64,000 bases of DNA from Pseudomonas denitrificans (nom. rej.) (lineage in GTDB: Bacteria > Pseudomonadota > Gammaproteobacteria > Pseudomonadales > Pseudomonadaceae): NCBI RefSeq assembly GCF_008807415.1, contig NZ_CP043626.1:6176501-6240500 (forward strand), in the 5' to 3' direction. Shown piece after piece: positions 1 through 64,000 of this stretch. The notes beneath the pieces were generated by a model. The model made no database searches and was not told the origin of the DNA. It saw only the letters and a program-made list of their open reading frames with translations. A program made the translations under genes and the position numbers. Every line of letters begins with the position of its first letter. Positions within the stretch are counted from its first letter, which is position 1.

Positions 1-151
1 GGGAACTGGCAGGGGAGGGGCCACCTTAGCATGGCCACTGTGACGCGTCTGCGTTGGGCAGAAGCGGCGGGTGTGCAGATTCGATGGCGCCGCCGCGGGA
101 AAATTCCCCTGGCGACAAGGTAATCGTCGGGCGGCGCGCCGCCGCACTCTT

Positions 152-189
152 GTAGGGCGGATAACCCGTTCCGGGTTATGCGCCCTACG
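152..189. repeat. ATAAC-type intergenic palindrome (family B), single copy
   Basis: A palindrome opens with GTAGGGCGGATAACC and closes with GGTTATGCGCCCTAC around CGTT/CCG. The same GTAGGGCG...CGCCCTAC frame recurs at six other intergenic sites in this window. It lies in the 255 bases before the first gene, where I see no coding signal. It looks like a REP-type element rather than a gene-specific regulator. Confidence 0.8.
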
Positions 190-255
190 GTCGGCCATCT
201 GGCGTTGCTGCGCCCTACGGTCCGGTCGTCTGGTGCCGGCCCACGGTCTGCCCCG

Positions 256-555
256 TTACTGCTTGGGTGTGGCGCCGGTTTCCTGATCGACCTTGGGCGC
301 GCTCTGGTTCAGTTCCTTGAGCATGTCGTCATAGGCGGCGCAGTCGTCCGGGCGCTGTTCGCTGGAGCGAGACTTCTTCATTTCCGCGAGTTTTTCATTG
401 AGCTTCTGTGCGCGTTGGGGATCGCTGCGGGTGACTTCGGTGACCTTGGCGGCGACTTGCTTGCCCTTGGCTTCGGCTTCCTGGTCGGAGCAGAACGCAT
501 GGGCGGACAGGCTGAAGGGAAGGGCGAGGATGGCGAGGATCAGGGGCGCTTTCAT
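256..555 (-). CDS. Small exported protein of unknown function
   Basis: The 99-residue product starts with a typical Sec signal peptide (MKAPLILAILALPFSLSAHA, probable cleavage after residue 20). The mature part is about 79 residues, charged, mostly helical in character, and has just two cysteines (Cys22 and one near residue 73) that could form a disulfide in the periplasm. No enzyme motif is visible. The C-terminal tail is rich in Lys, Gln, Thr and Pro. It is transcribed alone, facing away from arfA's neighbours. I recognise it only as the kind of small periplasmic protein conserved in pseudomonads, so no function is proposed. Confidence 0.7.
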   Translation of the reverse strand: MKAPLILAILALPFSLSAHAFCSDQEAEAKGKQVAAKVTEVTRSDPQRAQKLNEKLAEMKKSRSSEQRPDDCAAYDDMLKELNQSAPKVDQETGATPKQ

Positions 556-628
556 GGTTTGGACCTCCAGGGCTTGGCTGTCCGGTTGAAAGCGAAAGGG
601 CGGGGCTGGTTCAGGTTTTTTGAGGATT

Positions 629-781
629 TCAGGCCGCCAGAAGCGAAGAAGCCTCCCAGTTTCGGGAGGCTTCGCGGCGGTAGCTGCCTTTGCCTTTGAG
701 CGGCTGTTCCTGGCGGCTGCGGAACAGGGGCTGTGCGACCAGGGACTTGGCCTTGTTCGGCCGTTTGGATTTCTTCGCCAT
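629..781 (-). CDS. arfA: Alternative ribosome-rescue factor A (ArfA)
   Basis: This 50-residue gene begins MAKKSKRPNKAKSLVAQPLF and contains the ArfA signature: PLFRSRQ, then KGKGSYRR, then NWEAS near the C-terminus. ArfA binds ribosomes stalled on non-stop mRNA and recruits release factor 2 to free them, as backup for tmRNA. The coding sequence contains a perfect 10-bp hairpin near its 3' end (plus positions 648-673, loop of six), covering codons 37 to 45. In enterobacteria such a hairpin makes arfA mRNA itself non-stop, so the protein is stable only when tmRNA fails. The same arrangement here supports the identification. Start chosen because it gives the full conserved N-terminus and has GAGGAAAGTCAC just upstream. 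Confidence 0.88.
   Translation of the reverse strand: MAKKSKRPNKAKSLVAQPLFRSRQEQPLKGKGSYRREASRNWEASSLLAA
648..673 (-). promoter_or_regulatory. Hairpin inside arfA (non-stop mRNA switch)
   Basis: Arms GAAGCCTCCC and GGGAGGCTTC pair perfectly around a six-base loop. The hairpin lies wholly inside the arfA reading frame, before the stop codon. By analogy with E. coli arfA, transcription termination or RNase III cleavage here would yield mRNA without a stop codon, tying ArfA level to tmRNA activity. No T-run follows it, so RNase III processing is the more likely route. Confidence 0.7.
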
Positions 782-957
782 GTGACTTTCCTCGTTTAGG
801 CCGGTGCCATTGCCGGCGGGCGCATCTTCTGCCTATCTGGGACGTTTGTCCATGCCATTTGTCACCGGCGAGCGGGCCAAGGCTGCCGTGTGCGATTCGG
901 GGCTACTCTGGTCGACGGACCTTTCTGGCACCACGGACAAGAACGAGGGCAAGGGCG

Positions 958-1308
958 ATGAAGTTTCTGTGCATGATCTACTTTGACGAGCGCAATGCGG
1001 CGGAGCTGCCGGAGGCCGAGCTGCGCGGCATCGTCGACGACTGCATGACCTACAGCGAGCAACTGCGGCGCAGCGGTAATTACATCGCGGCCAATGCGCT
1101 GTTGCCGACGCCGACCGGGCGCACAGTGCGCGGCCAGGGTGACAAGCTTGCCGTTACCGACGGGCCTTTCGCCGAGACGCGGGAGCAGTTGGGCGGCTTC
1201 TACCTGATCGAGGCGCAGAGCATGGAGGAGGCCGAGCGCATCGCCGCGAAGATTCCACCGGGGCGGCTGGGCTGTGTGGAAGTACGCCAGGTACGGGAGT
1301 GGGAGTGA
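958..1308 (+). CDS. YCII/DGPF-domain protein
   Basis: The 116-residue protein starts MKFLCMIYFDE and has the YCII-family fold markers, including the TDGPFAETREQLGGFYLIEA stretch that names the DGPF subgroup. These dimeric ferredoxin-like proteins are often linked to sigma-factor or PhnB-type genes; their biochemical role is mostly unknown. Start at 958 has a purine-rich GAGGGCAAGGGCG upstream, and longer in-frame starts would add an unrelated low-complexity N-terminus. It stands alone with repeats on its 3' side. Confidence 0.85.
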   Translation: MKFLCMIYFDERNAAELPEAELRGIVDDCMTYSEQLRRSGNYIAANALLPTPTGRTVRGQGDKLAVTDGPFAETREQLGGFYLIEAQSMEEAERIAAKIPPGRLGCVEVRQVREWE

Positions 1309-1609
1309 GGTATGGCGGGTGGCGTTGGGGCGAGTAACGCGCAGTGTTGTCCGCCGAAGGCAAGACGGCGGATAACCCGTTCAGGGTTATTCGCGCCGGG
1401 ACGCGCGGTGCCGAATGGCAAGAGCGCCCCATGGGCGCGATCGCGGGCATGGCCCGCTCCTACAGGGGGATGCAGCCATTCAGAATGGTGGTTGGCTATT
1501 TCCTGAGAGGTGAACCGGGCCACGCTATGCGGCGAAACGTCCGGGTTAGAGCTGTCAGACCAGCGAATTCTCCTACGTTCTTTTAGCCTTGAGGGCCTAC
1601 GTGCGTGCT
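1309..1609. other. Intergenic region with two degenerate repeats
   Basis: No convincing gene lies in these 300 bases. A degenerate family-B palindrome spans about 1330-1397 (GGCGGATAACCCGTTCAGGGTTATTCGCGCC on its right half, split by a mismatch) and a family-A REP element spans 1422-1465. The remainder leads into the structured RNA that follows. Confidence 0.7.
1422..1465. repeat. REP element, family A
   Basis: The pair GAGCGCCCCATGGGCGCGA and TCGCGGGCATGGCCCGCTC, ending in CTACAG, forms two adjacent small palindromes. The same unit, usually bounded by TGTAGGAGCG and CTCCTACAG, recurs at five or more intergenic places in this window. This is the pseudomonad REP type. Confidence 0.8.
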
Positions 1610-1820
1610 CGCTAGATTTCACTTGCCACGGCCCAAAAAACCGCGGCCGGGTGTCGCAGCCCGTGTTGAGCTCGGTGCCACGTAAGGCCATAGCCCTAGT
1701 CATCGCGATCCTCGGCTCGCCATCACTAAGCGCATCTATGGCGGATCGTGCGGTGCAGGCTTACGCCTGGCCGGTTCTTGGCTCCCTGCTCCCGGTACTG
1801 CGACCTCCGCACGGTCCGCC
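1610..1820 (+). ncRNA. Candidate structured leader RNA (copy 1 of 2)
   Basis: A closing stem P1 pairs 1740-1753 with 1807-1820 over 14 bp with one U-G wobble at the seventh pair. It encloses hairpin P2 (CAGGC 1756-1760 with GCCUG 1765-1769, loop UUAC) and hairpin P3 (CCGG 1771-1774 with CCGG 1792-1795). A second copy on the opposite strand near 39.7 kb has the same three-way junction with four compensatory changes in P1 and the wobble conserved. Both copies also begin with CGCTAGATT about 130-150 bases before P1 and carry CTAGT followed by CGCGATC. The wobble would be an A-C mismatch on the other strand, which fixes the transcribed strand as plus. It precedes the small gene at 1959. Function unknown. 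Confidence 0.6.
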
Positions 1821-1882
1821 TCCCTAATTCGCGTCGCAGCGAGTAGGGGGGCGGTTTTTCATCGAGCAGGGAGAATCGCAAG

Positions 1883-1966
1883 ATGCACTATCCCTTTTTT
1901 ACGCCCGTGCCCCGCCAGAGTCCTTCGTTTCCCGTCGTACTTCCCCCGGAGGTCCGCCATGATTGA
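1883..1966 (+). CDS. Possible short upstream ORF, proline-rich
   Basis: A 27-codon frame starting MHYPFFTPVP has an AGGGAG ribosome-binding site ten bases before its ATG. It ends at 1966, overlapping the start of the next gene by eight bases, the arrangement of translational coupling. Seven of 27 residues are proline. It could be a leader peptide; whether it is translated is not known. Confidence 0.35.
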   Translation: MHYPFFTPVPRQSPSFPVVLPPEVRHD

Positions 1967-2270
1967 GTTCCTGCCCGTCCCGCTGGAGTCCCGGCCCTAT
2001 GAGGACGTGATGTTCATCAATGCCCTGGCCTCGGTCGAGCAGTTGCGCGACGCCGCGCTGCGCCGCCTGACGGCGGTGGAAGACTTGCTGTGCCTGCTGG
2101 AGGATGACTCCGATCCCGGCATGATCCGCGCGACGTCGCGCTTGGCTTCGGCGCTCTCGCCACTGGTCAGCGAGGCGCGGCAGCTCTACGAGCTGGCGCT
2201 GGACCGGCCGACTCAAGAGCGGGTAAGAGGGCGCAATGTACTTCAGGAAGTCGGCACAGCGGTCCGCTGA
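1959..2270 (+). CDS. Small protein of unknown function, possibly DUF3077-like
   Basis: The 103-residue protein has a very strong ribosome-binding site (GGAGGT, six bases before ATG). The central part (residues about 18-85) is predicted helical, with the pattern VMFINALASVEQLRDAAL then a long amphipathic helix, weakly like the DUF3077/DUF6124 small proteins common in Pseudomonas. That similarity is from memory of the pattern and is not certain. No cysteine pair, membrane segment or signal peptide. The gene sits behind a structured leader RNA and an overlapping short ORF, so expression is probably post-transcriptionally controlled. Confidence 0.6.
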   Translation: MIEFLPVPLESRPYEDVMFINALASVEQLRDAALRRLTAVEDLLCLLEDDSDPGMIRATSRLASALSPLVSEARQLYELALDRPTQERVRGRNVLQEVGTAVR

Positions 2271-2275
2271 ATGAC

Positions 2276-2351
2276 GTAGGGCGCATAACGCGTCAGCGTT
2301 ATCCGCCGGGAGATGGCCGGCGGATAACCTGTTCCAGGTTATGCGCCCTAC
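2276..2351. repeat. Twin palindrome, family B
   Basis: Two palindromes in a row: GTAGGGCGCATAACGC...GCGTTATCCGCC, then GGCGGATAACCTGTTCCAGG...TTATGCGCCCTAC. The twin has the same parts as the copies at 14337 and 41700 but in reversed order, so the element is inserted in the opposite orientation here. It lies between two converging genes. Confidence 0.85.
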
Positions 2352-2370
2352 AGTTTGGGGCTGTGAGAAT

Positions 2371-3408
2371 TCAGGCCGAAGGCAGGCTGATGCGCTGCCC
2401 GGCGACCAGCAGAGCGAGGCGGGCGAGGCTGTTCCAGACGTTGCCGGGCGCCTGGCCCTTGATCTGTGCGTCGATCAACTGGGCGTCCTGCAGCATCTGG
2501 TTCCAGCGCTGCGCGGTGTGCCGCTGCAGGGCCTTGCTCATCAGCGGGCGGCGCTTGTCCCAGATGGGCGGGCGGCACTGACTGAAGGCCTTGTCCAGCG
2601 GTATGCCCTGGCTGAACTGCTGGGCGAGGCTGGCTAGCACGCGGACTTCCCGAGCCAGGGCCCAGAGAATCACTGGCGGCTCAACGCCTTCGCCACGCAG
2701 GCCTTCGAGCATGCGCAGGCAGTGGGCGGCTTCGCCATTGAGGGCGGCATCGATCAGGCCGAAGACGTCGAAGCGCGCGCTGTCGGCCACGGCGGCCTGT
2801 ACGGTGTCGGCGTCGATCTGCTGGCCATCGGCGAGCAGCTTGAGCTTTTCGATTTCCTGGGCGGCGGCCAGCAGGTTGCCTTCGACGCGCGCGGCGATCA
2901 GGTCCACCGCTTCCTGGCTGGCGGCAAGGCCGGCCTGGGACAGGCGCTGACGAATCCACTGCGGCAGCTGGTGCACGTCGATAGGCCAGATCTGGATGAA
3001 CTGGGCCGCATCGCCATCGATCAGGGCCTTGGCCCACTTGGTCTTCTGCGTGCTGCCGTCGAGCTTGGGCAGGCTGACCAGCAGGACGGTGTCTTCCGGC
3101 GGGCGCTGCAGGTATTCCTGGAGGATGGCCGCGCCCTTGTCGCCGGGCTTGCCGGAGGGCAGGCGCAGTTCGATCAGGCGCTTTTCGGCGAACAGCGAGA
3201 GGCTGGCGCCGGCTTCGAGCAGTTGGCCCCAGTCGAAGTTGGCTTCGGCGTTGAACACCTGACGTTCGCCGAAATCGCGCTGGCGGCAGGCGGTGCGGAT
3301 GGCGTCGCAGGCCTCCTGGCAGAGCAACGGTTCGTCGCCGCTGACCACGTAGACGGGCGCGAGGTTGCCTTGCAGGTGCTTGGCGAGTTGTCCGGGATTG
3401 AGCTTCAT
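2371..3408 (-). CDS. holA: DNA polymerase III delta subunit
   Basis: The 345-residue product begins MKLNPGQLAKHLQGNLAPVY, the normal HolA N-terminus, and is the usual length (about 340). HolA is the wrench of the clamp loader, opening the beta sliding clamp during replication. The conserved N-terminal clamp-binding region (VVSGDEPLLCQEACDAIR, then LIELRLPSGKPGDKG) and the AAA+-like body followed by the helical collar domain are all present. It lies 36 bases downstream of lptE, in the widely conserved leuS-lptE-holA order, so it is probably co-transcribed with lptE. Confidence 0.97.
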   Translation of the reverse strand: MKLNPGQLAKHLQGNLAPVYVVSGDEPLLCQEACDAIRTACRQRDFGERQVFNAEANFDWGQLLEAGASLSLFAEKRLIELRLPSGKPGDKGAAILQEYLQRPPEDTVLLVSLPKLDGSTQKTKWAKALIDGDAAQFIQIWPIDVHQLPQWIRQRLSQAGLAASQEAVDLIAARVEGNLLAAAQEIEKLKLLADGQQIDADTVQAAVADSARFDVFGLIDAALNGEAAHCLRMLEGLRGEGVEPPVILWALAREVRVLASLAQQFSQGIPLDKAFSQCRPPIWDKRRPLMSKALQRHTAQRWNQMLQDAQLIDAQIKGQAPGNVWNSLARLALLVAGQRISLPSA

Positions 3409-3415
3409 AATGAGA

Positions 3416-3439
3416 AAGGGGCCGGTTGGCCGGCCCCTT
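3416..3439 (-). terminator. Hairpin between lptE and holA
   Basis: Arms of ten bases (AAGGGGCCGG and CCGGCCCCTT) enclose a TTGG/CCAA loop. On the minus strand it is followed only by TTCTCATT, a poor U-tract. It may act as a partial terminator or mRNA stabiliser inside the lptE-holA operon rather than a full stop. Confidence 0.45.
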
Positions 3440-3444
3440 GTCGC

Positions 3445-4059
3445 TTACTGCGCTTTCGGGAATTCGATCGGCGATTGCTGCGGCTGAGACTTGGCAGCCT
3501 CGTCCGCGGCCTTCATCGCGTCCGCTTCGGCCTTGGCCTTGGCTTCTGCCTTGGTCTGTAGCTCGTCGAGCTGGGCCGGAGTGATCAGCTGCAGGCGGGT
3601 GACCATCTGCTGGACCAGGTCGCGGCGCATTTCGGTGCGGATCTGCTGGGCTTCCTGGTCGGAGCCGATCAGGTTGTTCTCATCCTGCACATAGACCTTG
3701 CGGACCTGAACCTGGTTGGCGAGCAGCAGCAGGTTGTCGGTGCCACGGATCTCGTAGCTCAGGGTGTTGGTCAGTTCGTTTTCCGCGCTGCGCGCCGAGC
3801 TGGTGTAGCTGACGCTGCGGCTGGTCACGTCTTCGCGGGCGAGGATCAGGTGGTACGGCGCACGCGAGACGACTTTCACGCCGCTACCTTCAAGCACCTG
3901 CTTGAGCTGCGTGACGGTGTCGCCATAGGCGTTGCGCGCGCTCACGTCGATTTCCTTGAGCGCAAAGTTCGTATCGCCCAGGCCACGCAGTTGGAAACCG
4001 CAGGCGCTCAGCACGCTGGCCAGGCCGATCAGCGCGAGGCTGGTCAGGATACGTTTCAT
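3445..4059 (-). CDS. lptE: LPS-assembly lipoprotein LptE
   Basis: The 204-residue protein starts [20 protein letters not shown] with a lipobox (LSAC, lipid-modified Cys20) followed by GFQLRG, the conserved start of mature LptE. LptE plugs the LptD beta-barrel and helps insert lipopolysaccharide in the outer leaflet. The body has the LptE two-layer pattern with the SYEIRG and [12 protein letters not shown] segments. The C-terminal 45 residues are an Ala/Lys/Glu-rich extension typical of Pseudomonas. Start chosen for the signal sequence and a GAGGGAAG site just upstream. It lies between leuS and holA. Confidence 0.95.
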
Positions 4060-4090
4060 CAAGCTTCCCTCACTCCTGTTGATCCGGTAT

Positions 4091-4114
4091 GCCCGTGGCG
4101 AAGGTGCCACGGGC
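4091..4114 (-). promoter_or_regulatory. Hairpin between leuS and lptE
   Basis: A perfect nine-base stem (GCCCGTGGC with GCCACGGGC) with a six-base loop sits in the 80 bases between leuS and lptE. On the minus strand no T-run follows, so read-through into lptE is likely. It may serve as an mRNA end or stability element. Confidence 0.4.
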
Positions 4115-4139
4115 GAATGGGTCTTTTCCAGCGTTGCTT

Positions 4140-7429
<3,290 letters not shown>

Positions 7430-7475
7430 CATTTCCCCGATCCGTTAGGCTTGGCGCCTCGACAAGGAGTCGCCA

Positions 7476-8237
7476 ATGCCTATCCGCTTCATCCTCAAAC
7501 AGATTTTCATGCCGCCGGGATTGCTGCTGCTGTTGCTCTTCCTGGGCTTCGTGCTGCGCCGGCGCTATCCGCGCTTGTCGGTGTTCTGCTTCTTTTCCGG
7601 TTTCTTCGGCCTGCTGGTGATGAGCCTGCCGGTGACGGTGGAGTGGGGCGCACGCCAGCTGGAGCAGCAGGATGCGCTGAAACAGACGGAGTGGGCGGGT
7701 CTGGCGCAGCGCGCCGACGCCATCGTGGTGCTCGGCGCTGGTCGGGTGCGCGGGGATCGCGCCTGGGATGAGGACCAGCCGGGCCTGATGGCTCGCGAGC
7801 GCATTCGCTATGCCGCACGCCTGGCCAAGGCCAGCGGCCTGCCAGTGCTGACTTCCGGCGGCCTGCATTACGGCACGCCGCCCTCCGAGGCGCGGATCAT
7901 GGCGCAGAGCCTGCTGGACGATTACGGCGTGCCGGTGCGCTGGGAAGAGGGGCGCAGCCGCACGACCTGGGAGAACGCCCGGTTCAGCGCCGAGATGCTG
8001 CGCGAGGCGGGTATCCAGCGAGTAGTGCTGGTGACCAGCGCCATTCACATGCCGCGCTCGATCTGGAGCTTCGAGAAGGCCGGGCTGGAAGTGCTGCCGG
8101 CGCCCTCGGGCTACATCGGTACGGACGACGCAGTGCCCATGGGCGGTTGGCTGCCGGAAGGGCGGGCGATCTGGCAGAGCGGGCAGTTGCTCAATGAGGC
8201 GATCGGGTTGGTCGGCTATCGGTTGTTCTACCGCTAG
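7476..8237 (+). CDS. YdcF/ElyC-type DUF218 envelope protein
   Basis: The 253-residue protein has two N-terminal membrane helices (residues about 12-30 and 36-60) followed by a DUF218 domain starting DAIVVLGAGRVRGDRAWDED. ElyC of E. coli, the closest characterised relative, influences peptidoglycan and enterobacterial common antigen synthesis using lipid carrier; SanA is another member. The conserved charged pocket residues, including the E-GRSRTTWENARFS stretch, are intact. The start has AAGGAG eight bases upstream. It converges with lnt through a shared terminator hairpin. Confidence 0.85.
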   Translation: MPIRFILKQIFMPPGLLLLLLFLGFVLRRRYPRLSVFCFFSGFFGLLVMSLPVTVEWGARQLEQQDALKQTEWAGLAQRADAIVVLGAGRVRGDRAWDEDQPGLMARERIRYAARLAKASGLPVLTSGGLHYGTPPSEARIMAQSLLDDYGVPVRWEEGRSRTTWENARFSAEMLREAGIQRVVLVTSAIHMPRSIWSFEKAGLEVLPAPSGYIGTDDAVPMGGWLPEGRAIWQSGQLLNEAIGLVGYRLFYR

Positions 8238-8251
8238 CCTCCGCCATGAAA

Positions 8252-8274
8252 AAGGGCCTCGCAATGAGGCCCTT
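8252..8274. terminator. Shared terminator between ydcF-like gene and lnt
   Basis: A nine-base perfect stem (AAGGGCCTC and GAGGCCCTT) with loop GCAAT lies between convergent genes. On the minus strand it ends in CCCTTTTTC, a good U-tract for lnt; on the plus strand it ends in CCCTTGTTCGTT, which is weaker. Confidence 0.75.
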
Positions 8275-8285
8275 GTTCGTTGGAA

Positions 8286-9818
8286 TCAGCCGAATAGCCG
8301 GCGTTCTTCCGGGTGCGTACGGCGGCGTACCAGCGCCCACACCAGCAGCACGGCGCTGAGGATCGCCAGCGGCCAGACGCGCCACTGCAGGTATGGCGTC
8401 AGGCCCTGCATCGGCACCACTTCGCCACGCAGCACGCCTTGCTGGAACTGCGGAATCTGCACCGCCAGCTTGCCGAACGGGTCGATCAGCGCGGTGACGC
8501 CGTTGTTGGTGCCACGCACCATCCAGCGCCCGGCTTCCAGGGCGCGCATCTGCGCCATCTGCAGGTGCTGCAGCGGGCCGATGGAGGTGCCGAACCAGGC
8601 GTCGTTGCTGATGGTCAGCAGCAGCTGGCTCTGCGCTGCGAGCTCGGCGGCGAACTCCGGGTAGACCACTTCGTAGCAGATGTACGGCGCCACGGAGTAG
8701 CCCTTGGCCTTGAGCAGCGGCTGGTCGGCCGGGCCGCGGGCGAAGTCGGACATGGGCAGGTCGAAGAAGCTGATCAGGCCGCGCAGCAGGTCCTGCAGCG
8801 GGACGTATTCACCGAAGGGCACCAGCTTCTGCTTGAGGTAGTTGCCGCTGCCTTCGCCGACCACGGTGATGCCGTTGTAGTAGCGAATGCCTTCGGTGGT
8901 CTTCTCGCGTACCGGTACGCCGGTGATTAGCGCGGCCTTCTTGGCGGTGGCGACGCCGTTGATCATCTCCAGGTAGCCGGTGGCCTGGTCCTTGAGCACC
9001 GGCACGGCGGTTTCCGGCCAGACGATCAGGTCGACGTCGTTCTGCTCGGCGGTCAGGTCGCGGTACAGCTCCAGCTGGTGGGTGATGGCCTTGGGGTCCC
9101 ACTTCATTTCCTGGGCGATGTTGCCCTGCAGCGCGGCGACCTTCAGCGGTGCGCCGGCCGGAGTGGTCCAGGCGTGACCCTTGTAGCCCAGGCCCACGGC
9201 CCAGGGGGCGATCAGCAGGACCAGGCCGGTGACCAGGCGCGCCGGGCGCCGGGTCAGGGCCGGGAGGTTGATGATCAGCGCGCCGGTCAGGGCTATGCCG
9301 AAGGACACCAGCCAGACGCCGCCCAGCGGGGCGAGGCCGGCCAGCGGGCCGTCCAGCTGGCTGTAGCCGGCGTAGAGCCAGGGGAAGCCGGTGAGGAACC
9401 AGCTGCGGAACAGCTCCAGCACCACCCACAGCGCGGCGAAGGCCAGCGCGTCGCTGACCGGCGCATTGTTGCGACGGAAGAACTTCGCCCAGACCCACGC
9501 CGGCAGGGCAAAGAAGAAGGCCACGCCGGCACTGAAGCCGCCGACCAGGAAGCCCGCCAGCGGCCCGGACGCGCCGCCGAAGTTGTGGATGCTGAAGTAG
9601 ATCCAGCTGGTGCCGGCGATGAAGGCGCCGAAGCCGTACCACCAGCCGCGCCAGAGCGCCGAACCCGCGGTGGTGCCGCGCAGGCCGAGGTAGAACAGGG
9701 CCAGCGAGAGCACTGCCAGCGGCCAGTAGCCGAACGGGGCCAGGGTCAGCGGCGTGAGCGCGCCGGCGGCCAGGGCGAGCAGGTGGCCTGGCAGGCCGGG
9801 GCGGGTGATCCAGCGCAT
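8286..9818 (-). CDS. lnt: Apolipoprotein N-acyltransferase
   Basis: The 510-residue protein adds the third acyl chain to the N-terminal cysteine of lipoproteins in the inner membrane. Multiple N-terminal membrane helices (to about residue 210) precede a nitrilase-type domain that shows the catalytic triad contexts: Glu in WPETAVP, Lys in LKQKLVPFGEYVPL and Cys in YICYEVVYPEF. A final membrane segment and Arg-rich tail follow. It is the last gene of the minus-strand miaB-phoH-ybeY-corC-lnt group, separated from corC by 220 bases with a REP element, so it may have its own promoter. Confidence 0.97.
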   Translation of the reverse strand: MRWITRPGLPGHLLALAAGALTPLTLAPFGYWPLAVLSLALFYLGLRGTTAGSALWRGWWYGFGAFIAGTSWIYFSIHNFGGASGPLAGFLVGGFSAGVAFFFALPAWVWAKFFRRNNAPVSDALAFAALWVVLELFRSWFLTGFPWLYAGYSQLDGPLAGLAPLGGVWLVSFGIALTGALIINLPALTRRPARLVTGLVLLIAPWAVGLGYKGHAWTTPAGAPLKVAALQGNIAQEMKWDPKAITHQLELYRDLTAEQNDVDLIVWPETAVPVLKDQATGYLEMINGVATAKKAALITGVPVREKTTEGIRYYNGITVVGEGSGNYLKQKLVPFGEYVPLQDLLRGLISFFDLPMSDFARGPADQPLLKAKGYSVAPYICYEVVYPEFAAELAAQSQLLLTISNDAWFGTSIGPLQHLQMAQMRALEAGRWMVRGTNNGVTALIDPFGKLAVQIPQFQQGVLRGEVVPMQGLTPYLQWRVWPLAILSAVLLVWALVRRRTHPEERRLFG

Positions 9819-9980
9819 CGGAAATCCTTGTTGCGGTTAAGCGATGCGCAAGAGTAATGGAGAGACGAACGGTAGGCTATGGGGATGAAAGCCAAAAGCC
9901 ATGAGCTGACTGCGGCGGGATGTTGCAGGACGCGGAGGGTTTTTCTGTAGGAATTCAGCGAGGGGTGTTTCGCGCGCTCC

Positions 9981-10029
9981 TGTAGGAGCGGACTTTGTCC
10001 GCGATTGCGGGCATGGCCCGCTCCTACAG
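9981..10029. repeat. REP element, family A, complete pair
   Basis: TGTAGGAGCGGACTTTGTCC and GCGGGCATGGCCCGCTCCTA face each other across CGCGATT. It lies between corC and lnt and is one of the cleanest copies of this repeat in the window. Confidence 0.88.
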
Positions 10030-10042
10030 GGTGTGTGGTGGC

Positions 10043-10882
10043 TCAGTCCTGCAGCGGGGTGAGGCGCAGCAGGTGCAGCCGACGGCTGTCCGCGTTGAGC
10101 ACGCGGAAGCGGAAGCCGCCCAGTTCGGTGGTTTCGTTGCGCTTGGGCAGGTGCCCGAAGGCGCTCATCACCACGCCGCCGACGGTGTCGAATTCCTCGT
10201 CGGAGAATTCCGCGCCGAAGAAATCGTTGAAGGCTTCCACCGGGGTCAGCGCCTTGACGATGAAGTCGCCGCTGGGCAGCGGCTTGATGTAGCTGTCTTC
10301 CTCGACGTCGTGCTCGTCCTCGATATCGCCGACGATCTGCTCCAGCACGTCCTCGATGGTCACCAGCCCCGCCACGCCGCCGTATTCGTCGATGACGATG
10401 GCCATGTGGTTGCGGTTGGCGCGGAATTCGCGCAGCAGCACGTTCAGGCGCTTGGACTCGGGCACGAAGGTGGCCGGGCGCAGCAGGTCCTTGATGTTGA
10501 AGGCGTGATTCTGGTCGTGGAGGACCAGCGGCAGCAGGTCCTTGGCCAGCAGGACGCCCATGATGTCGTCCAGGCTCTCGCCGATCACCGGGTAGCGCGA
10601 GTGCGCCGCTTCGATGATAGCCGGGAGGAAGTCGGCAGGCTTCTGCGTCGACTTGATGGAGATCATCTGCGAACGCGGGATCATGATGTCGCGGACCTGG
10701 AGGTCCGCCACCTGGATCGCGCCTTCGACGATCGACAACGCTTCGCTGTCCAGCAGCTTGTTGTCGTGGGCTTCGCGCAGCAGCTCAAGCAGCTCCTGGC
10801 GGTTTCTCGGCTCATGGGCAAAAGCCTGGGTGATCTTGTCCAACCACGACTTGTGCCCATTGCTCGATCGGTCTTCGCTCAT
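10043..10882 (-). CDS. corC: CorC-type CBS-domain protein
   Basis: The 279-residue soluble protein carries a pair of CBS domains (residues about 65-190, starting VRDIMIPRSQM) and a C-terminal CorC_HlyC domain. It lacks the membrane DUF21 domain of larger relatives. E. coli CorC (YbeX) was linked to Co/Mg efflux and more recently to ribosome metabolism, which fits its operon with ybeY and phoH. Gap to ybeY is 21 bases, so co-transcription is likely. Confidence 0.93.
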   Translation of the reverse strand: MSEDRSSNGHKSWLDKITQAFAHEPRNRQELLELLREAHDNKLLDSEALSIVEGAIQVADLQVRDIMIPRSQMISIKSTQKPADFLPAIIEAAHSRYPVIGESLDDIMGVLLAKDLLPLVLHDQNHAFNIKDLLRPATFVPESKRLNVLLREFRANRNHMAIVIDEYGGVAGLVTIEDVLEQIVGDIEDEHDVEEDSYIKPLPSGDFIVKALTPVEAFNDFFGAEFSDEEFDTVGGVVMSAFGHLPKRNETTELGGFRFRVLNADSRRLHLLRLTPLQD

Positions 10883-10903
10883 CTTTTCCTTGCTCGGTGG
10901 CTT

Positions 10904-11365
10904 TTATTCTTCATCGGCCGCGTATGGGTCCGGGTGACCCAGTTCAGCCAGCAATTCGCGTTCCAGGCCTTCCATTTCCTCGGCTTCTTCATCTTCGATG
11001 TGATCGTAGCCGAGCAGGTGGAGGCAGCCATGGATGACGAGGTGGGCCCAGTGGGCCTCGGCGGACTTGCCCTGTTCGGCGGCCTCGCGGGTGACCACGG
11101 GGGCGCAGATCACCAGGTCGCCGAGCAGCGGGATGTCCAGCAGCTCGTCGGGAACGTCGGCGGGGAAGGACAGTACGTTGGTGGCGTAGTCCTTGTGTCG
11201 CCAGGTCTTGTTCAGTTCGCGCCCTTCGGTTTCGTCCACCAGGCGGATAGTGAGTTCCGAATCATTCTGGCGTTGGCGCAGGGCCAGTTCGCACCAGTGA
11301 CGGAACTGCGCTTCGCTCGGCAGGCCGGTCGCTTCGCAGGCGACCTGCAGGTCCAGTTCAAGCAT
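10904..11365 (-). CDS. ybeY: Endoribonuclease YbeY
   Basis: The 153-residue zinc-dependent RNase acts in 16S rRNA 3'-end maturation and ribosome quality control. The metal-binding motif [11 protein letters not shown] has the three histidines at residues 112, 116 and 122. Conserved Arg region ([14 protein letters not shown]) is also present. The start overlaps the end of phoH by eight bases, indicating translational coupling. Confidence 0.96.
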
Positions 11366-12413
11366 GCTTGTTGCCCTGGCCTTCTACGCCGGTCAGGCGA
11401 TTCTCGTAGGCGTCGTAGGCATCGACGATGCGCTGCACCAACGGGTGACGCACGACGTCCTTGGACTTGAAGTGGGTGAAGCTGATACCGGGGACGTCGC
11501 GCAGCACTTCCATCACGTGCTTCAGGCCCGAGCGCGTGCCTTTGGGCAGGTCGACCTGGGTAACGTCGCCAGTGATCACCGCGGTGGAGCCGAAGCCGAT
11601 CCGGGTGAGGAACATCTTCATCTGTTCCATCGTGGTGTTCTGGCTTTCGTCGAGGATGATGAAACTGTTGCTCAGCGTGCGGCCGCGCATATAGGCCAGC
11701 GGCGCGACTTCGATCACCTGGCGTTCGATCAGCTTGGCCACGGTCTCGAAGCCGAGCATCTCGTACAGCGCGTCATACAGCGGGCGCAGGTATGGGTCGA
11801 TCTTCTGCGACAGGTCGCCGGGCAGGAAGCCGAGCTTCTCGCCGGCTTCGACCGCCGGGCGCACCAGCAGGATGCGGCGAATCTGCTCGCGTTCCAGGGC
11901 GTCCACGGCGCAGGCCACGGCAAGGTAGGTCTTGCCGGTGCCGGCCGGGCCGATGCCGAAGTTGATGTCGTGGTCGAGGATGGCCTTCACGTAGCGCTGC
12001 TGGTTCGCGCCGCGCGGGCGGATGTGCGCCTGGCGGGTCTTGAGCGTAACCAGCGGGGCGACGGGCTCGACGGAGAGCTCTTCCAGGCCGGACTCCTGCA
12101 GGAACAGGTGGACCATGTCAGGCGTCAGCTCGGTACCGTTCTGCACTTCGCGGTAGAGGCGCTGCAGGAGGTTTTCGGCCGCTTGGGTGCGCTCGGGGTC
12201 ACCGACCAGTTCGAACTGGTTGCCGCGGTTGCGGATCTCGATGCCGAGGCGCTTCTCGATCTGGTGCAGGTGTTCGTCGAACTGACCGCACAGGTTGGCG
12301 AAGCTGCGGGCCTCGAAGGGCTCGAGCATGAAACGATGGATATCCAGGGGGGCGTTCAAGGTGTTGTCTAAGTCGCCGTGCTTCAAAGGGAGATGGTCGA
12401 AGAATAACCCCAC
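11358..12413 (-). CDS. ybeZ: PhoH-family ATPase (YbeZ)
   Basis: The protein of up to 351 residues has an N-terminal KH-like region and a P-loop domain with Walker [14 protein letters not shown] and Walker B-type [10 protein letters not shown]. YbeZ works with YbeY in rRNA processing and has RNA helicase-like activity in relatives. The start is uncertain: GTG at 12413 gives the longest frame, while an internal TTG about 20 codons later ([10 protein letters not shown]) matches the N-terminus I recall for Pseudomonas homologues. Neither has a strong ribosome-binding site. It overlaps ybeY by eight bases. Confidence 0.93.
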
Positions 12414-12484
12414 GCGACCGAGTACGAAAGTTCAGTCGCCAAGGGGGTAGTCAACGGTCGGTTGCCAGTGACGTGCTTCTACTG

Positions 12485-13822
12485 TCAGTGGCGTGCTTCC
12501 AGCAGGGTCGCGCGCAGGGAGTTGGGCAGCGCCTCGTAGATTTCCACGTCGACGAACTGGCCGATCAGGCGCGGATTGTCGCAGCGGAAGTTGACCACGC
12601 GGTTATTCTCGGTGCGGCCCTGCAATTGGCCGGGGTCGCGCTTGGCGTAATCGGTGACGAGGATGCGCTGGATGGTGCCGACCATCCGTCGGCTGATCTC
12701 GAAACCCTGGTGATTGAGGCGGCTGTTGAGCGTCAGCAGGCGCTGCTTCTTCACCTCGTCCGGGGTGTCGTCGGCCAGGTCGGCGGCCGGGGTGCCCGGG
12801 CGCGAGCTGTAGATGAAGGAGAAGGAGTAATCGAAGCCGACGTCCTCCACCAGCTTCAGGGTCTGCTCGAAGTCTTTCTCGGTCTCGCCGGGGAAGCCGA
12901 TGATGAAGTCCGAGCTGATGCAGATGTCCGGCACCGCGGCCTTCAGCTTGCGGATACGCGACTTGAATTCCAGTGCGGTGTGGTTGCGCTTCATCGCCGC
13001 GAGGATGCGGTCGGAGCCGGCCTGTACCGGCAGGTGGACGAACTTCACCAGTTGCGGCACTTCGGCGTGGGCGGCGATCAGCGAGTCGGAGAACTCCAGC
13101 GGGTGCGAGGTGGTGTAGCGGATGCGCTCGATGCCATCGACCTCGGCGACCACGCGGATCAGTTCGGCGAAGTCGGCGATGCGCCCGTCATGGGTCGGGC
13201 CGCGGTAGCCGTTGACGTTCTGGCCCAGCAGAGTGACTTCCTTCACGCCGTTCTCGGCCAGGTGGATCACCTCGGCCAGCACGTCGTCGAACGGGCGGCT
13301 GACTTCCTCGCCGCGGGTGTAGGGCACCACGCAGAAGGTGCAGTACTTGCTGCAGCCTTCCATCACCGAGACGAAGGCGGTGGGGCCGTCGACGCGTGGC
13401 TCGGGCAGGCGGTCGAACTTCTCGATTTCCGGGAAGGACACGTCCACCTGCGGTTTGCGGGTGGTGCGGGCGGCGTCGATCATTTCCGGCAGGCGGTGCA
13501 AAGTCTGCGGGCCGAACACTACGTCGACGTACGGCGCGCGCTCGCGGATCGCCGCGCCTTCCTGGCTGGCCACGCAGCCACCGACGCCGATCACCAGGTC
13601 GGGGTTCTGCTGCTTGAGGGTGCGCCATGCGCCCAGCTCGGAGAACACCTTCTCCTGGGCCTTCTCGCGGATCGAGCAGGTATTGAGCAGGATGACGTCG
13701 GCTTCTTCGGCCTTTTCGGTGATTTCCAGGGCCTGGTGTTCACCCAGCAGGTCGGCCATGCGCGAGCTGTCGTACTCGTTCATCTGGCAACCGTGGGTCT
13801 GGATGAAAAGCTTCTTGGCCAT
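12485..13822 (-). CDS. miaB: tRNA-2-methylthio-N6-dimethylallyladenosine synthase
   Basis: This 445-residue radical-SAM methylthiotransferase modifies A37 of tRNAs reading UNN codons. The N-terminal cluster cysteines are Cys12, Cys49 and Cys83; the radical-SAM cluster is CSKYCTFC (Cys157, 161, 164). A TRAM domain occupies the C-terminus. It is the first gene of the minus-strand set miaB-phoH-ybeY-corC, 71 bases from phoH. A TATAAT-like box (plus 13859-13864, reversed) lies 37 bases before the ATG, with no clear -35 box. Confidence 0.98.
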
Positions 13823-13957
13823 GGAACCTGTCTTGTTCTGGTTAAAAAATGACCGCGCATTATAAGCCCCGGGCGGGCATCTACCAGCGGCGGGCTTGAG
13901 GGGCGGCTGTCTGTGCTATGCTGCGTGCCCTTTTTGCAAAGCTGTCATCCTTCGTTC

Positions 13958-14287
13958 ATGAGCAAGCGCGAGAACCCGATCTACAAGGTGGTCTTCCTCA
14001 ACCAGGGCCAGGTGTACGAGATGTACGCCAAGCAGATCTACCAGAGCGATCTGTGGGGCTTCCTGGAGATCGAGGAGTTCGTCTTCGGCGAGCGCACCCA
14101 GGTGGTGGTGGACCCCAGCGAAGAGAAGCTCAAGGCGCAGTTCGACGGCGTCATCCGCAGCTTCGTGCCGCTGCACTCGATCATCCGCATCGACGAAGTG
14201 GAGCGCCTGGGCACCGCGAAGATCAGCGAGGCCAAGCCCAGCGGCAACGTGATGCCGTTCCCCATGCCGATGCCCAGCAAGGACTGA
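13958..14287 (+). CDS. DUF1820 family protein
   Basis: The 109-residue soluble protein starts MSKRENPIYKVVFLNQGQVY, the characteristic DUF1820 opening, and carries the FLEIEEFVFGE segment. No enzymatic motif is known for the family, which is common in Pseudomonas next to miaB. The product ends in a Met/Pro-rich tail. Divergent from miaB over 135 bases; a weak TATGCT box precedes it. Confidence 0.9.
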   Translation: MSKRENPIYKVVFLNQGQVYEMYAKQIYQSDLWGFLEIEEFVFGERTQVVVDPSEEKLKAQFDGVIRSFVPLHSIIRIDEVERLGTAKISEAKPSGNVMPFPMPMPSKD

Positions 14288-14336
14288 CGCTCGGCTTTTC
14301 GCTTTTGGTAGGAGCTTGCTCGCGAACGATCCTGTA

Positions 14337-14411
14337 GTAGGGCGAATAACCTGGAACAGGTTATCCGCCGGCTCTATGCGGCGGATAACGCTGGCGCGTT
14401 ATGCGCCCTAC
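14337..14411. repeat. Twin palindrome, family B
   Basis: GTAGGGCGAATAACC-TGGAACAGG-TTATCCGCC is followed by GGCGGATAACGCTGGCGCG-TTATGCGCCCTAC with a nine-base spacer (GGCTCTATG). It is almost identical to the element at 41700-41776, 27 kb away. It sits between convergent genes. Confidence 0.9.
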
Positions 14412-14424
14412 GAGAAAGGGTGAA

Positions 14425-14967
14425 TCAGGGCAGCGGCGAGAACGGCGAGTTGCCGGCGGTCTGCAGTTCGATCAGGTAGTTGCGGAAGATCTGTCCAAGC
14501 ACCTTGGTGGCGATGTCCAGTTCGTCCTTGTTCATCTGCTCGGCGACCAGGTCGGCGCTGTCCATGGCGTCTTCGGCGCCGTTGACCGCAGCCATCTTCA
14601 GCACGATGTAGGCCTGCACGTTGTTGGCCTTCACGCCTTCGCCACGGAAGAACATGGTGCCCAGGCGCAGCTGTGCGTCGGCGTGGCCTTGCAGCGAAGC
14701 CTTCTCGTACCAGTGCAGGGCGGCCTGGAAGTCGCGCGGGGCGCGCTCGCCGGTGTAGAAGAATTCCCCCAGTTCGAACTGGGCCTGTGCGTCGCCGGCG
14801 TTGGCGGCCTGCTGGCAGCTGGCCAGTGCCTGTTGCAGCTGTTCGGGCACGGTGTTCAGGGTGCAGCGTCCGGTGGCTGGGATCAGCAGCGAGTTGCCGC
14901 CCGCCTGAGTGAACAGGGGCAGTGCGAGCAACAGGCAGCCCAGCAGGGTGCGACCGGAACGGTACAT
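14425..14967 (-). CDS. Sel1-repeat (TPR-like) exported protein
   Basis: The 180-residue protein starts with a signal peptide (MYRSGRTLLGCLLLALPLFT, cleavage near residue 22). It has two or three Sel1-like repeats between about residues 50 and 130, for example AQAQFELGEFFYTGERAPRD then AQLRLGTMFFRGEGVKANNV. Such repeats form a helical scaffold for protein contacts. The mature protein should be periplasmic. It is single and minus-strand, with its own promoter about 70-90 bases upstream. Specific partner not known. Confidence 0.85.
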   Translation of the reverse strand: MYRSGRTLLGCLLLALPLFTQAGGNSLLIPATGRCTLNTVPEQLQQALASCQQAANAGDAQAQFELGEFFYTGERAPRDFQAALHWYEKASLQGHADAQLRLGTMFFRGEGVKANNVQAYIVLKMAAVNGAEDAMDSADLVAEQMNKDELDIATKVLGQIFRNYLIELQTAGNSPFSPLP

Positions 14968-15032
14968 GGGGAGAAACGGCCTCCAGGATCGGGGCGGGTA
15001 AAACCCGGCCAGCGAAATGCGCCAGCCTTCAC

Positions 15033-15062
15033 ATTATGAAATAAGCAGGCGCTTCCTTACAA
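15033..15062 (-). promoter_or_regulatory. Sigma-70-type promoter for the Sel1 gene
   Basis: On the minus strand TTGTAA (15057-15062) and CATAAT (15033-15038) are spaced by 18 bases, in a locally A+T-rich stretch unusual for this window. The -10 box is 66 bases before the gene's ATG. Confidence 0.55.
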
Positions 15063-15160
15063 AGTCTTTACCTTCTTTTCTGTTTTTTTGCTGGAAACGG
15101 CTGTGACGGCGGGGTGAGTGTAACGCCGGAATAAAGCGCTGAAAGCATCGTGGCAGAGCG

Positions 15161-15184
15161 GAAGACGCCCGGACGGGCGCCTTC
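15161..15184 (-). terminator. Hairpin after hemL
   Basis: An eleven-base stem with one G-T pair (GAAGGCGCCCG and CGGGCGTCTTC on the minus strand) lies directly after the hemL stop. The following bases, CGCTCTG, are not a T-run, so it may terminate weakly or protect the mRNA end. Confidence 0.45.
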
Positions 15185-15196
15185 GCGTGCGGCGGC

Positions 15197-16482
15197 TTAC
15201 TTGAGTGCGGCGAAAGCGCGCTCGGCGGCGTCCAGGGTCAGTTTCAGCTCGGTTTCGCCGTGGGCGATGGAGGTGAAGCCGGCCTCGAAGGCGCTCGGAG
15301 CCAGGTAGATGCCGGCGTCCAGCATCAGGTGGAAGAAGCGCTTGAAGCGTTCCGCATCGCTGGTCATCACGTCGTCGAAGGTGACGATGTCATCGGCGCC
15401 GGTGAAGTACAGGCCGAACATCGCGGCACCCGCCTGGGTGGTCACGAAGGGAATGCCGGCGGCGTCGGCGCGCTCCTGCAGGCCTTGCAGCATGCGGGTG
15501 GTGTAGGTGGTCAGCTCGTCGTGGAAGCCGGGGCGGCTGATCAGGCGCAGGGTGGTCAGGCCGGCGGCCATGGCCAGCGGGTTACCCGACAGGGTGCCGG
15601 CCTGGTAGACCGGGCCGAGCGGGGAAATCTGCTCCATGATCTGCCGCTTGCCGCCGAAGGCGCCCACCGGCATGCCGCCGCCGATGATCTTGCCGAAGGT
15701 CGACAGGTCCGGGGTGATGCCGTAGTGCGCCTGGGCGCCGCCCAGGGCTACGCGGAAGCCGGTCATCACTTCGTCGAAGATCAATACCACGCCATGCTTG
15801 TCGCACAGGCTGCGCAGGCCTTCGAGGAAGCCCGGGGCCGGCGGCACGCAGTTCATGTTGCCGGCGACCGGCTCGACGATGATGCAGGCCACGTCCTTGC
15901 CGACTTCGGCCAGGGTCTTCTCGACGGCGGCGATGTCGTTGTAGGGCAGGGTCAGGGTGTGCTTGGCGAAGGCCGCCGGCACGCCGGGGGAGTTCGGCAC
16001 GCCGAAGGTCAGGGCGCCGGAACCGGCTTTCACCAGCAGGCTGTCGGAGTGGCCGTGGTAGCAGCCCTCGAACTTGATGATGCTGTCGCGGCCGGTGTAG
16101 CCGCGGGCCAGGCGGATGGCGCTCATGGTGGCTTCGGTGCCGGAGCTGACCATGCGCACCATGTCCATGGACGGCACCAGGGAGCAGACCAGGTCGGCCA
16201 TTTCCACTTCCAGCGCGGTCGGCGCGCCGTAGGACAGGCCGTGGTCGAGCTGCTTGCGCACGGCGTCGAGGACGTCCGGATGGCTGTGGCCGAGGATCAT
16301 CGGGCCCAGGAGCCGACGTAGTCGACGTAGCGCTTGTCATCCTCGTCCACCACGTAGGCGCCTTCCGCGTGCTTGAAGAACAGCGGGGTGCCGCCGACGC
16401 TCTTGAACGCGCGCACCGGCGAGTTCACGCCACCGGGGATGTGTTTCTGGGCATTGGCGAAAAGCGTTTCGGAACGGGACAT
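15197..16482 (-). pseudogene. hemL: Glutamate-1-semialdehyde 2,1-aminomutase, frameshifted
   Basis: HemL makes 5-aminolevulinate, the first committed precursor of heme. The N-terminal part (16482 down to about 16305, starting [18 protein letters not shown]) and the C-terminal part (from [14 protein letters not shown] on) are in different frames. At plus 16305-16307 the family sequence SWGPMILGH needs four C (GGGG on the coding strand), but only three are present, giving SWAR then stop. With one base restored the product is 428 residues, the normal length, with the PLP lysine motif TFGKIIGGG intact. Everything else looks under normal selection, so a sequencing error is the simplest explanation; a true mutation cannot be excluded. 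Confidence 0.93.
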
Positions 16483-16523
16483 GGTGTACCTCGCGAAGCT
16501 GTGAAGGGCTGGGCGCGTGGCGC

Positions 16524-17156
16524 TCAGCGGGTTTCGAAGAGTTGGCTGAAGGCGCGGGCGCGCTGTTCGACTTCGGCCGGGGTGTCGGCGGCGAACAGGG
16601 CGTGGATCACGGCGATCATGTCGGCGCCGCGGGCGATCAGCTCGGGCGCGTTGTCCAGGGTTACGCCGCCAATGGCCACCAGCGGCACGTTGAAGCGGGC
16701 CTTGGCCTGCTCCAGCAGTTCGACGCTGGCGGCGGACGCGCCGGGTTTGGTCTGGGAGGCGAAGAAGCGGCCGAAGGCGACGTAGCTGGCGCCCTCGACG
16801 ATGGCCTTCTCGGCCATCTCGAGGCTGGCGTGGCAGGTGCCGCCGATGACCGCGTCGCGGCCGAGCAGGGCGCGGGCGGCGGCCAGCGAGCCGTCGGTCT
16901 GCCCCAGGTGCACGCTGACACCCAGGCGCGCGGCCAGTTCGGCGTCATCGTTGATCAGCAGCGTGGCGCCGTAGCGCGCACAAAGCTCGCGCAGGGCCTC
17001 GGCTTCGCGCAGGCGGCGCGAGGCGTCGTCGGACTTGTCGCGGTACTGCAGCAGTCTGGCGCCGCCCTTCAGGGCGGCTTCGACGTAGGGCAGCAGGCGG
17101 CCGCCGTCGAGCAGCTGGCTGTCGGTGATGGCGTAGAGTCCGCGCAGTTTCATCAA
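16524..17156 (-). CDS. thiE: Thiamine-phosphate synthase
   Basis: The 210-residue TIM-barrel enzyme joins HMP-pyrophosphate and thiazole phosphate to form thiamine phosphate. Conserved segments are YAITD near the N-terminus, [17 protein letters not shown] and the phosphate-binding [13 protein letters not shown]. It is 13 bases downstream of thiD on the minus strand and 41 bases before hemL, the conserved Pseudomonas order thiD-thiE-hemL. Confidence 0.97.
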
Positions 17157-17169
17157 GGCCTCGATCAGA

Positions 17170-17967
17170 TCAGTTGCAGAAGTCCAGTGGCAGGCGGCGC
17201 GGCACGTACTGGCCGTGGCCGGGCGCTTCCGCGTCGCGCAAGGTGCGCCAGGTGTAGTCCAGGGCGCTGCGCACCGCGCTCACCAGTTCCTCGCCCAGGG
17301 CCAGGCGGCCGGCGAGGGTGCTCGCCAGGGTGCAGCCCGAGCCGTGGTAGCTGCCGGGCAGGCGCTGGCAGGTGAAGGTGTGGCGCTGGCCGTCGCGGGT
17401 GTACAGGCGATTGTGCACCTCGGACTCGTCGCCATGGCCGCCGGTGATCAGCAGGGTCTGGATATAAGGCAGCAGCTTGTCGGCGCACTCGTCCGCGGTG
17501 CCCTCGGGCAGTTCGGCGAGGATGCGCGCCTCGGGCAGGTTCGGGGTAGCCACTGCGGCAATCGGCAGCAGGCGTTCGCGCATGGCGTAGCCGACGTCGT
17601 CCTTGCCCAGCGAGCCGCCGCCACCGGCGCGCAGCACCGGGTCGCAGACCAGCGGGATGCCCGGCAGGGACTGCATGATCTCCACGACCGTGTCGACCAT
17701 CTGCACCGAGCCGAGCATGCCCAGCTTGACCGCAGCCACCGGCAGATCGGCGATCACGGAGTTGGCCTGGGCCAGCACCCACTCGCGGTCGAGCACGCGG
17801 AAGTCGGAAACGTTGACGGTATCCTGAACGGTCAGCGCGGTGACGGTCGGCGCCGCGTGGCAGCCTTGGGCGATCAGGGCTTCGATATCGGCCTGCAGGC
17901 CGGCGCCGCCACTGGGGTCGTGGCCGGACAGGCAGAGCACTACGGGACGGGAGGCAGGTGTTTTCAT
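17170..17967 (-). CDS. thiD: Hydroxymethylpyrimidine/phosphomethylpyrimidine kinase
   Basis: The 265-residue ribokinase-fold enzyme phosphorylates HMP and HMP-P for thiamine synthesis. Family motifs seen are [14 protein letters not shown] near the N-terminus, VCDPVL in the middle, LLITGGHG and the anion-hole GSGCTLAS near the C-terminus. Start [15 protein letters not shown] puts the GHDPSGGAG motif at the normal place. It heads the thiD-thiE-hemL group and is divergent from ladS. Confidence 0.96.
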
Positions 17968-18175
17968 GGCGCGGGAGCTTATCACCAAATCGCCGCGCTG
18001 AGCTGACCGAACGGTCCAATGCGCATCGCCTGGCCGCGCCCTGCCCGGATGGTCGAATGCCACGGGCCACAAGGCCTGTGCTAGAGTTCGCCGATTCCAA
18101 CACAACGCCTCCACGGCGCGCCAATGCAGGGGATGGGGATCTCCGGCGCAGCTGTCGGCGGCACTGCGGGGCACC

Positions 18176-20566
18176 ATGCGGCACTGGCTGATCTTCCTGA
18201 TCCTTCTCATCGTCTCGCCAGTGGCGAGCGCCATCAGCTTCGACGAGCACGTCGGACAACTGCCCCTGGGGCGGGCGATGGATGTCTTCGAGGATGTGCG
18301 CGGCACGGCCGATATCGCCGAGATCAGCTCGCCAGCGCTGGCCGCCAGCTTCCGCCACCATGAGCGCGACGTGCTCAATGCCGGCTACTCGCGCTCGGTG
18401 TTCTGGCTGCGCCTGGATCTGGACTACCAGCCCAGGGCCTCGCGCGACCCGGCCAACTGGCTGCTGGAGCTGGCCTACCCGCCGCTGGACAAGCTCGACC
18501 TTTACCTGCCCGACGGCCAGGGAGGCTTCAAGCTGGCCCAGCGCACCGGCGACACCCTGCCGTTCGACAGCCGGCCGATCCGCCAGAACAACTACCTGTT
18601 CGACCTCAAGCTGGAGCCGGGCAAGCCGTTGCGCGTCTACCTGCGCCTGGAAAGCCAGGGCTCGATCCAGGCGCCGCTGACGCTCTGGTCGTCCAAGGCC
18701 TATCTGGAAGAGCAGCCGGGGCGCATCTATGTGCTGGGCATCATCTATGGCGTGTTGCTGGTGATGCTGATCTACAACCTGTTCATCTTCCTCAGCGTGC
18801 GCGACACCAGCTACCTCTATTACATCCTTTATATAGCCTCGTTCGGCTTCTACCAGATATCGGTCAACGGCGCGGGTATCGAGTACTTCTGGCCGAACAG
18901 TCCCTGGTGGGCCAACGCCGCCACGCCCTTCCTGATCGGTTCGGCCGGCCTGTTCGGCTGCCAGTTCGCCCGCAGCTTCCTGCATACCCGCGAGCACAGC
19001 CTGTGGATCGACCGCATCCTGCGCGTGCTGATGGGGGTTGGCGCGCTGGTGATGGTGCTGGCGCTGACGGTCAGCTACGCCATCGCCCTGCGGCTGGCCA
19101 CCTACCTGGCGCTGGCCTTCACCGTGGTGATCTTCACTGCCGGCATCGTCGCCTGGCTGCGCGGCATGCGCGTGGCGCGCTACTTCATCTTCGCCTGGAG
19201 CGCCTTTCTGCTCGGCGGAGTCATCAACACGCTGATGGTGCTGGGCTTGCTGCCCAACATCTTCCTGACCATGTACGCCAGCCAGATCGGTTCGGCGCTG
19301 GAGGTCGGCCTGCTGTCCCTGGCGCTGGCGGACCGCATCAATGCCATGAAGGAGGAGCGCACGCGCATCCTCCAGGAAACCAGTCGCAAGCTGGAGCAGC
19401 TGAACCTGGAACTGGCCAGCAGCAACCGCCTGAAGGACGAATTCCTCGCTACCGTCACCCATGAACTGCGCACGCCCATGAGCGGGGTGATCGGTTCGCT
19501 GGAGCTGATGCAGACGGTGCCCATGGACATCGAGTTGGCGCAGTATCACAAGACTGCCACCGGCTCGGCGCGCGACATGATGCGCATGGTCAACGACATC
19601 CTCGCGCTGATCGAGCTGCAGGCCGGCAAGCTCTACCCGCGCCGCGAGCCGTTCAGTCTGCGCGGCCTGTGCGACGGCCTGCGCGCGCAGTACGCGCCTC
19701 GCGCCGAGGAGCGCGGGCTGCGCTTCGTCCTGCAACTGGACGAGAGCCTGCCCGACACCCTCGAGGGCGATGCCGGCAAGCTGACCCAGGCGCTGGGCTA
19801 CCTGATCGACAACGCCATCAAGTTCACCCATCAGGGCGGCGTACACCTGCGGGTTGCCGGTGTGCCTAACAGCGAAGGGCTGGCGCTGCGCATCGAGGTG
19901 CAGGACAGCGGAATCGGTTTCTCCACCCCGCCGGATGGCGCGCTGTACCAGCGCTTCTTCCAGCTCGACGGGTCGCTGACCCGCGAGTACGGCGGCCTCG
20001 GTATTGGGCTGGCGCTGACCCGCAAGCTGGTCGCGTTGCTGGGCGGTACGCTGAGCCACGAATCCATGCCGGGGCAGGGCAGCCGCTTTGCCCTGGAGCT
20101 GCAGGTCGGCCAGCCGGTGCAGGGCATCGCCCCGCCGCCGCGTCGCGCGGGCGGCCAGGTGCTGCGCAGCCCCGACCAGTGCACCGTGCTGGTGGTGGAG
20201 GACAACGCCATCAACCAGCTGGTGATCCGCGGCATGCTGCTCAAGCTCGGCTACCGCGTGCGCACGGCTGACAACGGCGCCGAGGCCATCGAGCTGCTGC
20301 GCCGGGAAGCCATCGACACCGTGCTGCTGGATTGCCAGATGCCGGTGATGGACGGCTTCGCCACCTGCCGGGCGATCCGCACGCTGCCGCGTTGCGCCGA
20401 CCTGCCAGTGCTGGCGATTACCGCCCACAGCCACAGTGGCGATCGCGAGCGCTGCCTGGCCGCGGGAATGAGCGACTACATGGCCAAGCCGGTGAAGTTC
20501 GAGGAGCTGCAGGCGCTGCTCCATGACTGGCTGCTGTGTCAGCCGGCGCTGCCCAGCCCTGCCTGA
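18176..20566 (+). CDS. ladS: LadS-type hybrid sensor histidine kinase
   Basis: The 796-residue protein has a signal sequence, a periplasmic 7TMR-DISMED2 domain (about residues 25-165), a seven-helix 7TMR-DISM region (about 180-395), a HisKA domain with His429 (in TVTHELRTPM), an HATPase domain (NAIKFTHQGG, GGLGIGLALT) and a C-terminal receiver with Asp719 (LLDCQMPVMDG). This is the layout and length of P. aeruginosa LadS, which also lies next to thiD. LadS promotes the GacS/GacA-RsmY/RsmZ switch toward biofilm and type VI secretion, using the GacS phosphotransfer domain because it has none of its own; none is seen here either. Confidence 0.93.
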   Translation: MRHWLIFLILLIVSPVASAISFDEHVGQLPLGRAMDVFEDVRGTADIAEISSPALAASFRHHERDVLNAGYSRSVFWLRLDLDYQPRASRDPANWLLELAYPPLDKLDLYLPDGQGGFKLAQRTGDTLPFDSRPIRQNNYLFDLKLEPGKPLRVYLRLESQGSIQAPLTLWSSKAYLEEQPGRIYVLGIIYGVLLVMLIYNLFIFLSVRDTSYLYYILYIASFGFYQISVNGAGIEYFWPNSPWWANAATPFLIGSAGLFGCQFARSFLHTREHSLWIDRILRVLMGVGALVMVLALTVSYAIALRLATYLALAFTVVIFTAGIVAWLRGMRVARYFIFAWSAFLLGGVINTLMVLGLLPNIFLTMYASQIGSALEVGLLSLALADRINAMKEERTRILQETSRKLEQLNLELASSNRLKDEFLATVTHELRTPMSGVIGSLELMQTVPMDIELAQYHKTATGSARDMMRMVNDILALIELQAGKLYPRREPFSLRGLCDGLRAQYAPRAEERGLRFVLQLDESLPDTLEGDAGKLTQALGYLIDNAIKFTHQGGVHLRVAGVPNSEGLALRIEVQDSGIGFSTPPDGALYQRFFQLDGSLTREYGGLGIGLALTRKLVALLGGTLSHESMPGQGSRFALELQVGQPVQGIAPPPRRAGGQVLRSPDQCTVLVVEDNAINQLVIRGMLLKLGYRVRTADNGAEAIELLRREAIDTVLLDCQMPVMDGFATCRAIRTLPRCADLPVLAITAHSHSGDRERCLAAGMSDYMAKPVKFEELQALLHDWLLCQPALPSPA

Positions 20567-20584
20567 CGGAAAGCTCGGTGTCCC

Positions 20585-20634
20585 CTGTAGGGGCGGGCCA
20601 TGCCCGTGATCGCGCGCATGGCTCGCTCCTACAG
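20585..20634. repeat. REP element, family A, complete pair
   Basis: CTGTAGGGGCGGGCCATGCC and GCGCGCATGGCTCGCTCCTA flank CGTGATC between convergent ladS and the aminotransferase gene, immediately before their terminator. Confidence 0.85.
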
Positions 20635-20664
20635 GTTCAGGCCGGCGACCTCGGCCCAAAGTAA

Positions 20665-20696
20665 AACGCCGCGCTACCTTCCGGTAGCGCGGCGTT
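20665..20696. terminator. Strong bidirectional terminator
   Basis: A 14-base perfect stem (AACGCCGCGCTACC and GGTAGCGCGGCGTT) with a four-base loop separates ladS and the ilvE-like gene. The minus strand ends in GCGTTTTAC, giving the better U-tract for the aminotransferase transcript. Confidence 0.82.
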
Positions 20697-20713
20697 CGTT
20701 CTTAAGCTGGCTG

Positions 20714-21742
20714 TCAGGCTCGGTCGACCTTGACCACCCAGCCTTCCGGACCTTCCACGTCACCCTTCTGGATGCCGGTCAGTTCCTCGTAGAGGCGACG
20801 GGTCACCGGGCCGACGTCTTCGCGGCTGAAGAATACGTGCAGGTTGTCCTTGTACTGGATGCCGCCGATCGGGGTGATCACCGCTGCGGTACCGCAGGCG
20901 CCGGCTTCCTTGAAGCGGGCCAGGTCGTCGATCTGCACGTCGCCTTCGACCACTTTCAGGCCCAGGCGCTGTTCGGCCAGCTGCATCAGCGACAGTCGGG
21001 TGATGCCCGGCAGCACCGAGCTGGAGCGCGGGGTGACGAACTCGTTGTCATGGGTGATGGCGAAGAAGTTGGCCGAGCCCACTTCCTCGATGCGGCTGTG
21101 GGTGGCCGGGTCGAGGTAGATGCAGTCGGCGAAGCCTTCTTTCTTGGCCTGGGCGCCCGGCATCAGGCTGGCGGCGTAGTTGCCACCGACCTTGGCGGCG
21201 CCGGTGCCGTTGGGGGCGGCGCGGTCGTAGGTGGAGATCACGAAGTCATGGGGCTTCATGCCGCCCTTGAAGTAGGCGCCGACCGGGATGCAGAACACCG
21301 AGAAGATGAATTCCGGAGCCGGGCGCACGCCGATGTTGTCGCCCACGCCGATCACGAACGGGCGCAGGTACAGCGCGCCGCCCGAGCCGTACGGGGGGAT
21401 GAAGCGCTCGTTGGCGCGCACGACCTGCTTGCAGGCCTCGATGAACTGCTCTTCGGACACTTGCGGCATCAGTACGCGGGCGCAGCTGCGGGCCATGCGC
21501 GCGGCGTTCTGGTCCGGGCGGAACAGGTTGATCGAGCCGTCCTTGCAGCGGTAGGCCTTGAGGCCTTCGAAGCACTGCTGGCCGTAGTGCAGGGCGGAGG
21601 AGCCCTCGCTGATGTGCAGGGTGTTGTCTTCGGTCAGCTTGCCGTCGTCCCACAGACCATCGCGCCAGTGAGAGATGTAGCGGAAGTCGGTCTTGATGTA
21701 ATCGAATCCGAGCGTGCCCCAATCGATGTCTTTCTGTTCCAT
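20714..21742 (-). CDS. ilvE: Branched-chain amino acid aminotransferase (class IV, long type)
   Basis: The 342-residue PLP enzyme interconverts Leu, Ile, Val and their 2-oxo acids. It is the longer, BCAT-like form: FDYIKTDFRYISHWRDG N-terminus, QQCFEGLKAYRC, and the PLP-lysine region AAKVGGNYAAS. P. aeruginosa has a shorter IlvE elsewhere, so this may be a second copy. Start MEQKDIDWG is preferred because of the GAGGCAACC site; an upstream in-frame ATG would add 16 residues. It has a 370-base leader and lies between ladS and the IclR regulator at the left edge of the accessory island. Confidence 0.9.
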   Translation of the reverse strand: MEQKDIDWGTLGFDYIKTDFRYISHWRDGLWDDGKLTEDNTLHISEGSSALHYGQQCFEGLKAYRCKDGSINLFRPDQNAARMARSCARVLMPQVSEEQFIEACKQVVRANERFIPPYGSGGALYLRPFVIGVGDNIGVRPAPEFIFSVFCIPVGAYFKGGMKPHDFVISTYDRAAPNGTGAAKVGGNYAASLMPGAQAKKEGFADCIYLDPATHSRIEEVGSANFFAITHDNEFVTPRSSSVLPGITRLSLMQLAEQRLGLKVVEGDVQIDDLARFKEAGACGTAAVITPIGGIQYKDNLHVFFSREDVGPVTRRLYEELTGIQKGDVEGPEGWVVKVDRA

Positions 21743-22114
21743 GGTTGCCTCATTCAATGGGATTACCTGCGGCTGCCGCGAGCCATTCAAGGCCGGCGAG
21801 CATCCGGGCAGAAGGTTTGGCGGGCTCTGGCGGCGGGCTGCCTGAATCGCAAGGGATTCAGGCGTGCGGCGGGAACGGTGTTCTCCGCGGGATGGTCACC
21901 GCCAGGACTCCATCAAGACTTGCCATGATACCGGCGATAGTCGTGGCTGTGGGCCCCTGGCGGCGAATATCGCTGCCATCAGTCGCATCGGGAATGCTGC
22001 GACGCGGGCGCCGGCGCGCTGGGTTCCGCTGTGCGGTTTCGCGCCGGTGCCGTTGCTCTTGTCGAAATCATCCATTCACATGAATGTCATTTCATATGGT
22101 GAATATAGTTCGGG
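21743..22114. other. Intergenic leader between ilvE-like gene and IclR gene
   Basis: No gene is visible. A hairpin CCTGAATC...GATTCAGG lies at 21841-21862. Near 22073-22086 the palindrome CATTCA-CA-TGAATG is followed by TTTCATATGGTGAA in an A+T-rich patch. These boxes resemble the palindrome upstream of the IclR gene and may be operator and promoter for the aminotransferase. Confidence 0.5.
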
Positions 22115-22930
22115 CTATTCCGCTGGGCTGATGGCGCTTTGCGGGAACAGTGAGCGGCTGATGAAACAGGCTGTCTCGTGCAGGCTGGCGCCGATCTGCT
22201 CGAGCTTCTCGCGGTCGTGCTGGGCGCTGATGCCGATGCCGGAAATGATGAAGCGTGGCTGGCGATCGTGGTCGATGATCGCGCTGGCGACCATGCTGAC
22301 GCCGCGATACAGGTGGTCCTGGTCGATGGCCCAGCCGCGCTCCAGCGTGGCAGCGGCGTCGCGGCGGTACTCGTCGAAGTTCGGTGGATTCTCCCAGCGC
22401 ACGCGGGTCAGGCGGCGTCGCAGTTCATCCTCGGGGAGGTTGCGCAGCCCGGCGATGCAGCGTCCGGCGGCGCCTACCAGCTCCGGCAGGCGCGAGCCCA
22501 CGGCGACGTTGACGTGCGCCACGGTTGGTGCGGACACGGCGATCACGCGGATGTGCGCATCGTCGGTGACCTGCCACAAGGTGATCAGGATGTGGTGGCT
22601 GGTGCTCAGGCGCTCCAGTTCCGGCTGGATCAGGTCGGCGTAGCTGCGACCGATGAAACTCACTGCCAGCTCCGACAGGCCCAGGCCCAGGCGATAGGTC
22701 TTGGTCTCGTTGTCGAACGAGGTCAGCTGCTCGTTGCTCAGTGTGCGCAGGATATTGAAGGTGGTGCTCGGGCTGATGCCGGTGGCGCGGGCGATGGCGG
22801 TCGCGCCCTCGGGGCCTTCGGCGTTGGCCAGGTGGCGCAGGATCTGGATGGCATTCACCACGGCGCCGACATCCTTGGCGCCGCCAGTGCGTTTGCTGCT
22901 GGCTTCTTCGACGGTTTTTTCAGTGGTCAT
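22115..22930 (-). CDS. IclR-family transcriptional regulator
   Basis: The 271-residue protein (from MTTEKTVEEASS) has an N-terminal winged-helix (VVNAIQILRHLANAEGPEGA, then ISPSTTFNILRTL) and a C-terminal IclR effector domain (about residues 90-260). IclR proteins usually control adjacent catabolic operons and bind a pathway acid or CoA-related ligand. It is divergent from the operon starting at 23072. An alternative start at 22951 adds seven residues but lies inside the palindrome at 22948-22967, so the shorter form is preferred; neither start has a good ribosome-binding site. Confidence 0.88.
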   Translation of the reverse strand: MTTEKTVEEASSKRTGGAKDVGAVVNAIQILRHLANAEGPEGATAIARATGISPSTTFNILRTLSNEQLTSFDNETKTYRLGLGLSELAVSFIGRSYADLIQPELERLSTSHHILITLWQVTDDAHIRVIAVSAPTVAHVNVAVGSRLPELVGAAGRCIAGLRNLPEDELRRRLTRVRWENPPNFDEYRRDAAATLERGWAIDQDHLYRGVSMVASAIIDHDRQPRFIISGIGISAQHDREKLEQIGASLHETACFISRSLFPQSAISPAE

Positions 22931-22947
22931 ATTCTGTATTCTGATTG

Positions 22948-22967
22948 ACATTCAGTATTGTGAATGT
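22948..22967. promoter_or_regulatory. Candidate IclR operator
   Basis: Perfect seven-base inverted repeat ACATTCA-N6-TGAATGT, in an A+T-rich patch between the divergent IclR gene and the catabolic operon. Repeated GTATTCTGA-like half-boxes flank it. Position and symmetry suit autoregulation and operon control. Confidence 0.55.
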
Positions 22968-23071
22968 ATTCTGACCCTGCGACGCCTGCAACGGCTTCCG
23001 TGAAGCTGGCTTGGCATGGGCGGTAACGCACTTTGCAACAAAGGCAGAACAAGAACAAAGGAGAAACCTCA

Positions 23072-23458
23072 ATGGTGGATTTCCCCGACCGCAACATGCC
23101 AGGGCCAGAGGCGCAGTACCTTGCCTTCCTCGCCCAGGGTCGCTTCATGTTGCAGCGCAGCGCCTCCACCGGCCGGCACGTGTTCTACCCGCGCACCCAG
23201 GTGCCCGGCAGCGGCGAAACGGACCTGGAATGGGTTCCCGCCAGTGGCCTGGGCACCCTTTATGCCCTGACCGTCAACCGCGCCCGCAGCGGTGACTACA
23301 ACGTCGCCCTGGTCGACCTCGATGAAGGCGTGCGCATGATGTCTCGTATCGAAGGTCACCTCAGCCTGCCCATCGGCACCCGCCTCAAGGCGCGCATCGC
23401 CCAGCAGGACAGCGGCCCCGCCGTCGTCTTCGAGCCCCTGACGGAGGCAAAGTCATGA
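23072..23458 (+). CDS. DUF35 OB-fold protein without zinc-ribbon cysteines
   Basis: The 128-residue protein aligns by pattern with DUF35/Zn-ribbon OB-fold partners of thiolase-like enzymes: LQRSASTGRHVFYPRTQVPG corresponds to the usual C-x2-C-G...PR..CP.CG knuckle, then WVPASGLGTLYALTV enters the OB fold. All four ribbon cysteines are replaced and the protein has no cysteine at all. DUF35 partners dock onto thiolase-like enzymes and shape the substrate tunnel. It overlaps the thiolase-like gene by four bases (ATGA). The start has an AAAGGAG site. First gene of the island operon. Confidence 0.85.
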   Translation: MVDFPDRNMPGPEAQYLAFLAQGRFMLQRSASTGRHVFYPRTQVPGSGETDLEWVPASGLGTLYALTVNRARSGDYNVALVDLDEGVRMMSRIEGHLSLPIGTRLKARIAQQDSGPAVVFEPLTEAKS

Positions 23459-24606
23459 GCCAGGTCCTGCGCGGCAAGACCGCCATCGTCGGCATCGGCA
23501 GCGCCGGTATCGGCGAAGCCCACGGCTACAGCGCCATGGAACTGCTTGGCCAGGCCTCGATGAAGGCCATCGCCGATGCTGGGCTTGCGCTCTCGGACAT
23601 CGACGCGGTGTTCTCGGCCACCAGCTCCCACGCCTTCCCGACGCTCTCGGTCTGCGAGTACCTCGGCATCAAGCCGAAATTCGTCGACGGCACCAACGTC
23701 GGTGGCTCCAGCTTCGAGCTGCACCTGCTGCAGGCGACCCTGGCCCTGGAAGCCGGCCTGTGTGACGCGGCGCTGATCTGCTACGGCTCCAACCAGCGCA
23801 CTGCCGGCGGCAAACTGGTGTCGATGAGCGAGCCGCAGTGGCACGAGACGCCCTACCAGCCGCGTCACCCGATCACCGCTTACGCCCTGGCCGCCAGCCG
23901 CCACATGCATCAATACGGCACCACCCGCGAGCACCTGGCCGAAGTGGCCGTGGCAGCGCGCGGTTGGGCCAACCTCAACCCCGAGGCCTTTGCCCGTGGC
24001 CCGCTGAGCATCGATGAGGTGCTCGCCGCACGGATGGTCAGCGACCCGCTGAGCAAGGCCGACTGCTGCCTGGTCACCGATGGAGGCGGCGCCTGCGTGA
24101 TGGTGCGTGCCGACCGCGCGCGCGACCTGCCCAAAGCGCCGATCTACTTCCTCGGCGCCGCCGGCGCGCAGTGGCACCGCTCCATCGTCGTCATGCCCGA
24201 CCTCACCGTCACCGCCGCTTCCGAGAGCGGCCCGCGAGCCATGCAGATGGCCGGGGTAAAGCACTCGGACATCGACCTGGTGATGGTCTACGACGCCTTC
24301 ACCATCAATACGATCCTGTTCCTCGAGGACCTCGGCTTCTGCCCGAAGGGCGAGGGTGGCCGCTTCGTCCAGGGCGGGCGCATCGCTCCTGGCGGCGAAC
24401 TGGCGGTGAACACCAACGGCGGCGGGCTGTCCTGTGTGCATCCGGGCATGTACGGCATGTTCCTGATCATCGAGGCGGTCACCCAGCTGCGTCGCGAGGC
24501 CGGTGAACGCCAGCTGAAGAAGGCCGACGTGGCGCTGCTGCACGGCAACGGCGGCACCTTGTCCAGCCAGGTGACGGCACTGCTCGGCACCCAAGCGGTG
24601 CTCTGA
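23455..24606 (+). CDS. Thiolase-like protein (SCP2/Ltp2 type), cysteine-less at the nucleophile site
   Basis: The 383-residue protein has the two-domain thiolase fold pattern of lipid-transfer-protein thiolases: early AIVGIGSAGIGE, NVGGSSFELHLLQATLALEAG where ordinary thiolases have the nucleophilic Cys, VYDAFTINTILFLEDLGFC, and NTNGGGLSCVHPGMYG near the C-terminus. The position of the catalytic cysteine is occupied by Gly/Ser. Ltp2-type relatives with a DUF35 partner are retro-aldolases that release propionyl-CoA from a beta-hydroxyacyl-CoA. The overlapping DUF35 gene supports such a complex. Thiolytic activity is unlikely. Confidence 0.85.
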   Translation: MSQVLRGKTAIVGIGSAGIGEAHGYSAMELLGQASMKAIADAGLALSDIDAVFSATSSHAFPTLSVCEYLGIKPKFVDGTNVGGSSFELHLLQATLALEAGLCDAALICYGSNQRTAGGKLVSMSEPQWHETPYQPRHPITAYALAASRHMHQYGTTREHLAEVAVAARGWANLNPEAFARGPLSIDEVLAARMVSDPLSKADCCLVTDGGGACVMVRADRARDLPKAPIYFLGAAGAQWHRSIVVMPDLTVTAASESGPRAMQMAGVKHSDIDLVMVYDAFTINTILFLEDLGFCPKGEGGRFVQGGRIAPGGELAVNTNGGGLSCVHPGMYGMFLIIEAVTQLRREAGERQLKKADVALLHGNGGTLSSQVTALLGTQAVL

Positions 24607-24748
24607 AAGCCCGTGCTCTGAAATTCAGGGCTCTGAAACACAGGGCCGACGCTCCCGGTGGCTGCTGCCCGCAGCCTGCCGTGGATGCGCTCGCCCTCGC
24701 GCCGGCACGCAAACGCCCGGCACCCGCTACTTGTTCAGGTGGAACGTC

Positions 24749-26883
24749 ATGTCAGTGAGTCACTTGCAACACACCGGTTTCTCCAGTCTCACCCCCCTGG
24801 TGCAGCCGCGCTCGGTTGCCGTGGTCGGCGCTTCCAGCGACCCGCACCGCATCGGCGGCCGCCCCATTGCCTACATGCTGCGCAATGGCTTTTCCGGGCG
24901 CATCCTGCCGGTGAACCCCAACCGCACCGAGATCCAGGGCCTGCCGGCCTACGCCAGCGTCGATGCGCTGCCCGAGGCGCCGGACGTGGCGATCATCGCG
25001 GTGCCGGCGCCGCAGGTGCTGGAGACCGTCCAGGCGCTGGGCCGCAAGGGCGCGCGCAGCGCCATCGTGTTCTCCTCCGGCTTCAGCGAAGTCGGCGAGG
25101 AAGGCGTGGCCATGCAGGACGCTATCGTCGAAGCCGCCCGCGCGGCGAACATGCGCCTGCTGGGGCCGAACGCGCTGGGCGTGTTCAACGCCAACCTGGG
25201 CTACTACGCCTTCTTCTCCACCAGCCTGGAACGCGGCATTCCGCTGGCCGGGCGGGTCGGCATCGCCACCCAGTCCGGCGCCTACGGGGCGCACCTGCTC
25301 GGCCTGTCGCGGCAGCGCGGGCTGGGCACGCCGATCTGCGTCGCCACCGGCAACGAAGCCGACGTCACCCTGGGCGATGCCATCGGCTGGTTGGTGGAGT
25401 CGCCGGAGATCGACGTGGTCATGGCCTACGCCGAATCCATCCGCAACGTCGACAGCTTCCTCGCCGCTCTCGAAGCGGCCCATCGCGCGGGCAAGCCGGT
25501 GATCCTGCACAAAGTCGGGCGCAGCGAACTGGGCGGCCGCGCGGCCATGTCGCACACCGCCTCCCTGGCGGGTGATGACAAGGTGCTCGACGCGGTGCTG
25601 GCCGACTACGCCGTGGTCCGCGCGCGCACCACCGAGGAGCTGGTGGACATCGCCTACCTCGCTACCCAGCGCATCTACCCGGTGAACAACAGCCTGGGGA
25701 TGATCACCGTCAGCGGTGGCGCCGGCATCATCGTCAGCGACGCCGCCGAGGACTTCGGCCTGCCCATGCCGCCGATGCCCGAAGCGGCCCAGGCACGCCT
25801 GAAGCAGCGCCTGCACTACGCCTCGCCACTCAACCCGGTGGACTGCACCGCCCAGGCGCTCAACGACCTGAGCCTGGTGCACGACTTCACCGAGTCCATG
25901 GTGGTGGACGGTGGCTACCGCTCGCTGATCGCCTTCTTCACCCAGGCCGGCACCGCCGCCTCCATTGGCCCGCGCCTCGCCGAGCAGTTCGCGCGGATCA
26001 AGGTCGATCACCCGGACCGCCTGTTCGTGGTCTCGGTGATGGGCGAGGGCGAGGAGCTGGCACCGTACCAGAAGGCCGGCTTCGCCCTGTTCGAGGACCC
26101 GACCCGCGCGGTGCGCGCCATCCAGGCCATGGGCCAGTTGGGCGAAGCCTTCGCCCGCCCGCTGCGCAGGATTCCCGCGCCCGGCGGCGTCGAGCTGCCG
26201 GCCAGCACGCCCGGTGAGGCCGAAGCCAAGCAATTGCTGGCGCGCGCCGGCATCGAATCGGCGCCCGAGCGGGTGCTGAAAAGTGCGGCGGAAGCCGCCG
26301 CCTTCGCCGAGCAGATCGGCTTCCCGGTGGTGCTGAAAATCGCCTCGGCGGACATCCTGCACAAGTCGGAAATCGGCGGCGTGCTGCTCAACGTCAGCAG
26401 CTCCCAGGCCGTGCGCGAAGGCTACGATCTGCTGCTGCAACGCGCTGCCGAACATGCGCCGAACGCCCGCCTCGACGGCGTGCTGGTGGCCCGTCAGCTG
26501 CAGGGTGGCGTGGAGTGCTTCATGGGTATCCAGCGCGACCCGCAGTTCGGACCAGTGGCCGTGTTCGGTCTCGGCGGCATCTTCGTCGAAGTGCTCAAGG
26601 ACGTGGTGTTCCGCCGCTGTCCGTTCGGCGTCGACGAGGCCGAGCAGATGATCCGCAGCATCAAGGGTGCACCGCTGCTGCTGGGCGCCCGGGTCGCCCG
26701 GTGACCGACATCCAGGCGCTGTCGCGGGTGCTCGCGCAGCTCTCGCAGTTCGCCGCCGAGGCCGGTCCGCGCCTGCGTTCGGTCGACCTCAACCCGGTCT
26801 TCGCCATGCCCGAGGGGCAGGGCGCGTGGGCCGCCGATGCGGTGCTGGAAGTGGAGGAGGTGGCCCATGGCGCTGAATCCTGA
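24749..26883 (+). pseudogene. NDP-forming acyl-CoA synthetase, frameshifted near the C-terminus
   Basis: This is a fused SucD-like/SucC-like acyl-CoA synthetase (ADP-forming acetate-CoA ligase family): CoA-binding domain (VAVVGASSDPHRIGG), succinyl-CoA ligase-like domain with THSGAYG-type and SHTASLAG segments, and ATP-grasp (VVLKIASADILHKSEIGGV). At 26691-26693 three G replace the four expected, so GARG-RPVTDIQ is read as GARVAR then stop at 26704. The missing tail (RSVDLNPVFAMPEGQGAW) continues in the next frame to 26883. Repaired length is 711 residues, normal for the family. It overlaps the MaoC gene by 17 bases. Likely activates the imported acid. Confidence 0.9.
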
Positions 26884-27748
26884 GCACCTGCTGAACTACC
26901 CGATCCCCGAAGTGCGGCAGCGTTTCAGCCGCCAGGACAGCGCTTTCTACGCGCTGTCGGTGGGCCTCGGCGCCGACCCGATGGATGAGCACCAGCTGAC
27001 CTTCGTCGACGCCAACCGCGACCTCCAGGCGCTGCCCTGCATGGCCGTGGTGCTCGGCCACCCCGGCTTCTGGCTGGGCAACCCGGATACCGGCGTCGAT
27101 GCCCTGCGCCTGGTCCACGGCGAGCAGAGTATCGAGTGGCTGAAACCGCTGCCGGTGGAAGGCGAAGTGATCGGCCGCACCCGCGTCACCGGTCTGGTGG
27201 ACAAGGGAGCCGGCAAGGGCGCGCTGCTCTACAGCGAGAAGGTCGTCAGCGACGCGCAGAGCGGCGAGGTGCTGGCGATTGCCCGTGGCACCACCTTCCT
27301 GCGCGGTGACGGCGGCTTCGGCGGCGACAGTCAGTCGCTCAGTCAGCCGCACCGTCTGCCCGAGCAGGCGCCGGACCTGGTCATCGACTTGCCGACACGC
27401 CCGGAACAGGCGCTGCACTACCGCCTCAACGGCGACGACAACCCGATCCACGCCAGCCCCGCGGCGGCCGCTCGCGGTGGTTTCCCGCGGCCGATCCTGC
27501 ATGGCCTGTGCACCCTCGGCGTGGCCTTCCATGCGCTGCTGCGCGGCTTCGCCGACTACCGCGCGGAGCGCTTCGCCCACCTGCAGGTGCGCTTCTCGGC
27601 ACCGGTGTTCCCCGGCGAAACCCTGCGTACGGAAATCTGGAATGACGGCTCCTTCCGCACCCGCGTCGTCGAGCGCGACGTGGTGGTGCTGGACAACGGC
27701 CGCGTAAGCCTGACCCCGGAGGGTGGAGAACCAGCCGGGCGGGCCTAG
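26867..27748 (+). CDS. MaoC-type (R)-enoyl-CoA hydratase, MFE-2 hydratase-2 like
   Basis: The 293-residue protein is a double hot-dog hydratase of the peroxisomal MFE-2 type. The N-terminal half opens MALNPEHLLNYPIPEV; the C-terminal half has the hydratase-2 motif NGDDNPIHASP followed by GFPRPILHGLCTLG, with the catalytic Asp and His. It would add water to a 2-enoyl-CoA to give a (3R)-hydroxyacyl-CoA. Start chosen for the GGAGGAGGT site, which lies in the end of the preceding gene. Compare ChsH1/ChsH2 of actinobacterial steroid side-chain clusters. Confidence 0.92.
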   Translation: MALNPEHLLNYPIPEVRQRFSRQDSAFYALSVGLGADPMDEHQLTFVDANRDLQALPCMAVVLGHPGFWLGNPDTGVDALRLVHGEQSIEWLKPLPVEGEVIGRTRVTGLVDKGAGKGALLYSEKVVSDAQSGEVLAIARGTTFLRGDGGFGGDSQSLSQPHRLPEQAPDLVIDLPTRPEQALHYRLNGDDNPIHASPAAAARGGFPRPILHGLCTLGVAFHALLRGFADYRAERFAHLQVRFSAPVFPGETLRTEIWNDGSFRTRVVERDVVVLDNGRVSLTPEGGEPAGRA

Positions 27749-27787
27749 CGCGACGACGACCTCAACCAACCTGCGAGAACAACAACA

Positions 27788-29155
27788 ATGAACGCACCCG
27801 ACAGCTTGGCCCAGAGCGCCGCGATACCGCGGCGGACCCTGGTGATCGCCTTCTTCTTCTGCTTCCTGGGTCTGCTCGCCGATGGCGCTGACCTGATGTT
27901 CCTCGCCTACAGCCTGAACAGCCTCAAGGCCGAGTTCGGCCTGTCCAACTTCGAGGCCGGCTCGCTGGGCAGCATCACCCTGGCCGGCATGGCCATCGGC
28001 GGCATCTACGGCGGCTGGGCGTGCGACCGCTTCGGCCGGGTGCGCGTGGTGACCTGGACCATCCTGGTGTTCTCCGTCGGTACCGCGCTGCTGGGCCTGG
28101 CGCACAACTACTGGGCCTTCGCACTGATCCGCTTCGTTTCCTCGCTGGGCCTGGGCTCGCTGTTCGTGGCCTGCAACATCCTGATGTCCGAGTTCGTCAC
28201 CGCCAAGTACCGCACTACCATCCTGGCGACCATGCAGGCCGGCTGGACCGTGGGCTACCTGGTGGCGACCATCCTCGCCGGGCAGATCATCCCGGACTAC
28301 GGCTGGCGCGCGCTGTTCTTCACCGCCATCGGCGCGGCGCTGATCTGCCTGGCGCTGCGGCCCTGGGTGCCGGAGTCGCCGTCCTGGCTGGCGGCTCGTG
28401 CGCAACGCGCGCAGCAGGCCAGCAGTCGCCAGCAGAGCGCGCCCAGCGGCGGCATGCGCCAATTGCTGGTCGATCCGTCCACCCGCCGCATGTTCGTGCT
28501 CTGGAGCATCACCTCGTGCTTCCTGCTGTTCGGCTACTACGGCACCAACAACTGGATGCCCTCGTACCTGGAAAGCGAGCTGGGCATGAACTTCAAGTCC
28601 ATGACCGGCTACATGGTCGGCACCTACACCGCGATGATCCTCGGCAAGGTGCTCGCCGGGATCGCCTCGGACCGCTTCGGCCGCCGCGCCACCTTCGCCG
28701 CCGGCGCCATCGGCACCGCGATCTTCATGCCGGTGATCGTGTTCTGGCACACCCCGGACAACATCGTCTGGATCCTCGCGCTGTTCGGCTTCATCTACGG
28801 CGTACCGGTGGGCGTGCTGGCCACCTACATGACCGAGAGCTTCTCCACCCAGGTGCGCGGCGCCGCCGTGGGCACTTCCTACAACCTCGGCCGCATCGGC
28901 GCGGCGGTGGCCCCGGCGGCCATCGGCCTGCTGGCCTCCCACGTGTCCATCGGCGCGGGCTTCCTGGTCATGGGCATCACCTACGTCATCACCGGCCTGA
29001 TCCCTGCGCTGATGATCCCCAACCGCCTGTATGACCCGAACCGCGAGGCGCGCAGCCCGCAGCCGGATGCCGCACCTGCAGCGCCCGCGCGCCCGGCGGT
29101 ACAAGGCGTGGCCCGCCCGGTGGGTCAGCCTGCCACGGAGGAAAGCGTTCGATGA
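27788..29155 (+). CDS. MFS transporter, aromatic-acid:H+ symporter type
   Basis: The 455-residue protein has twelve predicted membrane helices and the MFS loop motifs GGWACDRFGRVRV after helix 2 and ASDRFGRRATF after helix 8. The DGADLMFLAY stretch in helix 1 is the AAHS (PcaK/BenK) signature with its key Asp residues. It probably brings an organic acid across the inner membrane. The tail of about 40 residues is Ala/Pro/Arg-rich. Its last four bases overlap the thioesterase start (ATGA). Confidence 0.9.
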   Translation: MNAPDSLAQSAAIPRRTLVIAFFFCFLGLLADGADLMFLAYSLNSLKAEFGLSNFEAGSLGSITLAGMAIGGIYGGWACDRFGRVRVVTWTILVFSVGTALLGLAHNYWAFALIRFVSSLGLGSLFVACNILMSEFVTAKYRTTILATMQAGWTVGYLVATILAGQIIPDYGWRALFFTAIGAALICLALRPWVPESPSWLAARAQRAQQASSRQQSAPSGGMRQLLVDPSTRRMFVLWSITSCFLLFGYYGTNNWMPSYLESELGMNFKSMTGYMVGTYTAMILGKVLAGIASDRFGRRATFAAGAIGTAIFMPVIVFWHTPDNIVWILALFGFIYGVPVGVLATYMTESFSTQVRGAAVGTSYNLGRIGAAVAPAAIGLLASHVSIGAGFLVMGITYVITGLIPALMIPNRLYDPNREARSPQPDAAPAAPARPAVQGVARPVGQPATEESVR

Positions 29156-29610
29156 CCGATCTCACCTCGACCCGCGCCGCTGCACCTGCTGAGGGTGGCC
29201 TGGAGATGTTCCCCAGCGGCCGCTTCACCTTCCAGGAGTTCCTTGGCCTGGAGCGCTGGATCGATGGCGACGTGGTGCGGGTGCGCCTGCCTCACCGCCC
29301 GGAGCTGATGAACTACATCGGCAGCTTCCACGGCGGCGTGCTGATGAGCGTGCTCGATGCCGCCATGGCCGGGGCGATCCGCGCGCAGATGCCGGGTTGC
29401 TCGATGGTCACCATCGACATGGCCACCCACTTCATGGGCAGCACCAGCGGCGAGATCAACGCCGTCGGCCGGGTGCTGCGGCGGACCCGCACGCTGTGCT
29501 TCTGCGCGGCGGAAATCTTCGACGGGGCCGGCGAGCTGATCGCCAGCGCCACCGGCAGTTTCAAGTACCGGCCCGCTGCGGCCGGCGCTGTTCAACCGAC
29601 ACGGGAATGA
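29152..29610 (+). CDS. PaaI-type acyl-CoA thioesterase
   Basis: The 152-residue hot-dog protein has the PaaI/YdiI pattern: MNYIGSFHGGVLMSVLDAAMAGAI with the catalytic-site HGG and D, then VTIDMATHFMG. It would hydrolyse a stalled acyl-CoA to recycle CoA. Its start overlaps the MFS stop and it ends four bases before the next gene, so translation is coupled. Confidence 0.88.
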   Translation: MTDLTSTRAAAPAEGGLEMFPSGRFTFQEFLGLERWIDGDVVRVRLPHRPELMNYIGSFHGGVLMSVLDAAMAGAIRAQMPGCSMVTIDMATHFMGSTSGEINAVGRVLRRTRTLCFCAAEIFDGAGELIASATGSFKYRPAAAGAVQPTRE

Positions 29611-29614
29611 CGAA

Positions 29615-30673
29615 ATGACCGACAACACCGCGATGGCCGAGGAGCGCGAAGAGCGCCTGCGGATGATTCGTGACAGCGCCGCTTCCCTGGTGCCGCGTGG
29701 CGGCGACCTGGGCCGGGTGCGCCGCCTGCGCTTCCAGGCGCAGGGCCTCGACCGCGACGCCTGGGCCGAAGTCTGCGCCATGGGCTGGCCGGGCCTGCGC
29801 CTTGCCGAAGAGCTGGGCGGCAGTGGGCTGGGCATGGGCGAGTACACGGCGCTGCTGGAAGAACTCGGCCGCGGCCTGCTGCCCGAACCGCTGATCGAGG
29901 CGAGCCTGGTCGCTCCCTTGCTGCCCGCCGCCGAGCGCGACGCGCTGCTGGCCGGCGAGCGACTGATCCTGCCTGCGGGCATCGGCTACGAAGCCGGCGC
30001 CGCCTTGCCGGTGCTGCGCGACGGCCAACTGCGCGGCGAGGTTGCTCACGTCGCTCTGGGGGCTTCCGCTGATGCATGGCTGGTCGCCTGCAACGCCGGC
30101 CTCGCGCTGGTACAACGCAATGCCGAGGGGCTGAGTGTTCACCAGGAGCCGACCCAGGACGGCGGCCACCTGGCGCGCCTGCGCTTCGATGGCACGCCCG
30201 CGCAATTCGTCGACAGTGCGCCCGCCGCCCTCGACGAGTCGGCGCTGGCCTGCGCCGCCTACCTGGTCGGCCTGATGGACGCGGCCTTCGAACAGACCCG
30301 CGACTACCTCGGCGTGCGCCGCCAGTTCGGCCGCGAGATCGGCAGCTTCCAGTCGCTGCAGCACCGCATGGTCGACCTGAAACTGCAGATCGAACTGGCC
30401 CGCGCCATCGTCGGCGAAGCGGCCACCGCGCTGGACGACGGCGCGCCGGTCGCGCAGGTGCAGCGCCTGGTGTCCACCGCCAAAGTGCGCGCCGCCGAAG
30501 CGGCCATGCTGGTGACCCGCCAGGCGATCCAGCTGCACGGCGGCATCGGCTACACCGACGAGGCCGACATCGGCCTGTTCCTGCGCCGCGCCATGGTGCT
30601 GCTCAACAGCCAGGGTTCGCTGGCCTTCCACCGGGCACGCTACATCGCCCTGCTGCAGGCGGAGGTGGCGTGA
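29615..30673 (+). CDS. Acyl-CoA dehydrogenase, short FadE28-like subunit
   Basis: The 352-residue FAD enzyme has the C-terminal ACAD helical domain (YLGVRRQFGREIGSFQSLQH, then LHGGIGYTDEADIGLFLRRA). It is shorter than a standard ACAD and lacks a clear catalytic glutamate loop near residue 240 as judged by eye. Paired short and long subunits form heterotetramers in bacterial steroid side-chain degradation (ChsE1-ChsE2). The long partner lies two genes downstream. Stop overlaps the enoyl-CoA hydratase start (TGATG). Confidence 0.85.
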   Translation: MTDNTAMAEEREERLRMIRDSAASLVPRGGDLGRVRRLRFQAQGLDRDAWAEVCAMGWPGLRLAEELGGSGLGMGEYTALLEELGRGLLPEPLIEASLVAPLLPAAERDALLAGERLILPAGIGYEAGAALPVLRDGQLRGEVAHVALGASADAWLVACNAGLALVQRNAEGLSVHQEPTQDGGHLARLRFDGTPAQFVDSAPAALDESALACAAYLVGLMDAAFEQTRDYLGVRRQFGREIGSFQSLQHRMVDLKLQIELARAIVGEAATALDDGAPVAQVQRLVSTAKVRAAEAAMLVTRQAIQLHGGIGYTDEADIGLFLRRAMVLLNSQGSLAFHRARYIALLQAEVA

Positions 30674-31437
30674 TGAGCGAGATGCTGCTGCAGGAATCCC
30701 ACGGCTCGGTGCGTCTACTGCGCTTCAACAATCCGGCGCGGCGCAATGCGCTGTCCCCCGCACTGCGCGCCGAGCTGCTCAACGCGCTGCGCGAAGCGGA
30801 CGCCGATCCCGCCGTGCGCAGCGTGGTCCTCACCGGTTCGGCGGAAGTCTTCAGCGCCGGCGGCGACCTTAGCGACATGCACGTCACCGACCTCAACGCC
30901 GGCCGCGTGCGCATGCAGAAGAACGCCGACCTGATCCGCCAGATGCTGCGCATGGGCAAGCCGATCATCGCCGCCATCGAAGGCTGGGCGGTGGGCGCCG
31001 GGCTGTCGGTGGCGCTGGCCTGCGACAGCCTGGTGTGCGGCGGAACCGCGCGCTTCGCCGCCGGCTTCGGCAAGGTCGGGCTGCTCGCCGATCTTGGCCA
31101 GCTGCACACCTTGCCGGCGCGCATCGGTGTCGGCCGCGCGCGGCAGGTGCTGATGTTCGGCCAGGTCATCGAGGCCGAGGAAGCGCTGCGCATCGGCCTG
31201 GTGGACCAGCTCTGCGCACCGGGAGCTGCGCTGGACGCGGCCCTCGCGCTGGCCGCGAAAGTGGAGCAACAGGCGCCGCTGCCGCTGGCCTTGACCAAGG
31301 CCCTGCTGGCCGACGGCCTGGAGCTGCTGCTCGAGCGCGAAGGCGATTTCCAGAGCCAGCTGTTCCTCAGCGCCGACCATGCCGAAGGCAAGGCGGCCTT
31401 CCTCGATAAACGTTCCCCGAATTTCCGGGGCCAGTAA
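30673..31437 (+). CDS. Enoyl-CoA hydratase/isomerase
   Basis: The 254-residue crotonase-fold protein has the first oxyanion-hole loop (SAGGDLSDMH) and the second (IEGWAVGAGLSVALACDSLV). The second acidic catalytic position is in GLLADLGQLHTLP, where the PaaG-like form carries Asp. It may hydrate or isomerise an enoyl-CoA intermediate. It coexists with a MaoC hydratase in the same operon, which suggests two different double-bond steps. Confidence 0.9.
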   Translation: MSEMLLQESHGSVRLLRFNNPARRNALSPALRAELLNALREADADPAVRSVVLTGSAEVFSAGGDLSDMHVTDLNAGRVRMQKNADLIRQMLRMGKPIIAAIEGWAVGAGLSVALACDSLVCGGTARFAAGFGKVGLLADLGQLHTLPARIGVGRARQVLMFGQVIEAEEALRIGLVDQLCAPGAALDAALALAAKVEQQAPLPLALTKALLADGLELLLEREGDFQSQLFLSADHAEGKAAFLDKRSPNFRGQ

Positions 31438-31453
31438 TCAAGAGAGCCGTGAC

Positions 31454-32599
31454 ATGACCGATTACAACGCCCTCGAAGATGGCGAGTTCCGCCGGCTGGT
31501 GCGCGACTGGGTCGCCGCCAACTACCCGCAGCGCATCCGCAACCCGGCCCACCGCCTGGGTCGCGATGACACCTGGGAGTGGTACCAGGCACTGTCGAAA
31601 CAGGGTTGGCTATGCCCCGGCTGGCCGGTGCAGTTCGGTGGCATGGGCCTCGCCGCCGGCAAGCAGCTGATCATGATCGAGGAGATGGAAAACTACGGCT
31701 GCGCACGCCTGCCCGACAGCGGCATCACCATGCTCGGCCCGCTGCTGATCCGCTACGGCACCGACGCCCAGCGCGAGCGTTTCCTGCCGCGCATCCTGAG
31801 CGGTGAAGACATCTGGTGCCAGGGCTACAGCGAGCCCAACGCCGGCTCCGATCTCGCCAGCCTGCGCACCGAGGCGGTGCTGCGTGACGGCGAGTGGGTG
31901 ATCAACGGCCAGAAGACCTGGACCACCATGGGCACCGAGGCCAACTGGATCTTCGTACTGGCGCGCACCGAGCGCAGCGCCAAGGCGCAGCAGGGCATCA
32001 GCTTCCTGCTGGTGCCGATGGACAGCCCCGGCGTCGAGGTGCGGCCGATCCTCAACCTGGAACTGCAGGGCGAGTTCTGCGAGGTGTTCTTCAACGACGT
32101 GCGCGTGCCGGAAGAGAACCTCGTCGGCGCGGTCAACCACGGCTGGGGCATGGCCAAGGCACTGCTCGGCTTCGAGCGCATCTTCCTGGGCTCGCCCAAG
32201 CAGGCCACCTTCGCCCTCGAACGCCTGGTGCGCCTGGCTCGTCACCAGGGCCTGTGGGACGACCCGGTGTTCGCCCAGCGTTTCGCCGCGCTGAGCATGG
32301 ACCTGGACTGCCACAAGGCGCTCTACGAGCGCTTCGCCGAACGCCTGCGGCGCGGCGAGGAGCTGGGCCCGGATGTTTCCCTGCTGAAGATCCACCAGTC
32401 CGAGCTGTACCAGCGCATCAGCGAGCTGGGACTGGAGATCGCCGGCGCGGATTCGGCGCTGCTCAACCCCTTCGCCGACGACGCCGAACTGCACCCGGCG
32501 GGCATCTTCATCCAGTCGCGGCCGACCACCATCTACGGCGGCACCAACGAGATCCAGCGCAACATCCTGGCCAAGGCCGTGCTCGGCCTGCCGAGCTGA
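31454..32599 (+). CDS. Acyl-CoA dehydrogenase, long FadE29-like subunit
   Basis: The 381-residue FAD enzyme has the full ACAD layout: N-terminal helical domain, the middle FAD-binding strand motif EPNAGSDLASLRTEAV and WVINGQKTWTTMG, and C-terminal TIYGGTNEIQRNIL. Start chosen for the GAGAGCCGTGAC upstream. With the short ACAD two genes upstream it could form a heterotetramer oxidising an acyl-CoA. Gap to the hydratase is 16 bases. Confidence 0.92.
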   Translation: MTDYNALEDGEFRRLVRDWVAANYPQRIRNPAHRLGRDDTWEWYQALSKQGWLCPGWPVQFGGMGLAAGKQLIMIEEMENYGCARLPDSGITMLGPLLIRYGTDAQRERFLPRILSGEDIWCQGYSEPNAGSDLASLRTEAVLRDGEWVINGQKTWTTMGTEANWIFVLARTERSAKAQQGISFLLVPMDSPGVEVRPILNLELQGEFCEVFFNDVRVPEENLVGAVNHGWGMAKALLGFERIFLGSPKQATFALERLVRLARHQGLWDDPVFAQRFAALSMDLDCHKALYERFAERLRRGEELGPDVSLLKIHQSELYQRISELGLEIAGADSALLNPFADDAELHPAGIFIQSRPTTIYGGTNEIQRNILAKAVLGLPS

Positions 32600-32648
32600 T
32601 CCTGCGCGCAACGAACTCCCTGATTGAACGAACAGTAAGGAATTAGCG

Positions 32649-34563
<1,915 letters not shown>

Positions 34564-34627
34564 TCCCGAGCGCGGCGCCTTCAGGAGCGGCGCCGCCTTC
34601 ACCTCACCTGACGAAGAGACAACAACA

Positions 34628-35878
34628 ATGAAAAATCTTCCCGTACGGGCGCTCGTTTCGAGCATCGCCTGCCTGCCCCTGTTCGCCCACGCGGACTTCA
34701 TCGCGGACAGCAAGGCGAACCTGGAGCTGCGCAATTTCTACTTCAACCGCGACTACCGCCAGAGCGGTGCCGCGCAGTCGAAATCCGAGGAGTGGGCGCA
34801 GGGTTTCCTGCTGCGCTTCGAGTCGGGCTACACCGAAGGCACGGTGGGCGTGGGCGTCGATGCCCTCGGCTTGCTGGGGATCAAGCTGGACTCCAGCCCT
34901 GATCGCACCGGCTCCGGCCTGCTGCCGTACTCGGCCAGCGACAAGCGCGCCGCCGACGACTACAGCTCCCTCGGCGTGACGGCCAAGCTGCGCGCCTCGA
35001 AGAGCACTTTGAAGGTCGGCACCCTGCTGCCCAAGCTGCCGGTAGTGCAGTACAACGACACCCGCCTGGCCCCGCAGACCTTCCAGGGCGGCCTTGCCGA
35101 GGTCAACGAGATCGACGGCCTCAGTGCCCAGCTCGGCCAACTGCGCCAGGTGAAGCAGCGCGACTCGACCAACGACGAAGACCTGTCGATGACCCGTGGC
35201 AACAAGCGCAATATCGTGCTTGGCAGCCACACCAGCAGCGACCGCTTCAACCTCGCCGGCGGCACCTACCGCTGGACCGACAACCTCAGCACCAGCTACC
35301 ACTACGGCGGCCTGGAAAACTTCTACCGCCAGCACTACCTGAGCGTGGTGCACACCCTGCCGATCACCGAGGGCCAGTCGCTCAAGTCGGATATCCGCTG
35401 GGCCCGCTCCACCGACGATGGCGGCAGCAACGTCGACAACCGCGCGCTCAACGCGCTGTTCACCTATCGCATCGGCGGCAGCGGCTTCGGCGTCGGCTAC
35501 CAGCGCATGTCCGGCGACACCGGTTTCGCCTACCTCAGCGGCACCGACCCGTACCTGACCAACTTCGTGCAGATCGGCGACTTCGCCAACAAGGACGAAC
35601 GCTCCTGGCAGGCGCGCTACGACTACGACTTCGCCGGCCTCGGCCTGCCCGGCCTGACCTTCATGACCCGCTACCTGCAAGGCGACCACATCGACCTGCT
35701 GAACGGCCAGGGGCGCGGCAAGGAGTGGGAGCGCGACACCGATATCGGCTATGTGGTGCAGAACGGCCCGCTGAAGAACCTTGGCTTCAAGGTGCGCAAT
35801 GGTGCCTTCCGCAGCGACTTCGGCAACGATATCGACGAAACGCGAGTGATCGTCAGCTACCAGATGCCGCTCTGGTAA
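34628..35878 (+). CDS. OprD-family outer-membrane porin
   Basis: The 416-residue protein starts with a signal peptide (MKNLPVRALVSSIACLPLFA, cleavage near HADFIADSK). The mature part shows the OprD opening SKANLELRNFYFNRDYR and alternating beta-strands ending in an aromatic C-terminal residue (MPLW). OprD/OccK channels admit small carboxylates, fitting a role in uptake for the operon. It has an AGAGACAACAAC upstream site and is the last gene of the plus-strand operon. Confidence 0.95.
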   Translation: MKNLPVRALVSSIACLPLFAHADFIADSKANLELRNFYFNRDYRQSGAAQSKSEEWAQGFLLRFESGYTEGTVGVGVDALGLLGIKLDSSPDRTGSGLLPYSASDKRAADDYSSLGVTAKLRASKSTLKVGTLLPKLPVVQYNDTRLAPQTFQGGLAEVNEIDGLSAQLGQLRQVKQRDSTNDEDLSMTRGNKRNIVLGSHTSSDRFNLAGGTYRWTDNLSTSYHYGGLENFYRQHYLSVVHTLPITEGQSLKSDIRWARSTDDGGSNVDNRALNALFTYRIGGSGFGVGYQRMSGDTGFAYLSGTDPYLTNFVQIGDFANKDERSWQARYDYDFAGLGLPGLTFMTRYLQGDHIDLLNGQGRGKEWERDTDIGYVVQNGPLKNLGFKVRNGAFRSDFGNDIDETRVIVSYQMPLW

Positions 35879-35973
35879 TCCGCCGCTGTTGTCCCGCCGT
35901 GCGGCGGTGGCGGTTTGGCCAGAATCGCTCCGCCCGTGGCGGGAATGTCCCTTTCAGCAAAGGTCTGAACCGT

Positions 35974-36000
35974 GATTCACTGATTTTCATGCAGTGAATC
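35974..36000. promoter_or_regulatory. Candidate operator of the TetR-type regulator
   Basis: Perfect nine-base inverted repeat GATTCACTG-N9-CAGTGAATC ends 12 bases before the TetR-type gene. A further GGATTCAG follows. The length and spacing suit a TetR dimer pair and autoregulation. Confidence 0.55.
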
Positions 36001-36012
36001 CGGATTCAGATC

Positions 36013-36696
36013 ATGGCCTACCGACACTCCCCAGCGCGGCTGCAAAAGGACGGCGAACTGCGCGAGCGCATTCTCGAGCTGGCGCTGGCGCGGGTGGCCG
36101 ACGGTGGTTTCGCCGCCCTGACCATGCAGAGCCTGGCGGACGCCGCCGGCATCGCCACCGGCAGCCTCTATCGGCACTTCAGCGGCAAGGGCGAACTGGC
36201 CGCCGAGGTCTTCGCCCGTGCCAGCCAGCACGAGGTCGATACCCTCGGTGCGCTGCTGAAAGCTCCCGGCAGCGCTTCCGAACGCCTGAACCGGGGCCTG
36301 CAGCAGTTCGCCGCGCGCGCCTGGGGCAGCCGCCAGCTGGCCTTCGCGCTGATCGCCGAGCCGGTCGACCCGGAAGTGGACGAGCAGCGCCTGATCTACC
36401 GCGAAGCCTACGCCGCACTGTTCGTCACCCTGCTGGAGCAGGGCATCGCCGCCGGTGAATTCCAGCCCCAGCCGGTGCAGCTGACCGCCGCCTGCCTCGT
36501 CGGCGCCATCGCCGAAGCCCTGATCGGCCCGCTTTCGCCGCCGGCCCGCGCCGCGCGGGATGCGGGCCAGTCCAGCGTTTCCCTGGAGGACGTCAGCGAC
36601 GCCCTCGCCAGCTTCTGCCTGCGCGCCGTCGGCGCGTCCACATCTGCCTTGCCCAAGCCAGCCAGGCCCACGCCCGTTATGGAGGACCAGCCATGA
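36013..36696 (+). CDS. TetR-family regulator
   Basis: The 227-residue protein has an N-terminal TetR helix-turn-helix (TMQSLADAAGIATGSLYRHF) and a variable effector domain. It is immediately upstream of, and overlaps by four bases, an AidB-like acyl-CoA dehydrogenase; I recall this gene pair in P. aeruginosa near ladS. It probably represses that gene and itself in response to an acyl-CoA-type signal. Confidence 0.9.
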   Translation: MAYRHSPARLQKDGELRERILELALARVADGGFAALTMQSLADAAGIATGSLYRHFSGKGELAAEVFARASQHEVDTLGALLKAPGSASERLNRGLQQFAARAWGSRQLAFALIAEPVDPEVDEQRLIYREAYAALFVTLLEQGIAAGEFQPQPVQLTAACLVGAIAEALIGPLSPPARAARDAGQSSVSLEDVSDALASFCLRAVGASTSALPKPARPTPVMEDQP

Positions 36697-38342
36697 TCCC
36701 GCACCCGTACGCCGAAACCCATGAAGTGACCAACCAGGTACCGCCGCTGGACGGCGCCAACCTCTATCGCGTCGACGTACCGCTGCAGGAGTGGGGGCGC
36801 CGTTACGGCGGTGGCTGGGCCGAGCAGAAACTCGACGCCTATGGCGCACTGGCCGGCGGGCCGCTGATGGCGGCGGGCTTCCTCGCCAACGAGAACAAGC
36901 CGGTATTCAAGTCCCACGACCGCTTCGGCCATCGCGTTGACCTGGTGGAATTCCACCCGGCCTACCACGAACTGATGCGCGCGGCCATCGAGGCCGGCCT
37001 GCCCTCGATGCCCTGGACCGATCCGCGTGCTGGCGCCCACGTCGCCCGTGCGGGCCTGAGCTACCTGCACAGCCAGGCCGAAGCCGGCACCGGCTGCCCG
37101 CTGACCATGACCTTCGCCAGCGTGCCTGCCCTGCGTCTGCAGCCGGACCTCGCCGAGAAATGGCTGCCGAAGATCCTCTCCACCGAATACGACCCGCGCA
37201 ACCTGCCCATCGAACAGAAGACCGGCGCCACCATCGGCATGGCCATGACCGAGAAGCAGGGCGGCACCGACGTGCGCGCCAACACCACCCGCGCCTACCC
37301 GGTCGGCATCCCCGGCCCGGGCCAGGCCTACGAACTGGTCGGCCACAAGTGGTTCTGCTCGGCGCCGATGTGCGACGCCTTCCTCACCCTGGCCTACACC
37401 GACAAGGGGCTGACCTGCTTCCTGCTGCCGCGCCACCGTCCGGACGGCAGCCGCAACGAGTTCTACATCCAGCGTCTGAAGAACAAGCTGGGCAACTGGT
37501 CCAACGCTTCCAGCGAAGTGGAATACCGCGGCGCGCTGGCCTGGATGGTCGGCGAGGAAGGCCGTGGCGTACCCACCATCATCGAGATGGTCGCCATGAC
37601 CCGCTTCGACTGCATGGTCGGCTCCAGCTCGCTGATGCGCCAGGCGCTGACCCAGGCCGCGCACCACTGCGCCTACCGCCAGGTCGGCGGTCGTGTTCTG
37701 GCCGAACAGCCGCTGATGCAGAACGTGCTGGCCGACCTTTCCCTGGAAAGTGAAGCCGCGCTGGCCCTGACCATGCGCATGGGTCGCGCGCTGGACAACC
37801 TGCACGACGAGCAGGAGGACAAGTTCGCCCGCCTGGTCACCGCCGTGGGCAAGTACTGGATCTGCAAACGCGCCCCCGCAATGATCAACGAGGCCGCCGA
37901 ATGCCTGGGCGGCGCCGGCTACGTCGAGGACACCATCCTCCCGCGCCTGTACCGCGAAGCGCCGGTCAACTCCACCTGGGAAGGCTCGGGCAACGTGCAG
38001 TGCCTGGACGTGCTGCGTGCCCTGTCGAAGGAGCCCGGCGTACTCGACGCGCTGTTCAGCGAGCTGGGCGACGGGCATGGCGATGCGCGCCTGGCCTCGT
38101 TCATCGGCAACCTCAAGGCCTCCTTCGCCGACACCCAGGACATCCAGTACCGCGCCCGCCAGCTCACCGAAAACGTCGCCATCGCCCTGCAGGCCAAGCT
38201 GCTGCTGGAAGCCGGCAATTCGGTGGTCTCCGACGCCTTCATCGCCAGCCGCCTGGACGACGGCGGCCGCGTCTACGGCACCCTGCCGCGCGGGGTGGAT
38301 GTGGAAGCGCTGGTGGCGCGGGCGACGCCGCATCTGGTGTGA
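36693..38342 (+). CDS. AidB-like acyl-CoA dehydrogenase
   Basis: The 549-residue FAD protein has the AidB layout: a roughly 180-residue N-terminal region, FAD-domain motif MAMTEKQGGTDVRANTTRA, a C-terminal ACAD domain with CLGGAGYVEDTILPRLYREA and NSTWEGSGNVQCLD. E. coli AidB is about this length and is linked to alkylation protection and isovaleryl-CoA dehydrogenase activity. It follows TetR with overlapping start. Confidence 0.92.
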   Translation: MIPHPYAETHEVTNQVPPLDGANLYRVDVPLQEWGRRYGGGWAEQKLDAYGALAGGPLMAAGFLANENKPVFKSHDRFGHRVDLVEFHPAYHELMRAAIEAGLPSMPWTDPRAGAHVARAGLSYLHSQAEAGTGCPLTMTFASVPALRLQPDLAEKWLPKILSTEYDPRNLPIEQKTGATIGMAMTEKQGGTDVRANTTRAYPVGIPGPGQAYELVGHKWFCSAPMCDAFLTLAYTDKGLTCFLLPRHRPDGSRNEFYIQRLKNKLGNWSNASSEVEYRGALAWMVGEEGRGVPTIIEMVAMTRFDCMVGSSSLMRQALTQAAHHCAYRQVGGRVLAEQPLMQNVLADLSLESEAALALTMRMGRALDNLHDEQEDKFARLVTAVGKYWICKRAPAMINEAAECLGGAGYVEDTILPRLYREAPVNSTWEGSGNVQCLDVLRALSKEPGVLDALFSELGDGHGDARLASFIGNLKASFADTQDIQYRARQLTENVAIALQAKLLLEAGNSVVSDAFIASRLDDGGRVYGTLPRGVDVEALVARATPHLV

Positions 38343-38368
38343 AGTTGAGCGAAAGGCTCAGGGCGGTG

Positions 38369-38668
38369 CTATGCCGCCCTTGGCTTGATCTCGTCGATGA
38401 TCTGCTGTCCCGATTCCAATTCCGCGACGCGTAGATCGAAGGCTGTCTGCAGGTTGACCCACGATTGAGCGTCACCTCCGAAGTAGCGTGCCAGGCGCAG
38501 CGCAGTGTCTGCCGTGATGCTGCGACGCTCGTTGACGATCTCGTGGATTCGGGTAGCGGGAACTCTCAGGGCTGTGGCCAAGGCGTTGGCCGACATTTCC
38601 AGCGGTGCCAGATATTCCTCTCGGAGGATTTCGCCCGGGTGAACCGGGCGCATGCGATTTTGCGTCAT
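38369..38668 (-). CDS. higA: HigA-family antitoxin
   Basis: The 99-residue XRE-type protein starts MTQNRMRPVHPGEILREEYL, the HigA signature, and has its helix-turn-helix in the region ANALATALRVPATRIHEIVN. It neutralises the HigB toxin and represses the operon. It is the second gene, 12 bases after higB, the toxin-first order typical of HigBA/GraTA. Confidence 0.95.
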   Translation of the reverse strand: MTQNRMRPVHPGEILREEYLAPLEMSANALATALRVPATRIHEIVNERRSITADTALRLARYFGGDAQSWVNLQTAFDLRVAELESGQQIIDEIKPRAA

Positions 38669-38680
38669 GTCTGTTTACCT

Positions 38681-38959
38681 TCAGTGGTAGTCCACTATCT
38701 CAACGTCGTGCACGTTGCCATCAACCCAGCGAAAGCAGATTCTCCATTGCCCGTTGATACGGATGCTGTACTGGCCGGCCCTGTTACCCTGCAGCCCTTC
38801 AAGGCGATTGCCCGGTGGCGACCTGAGAAAGTCCAGCGTCGCAGCGGCATCCAGCATTTGTAGCTTCCGTTCCGCCTGAGCCTGAAAGGCTCTGAAAGCT
38901 TTCGGACAGGTCCCTTCGAACAGCGCTTGCGTGTGTTTGCAGGCGAACGACGTGATCAT
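38681..38959 (-). CDS. higB: HigB-type mRNA-cleaving toxin
   Basis: The 92-residue RelE-fold toxin has the family pattern KAFRAFQAQAERKLQMLDAA, RLEGLQGNRAGQYSIRINGQWRICFRW and VEIVDYH. HigB cleaves mRNA on the ribosome. First gene of the module; the operator lies just upstream. All conserved basic residues appear intact, so it is likely active. Confidence 0.94.
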   Translation of the reverse strand: MITSFACKHTQALFEGTCPKAFRAFQAQAERKLQMLDAAATLDFLRSPPGNRLEGLQGNRAGQYSIRINGQWRICFRWVDGNVHDVEIVDYH

Positions 38960-38984
38960 GGAGATACGGTATCATGGCATGCGT

Positions 38985-39001
38985 ATAACGCAATGCGTAA
39001 T
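38985..39001. promoter_or_regulatory. Candidate HigA operator
   Basis: ATAACGCA-A-TGCGTAAT is an imperfect palindrome (seven of eight pairs) 26 bases upstream of the higB start. A second GCGTTATA half-box lies at 39008. The region is A+T-rich and suited to HigA autorepression. Confidence 0.5.
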
Positions 39002-39080
39002 ACGTGTCGCGTTATATTGTCGGTGAGATCGCGTAGTGACATGACTTCGGGCTCCTCAGGGGCGACGTGTACTCGGTTTA

Positions 39081-39118
39081 GTAGGGCGCATAACCTGTTC
39101 CAGGTTATGCGCCCTACG
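39081..39118. repeat. Family-B palindrome, single copy
   Basis: GTAGGGCGCATAACC-TGTTCC-AGGTTATGCGCCCTAC lies between the HigBA module and the Bro-N gene. It is perfectly symmetric apart from the centre. Confidence 0.88.
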
Positions 39119-39129
39119 TTCATTACCGG

Positions 39130-39636
39130 TCAGGCGCCAGTGAGCCAGCGCAGTGGGTGCCGCCAACCGGCGCGCGATTCCGTTTGCGGCTTGGGCTGGA
39201 GCAACTGCGGCACGTCGCTGTAGCGGACCCAGAGCTGGTCGTTCCATTCCAGCAGGGCGATGTCGCGGCTTTCCCAGCGCAGCAGGGAGCGGCGCGGGTG
39301 CTGGACGGGGAGGGTGGGGCCGCGCAGGGCAGGGATGACTTCGTGGGTGATCCACTGCCGCAGGCTGCGGTTTTCCGGGTGGCGGTAGCGCGATAGGAGA
39401 TTGAAGAAGCCGGCTTCGCAGACCAGCCAGGTGTCCTGTTCGCCGCTCTGGGTTTGCAGCCGTTCCCGGCGCTTGAGGTCGGCATCCAGGCGGTGCTCGG
39501 TGAAGTGCTCCACCGGGCAGCCCATCAGGCCGCCCAGGTCGCTGGCGGCGAACCAGGGTTGGTTTTCCAGCATCAGGGCGCGGAGCGGACGTTGGTGACG
39601 CATGAATACGCTAGATGTATGAACGTCATGGTTCAT
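39130..39636 (-). CDS. Bro-N domain protein
   Basis: The 168-residue protein matches the phage BRO N-terminal domain: RPLRALMLENQPWFAASDLG, then FFNLLSRYRHPENRSLRQWITHEVIPALR. Bro-N domains are DNA-binding modules of phages and phage remnants. No C-terminal KilA-C domain is present. The gene has a long structured leader on its 5' side and lies beside a toxin-antitoxin module, which suggests a phage-derived or defence-related insertion. Confidence 0.85.
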   Translation of the reverse strand: MNHDVHTSSVFMRHQRPLRALMLENQPWFAASDLGGLMGCPVEHFTEHRLDADLKRRERLQTQSGEQDTWLVCEAGFFNLLSRYRHPENRSLRQWITHEVIPALRGPTLPVQHPRRSLLRWESRDIALLEWNDQLWVRYSDVPQLLQPKPQTESRAGWRHPLRWLTGA

Positions 39637-40151
39637 GGCAGTACTCCAATTGTGGTTGGGAGCAGCTGCCGTCCATCGCCGTCAATCGAAGGGCGGCAAA
39701 CCGCGCAGGGTTGACGGACCGGCTCTAGCGACACCGGCAGGCCCCTCTTGAGAGCCTCCCTGCGCGATTTGCCATTGAGCATCACGAGCATTACTCGTGG
39801 GGACACCAATGGGCGCAGAGATGTACCCATCTCTGCATGCGTCGGAGGACGCGATCGCGCCACTAGAATCAGGCCGTCAAACCCGGCTGCGGGATTGACC
39901 GCAGCGCGGCCAATCTAGCGGCGGCGCCTCGATAAACAAGACGCTTCCAGAAGCTTGGGACGGCCCGACAAGCGATATACGAAAATGGAATGCAGTCGTT
40001 TCATTCCGGCTGTCATCCGCACTCGCGGTCGCGGATTCTGTCATAGGCTTTCTTCAACCCTTCCGCTCGTCCTGCCGGTTCGGAATCTGTCATCCCTTTC
40101 TGTGACGGAAGCAGGCAAGATGGAGCTGATCGTTCAGACAGGATGCCCACC
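39637..40151. other. Intergenic region between Bro-N and amn
   Basis: No convincing gene lies in these 515 bases. The left half (39637-39925) is the structured leader of the Bro-N gene. It also contains a nine-base perfect hairpin at 39815-39836 (GCAGAGATG with CATCTCTGC) and a six-base one at 39783-39799 (CACGAG with CTCGTG). The right part, 39926-40151, is the upstream region of amn with no clear promoter. Confidence 0.6.
39695..39920 (-). ncRNA. Candidate structured leader RNA (copy 2 of 2)
   Basis: On the minus strand GGCAAAUCGCGCAGGG (39773-39758) pairs with CCCUGCGCGGUUUGCC (39710-39695), 16 bp with one U-G wobble at the seventh pair. P2 is AGGCUCU with GGGGCCU around CAAGA; P3 is CCGG with CCGG, as in the copy near 1.7 kb. 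Relative to that copy, P1 pairs 4, 5, 10 and 13 change in both partners (A-U to G-C, A-U to G-C, C-G to U-A, A-U to G-C), keeping pairing. CGCTAGATT begins the element at 39920-39912 as in copy 1. It ends 58 bases before the Bro-N start. Confidence 0.65.
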
Positions 40152-41627
40152 ATGAGTCTTACGACTGGCGACGAGTTCTTCGTCGCGCAGACGGCCGAAG
40201 AGGCCGTCGATCGACTGGCCGTGCTCCACGAGCGCGCCACCGGCGCCCTGAACCAGGCGCTCAAGCGGTACCTGAAGGACCGCGAAGTCCCCGACGCGCA
40301 GCAGCGCGAACAATTCCGCTACCCGCTGCTGCGGGTGACCTACCTGTGCCAGGGCGAAGTGCCCTCGACCACCCGCGCCTACGCCAAGGTCCAGGTGCCC
40401 GGCACCTACGCCGTGACCATCACCCAGCCCAAGGCCTTCCGCAAATACCTGCTGGAGCAGCTGCGGCCGCTGATGGAAGACTTCACCGTGCGTGTGGAAG
40501 TCGGCGTCAGCGCGCAGAACATTCCGTACCCCTACGTGGTGGAAGGCGGCGACGAACTGGGGGGCTCGGGTGTGACCGCCGCCGAGCTGGCGCGGGTGTT
40601 CCCCAGCACCGATCTGTCGGCCACTTCCGATGGTGTAGCGGATGGCCTGTACGAGTGGGAAAACGCCGACCCGATGCCCCTGGCGCTGTTCGATGCCGCG
40701 CGCACCGACTTTTCCCTGCGCCGCATGGTGCATTACACCGGCAGCGACTGGCGCCATGTGCAGCCGTGGATTCTGCTGACCAACTACCACCGCTACGTCG
40801 ACCAGTTCATCCACCTGGGCCTGGAGCGCCTGCGCGACGACCCGCGCTTCGTGCGCATGGTCCTGCCGGGCAACGTGATCATCGAGCGCGGCACGGATGA
40901 GGGCGAGGCCAATGCCATCGTCGCCAGCGTCGAGTGGCACCGCTTCCAGATGCCCGCCTATCACCTGATCGCCGAGGACGGCGACGGCGTGACCCTGGTG
41001 AACATCGGCGTCGGCCCGTCCAACGCGAAGAACATCACCGACCACCTCGCTGTGTTGCGTCCGCACTGCTGGCTGATGGTCGGCCACTGCGGCGGCCTGC
41101 GTCAGTCGCAGACCATCGGCGACTACGTGCTCGCCCACGCCTACATGCGCCGCGACGGCATCCTCGACCGCGTGCTGCCGCCGCACATCCCGATCCCGGC
41201 GCTGGCCGAGGTGCAGTTGGCGCTGCAGGAAGCTGCCGCGCTGGTGACTGGCGAGCGTGGCGACCAGCTCAAGCGTCGACTGCGCACCGGCACCGTGCTG
41301 ACCTACGACGACCGCAACTGGGAGCTGCACTGGGCCCAGGAGCGCCCGCTGATCAACCTGGCGCGGGCCATCGCGGTGGACATGGAAAGTGGCACTATCG
41401 CCGCGCAGGGTTACCGCCTGCGCGTGCCGTACGGCACGCTGCTGTGTGTGTCGGACAAACCGCTGCACAGCGAGATCAAGCTGCCCGGCGCCGCCACGGC
41501 CTTCTACCAGCGCGCGGTGAGCCAGCACCTGTCCATCGGCGTTGCCGCCGTCGACCTGCTGCGCACCCAGCTCAACTCGCTGCACTCGCGCAAGTTGCGC
41601 AGCTTCGACGAGCCGCCGTTCCGCTGA
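40152..41627 (+). CDS. amn: AMP nucleosidase
   Basis: The 491-residue enzyme hydrolyses AMP to adenine and ribose 5-phosphate. It is the full-length family size (E. coli Amn is 484) with the N-terminal regulatory domain and a C-terminal phosphorylase-like domain (MVGHCGGLRQSQTIGDYVLA, VDMESGTIAAQGYRL). Start MSLTTGDEF is favoured over an ATG three codons upstream because AGGA is well spaced from it. It is next to deoC, which also recycles nucleoside sugars. Confidence 0.96.
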   Translation: MSLTTGDEFFVAQTAEEAVDRLAVLHERATGALNQALKRYLKDREVPDAQQREQFRYPLLRVTYLCQGEVPSTTRAYAKVQVPGTYAVTITQPKAFRKYLLEQLRPLMEDFTVRVEVGVSAQNIPYPYVVEGGDELGGSGVTAAELARVFPSTDLSATSDGVADGLYEWENADPMPLALFDAARTDFSLRRMVHYTGSDWRHVQPWILLTNYHRYVDQFIHLGLERLRDDPRFVRMVLPGNVIIERGTDEGEANAIVASVEWHRFQMPAYHLIAEDGDGVTLVNIGVGPSNAKNITDHLAVLRPHCWLMVGHCGGLRQSQTIGDYVLAHAYMRRDGILDRVLPPHIPIPALAEVQLALQEAAALVTGERGDQLKRRLRTGTVLTYDDRNWELHWAQERPLINLARAIAVDMESGTIAAQGYRLRVPYGTLLCVSDKPLHSEIKLPGAATAFYQRAVSQHLSIGVAAVDLLRTQLNSLHSRKLRSFDEPPFR

Positions 41628-41699
41628 TCTGCGACAGGGCGCGGGGCGGCCACCAGGGAGATGGTGGTCGCCTTGGCTGCATCACGAAAAAGCAGCACC

Positions 41700-41776
41700 G
41701 TAGGGCGAATAACCTGGAACAGGTTATCCGCCGCAACCTTCACGGCGGATAACGCTGGCGCGTTATGCGCCCTACG
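41700..41776. repeat. Twin palindrome, family B
   Basis: The same order and spacing as at 14337: GTAGGGCGAATAACC-TGGAACAGG-TTATCCGCC, a nine-base CAACCTTCA spacer, then GGCGGATAACGC-TGGCG-CGTTATGCGCCCTAC. It lies between amn and deoC. Confidence 0.9.
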
Positions 41777-41808
41777 GGGCTGAAGAAAGCCGATGGAGAG
41801 TGTTGCCG

Positions 41809-42585
41809 ATGACCGATCCTCGCAAGACCCCGGCGGGCCGCGTGCTCGCCCTGCTGGACCTGACTTCGCTGAATGCTGGCGATGACCTGCAAAGCACAGT
41901 GGACCTCTGCCGCCGCGCGCTGACGCCCTACGGCGAAGTGGCGGCGGTGTGCGTGTGGCCGAAGCTGGCGCACGTCGCCCGGCGTACGCTCAATACGCTG
42001 GGTGGGCGCGACGTGCGGGTCGCCAGCGTATGCAACTTCCCCGGTGGCAACGCGCCGCTGGCCGATGTGGTGGAGGAAGTGCGCAAGACCCTTGCCGAAG
42101 GTGCCGACGAGATCGACCTGGTCTACCCCTGGCGCAAGCTCAAGGCCGGCCAGGACACTGGCGCGGTCGAACTGATCCGCACCTGCAAGACGCTGTGCGG
42201 GCCGTACCACCGGCTCAAGGTGATCCTGGAAACCGGTGAGCTGGCCGCCCCGGAGCTGATCCGCACGGCCTGCCGCGAAGCCATTGCCGGCGGCGCCGAC
42301 TTCCTCAAGACCAGTACCGGCAAGGCGACGGTGAACGCCACGCCCGAAGCCGTGCGGGTGATGCTCGAAGCCATCGAGGAGGAGGGCGGCAAGGTCGGCC
42401 TGAAAGTCTCCGGCGGCCTGCGCACGCTGGCCGATGCGCAGGTGTACCAGAAGCTGGCGGAGGAGCGTTTCGGCGCCGGCTGGATCAAGCCGGAGCATCT
42501 GCGTTTCGGCGCTTCCGCGCTGCTCGACGACCTGCTGTGTGAACTGAGCGGCGAGGCGAAGCCGATCTCCACGCGGGACTATTGA
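41809..42585 (+). CDS. deoC: Deoxyribose-phosphate aldolase
   Basis: The 258-residue TIM-barrel class I aldolase splits deoxyribose 5-phosphate to acetaldehyde and glyceraldehyde 3-phosphate. The Schiff-base lysine region is LKTSTGKA, the second lysine region GLKVSGGLRT, and the conserved EIDLVYPWRK is present. It is plus-strand, separate from amn by a repeat. Confidence 0.96.
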   Translation: MTDPRKTPAGRVLALLDLTSLNAGDDLQSTVDLCRRALTPYGEVAAVCVWPKLAHVARRTLNTLGGRDVRVASVCNFPGGNAPLADVVEEVRKTLAEGADEIDLVYPWRKLKAGQDTGAVELIRTCKTLCGPYHRLKVILETGELAAPELIRTACREAIAGGADFLKTSTGKATVNATPEAVRVMLEAIEEEGGKVGLKVSGGLRTLADAQVYQKLAEERFGAGWIKPEHLRFGASALLDDLLCELSGEAKPISTRDY

Positions 42586-42595
42586 GCGCGCCGCG

Positions 42596-42623
42596 TTGAC
42601 GCCGCCCCGGGCGAGCCTAGAAT
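42596..42623 (+). promoter_or_regulatory. Promoter of the SEC-C gene
   Basis: TTGACG and TAGAAT with a 16-base spacer, a near-consensus sigma-70 promoter starting 10 bases after the deoC stop. The transcript would have a leader of about 70 bases. Confidence 0.65.
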
Positions 42624-42633
42624 GCTCGCCTTT

Positions 42634-42687
42634 CGCGCCACGGGGAACCGTGGCGCGTCCCTCCGGTCGGACCTTCGCCGACCTTTT
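42634..42687 (+). promoter_or_regulatory. Double hairpin in SEC-C leader
   Basis: A ten-base stem CGCGCCACGG/CCGTGGCGCG with a GGAA loop (42634-42657) is followed by GGTCGG/CCGACC (42665-42683) and TTTT. The second could be an attenuating terminator in the leader of the next gene, or the end of the deoC transcript. Confidence 0.5.
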
Positions 42688-42701
42688 CCGCTGGTGATTC
42701 C

Positions 42702-43265
42702 ATGCCGTTCCGCGCCCCCTCGCACCTCACCAACCCGCTGCGCCGTTTCGCCCGCCGACTGGTGGACAACGGCATGCCCGAAGTCGCCGCGCCACTGCCG
42801 CTGCCCGACAGCATCGCCGGCGAACCCTGGTTCTCCGTGGGCAAGGCAGTGGAAGGTCTGGGCGGCGAACGAGTGGATGGCTGGTGCCTCGAAGAGTGGC
42901 CGGGCCTGGCCTTGCGCGCCCGTTTCAGCGCCTGCTGGCGCGACGCCCAGGGCCGCTTGTGGAACGTGCTGCCGGGCGGCGAAGCCATCGCCTTCCTGCC
43001 TGATCCGAAACGTCGCTACGAAGGCGTGCCGGTCGCCGAACAGCTTCACGCGCTGGAGCGTGACGAGTTGCTGGAGGATTACCTCTGGCTCAGCCGTGAA
43101 CTGAGCAAACCGCAGATGGACGACGAGCGCCGGGAAGTCCGCGACGCCATGCGTCAGCGCCTGGAAAGCTGGCTGGAGCTGGGCGGCCGCGGCGACAAGC
43201 CGTGTCCGTGCAACAGCGGAAAGCGTTATCGCAACTGCTGCAGCAAGCGGGTACGGGAGAACTGA
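42702..43265 (+). CDS. SEC-C motif protein
   Basis: The 187-residue protein carries a C-terminal SEC-C zinc motif PCPCNSGKRYRNCC (residues about 167-180). The rest is a compact globular domain of unknown type, not SecA-like. SEC-C motifs mediate zinc-dependent protein contacts, as in SecA-SecB. No export signal. Confidence 0.85.
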   Translation: MPFRAPSHLTNPLRRFARRLVDNGMPEVAAPLPLPDSIAGEPWFSVGKAVEGLGGERVDGWCLEEWPGLALRARFSACWRDAQGRLWNVLPGGEAIAFLPDPKRRYEGVPVAEQLHALERDELLEDYLWLSRELSKPQMDDERREVRDAMRQRLESWLELGGRGDKPCPCNSGKRYRNCCSKRVREN

Positions 43266-43358
43266 GGCCGCTCCTACACGTCACCCTTGAAGCTTCCCCT
43301 TACGTAGGAGCAACTGTCTTTCTCTGAAAGTCCGTGCCCGGAGTTTCCCTCTCCCTAA

Positions 43359-43380
43359 CCCTCTCCCTTCAGGGAGAGGG
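43359..43380. terminator. CCCTCTCCC hairpin, intergenic repeat type
   Basis: Arms CCCTCTCCC and GGGAGAGGG with a TTCA loop lie between convergent genes. The motif is a common intergenic hairpin in Pseudomonas and could end both transcripts, although no good T-run follows. Confidence 0.5.
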
Positions 43381-43434
43381 GGCCCGGGCGCGATATTTCA
43401 GGTAATAGCGGACTTTGTCCGCGTTGGCTTGCAC

Positions 43435-44481
43435 CTACAGGGATGCGTCCGGCATCGGCGGCACCAGCCACTGTTCCCCCGGCTTCGGCGCGCGGAAACG
43501 CTCCGCCGCCACACCACGTTGCTGCAGGGCTGCCGCCAGGTCGCTGACCGGCGTGAACTGGCCCTCGTCGCTCAGGCGGAAGGTGCCAAAGTGGATCGCC
43601 ATGCTGCACTGCGAGTCGAGGTGCTGGTGCGCCTGCACCGCGTCGTCCGGGTTCATGTGGTGGTGGCGCATGAACCAACGCGGTTCGTAGGCGCCGATAG
43701 GCAGGGCGGCGAAGCGCATGGGGCCGAAGCGCTCGTGCATCAGGCCGAACTCTTCGCCCAGCCCGGTATCGCCGGGGAACAGCAGCGGGCCGTCCGGCGA
43801 CTCCAGCACGAAGCCCATCCACAGCGTGCGGTTGGTGTCGCGCCGCGAGCGTGCCGACCAGTGCTGCGCCGGCACGCCGGTGAGCAGCATGCCTTCGGGC
43901 ATCGGCAGGCTCTGCCACCAGTCCAGTTCGGCGATATCGGTGAAGCCGCACGCGCGGATCAGCTCGCCATTGCCCAGGCCGGTCACCACCTTGGCGGAGG
44001 GGAAGCGCCGCGCCAGCTCGCGAAGGCTGTGGATATCCAGGTGGTCGTAGTGGTTATGGCTGACCAGGATCAGGTTGATCGGCGGCAGCTCGTCCAGCGC
44101 CAGGCCCGGCGGATGCACACGCTTGGGACCGGCGAAGCTGAACGGGCTGGTGCGCTCGCACCAGAGCGGGTCGGTGAGGATGTTCAGGCCGCGGTGCTGG
44201 ATCAGCAGGGTGGCATGGTTGATGTAGGTGACGCGCAGTTCGTCGCCTTCGACGCGGGCCGGCGTCTCCGGACGGGTATCCGGGCCGGGCTGGGCGATCC
44301 ACTCCTGCTGACGGCCGCGCTCGCGCTGCCACTTGAGGAAGGCGCGCAGGCCGTTGTGCGGTTGGCGGTCGAGGTTATGGAAGCGGGCGCCGTCGAAATG
44401 CGCCGTCTGCGGGCCACGATAGCGGGCGCCGAGGCGACCGCTGAGGTTCTGCAAGGTGATCAGCCAGGTGGGGTGGCTCAT
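43435..44481 (-). CDS. MBL-fold metallo-hydrolase (NAPE-PLD/UlaG-like)
   Basis: The 348-residue protein has the metal site [11 protein letters not shown] (HxHxDH), INHATLLIQ, and [12 protein letters not shown] with the bridging Asp. This is the bacterial NAPE-PLD-like family of lactonase/phosphodiesterase-type enzymes. Physiological substrate unknown. Start [10 protein letters not shown] is preferred; an upstream in-frame ATG would add two residues (MP). Convergent with the SEC-C gene. Confidence 0.85.
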
Positions 44482-44567
44482 GGGCATGCTCTTGCGGTGG
44501 GGGCTTTGCACAACCTAGCATGCCGGGCATTCCTCGCACCCCATCCTCGGTTACCAGTCTTTTCGCC

Positions 44568-45194
44568 ATGCCCCGTCCTCCGCGTCCCGCCAATCGTCGT
44601 CCAGCCACCCGCCCCGCGCCTCGCCGCGTGGCCAAGGCGCCGCCGGCGCAACCCAGGCTGATCCTGCTGAACAAGCCGTTCGACGTGCTGACGCAGTTCA
44701 ACGACAGCGAGGGCCGCGCGACGCTGAAGGATTTCATCGACGTGCCGGGCATCTACCCGGCCGGTCGCCTGGACCGCGACAGTGAGGGCCTGCTGCTGCT
44801 GACCAACGACGGCCGCCTGCAGGCGCGCATCGCCGATCCGAAGCACAAGCTGCCGAAGACGTACTGGGTGCAGGTGGAGGGCGAGCCGAGCGACGAGCAG
44901 CTGGACCAGCTGCGCAAGGGCGTGCAGCTCAATGACGGCCCGACCCTGCCGGCCGAAGCCCGGCGGCTGGAGGAGCCGCCGCTGTGGGAGCGCGACCCGC
45001 CGGTGCGTTTCCGCAAGTCGGTGCCCACCGCCTGGCTGGAACTGGTGATCCGCGAGGGGCGCAACCGCCAGGTGCGGCGGATGACGGCGGCGGTCGGCCT
45101 GCCCACGCTGCGCCTGGTGCGCGTGCGCATCGGGCCGTGGCAGCTGGATGGCCTGCAGCCGGGGCAGTGGCGGGAAGTCAGCCCCGAGCTCTGA
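44568..45194 (+). CDS. rluE: 23S rRNA pseudouridine synthase, RluE type
   Basis: The 208-residue RsuA/RluE-family enzyme has the catalytic motif [17 protein letters not shown] and [16 protein letters not shown]. It lacks the S4 domain, as in RluE, which converts U2457 of 23S rRNA. The basic N-terminal 40 residues are Pro/Arg-rich. Start [11 protein letters not shown] avoids an additional 16 unlike residues. RluF/RsuA cannot be excluded but length favours RluE. Confidence 0.88.
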
Positions 45195-45215
45195 GGCTTG
45201 GGGCAGGGCGCGGGG

Positions 45216-45419
45216 TCAGAAGCCGCCTTCGAGCCCGGCGACGACCACGGACTTGATCAGGAAGCCGAGTACGCCCAGGCCCAGTGCGAAGAACAGCACC
45301 ATGGTGCCCATGCGGCCGGCCTTGGACTTCTTGGCGAGGTCCCAGACGATGAAGGCCATGAACAGGATCAGGCCGGTCACCAGGCCATACATCATCCAGT
45401 CTTCGAAACTTTCGTTCAT
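45216..45419 (-). CDS. DUF2788 small membrane protein
   Basis: The 67-residue protein starts MNESFEDWMMYGLVTGLILF and has two membrane helices (about residues 10-28 and 38-60), the DUF2788 pattern. Function unknown. A GCATTATACGC box (TATAAT-like, reversed) lies 70 bases upstream and may be its -10. Confidence 0.85.
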   Translation of the reverse strand: MNESFEDWMMYGLVTGLILFMAFIVWDLAKKSKAGRMGTMVLFFALGLGVLGFLIKSVVVAGLEGGF

Positions 45420-45786
45420 TACAGCTCCTGCCCGGTGCGGAGGGTGTCCGAGGGACGCCGGGACGCGGTGGTGGTGAAGAAGGCGCGCATTATACGCATG
45501 CGGCGCTTTGTCGTTCAGAGCCGTTCATAAACTGATCAGTTCCTGCTGCGGGACGGGAGGAATGCCCCGGAAATTCCCGGCGCACGCCGGTTGGCGTGGG
45601 AAATCTGCGGTATCGATTTCGTTTGGCGGGAGCAGGGGTGCGATGCTGTGTCGCAGGGTGGCGTCGGCCTTGCCGACGGATCGCGGGCGTGGCCCGCTCC
45701 TACAGATTGGCGCCGGTATTTCCCGGTTGGGTAGGAGCGGACTCCGTCCGCGATTGGAGTCGGGACCGCGCAGATCGCGAGCTGGC
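45420..45786. other. Intergenic region with REP elements
   Basis: There is no gene here. It holds the upstream region of the DUF2788 gene and, from 45676 to 45753, two family-A REP halves (ATCGCGGGCGTGGCCCGCTC and GGTAGGAGCGGACTCCGTCC) separated by 25 bases. Confidence 0.65.
45676..45753. repeat. REP elements, family A, spaced pair
   Basis: GATCGCGGGCGTGGCCCGCT-CCTACAG at 45676-45705 and GTAGGAGCGGACTCCGTCCG-CGA at 45731-45753. The pair is in outward order compared with the copies at 9981 and 52598. Confidence 0.8.
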
Positions 45787-46266
45787 TCAGGCGCGCAGGT
45801 GATCCAGCGGCAGCTCGGTGCTCGCCATCACATTGCGCAGCACGAAGCTCGACCGCACGCTGGTCACTCCCTCGATGCGGGTCAGGGTGCCAAGCAGGAA
45901 GTGCTGGTAGTGTTCCATGTCCGGCACCATCACCTTGAGCTGGTAGTCTGCGTCCATGCCGGTCACCAGGCTGCATTCCAGCACCTCGGGGCACTTGCCG
46001 ATGATCTGCTGGAAGTGCTCGAAACGCTCCGGCGTGTGACGGTCCATGCCGATCAGCACGAAGGCGGTGAGGCTCAGGCCGAGCTTCTTGCTGTCCAGCA
46101 GGGCGACCTGGCGGACGATGTAGCCGTCGTCCTCGAGCTGCTTGACCCGCCGCGAGCAGGGGGAAGGCGACAGGCCGATGCGTTCGGCCAGCTCCTGATT
46201 GGAGATGCGTGCTTCGCGTTGCAGTTCGGCAAGAATTCGCAGGTCGTAGCGGTCCAGCTTGTCCAT
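45787..46266 (-). CDS. Lrp/AsnC-family regulator
   Basis: The 159-residue protein has an N-terminal helix-turn-helix (ISNQELAERIGLSPSPCSRR) and a C-terminal RAM ligand domain (LVTGMDADYQLKVMVPDMEH). It probably binds an amino acid and regulates transport or metabolism. Divergent from the region leading to the repeat protein; target not evident. Confidence 0.92.
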   Translation of the reverse strand: MDKLDRYDLRILAELQREARISNQELAERIGLSPSPCSRRVKQLEDDGYIVRQVALLDSKKLGLSLTAFVLIGMDRHTPERFEHFQQIIGKCPEVLECSLVTGMDADYQLKVMVPDMEHYQHFLLGTLTRIEGVTSVRSSFVLRNVMASTELPLDHLRA

Positions 46267-46339
46267 GAAAGCCTCGTATTTCTATTGAATTGCGCTTATG
46301 GCGTAATTTTTAGGTATTTGTTGCTCAGGTGGTGCCTGT

Positions 46340-46564
46340 ATGAGCAATCTTAGCAATCATTTCCCCGCTCTGTCGCTTTACTATTTCTTCCAGATTCACA
46401 GCCCGGACATCACGTCCCCAGCGATCCGCCCAATCAGGCGCTTCGCGGCCCGCCGACCCAACAGGATCGCGCCGGCCACCGGGCTACGCACTGCCCAGAA
46501 GGCGGAGCGAGGTGAGCCGGCGCCAACAGCGACGAGCAGGACGAGATTCCGGAAGGGAGGCTGA
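46340..46564 (+). other. Possible leader ORF before an intrinsic terminator
   Basis: A short open frame starts MSNLSNHFPALSLYYFFQIH, with a Tyr-Tyr-Phe-Phe run at codons 14-17, and continues 74 codons to a stop inside the loop of the terminator at 46553-46580. Runs of one amino-acid family before a terminator are the mark of attenuation. The C-terminal part (Arg/Ala-rich) looks non-coding, so the real leader peptide may be the first 30 codons. No aromatic biosynthesis gene follows in this window, so the role is unclear. Confidence 0.35.
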
Positions 46565-46580
46565 CGAGCCTCCCTTTTTT
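46553..46580 (+). terminator. Intrinsic terminator
   Basis: A perfect ten-base stem AAGGGAGGCT/AGCCTCCCTT with loop GACG is followed by a T-run (TTTTTTC), the best rho-independent terminator in the window. It lies about 130 bases before the repeat-protein gene, with no classical gene upstream on the same strand. Confidence 0.85.
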
Positions 46581-46706
46581 CTTGCCCGCTATTTGCCCCG
46601 CCATCTTTACCCTGACTTTACCCAGCGCCCCGCAATGGCGGCTTTGCGCCGTGGTCTATGGCAATGTCGCATCACGGTTTTCGGCCGTTGCCGAAGTGAG
46701 GAATCC

Positions 46707-48014
46707 ATGAAGTCGGGCATCGGGCGGTTCGCCTCGTTCGCTGTGCTTTCTCTGGCCGTCGCGGTCCAGGCGCTGGCGGCCGAAGGTCCCGATATGCAGG
46801 GCCATCCATCCGCGAACGGCGGTGGCGGGCAGTCCCAGGGGCGTCCGCAGGGCAACAATGGCGGCCAGGAGCACGGGCGTCCGCAGGGCGGCAACGGCGG
46901 GCAGTGGCAAGGCCGCCCACAGGGCAGCAATGGCGACCGTGAGCACGGGCGTCCGCAGGGCAACAATGGCGGTCAGTGGCAGGGCCGTCCGCAGGGCAAC
47001 AACGGCGGTCAGTGGCAGGGGCGTCCGCAGGGCAACAATGGCGGGCAGTGGCAGGGCCATCAGCAAGGCAACAATGGCGGTCAGTGGCAAGGCCGTCCGC
47101 AGGGCAACAACGGCGGTCAGTGGCAGGGCCATCCGCAGGGTAACAATGGCGGGCAGTGGCAGGGCCATCAGCAAGGCAACAATGGCGGTCAGTGGCAAGG
47201 CCGTCCGCAGGGCAACAACGGCGGTCAGTGGCAGGGCCATCCGCAGGGTAACAATGGCGATCAGTGGCAGGGCCGCCCGCAGGGCAATAACGGCGGTCAG
47301 TGGCAGGGGCGTCCGCAGGGCAACAACGGCGGGCAGTGGCAGGGACGTCCGCCGGGCAGCAACGGCGGCCAGTGGCAAGGTCGTCCGCAAGGCAACGACC
47401 ACGGCCACGATCACGGCAGCCCCGGCTGGCAGGGCGGCAACCGTCCGCCATCGGCAGGCTGGCAGGGCCGCCCGCCGCCTTCCCACGGCAACTGGGGCCC
47501 GCATCCGTCCTACTGGCGGCCGGGCTATGTGGTCAACGCCATGCCGAGCGGGCATTACCGTGTGCCCTATCGCGGCAGCGACTACTACTTCAACGATGGC
47601 TACTGGTATCGCCCCTACGGCTCACGCTATGTGGTGGTGACGCCGCCCTACGGTGTGCGCGTGCGCTACCTGCCGTCCTACGCCGAGCAGGTGTGGATCG
47701 GCAGCATCGGCTACTTCCTCGCGGCCGGCACCTACTACCTGTGGCAAGCCGGCTCGCAGGATTACGAAGTGGTGGAGCCGCCGCAGCAGGTGGCCAGCGT
47801 GGCGCAATCGGCTTATGACGTGATGGCTTACCCGATGTACAACCAGGGCCCGGACCAGCAGGCCCGCGATCGCTATGAATGCCACCGCTGGGCCGCCGAC
47901 CAGAGCGGCTTCGACCCGGCCCTGGCGAGCTACGCGCCGCCGGCCTACGTCGCCGACAACTACCGCCGCGCGCTGACCGCGTGCCTGAGCGGGCGCGGCT
48001 ACAGCGTCAACTGA
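46707..48014 (+). CDS. Exported tandem-repeat protein with DUF6515-like C-terminus
   Basis: The 435-residue protein has a signal peptide (MKSGIGRFASFAVLSLAVAV, cleavage near residue 24), a Gly/Asn/Gln/Trp-rich repeat region (residues 49-228) and a C-terminal DUF6515-type domain beginning RPGYVVNAMPSGHYRVPYRG with many Tyr and Pro. The 15 tandem units have consensus GNNGGQWQGRPQ. Start ATG follows GTGAGGAATCC. Expected location is periplasm or cell surface. The final region YECHRWAADQSGFDP is also found in small envelope proteins. Function unknown. Confidence 0.9.
   Translation: MKSGIGRFASFAVLSLAVAVQALAAEGPDMQGHPSANGGGGQSQGRPQGNNGGQEHGRPQGGNGGQWQGRPQGSNGDREHGRPQGNNGGQWQGRPQGNNGGQWQGRPQGNNGGQWQGHQQGNNGGQWQGRPQGNNGGQWQGHPQGNNGGQWQGHQQGNNGGQWQGRPQGNNGGQWQGHPQGNNGDQWQGRPQGNNGGQWQGRPQGNNGGQWQGRPPGSNGGQWQGRPQGNDHGHDHGSPGWQGGNRPPSAGWQGRPPPSHGNWGPHPSYWRPGYVVNAMPSGHYRVPYRGSDYYFNDGYWYRPYGSRYVVVTPPYGVRVRYLPSYAEQVWIGSIGYFLAAGTYYLWQAGSQDYEVVEPPQQVASVAQSAYDVMAYPMYNQGPDQQARDRYECHRWAADQSGFDPALASYAPPAYVADNYRRALTACLSGRGYSVN
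46851..47390 (+). repeat. 15 x 36-bp in-frame tandem repeat
   Basis: Fifteen 36-base units encode GNNGGQWQGRPQ variants. Units 6-8 and 9-11 (47031-47138 and 47139-47246) are a 108-base block repeated with a single difference (GGC versus GGT), evidence for recent expansion by slippage or unequal exchange. Length is likely to vary between strains. Confidence 0.95.
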
Positions 48015-48020
48015 CGCTCT

Positions 48021-48917
48021 CTAGCTGATGGTTTCCTTGCCTACCACTTCCTGTGGGTCGGCGTGCACCAGCACCTCGGCCCGCGGGAATTCCCGGTGGA
48101 TCGCCAGCACCGCCTCGTCGCACAGATGATGCGCCTTCGACAGTGACAGCTCGCCGGGCAGCTCCAGGTGCAGCTGGACGAACCAGTGCGTGCCGGAAAT
48201 CCGCGTGCGCAGGTCGTGGGCGCCGAGCACGCCGGGCACTTCGCGCACCAGTTCGAGCATGCGCGTGCTGACGTCCGGCGGCAGCTCCTCGTCCATCAGC
48301 ACCGCGATGGATTCGCGGGCGATCTGGAAGGAGCTCCAGAGGATGTAGAAGGCGATGCCCAGGCCGAAGATGGCGTCCATCTGCTGCCAGCCGAACTGTG
48401 CCAGGAGCAGCGCCACCAGGATGCTGCTGTTGAGCAGCAGGTCCGAGCGATAGTGCAGCGAATCCGCGCGGATGGCGTTGGAACCGGTGATCTTCACCAC
48501 GTAGCCCTGCACCAGCAACAGGCCGGCGGTGAGCGCCAGCGACAGGATCATCACGGCGACGCCCCAGCCCACGGCTTCCACCGGTTCCGGGTGTTGCAGG
48601 CGGTCAATGGCCTGAGTGCCGACCAGCACGGCGCTGACCGCGATGAACAGCGCCTGGGCCAGCCCCGACAGCGATTCCGCCTTGCCGTGGCCGTAGCGGT
48701 GGTCGTCGTCCGCGGGGCGGATGGCGTAGTGCACCGCCAGCAGGTTGAGGAAGGATGCGGCGCCGTCGAGCAGCGAGTCGGTGAGGCCGGCCAGCAGGCT
48801 GACTGAGCCGCTGAGCCACCAGGCGATGGCCTTGGCGACGATCAGGGTGGTGGCGACGCCGAGCGACGCAAAGGTCGCCAGCCGCATCAGGTGGGCGTGG
48901 CTGGCGTGCTTGAGCAT
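48021..48917 (-). CDS. Cation diffusion facilitator family transporter
   Basis: The 298-residue protein has six predicted membrane helices and a C-terminal cytosolic domain. The metal-binding DSLLDGAASF (helix 2) and HYRSDLLLNS (helix 5) motifs match the FieF/YiiP group, exporting Zn or Fe. The N-terminus MLKHASHAHLM starts in the overlap with the DinB gene (ATGA), so the two are coupled. Metal preference is not certain. Confidence 0.9.
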   Translation of the reverse strand: MLKHASHAHLMRLATFASLGVATTLIVAKAIAWWLSGSVSLLAGLTDSLLDGAASFLNLLAVHYAIRPADDDHRYGHGKAESLSGLAQALFIAVSAVLVGTQAIDRLQHPEPVEAVGWGVAVMILSLALTAGLLLVQGYVVKITGSNAIRADSLHYRSDLLLNSSILVALLLAQFGWQQMDAIFGLGIAFYILWSSFQIARESIAVLMDEELPPDVSTRMLELVREVPGVLGAHDLRTRISGTHWFVQLHLELPGELSLSKAHHLCDEAVLAIHREFPRAEVLVHADPQEVVGKETIS

Positions 48918-49429
48918 CAGGTGTCCAGGCGGTTGGGCAGGAAGTAGATGTAGTCCAGCAGCGGCGCCTTGTGGCCCAGCGCGGTGAGCGCGGCACTCAT
49001 CTGCCCGCGGTGGTGGGTGCCGTGGTTGACCAGGTGCTGGACGATGTTCGCCAGGCTCTGGCGATGTTCCTGCCCGGCCATGTTGCGGTAGTCCAGTTGG
49101 GTGCCGAGGGTGGCGTCGCTCTGCTTGCTCAGCCACAGGCGCCAGGCGCCGACACCGTCACCCAGGAAGTCGGCGAGGCCGGCGCGGTCCGGCGCGGCCT
49201 CGGCGTCGAGGCGTTCGAACTGCCAGGGCTCTCGCTGCACACGGGCGAACCAGATGCGATCGACCACCGCGAGGTGGTTGAGGGTGCCGTGCAGGCTGCC
49301 GAAGAACAGCCCGCGCGGTGCGCGATAGGCCTCTTCATCCAGCGGCGCGACGGCCTCCAGGATTCGTTCGTAGGCCCACTGGTGGTACGCCAGGAGTTGC
49401 TGAAGGTGTGAAGCGAGAGCGCCGTGCAT
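48917..49429 (-). CDS. DinB-family protein
   Basis: The 170-residue four-helix-bundle protein has the DinB/YfiT metal histidines in LHGTLNHLAVVDRIW and VNHGTHHRGQMS. DinB members are often thiol-dependent S-transferases or stress-linked hydrolases. Its stop overlaps the transporter start. The upstream lipoprotein gene is two bases away, so the three form an operon. Confidence 0.88.
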   Translation of the reverse strand: MHGALASHLQQLLAYHQWAYERILEAVAPLDEEAYRAPRGLFFGSLHGTLNHLAVVDRIWFARVQREPWQFERLDAEAAPDRAGLADFLGDGVGAWRLWLSKQSDATLGTQLDYRNMAGQEHRQSLANIVQHLVNHGTHHRGQMSAALTALGHKAPLLDYIYFLPNRLDT

Positions 49430-49430
49430 A

Positions 49431-49847
49431 TCAGGCCTCCGGGCGCAGGCCCAGGCTGGCGAGTTGTTGGAGGTCGCCGCTGCGCTGGATCAGACGCGGA
49501 TCGTCCAGGGGCAGGCTGCGGCCGGTTTCACGCTCGAGGATCACCTTGAGTTTAGCCTTGTCCACGGTGCCGTCTTCACTCACGGCATCCTTGAGCTTTT
49601 CAGGCGCGACCGAGTACTTCTCGTCGGGCAGGTAGATCGCGCCGGTGGCGAAGTCTACGCCGAAGGCGATCAGGCCCGGGATGATGTAGAACAACAGTCC
49701 GACGGCGTCCAGGGCAGCGACTGCCGGGTCGATGCGGCCGTCGATCTGGCCGCGGCGATCAGGGTAGAACAGGGTGCCGCAGGCCGTCAGCTGGCTGAAC
49801 AGGGCGGCGCTCAGAACTGCACAGGAGACTCGGGTGGCAAGACGCAT
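49431..49847 (-). CDS. Small lipoprotein of unknown function
   Basis: The 138-residue protein starts with a lipoprotein signal (MRLATRVSCAVLSAALFSQL) and lipobox LTAC (Cys23), with a hydrophobic helix at about residues 45-68 (VGLLFYIIPGLIAFGVDF). The C-terminal part contains GTVDKAKLKVILERETGRS. The residue after Cys23 is Gly, which favours outer-membrane sorting. It is the first gene of the operon with the DinB and CDF genes. Confidence 0.75.
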   Translation of the reverse strand: MRLATRVSCAVLSAALFSQLTACGTLFYPDRRGQIDGRIDPAVAALDAVGLLFYIIPGLIAFGVDFATGAIYLPDEKYSVAPEKLKDAVSEDGTVDKAKLKVILERETGRSLPLDDPRLIQRSGDLQQLASLGLRPEA

Positions 49848-49954
49848 GAAAAAACCTCCGGGAGGATGATGCGGACAACTATATCAACGAGCTTGCTGTC
49901 GCTGCTGGCAGATTCGTACTAGCCAGCGTTCTGCTTGCTTCTATGACTGCCGAG

Positions 49955-49981
49955 TTGGCACCGTGGTTCGCCCGCTATAAT
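49955..49981 (+). promoter_or_regulatory. Promoter of hrpB
   Basis: TTGGCA and TATAAT, 15-base spacer, 60 bases before the hrpB ATG. The -10 box is consensus, the spacing one or two bases short. Confidence 0.6.
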
Positions 49982-50040
49982 CGCCGCCCCCCGCGTAGTC
50001 CGGGTTACCGCCTTATGAAATTCGAGTTCCAGGAGCCGGC

Positions 50041-52572
50041 ATGAACGCCCTTCCCATCGACAGCGTCCTTCCCGCCCTGCGCCAGGCCCTGGCCGGGCGC
50101 CACGAGGTGGTGCTGGAGGCGCCGCCCGGCGCCGGCAAGACCACCCGCGTGCCGCTGGCGCTGCTGGATGAGGCGTGGCTGGGCGGGCAGTCGATCCTGA
50201 TGCTGGAACCGCGCCGCCTGGCCGCTCGCGCCGCCGCTGAAAGATTGGCCGCAGAGCTGGGCGAGAAGGTCGGCGAGACCGTTGGCTACCGCATCCGCCT
50301 GGACAGCAAGGTCGGCCCCAGGACGCGCATCGAGGTGGTCACCGAGGGCATCCTCGCCCGCCGCCTGCAGGATGACCCGGCGCTGGAGGGCGTGGGGCTG
50401 GTGATCTTCGATGAATTCCACGAGCGCTCACTGGATGCCGATCTGGCGCTGGCGCTGACCCTCAATGGCCGCGCACTGCTGCGCGACGAGCCACCGCTCA
50501 AGGTGCTGGTGATGTCGGCCACGCTGGAAGGCGAGCGCCTCTCCGCGCTGCTGGACGACGCGCCGGTGGTGCGCAGCGAGGGGCGCATGTTCCCGGTGGA
50601 TATCCGCTGGGGCCGCCCATGGCAGGCCGGCGAGTTCATCGAGCCGCGCGTGGTGCAGACGGTTCTGCAGGCGCTGGCCGACGAGCCCGGCAGCCTGCTG
50701 GTGTTCCTGCCCGGCCAGGCGGAGATTCGCCGCGTCGCCGAGCAGTTGGGCGAGGCCCTGGCCGGCCGCTCCGATGTCCTGCTCTGCCCGCTGCACGGCG
50801 AACTCGACCTCGACGCCCAGCGTGCCGCCATCGAACCCGCGCCGGCGGGCAAGCGCAAGGTGGTGCTGGCGACCAACATCGCCGAGACCAGCCTGACCAT
50901 CGACGGCGTGCGCGTCGTCGTGGACGCCGGGCTGGCGCGGGTACCGCGCTTCGATCCGGGCAGTGGCATGACCCGCCTGGAAACCCAGCGCATCTCCCGC
51001 GCCTCCGCCACCCAGCGCGCCGGCCGTGCCGGACGTTTGGAACCGGGCGCCTGCTACCGCCTGTGGTCCGAGGCGCAGCACGATCAACTGCCGGCCTATG
51101 GCGCGGCGGAAATTCTCCAGGCCGATCTGGCCGGCCTCGCCCTGCAGCTGGCGCGCTGGGGTGTCGCCCCGCAGGAGCTGGCCTGGCTCGATCTGCCGCC
51201 CGCCGCCGCTTATGCACAGGCCCAGGACCTGCTGGAGCGCCTCGGCGCGCTGGCTTCCCGCGCCGGTGGCGGCAGCCTCACGCCCCACGGTCAGGCCATG
51301 GCCGAAGTGCCGGCGCACCCGCGTATTGCCCATCTGCTGCTGCGCGGCCATGCGCTGGGGCTGGGGCAGCTGGCCTGCGATCTGGCCGCCTTGCTCGGCG
51401 AGCGCGACATCCTGCGTGGCAGCGACGCCGACCTGCATCACCGCATCGCCTTGCTGGCCGGCGAGCAGAACGGCCCGCGCGCCAGCCGGGGCGCGGTGCA
51501 GCGGGTGCGCCAGCTGGCGCGACAGTTCAAGGGCTACTTGCGCGGCCCGGCCCGCGAGCCGGTGGCCGACCCCGATCATCCGCGCTGGTTGGGCGGCCTG
51601 CTGGCCTTTGCCTACCCGGACCGCATCGCCCGCCAGCGACGTGCCGGTGGCGGCGAATATCGCCTGGCCAACGGCCGCGCGGCGCTGTTCGGCGAGCCGG
51701 ATGCGCTGATGAAGGAAGCCTGGCTGGTGGTCGCCGATCTCGGCAGCCGCCAGGGCCAGCGCGAGGAGCGCATCTACCTGGCGGCGGCGCTGGAGCCGGG
51801 GCTGTTCGAGTCGATCCTCGCCGAACAGGTCAGTGTCCATGACGAGTTGGAGTGGGACGAGCGAGAAGGCGTGCTGCGCGCTGAGCGCCAGCGCAAGGTC
51901 GGTGAGCTGGTGCTGTCCACCGAGGCGCTGCCCAACCTCGACGCCGAGGCGCGCAGCCGCGCGCTACTCGGGCTGGTGCGGCGCAAGGGGCTGGAGCTGC
52001 TGCCGTGGACGCCGGAGCTGCGCCAGTGGCAGGCGCGCATCGCCTTGCTGCGCCGGCTCGATCTGGAAGGCAAGGGCGAGAGCGAGTGGCCGGACGTCAG
52101 CGACGCCGCGCTGCTGGTTCCGCTGGAAGACTGGCTGCTGCCCTACCTGGGCAAGGTCTCGCGGCTGTCGCACTTCGCCAACCTGGAGCTGAGCGGGATT
52201 CTCCACGGGCTGCTGCCCTGGCCGTTGCCGCAGCGGCTGGACGAGCTGGCGCCACGCGCGCTGCAGGTGCCGTCCGGCTCGACTATCCGCCTGGATTACA
52301 GCGAGTTTCCCCCGGTGCTCGCCGTGCGCCTGCAGGAGCTGTTCGGCCTGGCCGACACGCCGCGCATTGCAGGAGGGCGGGTGGCGGTGAAGCTACACCT
52401 GCTGTCGCCAGCGCAGCGGCCGGTGCAGGTGACCCAGGACCTGGCCAACTTCTGGCGCAGCACCTATGCGGAAGTGAAGAAGGACCTGAAGGGGCGCTAT
52501 CCGAAGCATTACTGGCCAGATGACCCGCTGATCGCCGAGCCGACGGCGCGGGCCAAGCCGCGCAAGGGGTAG
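50041..52572 (+). CDS. hrpB: ATP-dependent helicase HrpB
   Basis: The 843-residue DExH-box helicase has Walker A APPGAGKTTRVPLALL, motif II IFDEFHERSL, VMSATLEG, ATNIAETSLTIDGVRVVVDAG and QRAGRAGRLEPG, and the C-terminal HrpB-specific domain. Length matches the family (about 810-840). HrpB homologues act on RNA, some in mRNA processing or virulence; role in Pseudomonas not firmly known. It is a single gene with its own promoter. Confidence 0.96.
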   Translation: MNALPIDSVLPALRQALAGRHEVVLEAPPGAGKTTRVPLALLDEAWLGGQSILMLEPRRLAARAAAERLAAELGEKVGETVGYRIRLDSKVGPRTRIEVVTEGILARRLQDDPALEGVGLVIFDEFHERSLDADLALALTLNGRALLRDEPPLKVLVMSATLEGERLSALLDDAPVVRSEGRMFPVDIRWGRPWQAGEFIEPRVVQTVLQALADEPGSLLVFLPGQAEIRRVAEQLGEALAGRSDVLLCPLHGELDLDAQRAAIEPAPAGKRKVVLATNIAETSLTIDGVRVVVDAGLARVPRFDPGSGMTRLETQRISRASATQRAGRAGRLEPGACYRLWSEAQHDQLPAYGAAEILQADLAGLALQLARWGVAPQELAWLDLPPAAAYAQAQDLLERLGALASRAGGGSLTPHGQAMAEVPAHPRIAHLLLRGHALGLGQLACDLAALLGERDILRGSDADLHHRIALLAGEQNGPRASRGAVQRVRQLARQFKGYLRGPAREPVADPDHPRWLGGLLAFAYPDRIARQRRAGGGEYRLANGRAALFGEPDALMKEAWLVVADLGSRQGQREERIYLAAALEPGLFESILAEQVSVHDELEWDEREGVLRAERQRKVGELVLSTEALPNLDAEARSRALLGLVRRKGLELLPWTPELRQWQARIALLRRLDLEGKGESEWPDVSDAALLVPLEDWLLPYLGKVSRLSHFANLELSGILHGLLPWPLPQRLDELAPRALQVPSGSTIRLDYSEFPPVLAVRLQELFGLADTPRIAGGRVAVKLHLLSPAQRPVQVTQDLANFWRSTYAEVKKDLKGRYPKHYWPDDPLIAEPTARAKPRKG

Positions 52573-52597
52573 GTTTGGCACAGAGGCGATGTGCTCC

Positions 52598-52647
52598 CTG
52601 CAGGAGCGGGCCATGCCCGCGATCGCGCGCATGGCGCGCTCCTACAG
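52598..52647. repeat. REP element, family A, complete pair
   Basis: CTGCAGGAGCGGGCCATGCC and GCGCGCATGGCGCGCTCCTA, with CGCGATC between, after hrpB. Same design as 9981 and 20585. Confidence 0.86.
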
Positions 52648-52697
52648 GTCGTCTCCGTCGCTTGAGTACGCTTCTGCGCCATTCCCGCCTTACGGAG

Positions 52698-53462
52698 TCA
52701 GGGCAACTTCATCTCGTAACCCGCCGACTGCAGTTCGTCGTAGGCGTGGTCCAGTTGCGCGCGCAGGCCTTCGGCGTCAGGGGCGTGGCGGGAGACGATG
52801 AGCTTGGTCGGCACGCTGTACAGGTTGTCGAAGGCCAGCGGCGCCATGTTCAGCTCGCGGCGCGCCTGTTCAACCGGCGTCTGGTAGTCGATCAGGTAGT
52901 CGCCGCGACCGCGCTCGAGCATCTGCAGGGCGGCGGTGTGGGTGCTGGTGCGGTGCACTTCCAGCTGCAGTTTCGGGTCGGCCAGCATCTCGGTGATCGG
53001 CCGCCAGTAGCTGTAGCCGCTGATCAGGATCACCCGGCTGGTGGTCAGCCCTTCGGGCAGTTTCGGCGAGGGGCGGGAGGCCAGGCGATACAGGTTCAGC
53101 TCGACGTGCCCCAGCACCCGCTCGCACTCCAGTGTGCTGCCCAGCAGTTCCGGCTTGCCCGGCGCGCCGGCCCAGAGCTGCACGCTGCCGTCCTGCAGGC
53201 CGAGGTACAGGCGGGCGCTGGGCAAGGGGCGGAAATCGGCGCGATAACCGGCCTTGAGCAGGATGCGCCGGACCATCTCGGCGCCGCTGCCGCGAGTGCT
53301 GCCGTCCGGGGCGGTATAGGTGTAGGGCGGGAATTCGTAGTAGCCGACGGTCAATGCCGGCAGCGGATGCGGCAACCGGTCGGCCAGGGTGGGCCTGTCG
53401 ACGGCGAAAGCGTTGAGGCAGAGCAGGGCGACGATCAGCCCGACGAGACGGCGAAAGTGCAT
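52698..53462 (-). CDS. Periplasmic solute-binding-like protein (SBP family 3)
   Basis: The 254-residue protein starts with a signal peptide (MHFRRLVGLIVALLCLNAFA) and the SBP-3 fold pattern LTVGYYEFPPYTYTAPDGSTRGSGAEMVR, then LPSARLYLGLQDGSV and RGDYLIDYQTPVEQARR. Such lone proteins bind amino acids or related ligands and may serve sensors rather than transporters. No ABC partner genes are next to it. Confidence 0.8.
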   Translation of the reverse strand: MHFRRLVGLIVALLCLNAFAVDRPTLADRLPHPLPALTVGYYEFPPYTYTAPDGSTRGSGAEMVRRILLKAGYRADFRPLPSARLYLGLQDGSVQLWAGAPGKPELLGSTLECERVLGHVELNLYRLASRPSPKLPEGLTTSRVILISGYSYWRPITEMLADPKLQLEVHRTSTHTAALQMLERGRGDYLIDYQTPVEQARRELNMAPLAFDNLYSVPTKLIVSRHAPDAEGLRAQLDHAYDELQSAGYEMKLP

Positions 53463-53566
53463 GGATACCCGGGGTGCGTGTTGTCGTTGTTATGCAGTGC
53501 CGGCCGAGCATGGGGCCGCCGCGCCTCGCTTGTCCAGCATGGCCCGGCGGCGATGTGGCGCACCCC

Positions 53567-54649
53567 TCAGTGGGGCAGCAGGAAGCGCGCGGACAGCGGC
53601 AGGTGATTGGAGATGCGCAGGGTGTCGTGGCTGCGCACGCCAGCATCGAGGCGGTTCAGGCCGGGGCTGTGGAACAGGTAGTCGAGGGTGCGGTCGGGCT
53701 TGTGCACGCGCGGGTCGTTGGGGAAGTGGGTGTACCACTTCTCCTGGTCGGCGCCGCTGGATTCCTCCACCGCCGGGACCACCGGGAAGCGCGCCGCCAG
53801 CAGGTTCAGCTCGCTGTTGGCGCGGTAGGGCGCGCGCAGCACTTCCGGCAGATAGGGGTACTGGCCCAGCGGCAGCAGACCGAGGTCACCGCCCAGCAGC
53901 CAGGGGCGGCCGGCGGCCTGCAGGGTGTTCAGGTGGGCTTCGACGGCTTCGACCTGGCGCTGCGGGGTGTCGTCGCCATCGGGGCGTTCCAGGCGCGTGT
54001 TGATCACGCTGAGCTGGCCGCCGCCGCGGATCGGCAGGTCGCTCTGCAGCATCGCCGGCTGCGGGGCGAACAGGTGCAGCAGCGGGATGGACGAGCGCTG
54101 CGGTAAAGCGATGCGCTCGCCGCCGCTGATCTGGAAGCGGCTGAAGGTCACCAGCTTGCGCCCGGCGCTGCCGAATACATGGGGGTTGGGATCGAAGCGC
54201 GCCTTCCAGTCGAAGGCAGCGGTGGAGCAGGGGTAGAGATCGGTCAGGCGGTCGCCGATCAGCGCCTGCTGGTCCTGCTTGCCGGTGGCGGCGGCGCCGT
54301 CGTCGACTTCCTGCAGCAGGACGATGTCCGGCGCTTCGTCGCGGATCACCCGCACCACTTCGTCGAGGCTGTAGGCGATGTCTTCGGCGCTGGGGCTGTC
54401 GTCGGGGCCGGTGGTATCGGGCAGGTCGTCCCAGAAGATGTAGCGCTTGCCGGCCAGGTACTGGACGTTCCAGGTCATCACCTTCAGCGCCTGCCCTGGC
54501 TGCAGTTGCGGTGCGGGCGCGCGGCACTGTGCGGCGACGGCCTCGCGCTCGGCGGGGTGCCAGGCCAGCAGCCAGGCGGCAGCGGTGACGGCGAGCAGCA
54601 GGGCGATGAACAGCACGAAGAGGAAGCGGCGGCGAAGCGAGAGGCTCAT
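53567..54649 (-). CDS. Endonuclease/exonuclease/phosphatase-family protein
   Basis: The 360-residue protein has an N-terminal membrane or signal segment (FVLFIALLLAVTAAAWLLA) and the EEP fold with metal residues in MTWNVQYLAG, IVLLQEVDDG, LLGGDLGLLP and the catalytic-site SNHLPLSARF. Likely a secreted or membrane-bound phosphodiesterase or nuclease; substrate unknown. Divergent from the SDR gene. Confidence 0.85.
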   Translation of the reverse strand: MSLSLRRRFLFVLFIALLLAVTAAAWLLAWHPAEREAVAAQCRAPAPQLQPGQALKVMTWNVQYLAGKRYIFWDDLPDTTGPDDSPSAEDIAYSLDEVVRVIRDEAPDIVLLQEVDDGAAATGKQDQQALIGDRLTDLYPCSTAAFDWKARFDPNPHVFGSAGRKLVTFSRFQISGGERIALPQRSSIPLLHLFAPQPAMLQSDLPIRGGGQLSVINTRLERPDGDDTPQRQVEAVEAHLNTLQAAGRPWLLGGDLGLLPLGQYPYLPEVLRAPYRANSELNLLAARFPVVPAVEESSGADQEKWYTHFPNDPRVHKPDRTLDYLFHSPGLNRLDAGVRSHDTLRISNHLPLSARFLLPH

Positions 54650-54802
54650 GGGTGACCAGGGGCTATGCTTGTTGGGTCCAGAGGATAGTGGCTGCGACTT
54701 TGTATTTCACCTCCGTGTTTGATGTGGGAATTATCCTGAAACCTTGTGAGATGTAGTTCGCAAGACGTCAACATCGCGCCCTGCGGGCTTCGGGAGACTG
54801 CC

Positions 54803-55639
54803 ATGCCCCGAACACTTTTCTCCCATTCGCCTTACCGGCGCAAGGTCGTACTGGTCAGTGGCGGCTGTTCCGGCATCGGTCGCGCGCTGGTGCTGCGCTT
54901 CGCCCGGGCCGGCGCGCATCCGGTAATCCTCGACCTCGACCAGGCGGCACTGGACAGCCTGGTGCAGCACCTGCGCGAGCACCTGAACGTCGAAGCCCTC
55001 GGCCTGCGCTGCGACATCGCCGATGCCGAGGCGGTGGAGCGCGCGGTGGCGCTCGCCGTCGAGCGCTTCGGCGGTATCGACGTGCTGGTGAACAACGCCG
55101 GTATCACCCACCGCAGCCTGTTCATCGAGACCGAGCTGGCGGTGTTCCGGCGGGTGATGGCGGTGAACTTCTATGGCGCGCTGCACTGTACCCAGTCTGC
55201 GCTGCCCAGCCTGCTGGCGCGGCACGGGCAGATCGTCGTGCTCAGTTCGCTGACCGGCTTCGCCCCGCTGCTCTACCGCAGTGCCTACAACGCCAGCAAG
55301 CACGCGCTGCACGGGCTGTTCGACACGCTGCGCATGGAACTGGACGGCACCGGGGTGGCGATCACCCTGGCCTGCCCGGGCTTTACCGCCACCGACCTGC
55401 GCAAGAATGCCCTGGTCGGCGACGGCTCAGTGATCCGCCAGCCGGCCGTGGTACTGGGGGCGGAAGTGGCCTCGCCGCGCGATGTGGCCGAGGCGATTTA
55501 CCAGGGAGCGCTGCGTCGGCGGCGTTTGCTGGTGCTGTCCAACGTCAACTGGCGGGCGCGGCTGCTGGCGCGCTTCTTCCCGCGGCTGTTCGAGAAGCTG
55601 CTGGTGCCGAAGATGTCGGGGCTGCGCCCCGGACACTGA
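54803..55639 (+). CDS. Short-chain dehydrogenase/reductase
   Basis: The 278-residue SDR has GGCSGIGRAL, NNAGITHRS, Ser in SSLTGFAP and YNASK. The C-terminal RARLLARFFPRLFEKLLV is hydrophobic/basic, as in membrane-associated SDRs. Start MPRTLFSHSPY has a GGGAGACTGCC site. No pathway partner nearby. Confidence 0.88.
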   Translation: MPRTLFSHSPYRRKVVLVSGGCSGIGRALVLRFARAGAHPVILDLDQAALDSLVQHLREHLNVEALGLRCDIADAEAVERAVALAVERFGGIDVLVNNAGITHRSLFIETELAVFRRVMAVNFYGALHCTQSALPSLLARHGQIVVLSSLTGFAPLLYRSAYNASKHALHGLFDTLRMELDGTGVAITLACPGFTATDLRKNALVGDGSVIRQPAVVLGAEVASPRDVAEAIYQGALRRRRLLVLSNVNWRARLLARFFPRLFEKLLVPKMSGLRPGH

Positions 55640-55666
55640 ACCGGTCCGAGGTAAAACCCGGGACAA

Positions 55667-55769
55667 CTGTAGGAGCGGGCCATGCCCGCGAGCGCGGACA
55701 AGGTCCGCGCTGTCAGGAAGTGCGGCGTGAGCCCAACTCACGGATCGCGGGCATGGCCTGCTCCAACAG
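55667..55769. repeat. REP elements, family A, three half-sites
   Basis: CTGTAGGAGCGGGCCATGCC, a GCGCGGACAAGGTCCGCGCT palindrome and ATCGCGGGCATGGCCTGCTC-CAACAG follow one another between the convergent SDR and VOC genes. It is a longer, imperfect cluster of the same repeat. Confidence 0.8.
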
Positions 55770-55776
55770 GTCGAGG

Positions 55777-56208
55777 TCAGTGGGAGTGGGTATCGAACCC
55801 GCCGCCGGCCAGCGCCATGTCCCAGAACGAGGCCTCGATCTTGTGGCCGTCCAGGTCGCGGACGAAGCAGCCGTAGTAAGGGTCGCCATACAGCGGGCGC
55901 GGGCCGGGTGCGCCTTCGTCGGTGGCGCCGGCGGCAATCGCGGCGCGGTAGAAGGCGTCCACTTCGTCGCGGGAGTTGGCCATGAAGCCGAAGTGCGTGC
56001 CATTGCCGACGCTGGCCGGGTGGCCGTCGATGGGCGTCTGCAGCCAGAACTCGGGGAACACCCGGCCGTAGGCCACGGCGCCGGGGTGCTCCATGATCGG
56101 CTGGCAGCCCAGGGTGGGCAGCACGGCGTCGTAGAACGCCTTGGCGCGCGGATAGTCATTGGTGCCGATGGAAATGTGCGAAAGGCAGCTGGGCGGGAAG
56201 TCGCTCAC
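55777..56208 (-). CDS. VOC-family (glyoxalase-like) protein
   Basis: The 143-residue protein has the beta-alpha-beta-beta-beta pair of the vicinal-oxygen-chelate fold: LSHISIGTNDYPRAKAFYDAVLP and VRDLDGHKIEASFWD. Metal His is in HISIGTND and Glu in IEASFW. Substrate unknown. Confidence 0.85.
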   Translation of the reverse strand: MSDFPPSCLSHISIGTNDYPRAKAFYDAVLPTLGCQPIMEHPGAVAYGRVFPEFWLQTPIDGHPASVGNGTHFGFMANSRDEVDAFYRAAIAAGATDEGAPGPRPLYGDPYYGCFVRDLDGHKIEASFWDMALAGGGFDTHSH

Positions 56209-56310
56209 GGCGAGTCTCCTTACTCCGGATTTTCGGGGGGTGGGAAGGAGACTCCAGCGTAGAACCCCGGCGTGCGTCGCGCCGGGGGATTTGTTGCGAC
56301 TTGCTGCCGC

Positions 56311-56961
56311 TCAGGCGGGCTCGCGGCCGAGCAGGATGAAGATGCGGTAGGCGGCCACCGTCAGCAGCAGCTGGAAGAACCCGCTCAGCGAGTGCAGCGC
56401 GACGCTGAGCACCGGCGCGTCCTGGCCGGCCTCGGTGATCCAGCCTTCGGCGATCCATACCGGCGCGAGGATCGCCAGGGAGGTCATCAGCAGCAGGAAG
56501 AAGTGCCCGGTGGTCAGGGCGAAGCTTTCGCGCATTGCGTCGATGGGCGCGCGGCCGCGCTGCACCAGGAGGAATTCGGCGAAGGCCAGCTTGATCATCA
56601 CGAAGATGCCCGGCAGCACCATCAGGTACAGGCCGAGCACGATCAGCAGTGAAGTGATCGCCGAGAGCAGGGCGAAGGCCGGCCACAGCCGCAGCGCCGC
56701 GCTCCACAGTTCGCGCACGCTGCGCTGCACGCCTTCGCCGGTGTCGATCATGAAAAGGATCAGGCTGGCGGTGTAGATCGGGTAGAACACCAGGCCCGCG
56801 GCCATGCCCCAGGGCGCGAAGTTCTGCGAGCCGGCGGCGACGTTGATCTGCTGCTGGACCAGCGTCTCGATGACAATCCAGGGCAGGCACAGCGGCACCA
56901 GGATGCCGAGGTGACGGGAGAAGAAGAACCAGGTGTCGCGGAGGATGGAAAGGGGATTCAT
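56311..56961 (-). CDS. YciC-like multi-pass membrane protein
   Basis: The 216-residue protein has about six membrane helices and the glycerophosphoryl diester phosphodiesterase-membrane (YciC/GPDPase-like) pattern, including VMIKLAFAEFLLVQRGRAPI. Start MNPLSILRDTWFFF chosen; an upstream in-frame ATG would add 15 residues without membrane character. Function unknown. Confidence 0.8.
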   Translation of the reverse strand: MNPLSILRDTWFFFSRHLGILVPLCLPWIVIETLVQQQINVAAGSQNFAPWGMAAGLVFYPIYTASLILFMIDTGEGVQRSVRELWSAALRLWPAFALLSAITSLLIVLGLYLMVLPGIFVMIKLAFAEFLLVQRGRAPIDAMRESFALTTGHFFLLLMTSLAILAPVWIAEGWITEAGQDAPVLSVALHSLSGFFQLLLTVAAYRIFILLGREPA

Positions 56962-57118
56962 CAGTAACCCGATACTGTCCGAGGGCTTCGACTCTAACTT
57001 AAGCAAACCCTCAGCTGAAGACGCCAGAATTCTGCGACCGGAACTTGTTTTTTTGCGAGCCGATCCAATGTTGCAGAGGCAATGTTCTGCCGAACCACCC
57101 GCTCACTCGAGGCCTGCC

Positions 57119-57868
57119 ATGAATTCCGAAGAGCAATCCCTGATCGATGGTCTGTTCACCCGCCTGCGTGATGCGCAGGCGCAGACCGCGCCACGCGACG
57201 CCGACGCCGAGGCCCAGATCAACCGGCACCTGGTGCAACAGCCAGCCGCGCCGTACTACATGGCCCAGGCGATGCTGATCCAGGAAGCGGCGATCAAGCG
57301 CCTGGACCAGCGCGTCAAGGAGCTGGAAGCGCAGCAGGCCAGGGCCCAGGAGCAGCGCCCGAGCAGCGGCGGCTTCCTCGCCGGCTTGTTCGGCGGCGGC
57401 CAGAGCCCGCAACCGCGCCAGGAACAGGCGCAGCAGCGCCCGGACGGCTGGGGCCAGACACGCTTCTCGCAACCGGCCGGCGGCAATGCGGCTTACGCGA
57501 ACAACCCCGGCGCCGGCAACCCGAACGACTTCAGGCCAGCCCAGCCCGCGCAAGCGGCGCCCCAGGGTGGCGGCTTCATGCGCGGCGCCTTGCAGACCGC
57601 TGCGGGCGTGGCCGGTGGTGTGATGGTGGCGGACCTGCTGACCAGCATGTTCCACCACAACCAGCCGCAGGAAATCGTCGAGGTGATCCAGGAACAGCCG
57701 GTGCAGCCGGAGCCGTCCAGCTTCGACGACGGGCGCGGCGATGACTCGTCCCTGGGCGGCGACCGCTACGCCGACAACGGCTTCAACGATGCGAATTACG
57801 ACGACAGCGGCAGCTTCGGTGACGATTCGAGCTTCTTCGGCGACGACGACGGCGACCTGTTCAGCTGA
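57119..57868 (+). CDS. DUF2076 family protein
   Basis: The 249-residue protein opens MNSEEQSLIDGLFTRLRDAQ and has the DUF2076 layout: helical coiled-coil part to about residue 80, a flexible Gln/Pro/Gly-rich middle, a hydrophobic GGVMVADLLTSMF stretch at about 155-175 and an acidic Asp-rich tail (FDDGRGDDSS, DDDGDLFS). A possible single membrane association, cytoplasmic side unclear. Function unknown. Divergent from the YciC gene. Confidence 0.9.
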   Translation: MNSEEQSLIDGLFTRLRDAQAQTAPRDADAEAQINRHLVQQPAAPYYMAQAMLIQEAAIKRLDQRVKELEAQQARAQEQRPSSGGFLAGLFGGGQSPQPRQEQAQQRPDGWGQTRFSQPAGGNAAYANNPGAGNPNDFRPAQPAQAAPQGGGFMRGALQTAAGVAGGVMVADLLTSMFHHNQPQEIVEVIQEQPVQPEPSSFDDGRGDDSSLGGDRYADNGFNDANYDDSGSFGDDSSFFGDDDGDLFS

Positions 57869-57961
57869 CCCTGGCGCCGGGTCATCCCGCCCGCCGGGAC
57901 TGGCGGGGGCGCGCCGCTGTGCCGATAATGCGCCCCCGCTGTTCGAGTCCCGGAGTCACCG

Positions 57962-58438
57962 TTGAAGACCATCGCCCTGTTCGCCGACGTGCAGAACCTC
58001 TACTACACCGTGCGTCAGGCCTACGGCTGCCACTTCAACTACGCGGCGTTGTGGGCCGAGCTGAGTGCCCAGGGCAACATCGTCCAGGCCTACGCCTACG
58101 CCATCGACCGCGGCGATGCCAGGCAGCAGCAGTTCCAGCAGATCCTGCGCAAGCTCGGCTTCACCGTGAAGCTCAAGCCCTACATCCAGCGCGCCGACGG
58201 CTCGGCCAAGGGTGACTGGGACGTCGGCATCACCATCGACATCCTCGACGCCGCGCCGAACGTGGACGAGGTCGTGCTGGCCTCCGGCGACGGCGATTTC
58301 GACCTGCTGCTCGACCGCGTCCGTGCCGGCGGCACCGACGCCACCGCCTACGGCGTGCCGGGCCTCACCGCCCAGGCGCTGATCCGCGCGGCCAGCCGCT
58401 ACGTGCCCATCGAAGGTGCGCTGCTGCTGCGCTCCTGA
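57962..58438 (+). CDS. NYN-domain (LabA/DUF88) protein, TTG start
   Basis: The 158-residue PIN-like protein has acidic active-site positions in ALFADVQNLYY, KGDWDVGITIDI and LASGDGDFDLLL, and the NYN C-terminal ALIRAASRYVPIEGALL. NYN domains are predicted RNases. Start is TTG at 57962 with GGAG nearby, giving the conserved MKTIALFADVQN. Confidence 0.9.
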   Translation: MKTIALFADVQNLYYTVRQAYGCHFNYAALWAELSAQGNIVQAYAYAIDRGDARQQQFQQILRKLGFTVKLKPYIQRADGSAKGDWDVGITIDILDAAPNVDEVVLASGDGDFDLLLDRVRAGGTDATAYGVPGLTAQALIRAASRYVPIEGALLLRS

Positions 58439-58488
58439 CCCTTGCGGCTACAATGCCGCCCATTCCGAATCGTTTCTGCGAGCGCTCC

Positions 58489-59871
58489 ATGACCTTCGCC
58501 AATCTCGGCCTGATCGATCCCCTCCTGCGCGCCCTCGACGGGCTCGGCTACCAGAACCCGACGGCGGTGCAGGCCCAGGCCATCCCGGCTGTGCTCAAGG
58601 GGCGCGACCTGCTGGCCGCCGCCCAGACCGGCACCGGCAAGACCGCCGGCTTCGCCCTGCCGCTGCTGCAGAAGCTGCTGCACGAAGGCCATCAGGTAGC
58701 GGCCAACTCGATCCGCGCGCTGGTGCTGGTGCCCACCCGCGAGCTGGCCGAGCAGGTGCACGAGAGTTTCCGCGCCTATGGCCAGCACGTGCCGTTGCGC
58801 ACCGCCGTGGCTTACGGCGGGGTCAGCATCAACCCGCAGATGATGAAGCTGCGCAAGGGCGTCGACGTGCTGGTGGCCACGCCAGGCCGCCTGCTCGATC
58901 TGTACCGGCAGAACGCGCTGAAATTCACCCAGTTGCAGGTGCTGGTGCTGGACGAGGCCGACCGCATGCTCGATCTGGGCTTCGCCCGCGAACTGGACGA
59001 AGTCTTCGCCGCGCTGCCCCGGCGCCGTCAGACCCTGCTGTTCTCCGCGACCTTCTCCGACGCCATCCGCCAGATGGCCCGCACCCTGCTGCGCGACCCG
59101 CTGACCATCGACGTGGCACCGCGCAACACGGCGGCGAAGACGGTGAAGCAGCACCTGCTCACCGTCGACAAGAAGCGCAAGGCCGAGCTGTTCCTGCACC
59201 TGTTGCGCGAACAGGGCTGGAGCCAGGCGCTGGTGTTCGCCAAGACCCGCAAGGGCGTCGACGAACTGGTCGACCTGCTGCAGCGCGAAGGCATCCGCGC
59301 CGACTCGATTCACGGCGACAAGCCGCAGCCCTCGCGCCTGCGCGCCCTGGCGCGGTTCAAGGCGGGCGAGGTGGACTTCCTTATCGCCACCGACGTCGCT
59401 GCGCGCGGCCTGGACATCGAGGAGATGCCGCTGGTGGTCAACTTCGACCTGCCCATCGTCCCCGAGGACTACGTGCACCGCATCGGCCGGACCGGCCGTG
59501 CCGGCGCCAGCGGGCAGGCGATCTCGCTGGTCTGCGCCGATGAAGTGCAACAGCTGGCGGCCATCGAGACGCTGATCGGCCAGACCCTGCCGCGCCAGGA
59601 GGAAGACGGCTTCGAGGCGGAGCACCGGGTACCCGTCACTGCTCCGGGTGGCCAGATCACCAAGAAGCCGAAGAAGCCCAAGCAACCCAAGGTGCTCGAA
59701 GGCAAGCCGGGCAAGGTGCACCTCGGCTCGCTGCTGGACGACAAGCCGCAGGTCAAGGCGGTGCGCAAGGCGCCGGGCTTCGGCCTGGGCGGTAAACCAG
59801 CCGCTGGCAAACCTGCCTCCGGCAAATCGTCCGCCGGAAAGCCGGGCGGCAAGGGCGCTCGCCGGCCCTGA
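58489..59871 (+). CDS. DEAD-box RNA helicase, RhlE-like
   Basis: The 460-residue helicase has Q motif (GYQNPTAVQAQAIPAV), AQTGTGKTAGFALP, PTRELAEQV, TPGRLLDL, DEADRMLD, SATF, and HRIGRTGRAG. The C-terminal 90 residues are Lys/Gly/Ala-rich and basic (KPAAGKPASGKSSAG), as in RhlE proteins. It acts in RNA degradation or ribosome assembly. Start MTFANLGLIDPLL gives the normal N-terminus. Confidence 0.94.
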   Translation: MTFANLGLIDPLLRALDGLGYQNPTAVQAQAIPAVLKGRDLLAAAQTGTGKTAGFALPLLQKLLHEGHQVAANSIRALVLVPTRELAEQVHESFRAYGQHVPLRTAVAYGGVSINPQMMKLRKGVDVLVATPGRLLDLYRQNALKFTQLQVLVLDEADRMLDLGFARELDEVFAALPRRRQTLLFSATFSDAIRQMARTLLRDPLTIDVAPRNTAAKTVKQHLLTVDKKRKAELFLHLLREQGWSQALVFAKTRKGVDELVDLLQREGIRADSIHGDKPQPSRLRALARFKAGEVDFLIATDVAARGLDIEEMPLVVNFDLPIVPEDYVHRIGRTGRAGASGQAISLVCADEVQQLAAIETLIGQTLPRQEEDGFEAEHRVPVTAPGGQITKKPKKPKQPKVLEGKPGKVHLGSLLDDKPQVKAVRKAPGFGLGGKPAAGKPASGKSSAGKPGGKGARRP

Positions 59872-60004
59872 GCCGATTCGGCGCGCGCCTGCTTCATCGC
59901 GGTGCGCGCCGGAAGCTGAATCGGTCGCTGTCGCCAGGCGTTGCGGGGCCTTGCGGGGTGTGGCGCAAAAGCTGCATTTCCGTGTGGAATCCCGAACGCC
60001 TATA

Positions 60005-60023
60005 GTGTGCCCATTGCGCACAC
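60005..60023. promoter_or_regulatory. Palindrome before the LuxR-type gene
   Basis: GTGTGC-N7-GCACAC lies just after a TATAGT box (60001-60006) and 18 bases before the gene start. It is well placed for autoregulation. Confidence 0.45.
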
Positions 60024-60040
60024 AACAAGAACGACAGCCC

Positions 60041-60859
60041 ATGCGCCACAAGGAACTCAAAGCCTGGACCGGCGGAGTCGCCCATCTGCTCCCGCTGGCC
60101 GCCGGTCGTCCGCGCCTGCTCGGCCTCAGCCAGTGGCTGCAGCAGGTCTGCGCGGTGGATAACTTCGTGCTGTTCGTCTACGAAGGCAACCACCGGCCGC
60201 TGGACCTGTTCGACACCTTCCCGGCCGATGTCCGCCACGTCTATGTCGAGGACTACCAGGTCGGCCCCTACCTGCTCGATCCCTTCTACCTCGCCTGCAC
60301 CCGCCACCAGGCGCCGGGGCTGTGGCGCCTGCGGCAGTTCGCGCCGGACCACTTCTACCTGGGCGAGTACTACCAGACGTATTACCAGCAGACCGGCCTG
60401 ACCGAGGAGATCGCCTTCTTCATCGACCTCGCCGATGGCGCCACCGCCGTGCTCTCGCTGATGCGCAAGACCTCCAGCCCCGCCTACAGCCGCGACGAGA
60501 TGCAGTTGCTGGAGTGCGCGCGGCCAGTGGTCGAGCAGGTGGTGCGCGAAGCCTGGGAACTGCGCCGCGCGCAGCCGCGCCCGGCGCAGGACCTGGACTA
60601 CCAGATCCGCGAGGCCTTCGACCAGTTCGGCGCCCAACTGCTCACGCCCCGCGAGCAGGAGATCGTCCAGCTGCTGCTGCGCGGCCACTCCAGCGCCTCG
60701 GTGGCCGAACAGCTGGATATCAGCCCCGGCACGGTGAAGATCCACCGCAAGAACATCTACGCCAAGCTCGGCATCGGCAGCCAGTCGGAGCTGCTCGGGC
60801 TGTTCATCCGCGAGCTGGCGGGGCGCGATGCGGCGGGTGGGATGCGTGAGGTTGGCTGA
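60041..60859 (+). CDS. LuxR-type HTH regulator
   Basis: The 272-residue protein has a large N-terminal domain of unknown ligand and a C-terminal LuxR helix-turn-helix (LTPREQEIVQLLLRGHSSAS, then ISPGTVKIHRKNIYAKLGIG). No acyl-homoserine-lactone binding signature is seen. It lies upstream of a polyamine-type ABC operon and may regulate it, since a palindrome occurs in that operon's leader. Confidence 0.88.
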   Translation: MRHKELKAWTGGVAHLLPLAAGRPRLLGLSQWLQQVCAVDNFVLFVYEGNHRPLDLFDTFPADVRHVYVEDYQVGPYLLDPFYLACTRHQAPGLWRLRQFAPDHFYLGEYYQTYYQQTGLTEEIAFFIDLADGATAVLSLMRKTSSPAYSRDEMQLLECARPVVEQVVREAWELRRAQPRPAQDLDYQIREAFDQFGAQLLTPREQEIVQLLLRGHSSASVAEQLDISPGTVKIHRKNIYAKLGIGSQSELLGLFIRELAGRDAAGGMREVG

Positions 60860-60898
60860 GCCACGCGGCTCTTCGTAGGACCGAGGGGGGCGCCTAGC

Positions 60899-60966
60899 CC
60901 TTGCTCGCGAACCGCCCAACGTCGGATTCGCCGGGGATTCCGTTCGCGAGCAAGCTCGCTCCTACA
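60899..60966. repeat. Inverted repeat GCTCGCGAAC type, family C
   Basis: A perfect 12-base inverted repeat with a 29-base loop, ending in AGCTCGCTCCTACAG. The half-element GGTAGGAGCTTGCTCGCG also occurs alone near 14310, after the DUF1820 gene. It is a REP relative. Confidence 0.75.
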
Positions 60967-60991
60967 GTCATCGGAAGCTCCGGGCGCCCAT

Positions 60992-61040
60992 GGCAGGAGC
61001 GGGCAATGCCCGCGATCGCGCGCATGACGCGCTCCTGCAG
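60992..61040. repeat. REP element, family A, complete pair
   Basis: GGCAGGAGCGGGCAATGCCC and GCGCGCATGACGCGCTCCTG with CGCGATC between, just before the ABC operon. Confidence 0.82.
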
Positions 61041-61081
61041 GGAGAGTCAGCGCGCGCACCGGGCGATCCAATCCCGACATC

Positions 61082-61097
61082 TATCCCCCGAGGGATA
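61082..61097. promoter_or_regulatory. Candidate operator of the ABC operon
   Basis: TATCCC-N4-GGGATA is a perfect six-base inverted repeat 66 bases before the ABC ATPase start, in an A+T-rich patch (TATATACA follows). It could bind the neighbouring LuxR-type regulator. Inference. Confidence 0.45.
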
Positions 61098-61162
61098 TAT
61101 ACACCCCGAAAGCCCCGTTGCTAGCGTGAGCCCCAACAAGAACAAAGCGGGAGCGCGCGGTG

Positions 61163-62278
61163 ATGGAAAGCGGTCAGGACTTCGATATCGAATTCCGTAA
61201 CGTGGTCAAGCGCTACGGCAGCGTGCCGGCGGTCAACGGGCTGAGCTTCAAGGTGAAGCGCGGCGCCTTCCATTCCTTCCTCGGCAGCTCCGGCTGCGGC
61301 AAGACCACCACCCTGCGGATGATCGCCGGCTTCGAGCAGCCCAGCGAAGGCGAGGTGCTGCTGGCCGGCAAGGCGGTGGCCGGGGTGCCGGCGCACCAGC
61401 GTGCGGTGAACATGGTGTTCCAGCATTACGCGCTGTTCCCGCACCTGACGGTGGCCGAGAACATCGCCTACGGCCTGCGCTACCGCACGCCGCGCCCTGA
61501 CCGTTCGCAGCAGCGCCGGATGGCCGACGAGGCGCTGGAGATGGTGCGCCTGTCCGGCTTCGGCACGCGCAAGCCCCACGAGCTTTCCGGCGGCCAGCAG
61601 CAGCGTGTGGCGCTGGCCCGCGCACTGGTGAACAAGCCCACCGTGCTGCTGCTCGACGAGCCGCTGGCCGCACTCGACCGCAAGCTGCGCAAGGAGATGC
61701 AGTCGGAGCTGCTGCGCCTGCAACGCGAGGTCGGCATCACCTTCGTGCTGGTCACTCACGATCAGGAAGAAGCGCTGTCGATGAGCGACAGCATCAGCAT
61801 CATGAAGGACGGCCTGATCATCCAGACCGCCACCCCCGAGGCGCTCTACGAGACCCCGGCGAGCCGCTACGTCGCCGACTTCATCGGCGAGTCCAACCTG
61901 TTTTCCGGCACCGTGCGCCGCCTCGATTCAGGCCGCGTGGTGCTGGGCACCCCGGCCGGGCTGGAACTGAGCAGCCCGCCGACGCCCACCGGCCCTGCGC
62001 TAGCGCCTCAGGCCGAAGGCTGCATCGCCGTTCGCCCGGAGCTGGTCGGCATCGCCGCCGCCGATTCGGAGCTGCAGCGCGAAGTGCGCCTGAAGGGCCG
62101 CGTCGAAGACCGCATCTACCTGGGCAACCTCACTGAATACCGCGTACGCACCGACGCCTTCGGCATCGTCTGCGTGCGCGTGCCGCGCAAGGCCGGCGGC
62201 GAGGCGGAAGCCTTCGAGCACGGCGCGCCGGTACAGGTCGGCTGGAACCAGGCCAGCGGCCTGGCCATGGCCCTTTGA
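61163..62278 (+). CDS. Polyamine-type ABC transporter ATPase (PotA-like)
   Basis: The 371-residue ATPase has Walker A GSSGCGKTTTLR, signature LSGGQQQRVALARAL, Walker B VLLLDEPLAALD and a C-terminal TOBE domain. It is the PotA/SpuF type that energises putrescine/spermidine import. Start ATG at 61163; a GTG one codon earlier is equally possible. First gene of the operon with binding protein and permease. Confidence 0.92.
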   Translation: MESGQDFDIEFRNVVKRYGSVPAVNGLSFKVKRGAFHSFLGSSGCGKTTTLRMIAGFEQPSEGEVLLAGKAVAGVPAHQRAVNMVFQHYALFPHLTVAENIAYGLRYRTPRPDRSQQRRMADEALEMVRLSGFGTRKPHELSGGQQQRVALARALVNKPTVLLLDEPLAALDRKLRKEMQSELLRLQREVGITFVLVTHDQEEALSMSDSISIMKDGLIIQTATPEALYETPASRYVADFIGESNLFSGTVRRLDSGRVVLGTPAGLELSSPPTPTGPALAPQAEGCIAVRPELVGIAAADSELQREVRLKGRVEDRIYLGNLTEYRVRTDAFGIVCVRVPRKAGGEAEAFEHGAPVQVGWNQASGLAMAL

Positions 62279-62328
62279 GTTCGACGATCCAACCATAACG
62301 ACAATCAGCAGACAGGCGGGGAGTGACG

Positions 62329-63471
62329 ATGGACAAGAAGAGCTTCATCAAGACGATGCGCAGCTGGGAAAGCGGCTCCATCACGCGGCGCGATTTCCTC
62401 GGCAAGACCGGCCTCGGGCTGGCGATGGCGGTGGTCGCCGCCAACACTCCCGGCCTGCTGAGCGGCAAGGCCTACGCGGCCGAAGGCAGCAACATCGGTG
62501 ACCGCCTGGCCCTGGCTACCTGGCCGAACTACCACAGCCAGGAGAACTTCGATGCCTTCGCCAAGGCTACCGGCGCGCGGGTGCAGATGAACGTGTTCGG
62601 CTCCAACGAAGAGATGCTCGCCAAGCTGCAGGCCGGCGGCAGCGGCTGGGACGTCTTCGTGCCGACCAACTACACCATCAGCACCTACGTGCAGCTCGGG
62701 CTGATCGAGCCGCTGGACCTCTCGCGCATCCCCAACTTCGACCCCAAGGCCTTCGAGGAGCGCTTCATGGCCCAGGGTACGGTGGACGGCAAGGTCTACG
62801 CGGTGCCGAAGAACTGGGGCACCACCGGCATCGTCTATGACGCCAGCCGTGTGAAGGGCAGCCCGGATTCCTGGAAGCAGTTCTGGGACCTGACATTGAC
62901 CCACGCCTCGGGCCGCACCATCGTCCACGACTACCAGCTCACTGCCATCGGCAACGCGCTCAAGTACTACGGCTACAGCTTCAACTCGCTGGACCCGAAG
63001 GAACTGGCCGAGGCCGAGAAGCTGCTGATCCAGGCCAAGCCGCACCTGTTCGCGATCAACTCTGACATCCAGCCTTCGCTGCGCAACGGCGATGCCTGGA
63101 TGGCCATGGCCTGGACCGGCGACGCCTCCCAGCTGCACCGCGACAACCCGGACATGACCTTCGTGCTGGGCAAGGAAGGCGGCGAGATATGGAGCGACTT
63201 CTTCGCCATTCCCAAGAGCGCCGAGCACCGCGATGCCGCCTACGCGTTCATCAACTACCTGCTAGACCCGCAGCACAACAAGCTGGAGGTGCTCTCCCAC
63301 GGCTATCCGAGCGGGGACAAGCGCGTCGATGCGCTGCTCTCCAAGGAGATGCTCGACGACCCGATCATGTACCCGGCGGCCGAGCGCCTGTCGCCGCTGG
63401 AGTTCGGCGCCGCGGCGACCCTCACCAGCCCGGCACGCGCCGAACTGATGGCGCGGTTCAAGGCCGCCTGA
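62329..63471 (+). CDS. Polyamine-type ABC transporter binding protein (PotD-like), Tat signal
   Basis: The 380-residue protein has a Tat signal with twin Arg20-Arg21 (ITRRDFLGKTGLG), then the PotD fold: LALATWPNYHSQENFDAFAK, VPTNYTISTYVQLGLIEPLD. It delivers a polyamine or similar organic cation. Folding in the cytoplasm before Tat export is the unusual point. Start ATG at 62329 has GGGGAG upstream; a GTG two codons before is possible. Confidence 0.92.
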   Translation: MDKKSFIKTMRSWESGSITRRDFLGKTGLGLAMAVVAANTPGLLSGKAYAAEGSNIGDRLALATWPNYHSQENFDAFAKATGARVQMNVFGSNEEMLAKLQAGGSGWDVFVPTNYTISTYVQLGLIEPLDLSRIPNFDPKAFEERFMAQGTVDGKVYAVPKNWGTTGIVYDASRVKGSPDSWKQFWDLTLTHASGRTIVHDYQLTAIGNALKYYGYSFNSLDPKELAEAEKLLIQAKPHLFAINSDIQPSLRNGDAWMAMAWTGDASQLHRDNPDMTFVLGKEGGEIWSDFFAIPKSAEHRDAAYAFINYLLDPQHNKLEVLSHGYPSGDKRVDALLSKEMLDDPIMYPAAERLSPLEFGAAATLTSPARAELMARFKAA

Positions 63472-63500
63472 TCGGCAATTCTGGCGCTTGTGCGGAATGC

Positions 63501-63533
63501 GGCGGATAACGCTGGCGCGTTATTCGCCCTACC
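63501..63533. repeat. Half family-B palindrome
   Basis: GGCGGATAACGCTGGCGCG and TTATTCGCCCTAC form the right half of the twin element at 14337 and 41700. It sits inside the ABC operon, between binding protein and permease genes. Confidence 0.85.
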
Positions 63534-63566
63534 GCGAAGGTCCGTTCCATGCGTAGGGAATCGAAC

Positions 63567-64000
63567 ATGAACATCGCTGTCAGCGCCCCGGTGCCGCAGA
63601 CCCAGGCGACGCCCAGCGCCTCGCGCGCAAAAAGCCTCGGCCGGCGCGTCACGCTCCTGCTGCTGCTGCCGTCCACCCTGTGGTTCCTGCTGCTGCTCCT
63701 GATGCCGCTGGTGATCATCCTGGTCTTCAGCTTCGGCGAGCGCAGCGCCGTGGGTGGCTACGGTGGCGGGCTGACGCTGGAGAACTACCTGAACCTCGGC
63801 TCCCGCGCCCAGGCCTTCTGGAACACCCTGACCCTCGCGCCGCTGGGCACCCTGGCGTGCCTGCTGGCGGCCTACCCGCTGGCCTACTTTCTGGCGGTGA
63901 AGGTGCGGCGCAACAAGTCGCTGCTGCTCACGCTGGTGATCGTGCCGTTCTGGACCAGCTTCCTGATCCGCACCTACGCCTGGATCTTCCTGCTCAGCGG
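63567..64000 (+). CDS. Polyamine-type ABC permease (PotB-like), cut by window end
   Basis: The first 144 residues are visible: a short cytoplasmic tail (MNIAVSAPVPQTQATPSASR), one membrane helix (LLLLPSTLWFLLLLLMPLVI), a periplasmic loop and the start of the next helices (SLLLTLVIVPFWTSFLIRTY). The ELxxTxxP-like FWTSFLIRTYAW segment is the PotB permease signature. An ATG 18 bases upstream is an alternative start; the chosen one has AGGGAA upstream. The rest lies beyond the window. Confidence 0.9.
   Translation, partial: MNIAVSAPVPQTQATPSASRAKSLGRRVTLLLLLPSTLWFLLLLLMPLVIILVFSFGERSAVGGYGGGLTLENYLNLGSRAQAFWNTLTLAPLGTLACLLAAYPLAYFLAVKVRRNKSLLLTLVIVPFWTSFLIRTYAWIFLLS

Follow-up and report, generated by a model that had tools for sequence, protein, structure and literature searches.

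Two chromosomal modules of the phage C4 antisense RNA family in Pseudomonas and their proposed role as translational switches

Introduction

In phage P1, the small leader ORF of the icd-ant pair overlaps the main gene. The C4 antisense RNA acts on the ant messenger around its ribosome site, according to PMC12197685, and PMC5320573 describes its cutting by RNase P and names two loops, a' and b', as known contact points; a few changed loop and target letters separate the two C4 specificities of phages P1 and P7. In the Salmonella prophage Gifsy-1, IsrK RNA supplied in trans raised translation of anrP about 140-fold, and the stop of orf45 overlaps the start of anrP as AUGA, while the CI RNA of phage P4 acts by transcription termination (all from PMC4825925). 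The presence of the C4 family in Proteobacteria has a precedent in Weinberg 2010 (PMC2864571), and multi-copy chromosomal C4-like RNAs have a clear one in Acinetobacter baumannii, where GGW-motif processing is described for all but two of the C4-like Group 1 RNAs (PMC5320573). No paper on multi-copy C4 modules in Pseudomonas was found among the open-access titles searched, a body of text that largely leaves subscription journals aside.

Here we analyse two RNAs, copy 1 on the plus strand and copy 2 on the minus strand, in a 64,000-nucleotide stretch of the Pseudomonas denitrificans (nom. rej.) chromosome (the window). Throughout, a' denotes the junction contact and b' the specificity loop of hairpin P3, a1 and b1 their upstream complements, and a2 and b2 their downstream complements.

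As in the immI c4-icd-ant region of P1 and P7, both copies pass the RF01695 threshold and have upstream complements, and copy 1 has them at its ribosome site as well. The 27-codon leader ORF of copy 1 overlaps gene 1959 and so resembles icd and ant in arrangement, and here too loop and target differ together between members. Unlike those of P1 and P7, the present modules are chromosomal, number 14 in the genome and have host-gene flanks in the window, and the product of copy 1 lacks antirepressor similarity. With IsrK-orf45-anrP they share a leader RNA complementary to a downstream segment, a small-ORF stop that overlaps the main start (copy 1) and an antirepressor-like product (copy 2); the differences are the chromosomal setting, a leader known here from sequence, and the low scores of the isrK model (RF01394), which stays below its gathering score of 50 in the window with 21.6 and 26.9 bits at the two copies. 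The A. baumannii Group 1 sRNAs are likewise multi-copy, chromosomal and C4-like with variable loops, but the parts of PMC5320573 consulted name no cognate targets for them, whereas the RNAs described here have targets and a gene of their own.

Results and Discussion

Identity of the two RNAs

In a cmscan search of the 64-kb window against Rfam, both RNAs exceed the gathering score of 45 for RF01695, the C4 antisense RNA: copy 1 (1734–1826, +) with 63.6 bits (E = 5.5e-10) and copy 2 (39689–39779, −) with 63.2 bits (E = 6.8e-10). The copy 2 leader also passes the gathering score of RF03163, c4-a1b1 (49.4 against 46.7 bits), whereas that of copy 1 falls below it (36.5 bits, E = 9.6e-8) although it contains a perfect 7-nt a1 complement. 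Eight of the 14 C4 loci in the source genome match RF03163 at E up to 0.1, copy 2 alone exceeding the gathering score. We conclude that both window RNAs are of a known kind, the phage C4 antisense RNA family, and that what is unusual is the setting, with 14 chromosomal copies in one genome, most of which seem to carry their own matching target tag. The best isrK score in the source genome, 42.3 bits against the gathering score of 50, belongs to the leader of another locus, L013, and links IsrK with c4-a1b1.

A preliminary description had not recognised the two copies as members of any Rfam family, a reading under which they would be a structured RNA of a new kind, and had proposed a comparison with Rfam in which a match would count against that idea. 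The covariation and the repeated occurrence behind it are real, but such a match is what we find: both copies lie above the gathering score of RF01695 and one leader above that of RF03163. The idea is thereby refuted and keeps next to no credence. Its structural detail fares better. The positions and orientation of both copies are as described, and the three-way junction is visible in the cmscan alignments; for the extent of copy 1, given as 1610–1820, the location holds but the 3' limit does not, as the C4 core reaches 1826. In helix P1, pairs 4, 5, 10 and 13 are indeed G-C, G-C, U-A and G-C in copy 1 against A-U, A-U, C-G and A-U in copy 2, the U-G wobble at pair 7 is common to both, and the GG of P1, at which RNase P would cut, is present in each. 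The shared CGCTAGATT start lies directly 5' of the leader hairpins. The other shared stretch, a CTAGT...CGCGATC middle, does not stand: homologues do not conserve it, and since it also overlaps or follows the variable b1 region, the likeness is probably due to chance. The two downstream genes are unrelated, as had been said, one encoding a Bro-N protein and the other matching no family.

Further homologues are plentiful, C4 RNAs being found in all 25 genomes of the genus group (1–20 per genome, 215 matches summed). An alignment of 67 matches, of which three lie on the minus strand, contains 65 distinct rows. In it, 97.1% of cells are paired and two-sided changes occur in 20 of 25 pairs; the covariation measure is 0.455, against 0.215 for shuffles and at most 0.101 for a slid structure, values that lean towards the structure because the alignment was fitted to a model built from the source genome. 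The covariation described for two copies thus persists in the larger alignment. The regulatory role suggested at the outset gains strength as well, from loops complementary to the leader of the same locus and, in many cases, to its start region.

The copy 1 module

Copy 1 is flanked by the host genes YCII and holA. A possible −10 element, TAGATT (1613–1618, +), which is the CGCTAGATT of the preliminary description, is present in all four aligned homologues; as a strict sigma-70 scan returned no site for copy 1, the promoter remains a putative one. The c4-a1b1 leader element (1612–1667, +) contains a1, GTCGCAG (1653–1659, +), a 7-nt junction complement for which the own target ranks second of 14, and is followed by b1 (1668–1682, +), which complements the P3 loop with mismatches (score 21; own target third of 14). 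Within the C4 RNA, loop parsing and pairing scores place the specificity loop b' at 1774–1791 (+), and the cmscan alignment and pairing scores place the junction contact a', CTGCGAC, at 1798–1804 (+). Downstream, a2 (GTCGCAG, 1833–1839, +) is a perfect 7-nt junction complement and b2 (GAGCAGGGAG, 1864–1873, +) a perfect 10-nt complement of CTCCCTGCTC, the part of the loop at 1782–1791 (+), with a score of 27; both rank first of 14. The b2 segment covers Shine-Dalgarno-like letters before the 27-codon leader ORF (1883–1966, +), whose TGA overlaps the next start (ATGATTGA).

That start belongs to gene 1959 (1959–2270, +), which encodes a 103-residue protein predicted, with low confidence, to be helical (model pLDDT 69.9). 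It matches no family in Pfam, NCBIfam, PHROGs or PADLOC and shows no antirepressor similarity, and a search of the PDB with its model gives nothing at E ≤ 0.001. It is one of 36 database proteins, itself included, the nearest species-named relative being from P. nitroreducens. The start of the leader-ORF peptide and the stop-start overlap are kept in three homologous loci, L105, L106 and L107, and a similar peptide occurs in L014; holA is found no more than about 1.6 kb from L105 and L106, but not near L107. Loop and b2 differ between these three homologues while the peptide start is kept, and among the four loops of the group the own b2 is the best target for three and the own b1 for all four. 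Six pairwise dN/dS values for gene 1959 range from 0.12 to 0.49: 0.12 with L106, 0.13 with L105, 0.33 between L105 and L106, and 0.28–0.49 for pairs with L107.

The 3' arm of P1 (1816–1826) can also pair with 1844–1854 in an 11-bp hairpin followed by TTTTT at 1855–1859 (1816–1859, +; from the sequence and a predicted fold), which could be a terminator of the C4 transcript or a competitor of the C4 fold. It is absent from a terminator scan that takes loops of 3–8 only, and the predicted fold of the copy 1 precursor is no more stable than shuffles (z = −1.10). As a general attenuator, an alternative hairpin of the P1 3' arm with downstream sequence was set aside; because the general cognate excess reaches z = 3.5 only, this alternative hairpin is reported for copy 1 alone.

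The copy 2 module and the aidB-amn site

Copy 2 is flanked by the host genes aidB/HigBA and amn. A TAGATT that may serve as a −10 element (39912–39917, −) is found in all seven aligned copies, and no strict sigma-70 site was found for copy 2. The c4-a1b1 leader element (39866–39918, −) includes a1 (39872–39882, −; placed by pairing score), and b1, the P3 loop complement, lies at 39857–39868 (−; score 23, first of 14). Loop parsing and pairing scores locate b' at 39723–39734 (−), and the junction complement a2 (39679–39687, −) ranks second of 14. The only candidate b2, TCTAGCG in the first Bro-N codons (39609–39615, −), is weak; with a score of 18 and rank 5 of 14 by loop it is indistinguishable from chance in the source genome, where no convincing ribosome-site contact is seen. 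A clear b2 is present in copy 2 orthologues, for example L135, L137 and L140.

The downstream gene (39130–39636, −) encodes a 168-residue Bro-N, or antirepressor-like, protein (PF02498, 37.9 bits; PHROG anti-repressor families). Its model (pLDDT 82.6) resembles models of phage antirepressors in fold (best E 6.3e-9, TM-score by query 0.44) and, like that of copy 1, finds no counterpart in the PDB at E ≤ 0.001; a sequence search of solved structures likewise gave nothing useful. The nearest species-named relative is from P. pseudonitroreducens. Relatives occur at 195 loci in genomes, the 80 kept all being titled Pseudomonas, in five viral contigs at 23–34% identity, and in 778 phage records, all below 60% identity and at 27–33% among the 20 matches listed.

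Among 25 amn-bearing genomes, copy 2 lies beside amn in six others and is found decayed in a seventh. In the seven intact orthologues, mean pairwise identity is high in the a1 hairpins (0.98), a2 (0.98), the P1 5' arm (0.91) and the junction with the P1 3' arm (0.93), and low in the loop (0.54), the b1 window (0.48), the b2 window (0.55) and also in what remains of the leader, from b1 to C4 (0.61). Five of the seven loops have their own b1 as best target, and four (L135, L137, L139 and L140) their own b2. At the amn site, then, orthologues keep the scaffold, and loop and targets diverge, to judge from the aligned sequences mostly together. For Bro-N, dN/dS is 0.14–0.29 in 15 of 21 pairs and 0.33–0.60 in the six pairs with L139. 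For both genes the values are blurred by the extra upstream codons with which the ORFs of L135–L137, L139, L105 and L107 were called. The dN/dS values indicate that the Bro-N gene and the copy 1 gene are both under purifying selection.

The aidB-amn gap (window 38342–40143) is itself a variable site, which holds C4-Bro-N and HigBA here, a HigB-like toxin and HTH antitoxin pair adjoining copy 2 at 38369–38959 (−). Elsewhere it is empty (L256, L258), contains CRISPR-like repeats with a period of 61 nt (L257, L263), or carries other small gene pairs that we take to be toxin-antitoxin-like (L250, L251). At the copy 2 site of genome G022 (L264), C4 and the greater part of Bro-N are deleted; what is left is the end of the leader and the tail of the gene. 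One genome labelled as the source species (G017) is 79% identical at amn and matches neither copy, and its label looks doubtful.

The company that copy 2 keeps, HigBA in this genome and CRISPR-like arrays, presumed toxin-antitoxin-like pairs or nothing in others, would suit a reading of the C4-gene pairs as toxin-antitoxin-like or anti-phage modules in which C4 is both RNA antitoxin and sensor. A further point in its favour is the cargo, small genes from several unrelated clusters; against it, no PADLOC match is better than E 0.029. Release of anrP by IsrK leads to growth arrest in Salmonella, a parallel that would favour this reading, yet the toxic product of Gifsy-1 is AntQ, and anrP in a strain free of the locus gives regular colonies (PMC4825925). 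We regard the toxin-antitoxin-like or anti-phage reading as possible but doubtful, and prefer that of C4-type translational switches developed below.

Distribution and genomic surroundings

The source genome (6.88 Mb, one contig) contains 14 C4 RNAs over the gathering score. In samples taken out of larger groups, to which stricter filters were applied, C4 matches occur in 78 of 119 genomes of the family, with up to 33 per genome (36 in the same top genome under laxer filters), in 15 of 115 genomes of the order, three of the 15 being family members, and in seven of 185 of the class, of which two are family members; outside the family, the order and class samples yield 1 to 6 per genome. Within these samples, therefore, multi-copy C4 is commonest in this family. 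From the 215 genus matches, 100 were studied, comprising all 14 from the source genome and mainly the best-scoring others; L037 and L038 were left out, as were the duplicates L102 and L103, and L027 was omitted from the 99-locus test because of its short flank. Tandem C4 pairs, with starts 238–297 nt apart, were noted in G005 (L088; also near L043) and at L179.

The two window copies lie between host genes and not inside a phage or prophage; the other 12 loci were checked with two mobile-element markers, the PF04860 portal and integrase. Integrase genes are found 1.6, 12 and 15 kb from L001, L005 and L013, and the three PF04860 portal matches in the source genome are each more than about 200 kb away from any C4 (nearest about 220 kb). 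Two exact C4 patterns of chromosomal type, which match 15 and 12 of the 100 chromosomal loci, match no viral contig; exact patterns miss variants, such as the viral contig L244, whose C4 is near the chromosomal L001 type. Over 1.45 kb, that contig shares 88% identity with the chromosomal L001 locus and is therefore probably host flank.

These observations bear on whether the modules are prophage remnants in decay, with an immunity RNA that no longer has a function. The C4 family is known from phages, three of the 14 loci have an integrase nearby, presence at both window sites varies among species, and the positional copy in G022 has lost its C4 and most of its Bro-N gene, all of which decay would explain. 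It would not explain purifying selection on the Bro-N and copy 1 genes or loop-target matches that persist through sequence change, and the distance of the portal matches from any C4, for that portal family alone, and the lack of the two exact patterns in viral contigs, variants aside, also speak against it. We consider decay improbable, and retain the reading of functional chromosomal modules.

Matching of loops and targets within loci

For each loop and junction, pairing was scored with the flanks of its own C4 and of every other C4 (130 nt upstream, 90 nt downstream), using a score of our own whose weights were left unchanged after the analysis of the 14 source-genome loci; duplex energies agree with it. 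In those 14 loci, the own leader is the best of 14 upstream regions for 11 loops and 13 junctions, and the own downstream region the best for five loops and five junctions, an analysis that is not independent, because the matching was first noticed there by eye and the same loci lie within the sets of 99 and 53.

For 99 of the 100 loci, loops compared with random assignment give z = 23.2 upstream and 22.4 downstream, and junctions 16.7 and 12.6, whereas far-upstream and far-downstream controls lie between −1.8 and 0.6 (loop −1.8 and −0.5). Since related loci inflate such values, the set was reduced to 53 non-redundant loops, for which duplex energies give loop z values of 12.6 upstream and 10.6 downstream (loop far controls −0.6 and −1.9) and junction values of 10.5 and 3.9, with all controls between −1.9 and 0.6; of 5000 permutations, none attains the observed value in any of the four near regions. 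A locus's own target is the single best of 53 for 14 loops upstream and 15 downstream, and for 16 and 3 junctions, where about one is expected in each case. By this measure, specificity is a strong tendency and not absolute.

On the side of the Bro-N genes, a C4 lies within 320 nt upstream on the same strand in 61 of 80 loci from named Pseudomonas genomes. The 39 non-redundant loops from named Pseudomonas records and one viral contig, a set that partly overlaps the genus set, yield z = 13.8 upstream and 11.7 downstream, against loop controls of −0.1 and −0.6 and junction controls of 0.1 and 1.9; left out of it were three minus-strand matches, two at a distance of over 320 nt, and those 19 of the 80 loci that lack a C4 match. 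Two other genera (26 loci; four of 30 were not parsed by the loop pattern and were left out) give 11.2 and 8.0, with controls of 0.9 (loop) and 2.1 (junction), and phages (23 distinct loops; 12 of 59 matches unparsed and left out) give 8.0 and 11.1, with a control of 1.4. The phage, two-genera and Bro-N-side sets draw on loci other than those of the source genome, the Bro-N-side set sharing some species and loci with the genus set. Taken together, these scores indicate that loops fit their own targets far better than those of other loci.

Strong loop differences between copies might instead mark the C4 RNAs as trans-regulators of other host messages, as put forward for the A. baumannii Group 1 sRNAs in PMC5320573. 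Much of the loop diversity, however, is matched by diversity within the same locus, and we think such a trans-acting role unlikely, the cis-directed switch being the preferred reading.

Selection against cross-talk within a genome was also considered and set aside, the mean cross-score showing no significant reduction (P = 0.19 over all loci; 0.10 and 0.36 when split by type). Of 594 ordered pairs within a genome none has near-identical loops, against 150 among the 9306 pairs that span two genomes (P = 0.0085 by permutation of labels), a scarcity that is no proof of such selection, since orthology alone would give the same. Tags shared with phages were likewise discarded as a general feature: one loop in 100, that of L019, is identical, and it is itself of phage-type pattern. 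For nine of the 14 source-genome loops, at least one of the 23 phage downstream regions equals or outscores the own region, and for this reason we make no claim of phage sensing.

Two layouts and their cargo genes

The loci fall into two layouts. In the 75 of 100 with a CCAAC-type junction, a1 is detected in 60, b1 in 41, a2 in 59 and b2 in 58 with a 5% cut-off; in 53 of these 58, the b2 segment contains Shine-Dalgarno-like letters that a start codon closely follows (a raw count, not set against a chance level). Because b2 stretches over these letters, the loop reads as an anti-Shine-Dalgarno part joined to a variable tag. The remaining 25 loci, six of the 14 in the source genome among them, are of TTCCAC type by a rule of our own and show a1 in 25, b1 in 19, b2 in 5 and a2 in 6. 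Being mostly devoid of a2 and b2, they cannot all act by covering a start, and by analogy may work on the leader alone, closer to the CI RNA of phage P4. That RNA (seqA, seqC) is also cut from a leader and has complements upstream and downstream; it is possibly the better analogue for loci lacking a2 and b2, its mode of action being transcription termination in the account cited above.

By clustering, the first gene is Bro-N-like in 58 of 100 loci, with L005, L057 and L059 judged by eye to be mis-framed; other cargo clusters number 9, 6, 5, 4 and 3 members, and all remaining genes are singletons. A family of 52–57-residue ORFs (SLSVRLARYN-like) comes right after C4 in L015, L030, L034, L039, L044, L048 and L054, and in four of these seven (L015, L044, L048 and L054) its stop overlaps the following ATG as ATGA.

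Proposed mode of action

We propose, with a probability of roughly 80%, that both copies are chromosomal C4-type modules that function as translational off-switches, which the leader may release. In order, the module would comprise a leader (a1, b1), the C4 RNA, the a2 and b2 targets near a translation start, and a small gene. The transcript would be cut at the 5' end of C4 to free the C4 RNA, whose junction a' and P3 loop b' would then pair with a2 and b2 and block downstream translation; in copy 1, C4 would block the 27-codon leader ORF, to which gene 1959 would be coupled. The leader a1 and b1 may in turn capture C4 and relieve repression, in the manner of the IsrK leader RNA of Gifsy-1, the one other system from which this release role is drawn. 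As loop and target tags differ between loci, the 14 copies should act largely independently. Family membership, the complementary elements, matching within loci, joint change across species and purifying selection are established here; what the products do is a matter of inference. Several observations weigh against the proposal: copy 2 of the source genome has no convincing b2 at its ribosome site, the own b2 being best in four of seven orthologue loops; downstream, the own target is the best for just five of the 14 source-genome loops; the TTCCAC-type loci are mostly devoid of a2 and b2; neither copy has a strict promoter match; and some junction controls lie slightly above zero (z = 1.9 and 2.1 in the Bro-N-side and two-genera sets).

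Loop and target appear to change largely in step at one site, in a family where 14 C4 RNAs occur in this genome and 36 in a relative. If so, C4 loci would form a natural set of addressable translational switches, a view that suggests that bacterial multi-copy C4-like RNAs act first on the module that encodes them and that opens the diversification of RNA-RNA specificity to direct testing. More tentatively, and as a conjecture that we hold to be somewhat less probable than its opposite, Pseudomonadaceae chromosomes may carry a large, still diversifying repertoire of separately addressed C4 switches of phage origin, each with a loop/target tag of its own and a swappable small gene, that now act as RNA-guarded accessory modules (stress, addiction or anti-phage), selection favouring tag changes that avoid cross-talk.

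Other features of the window

The window also contains the Pseudomonas sRNA P24 (RF00629, 204.5 bits) at 46321–46575 (+). REP-like palindromes (GTAGGGCGCATAACC...) lie at about 152–188, 2275–2352 and 39081–39117, and the piece at 2275–2300 recurs many times across the genus genomes.
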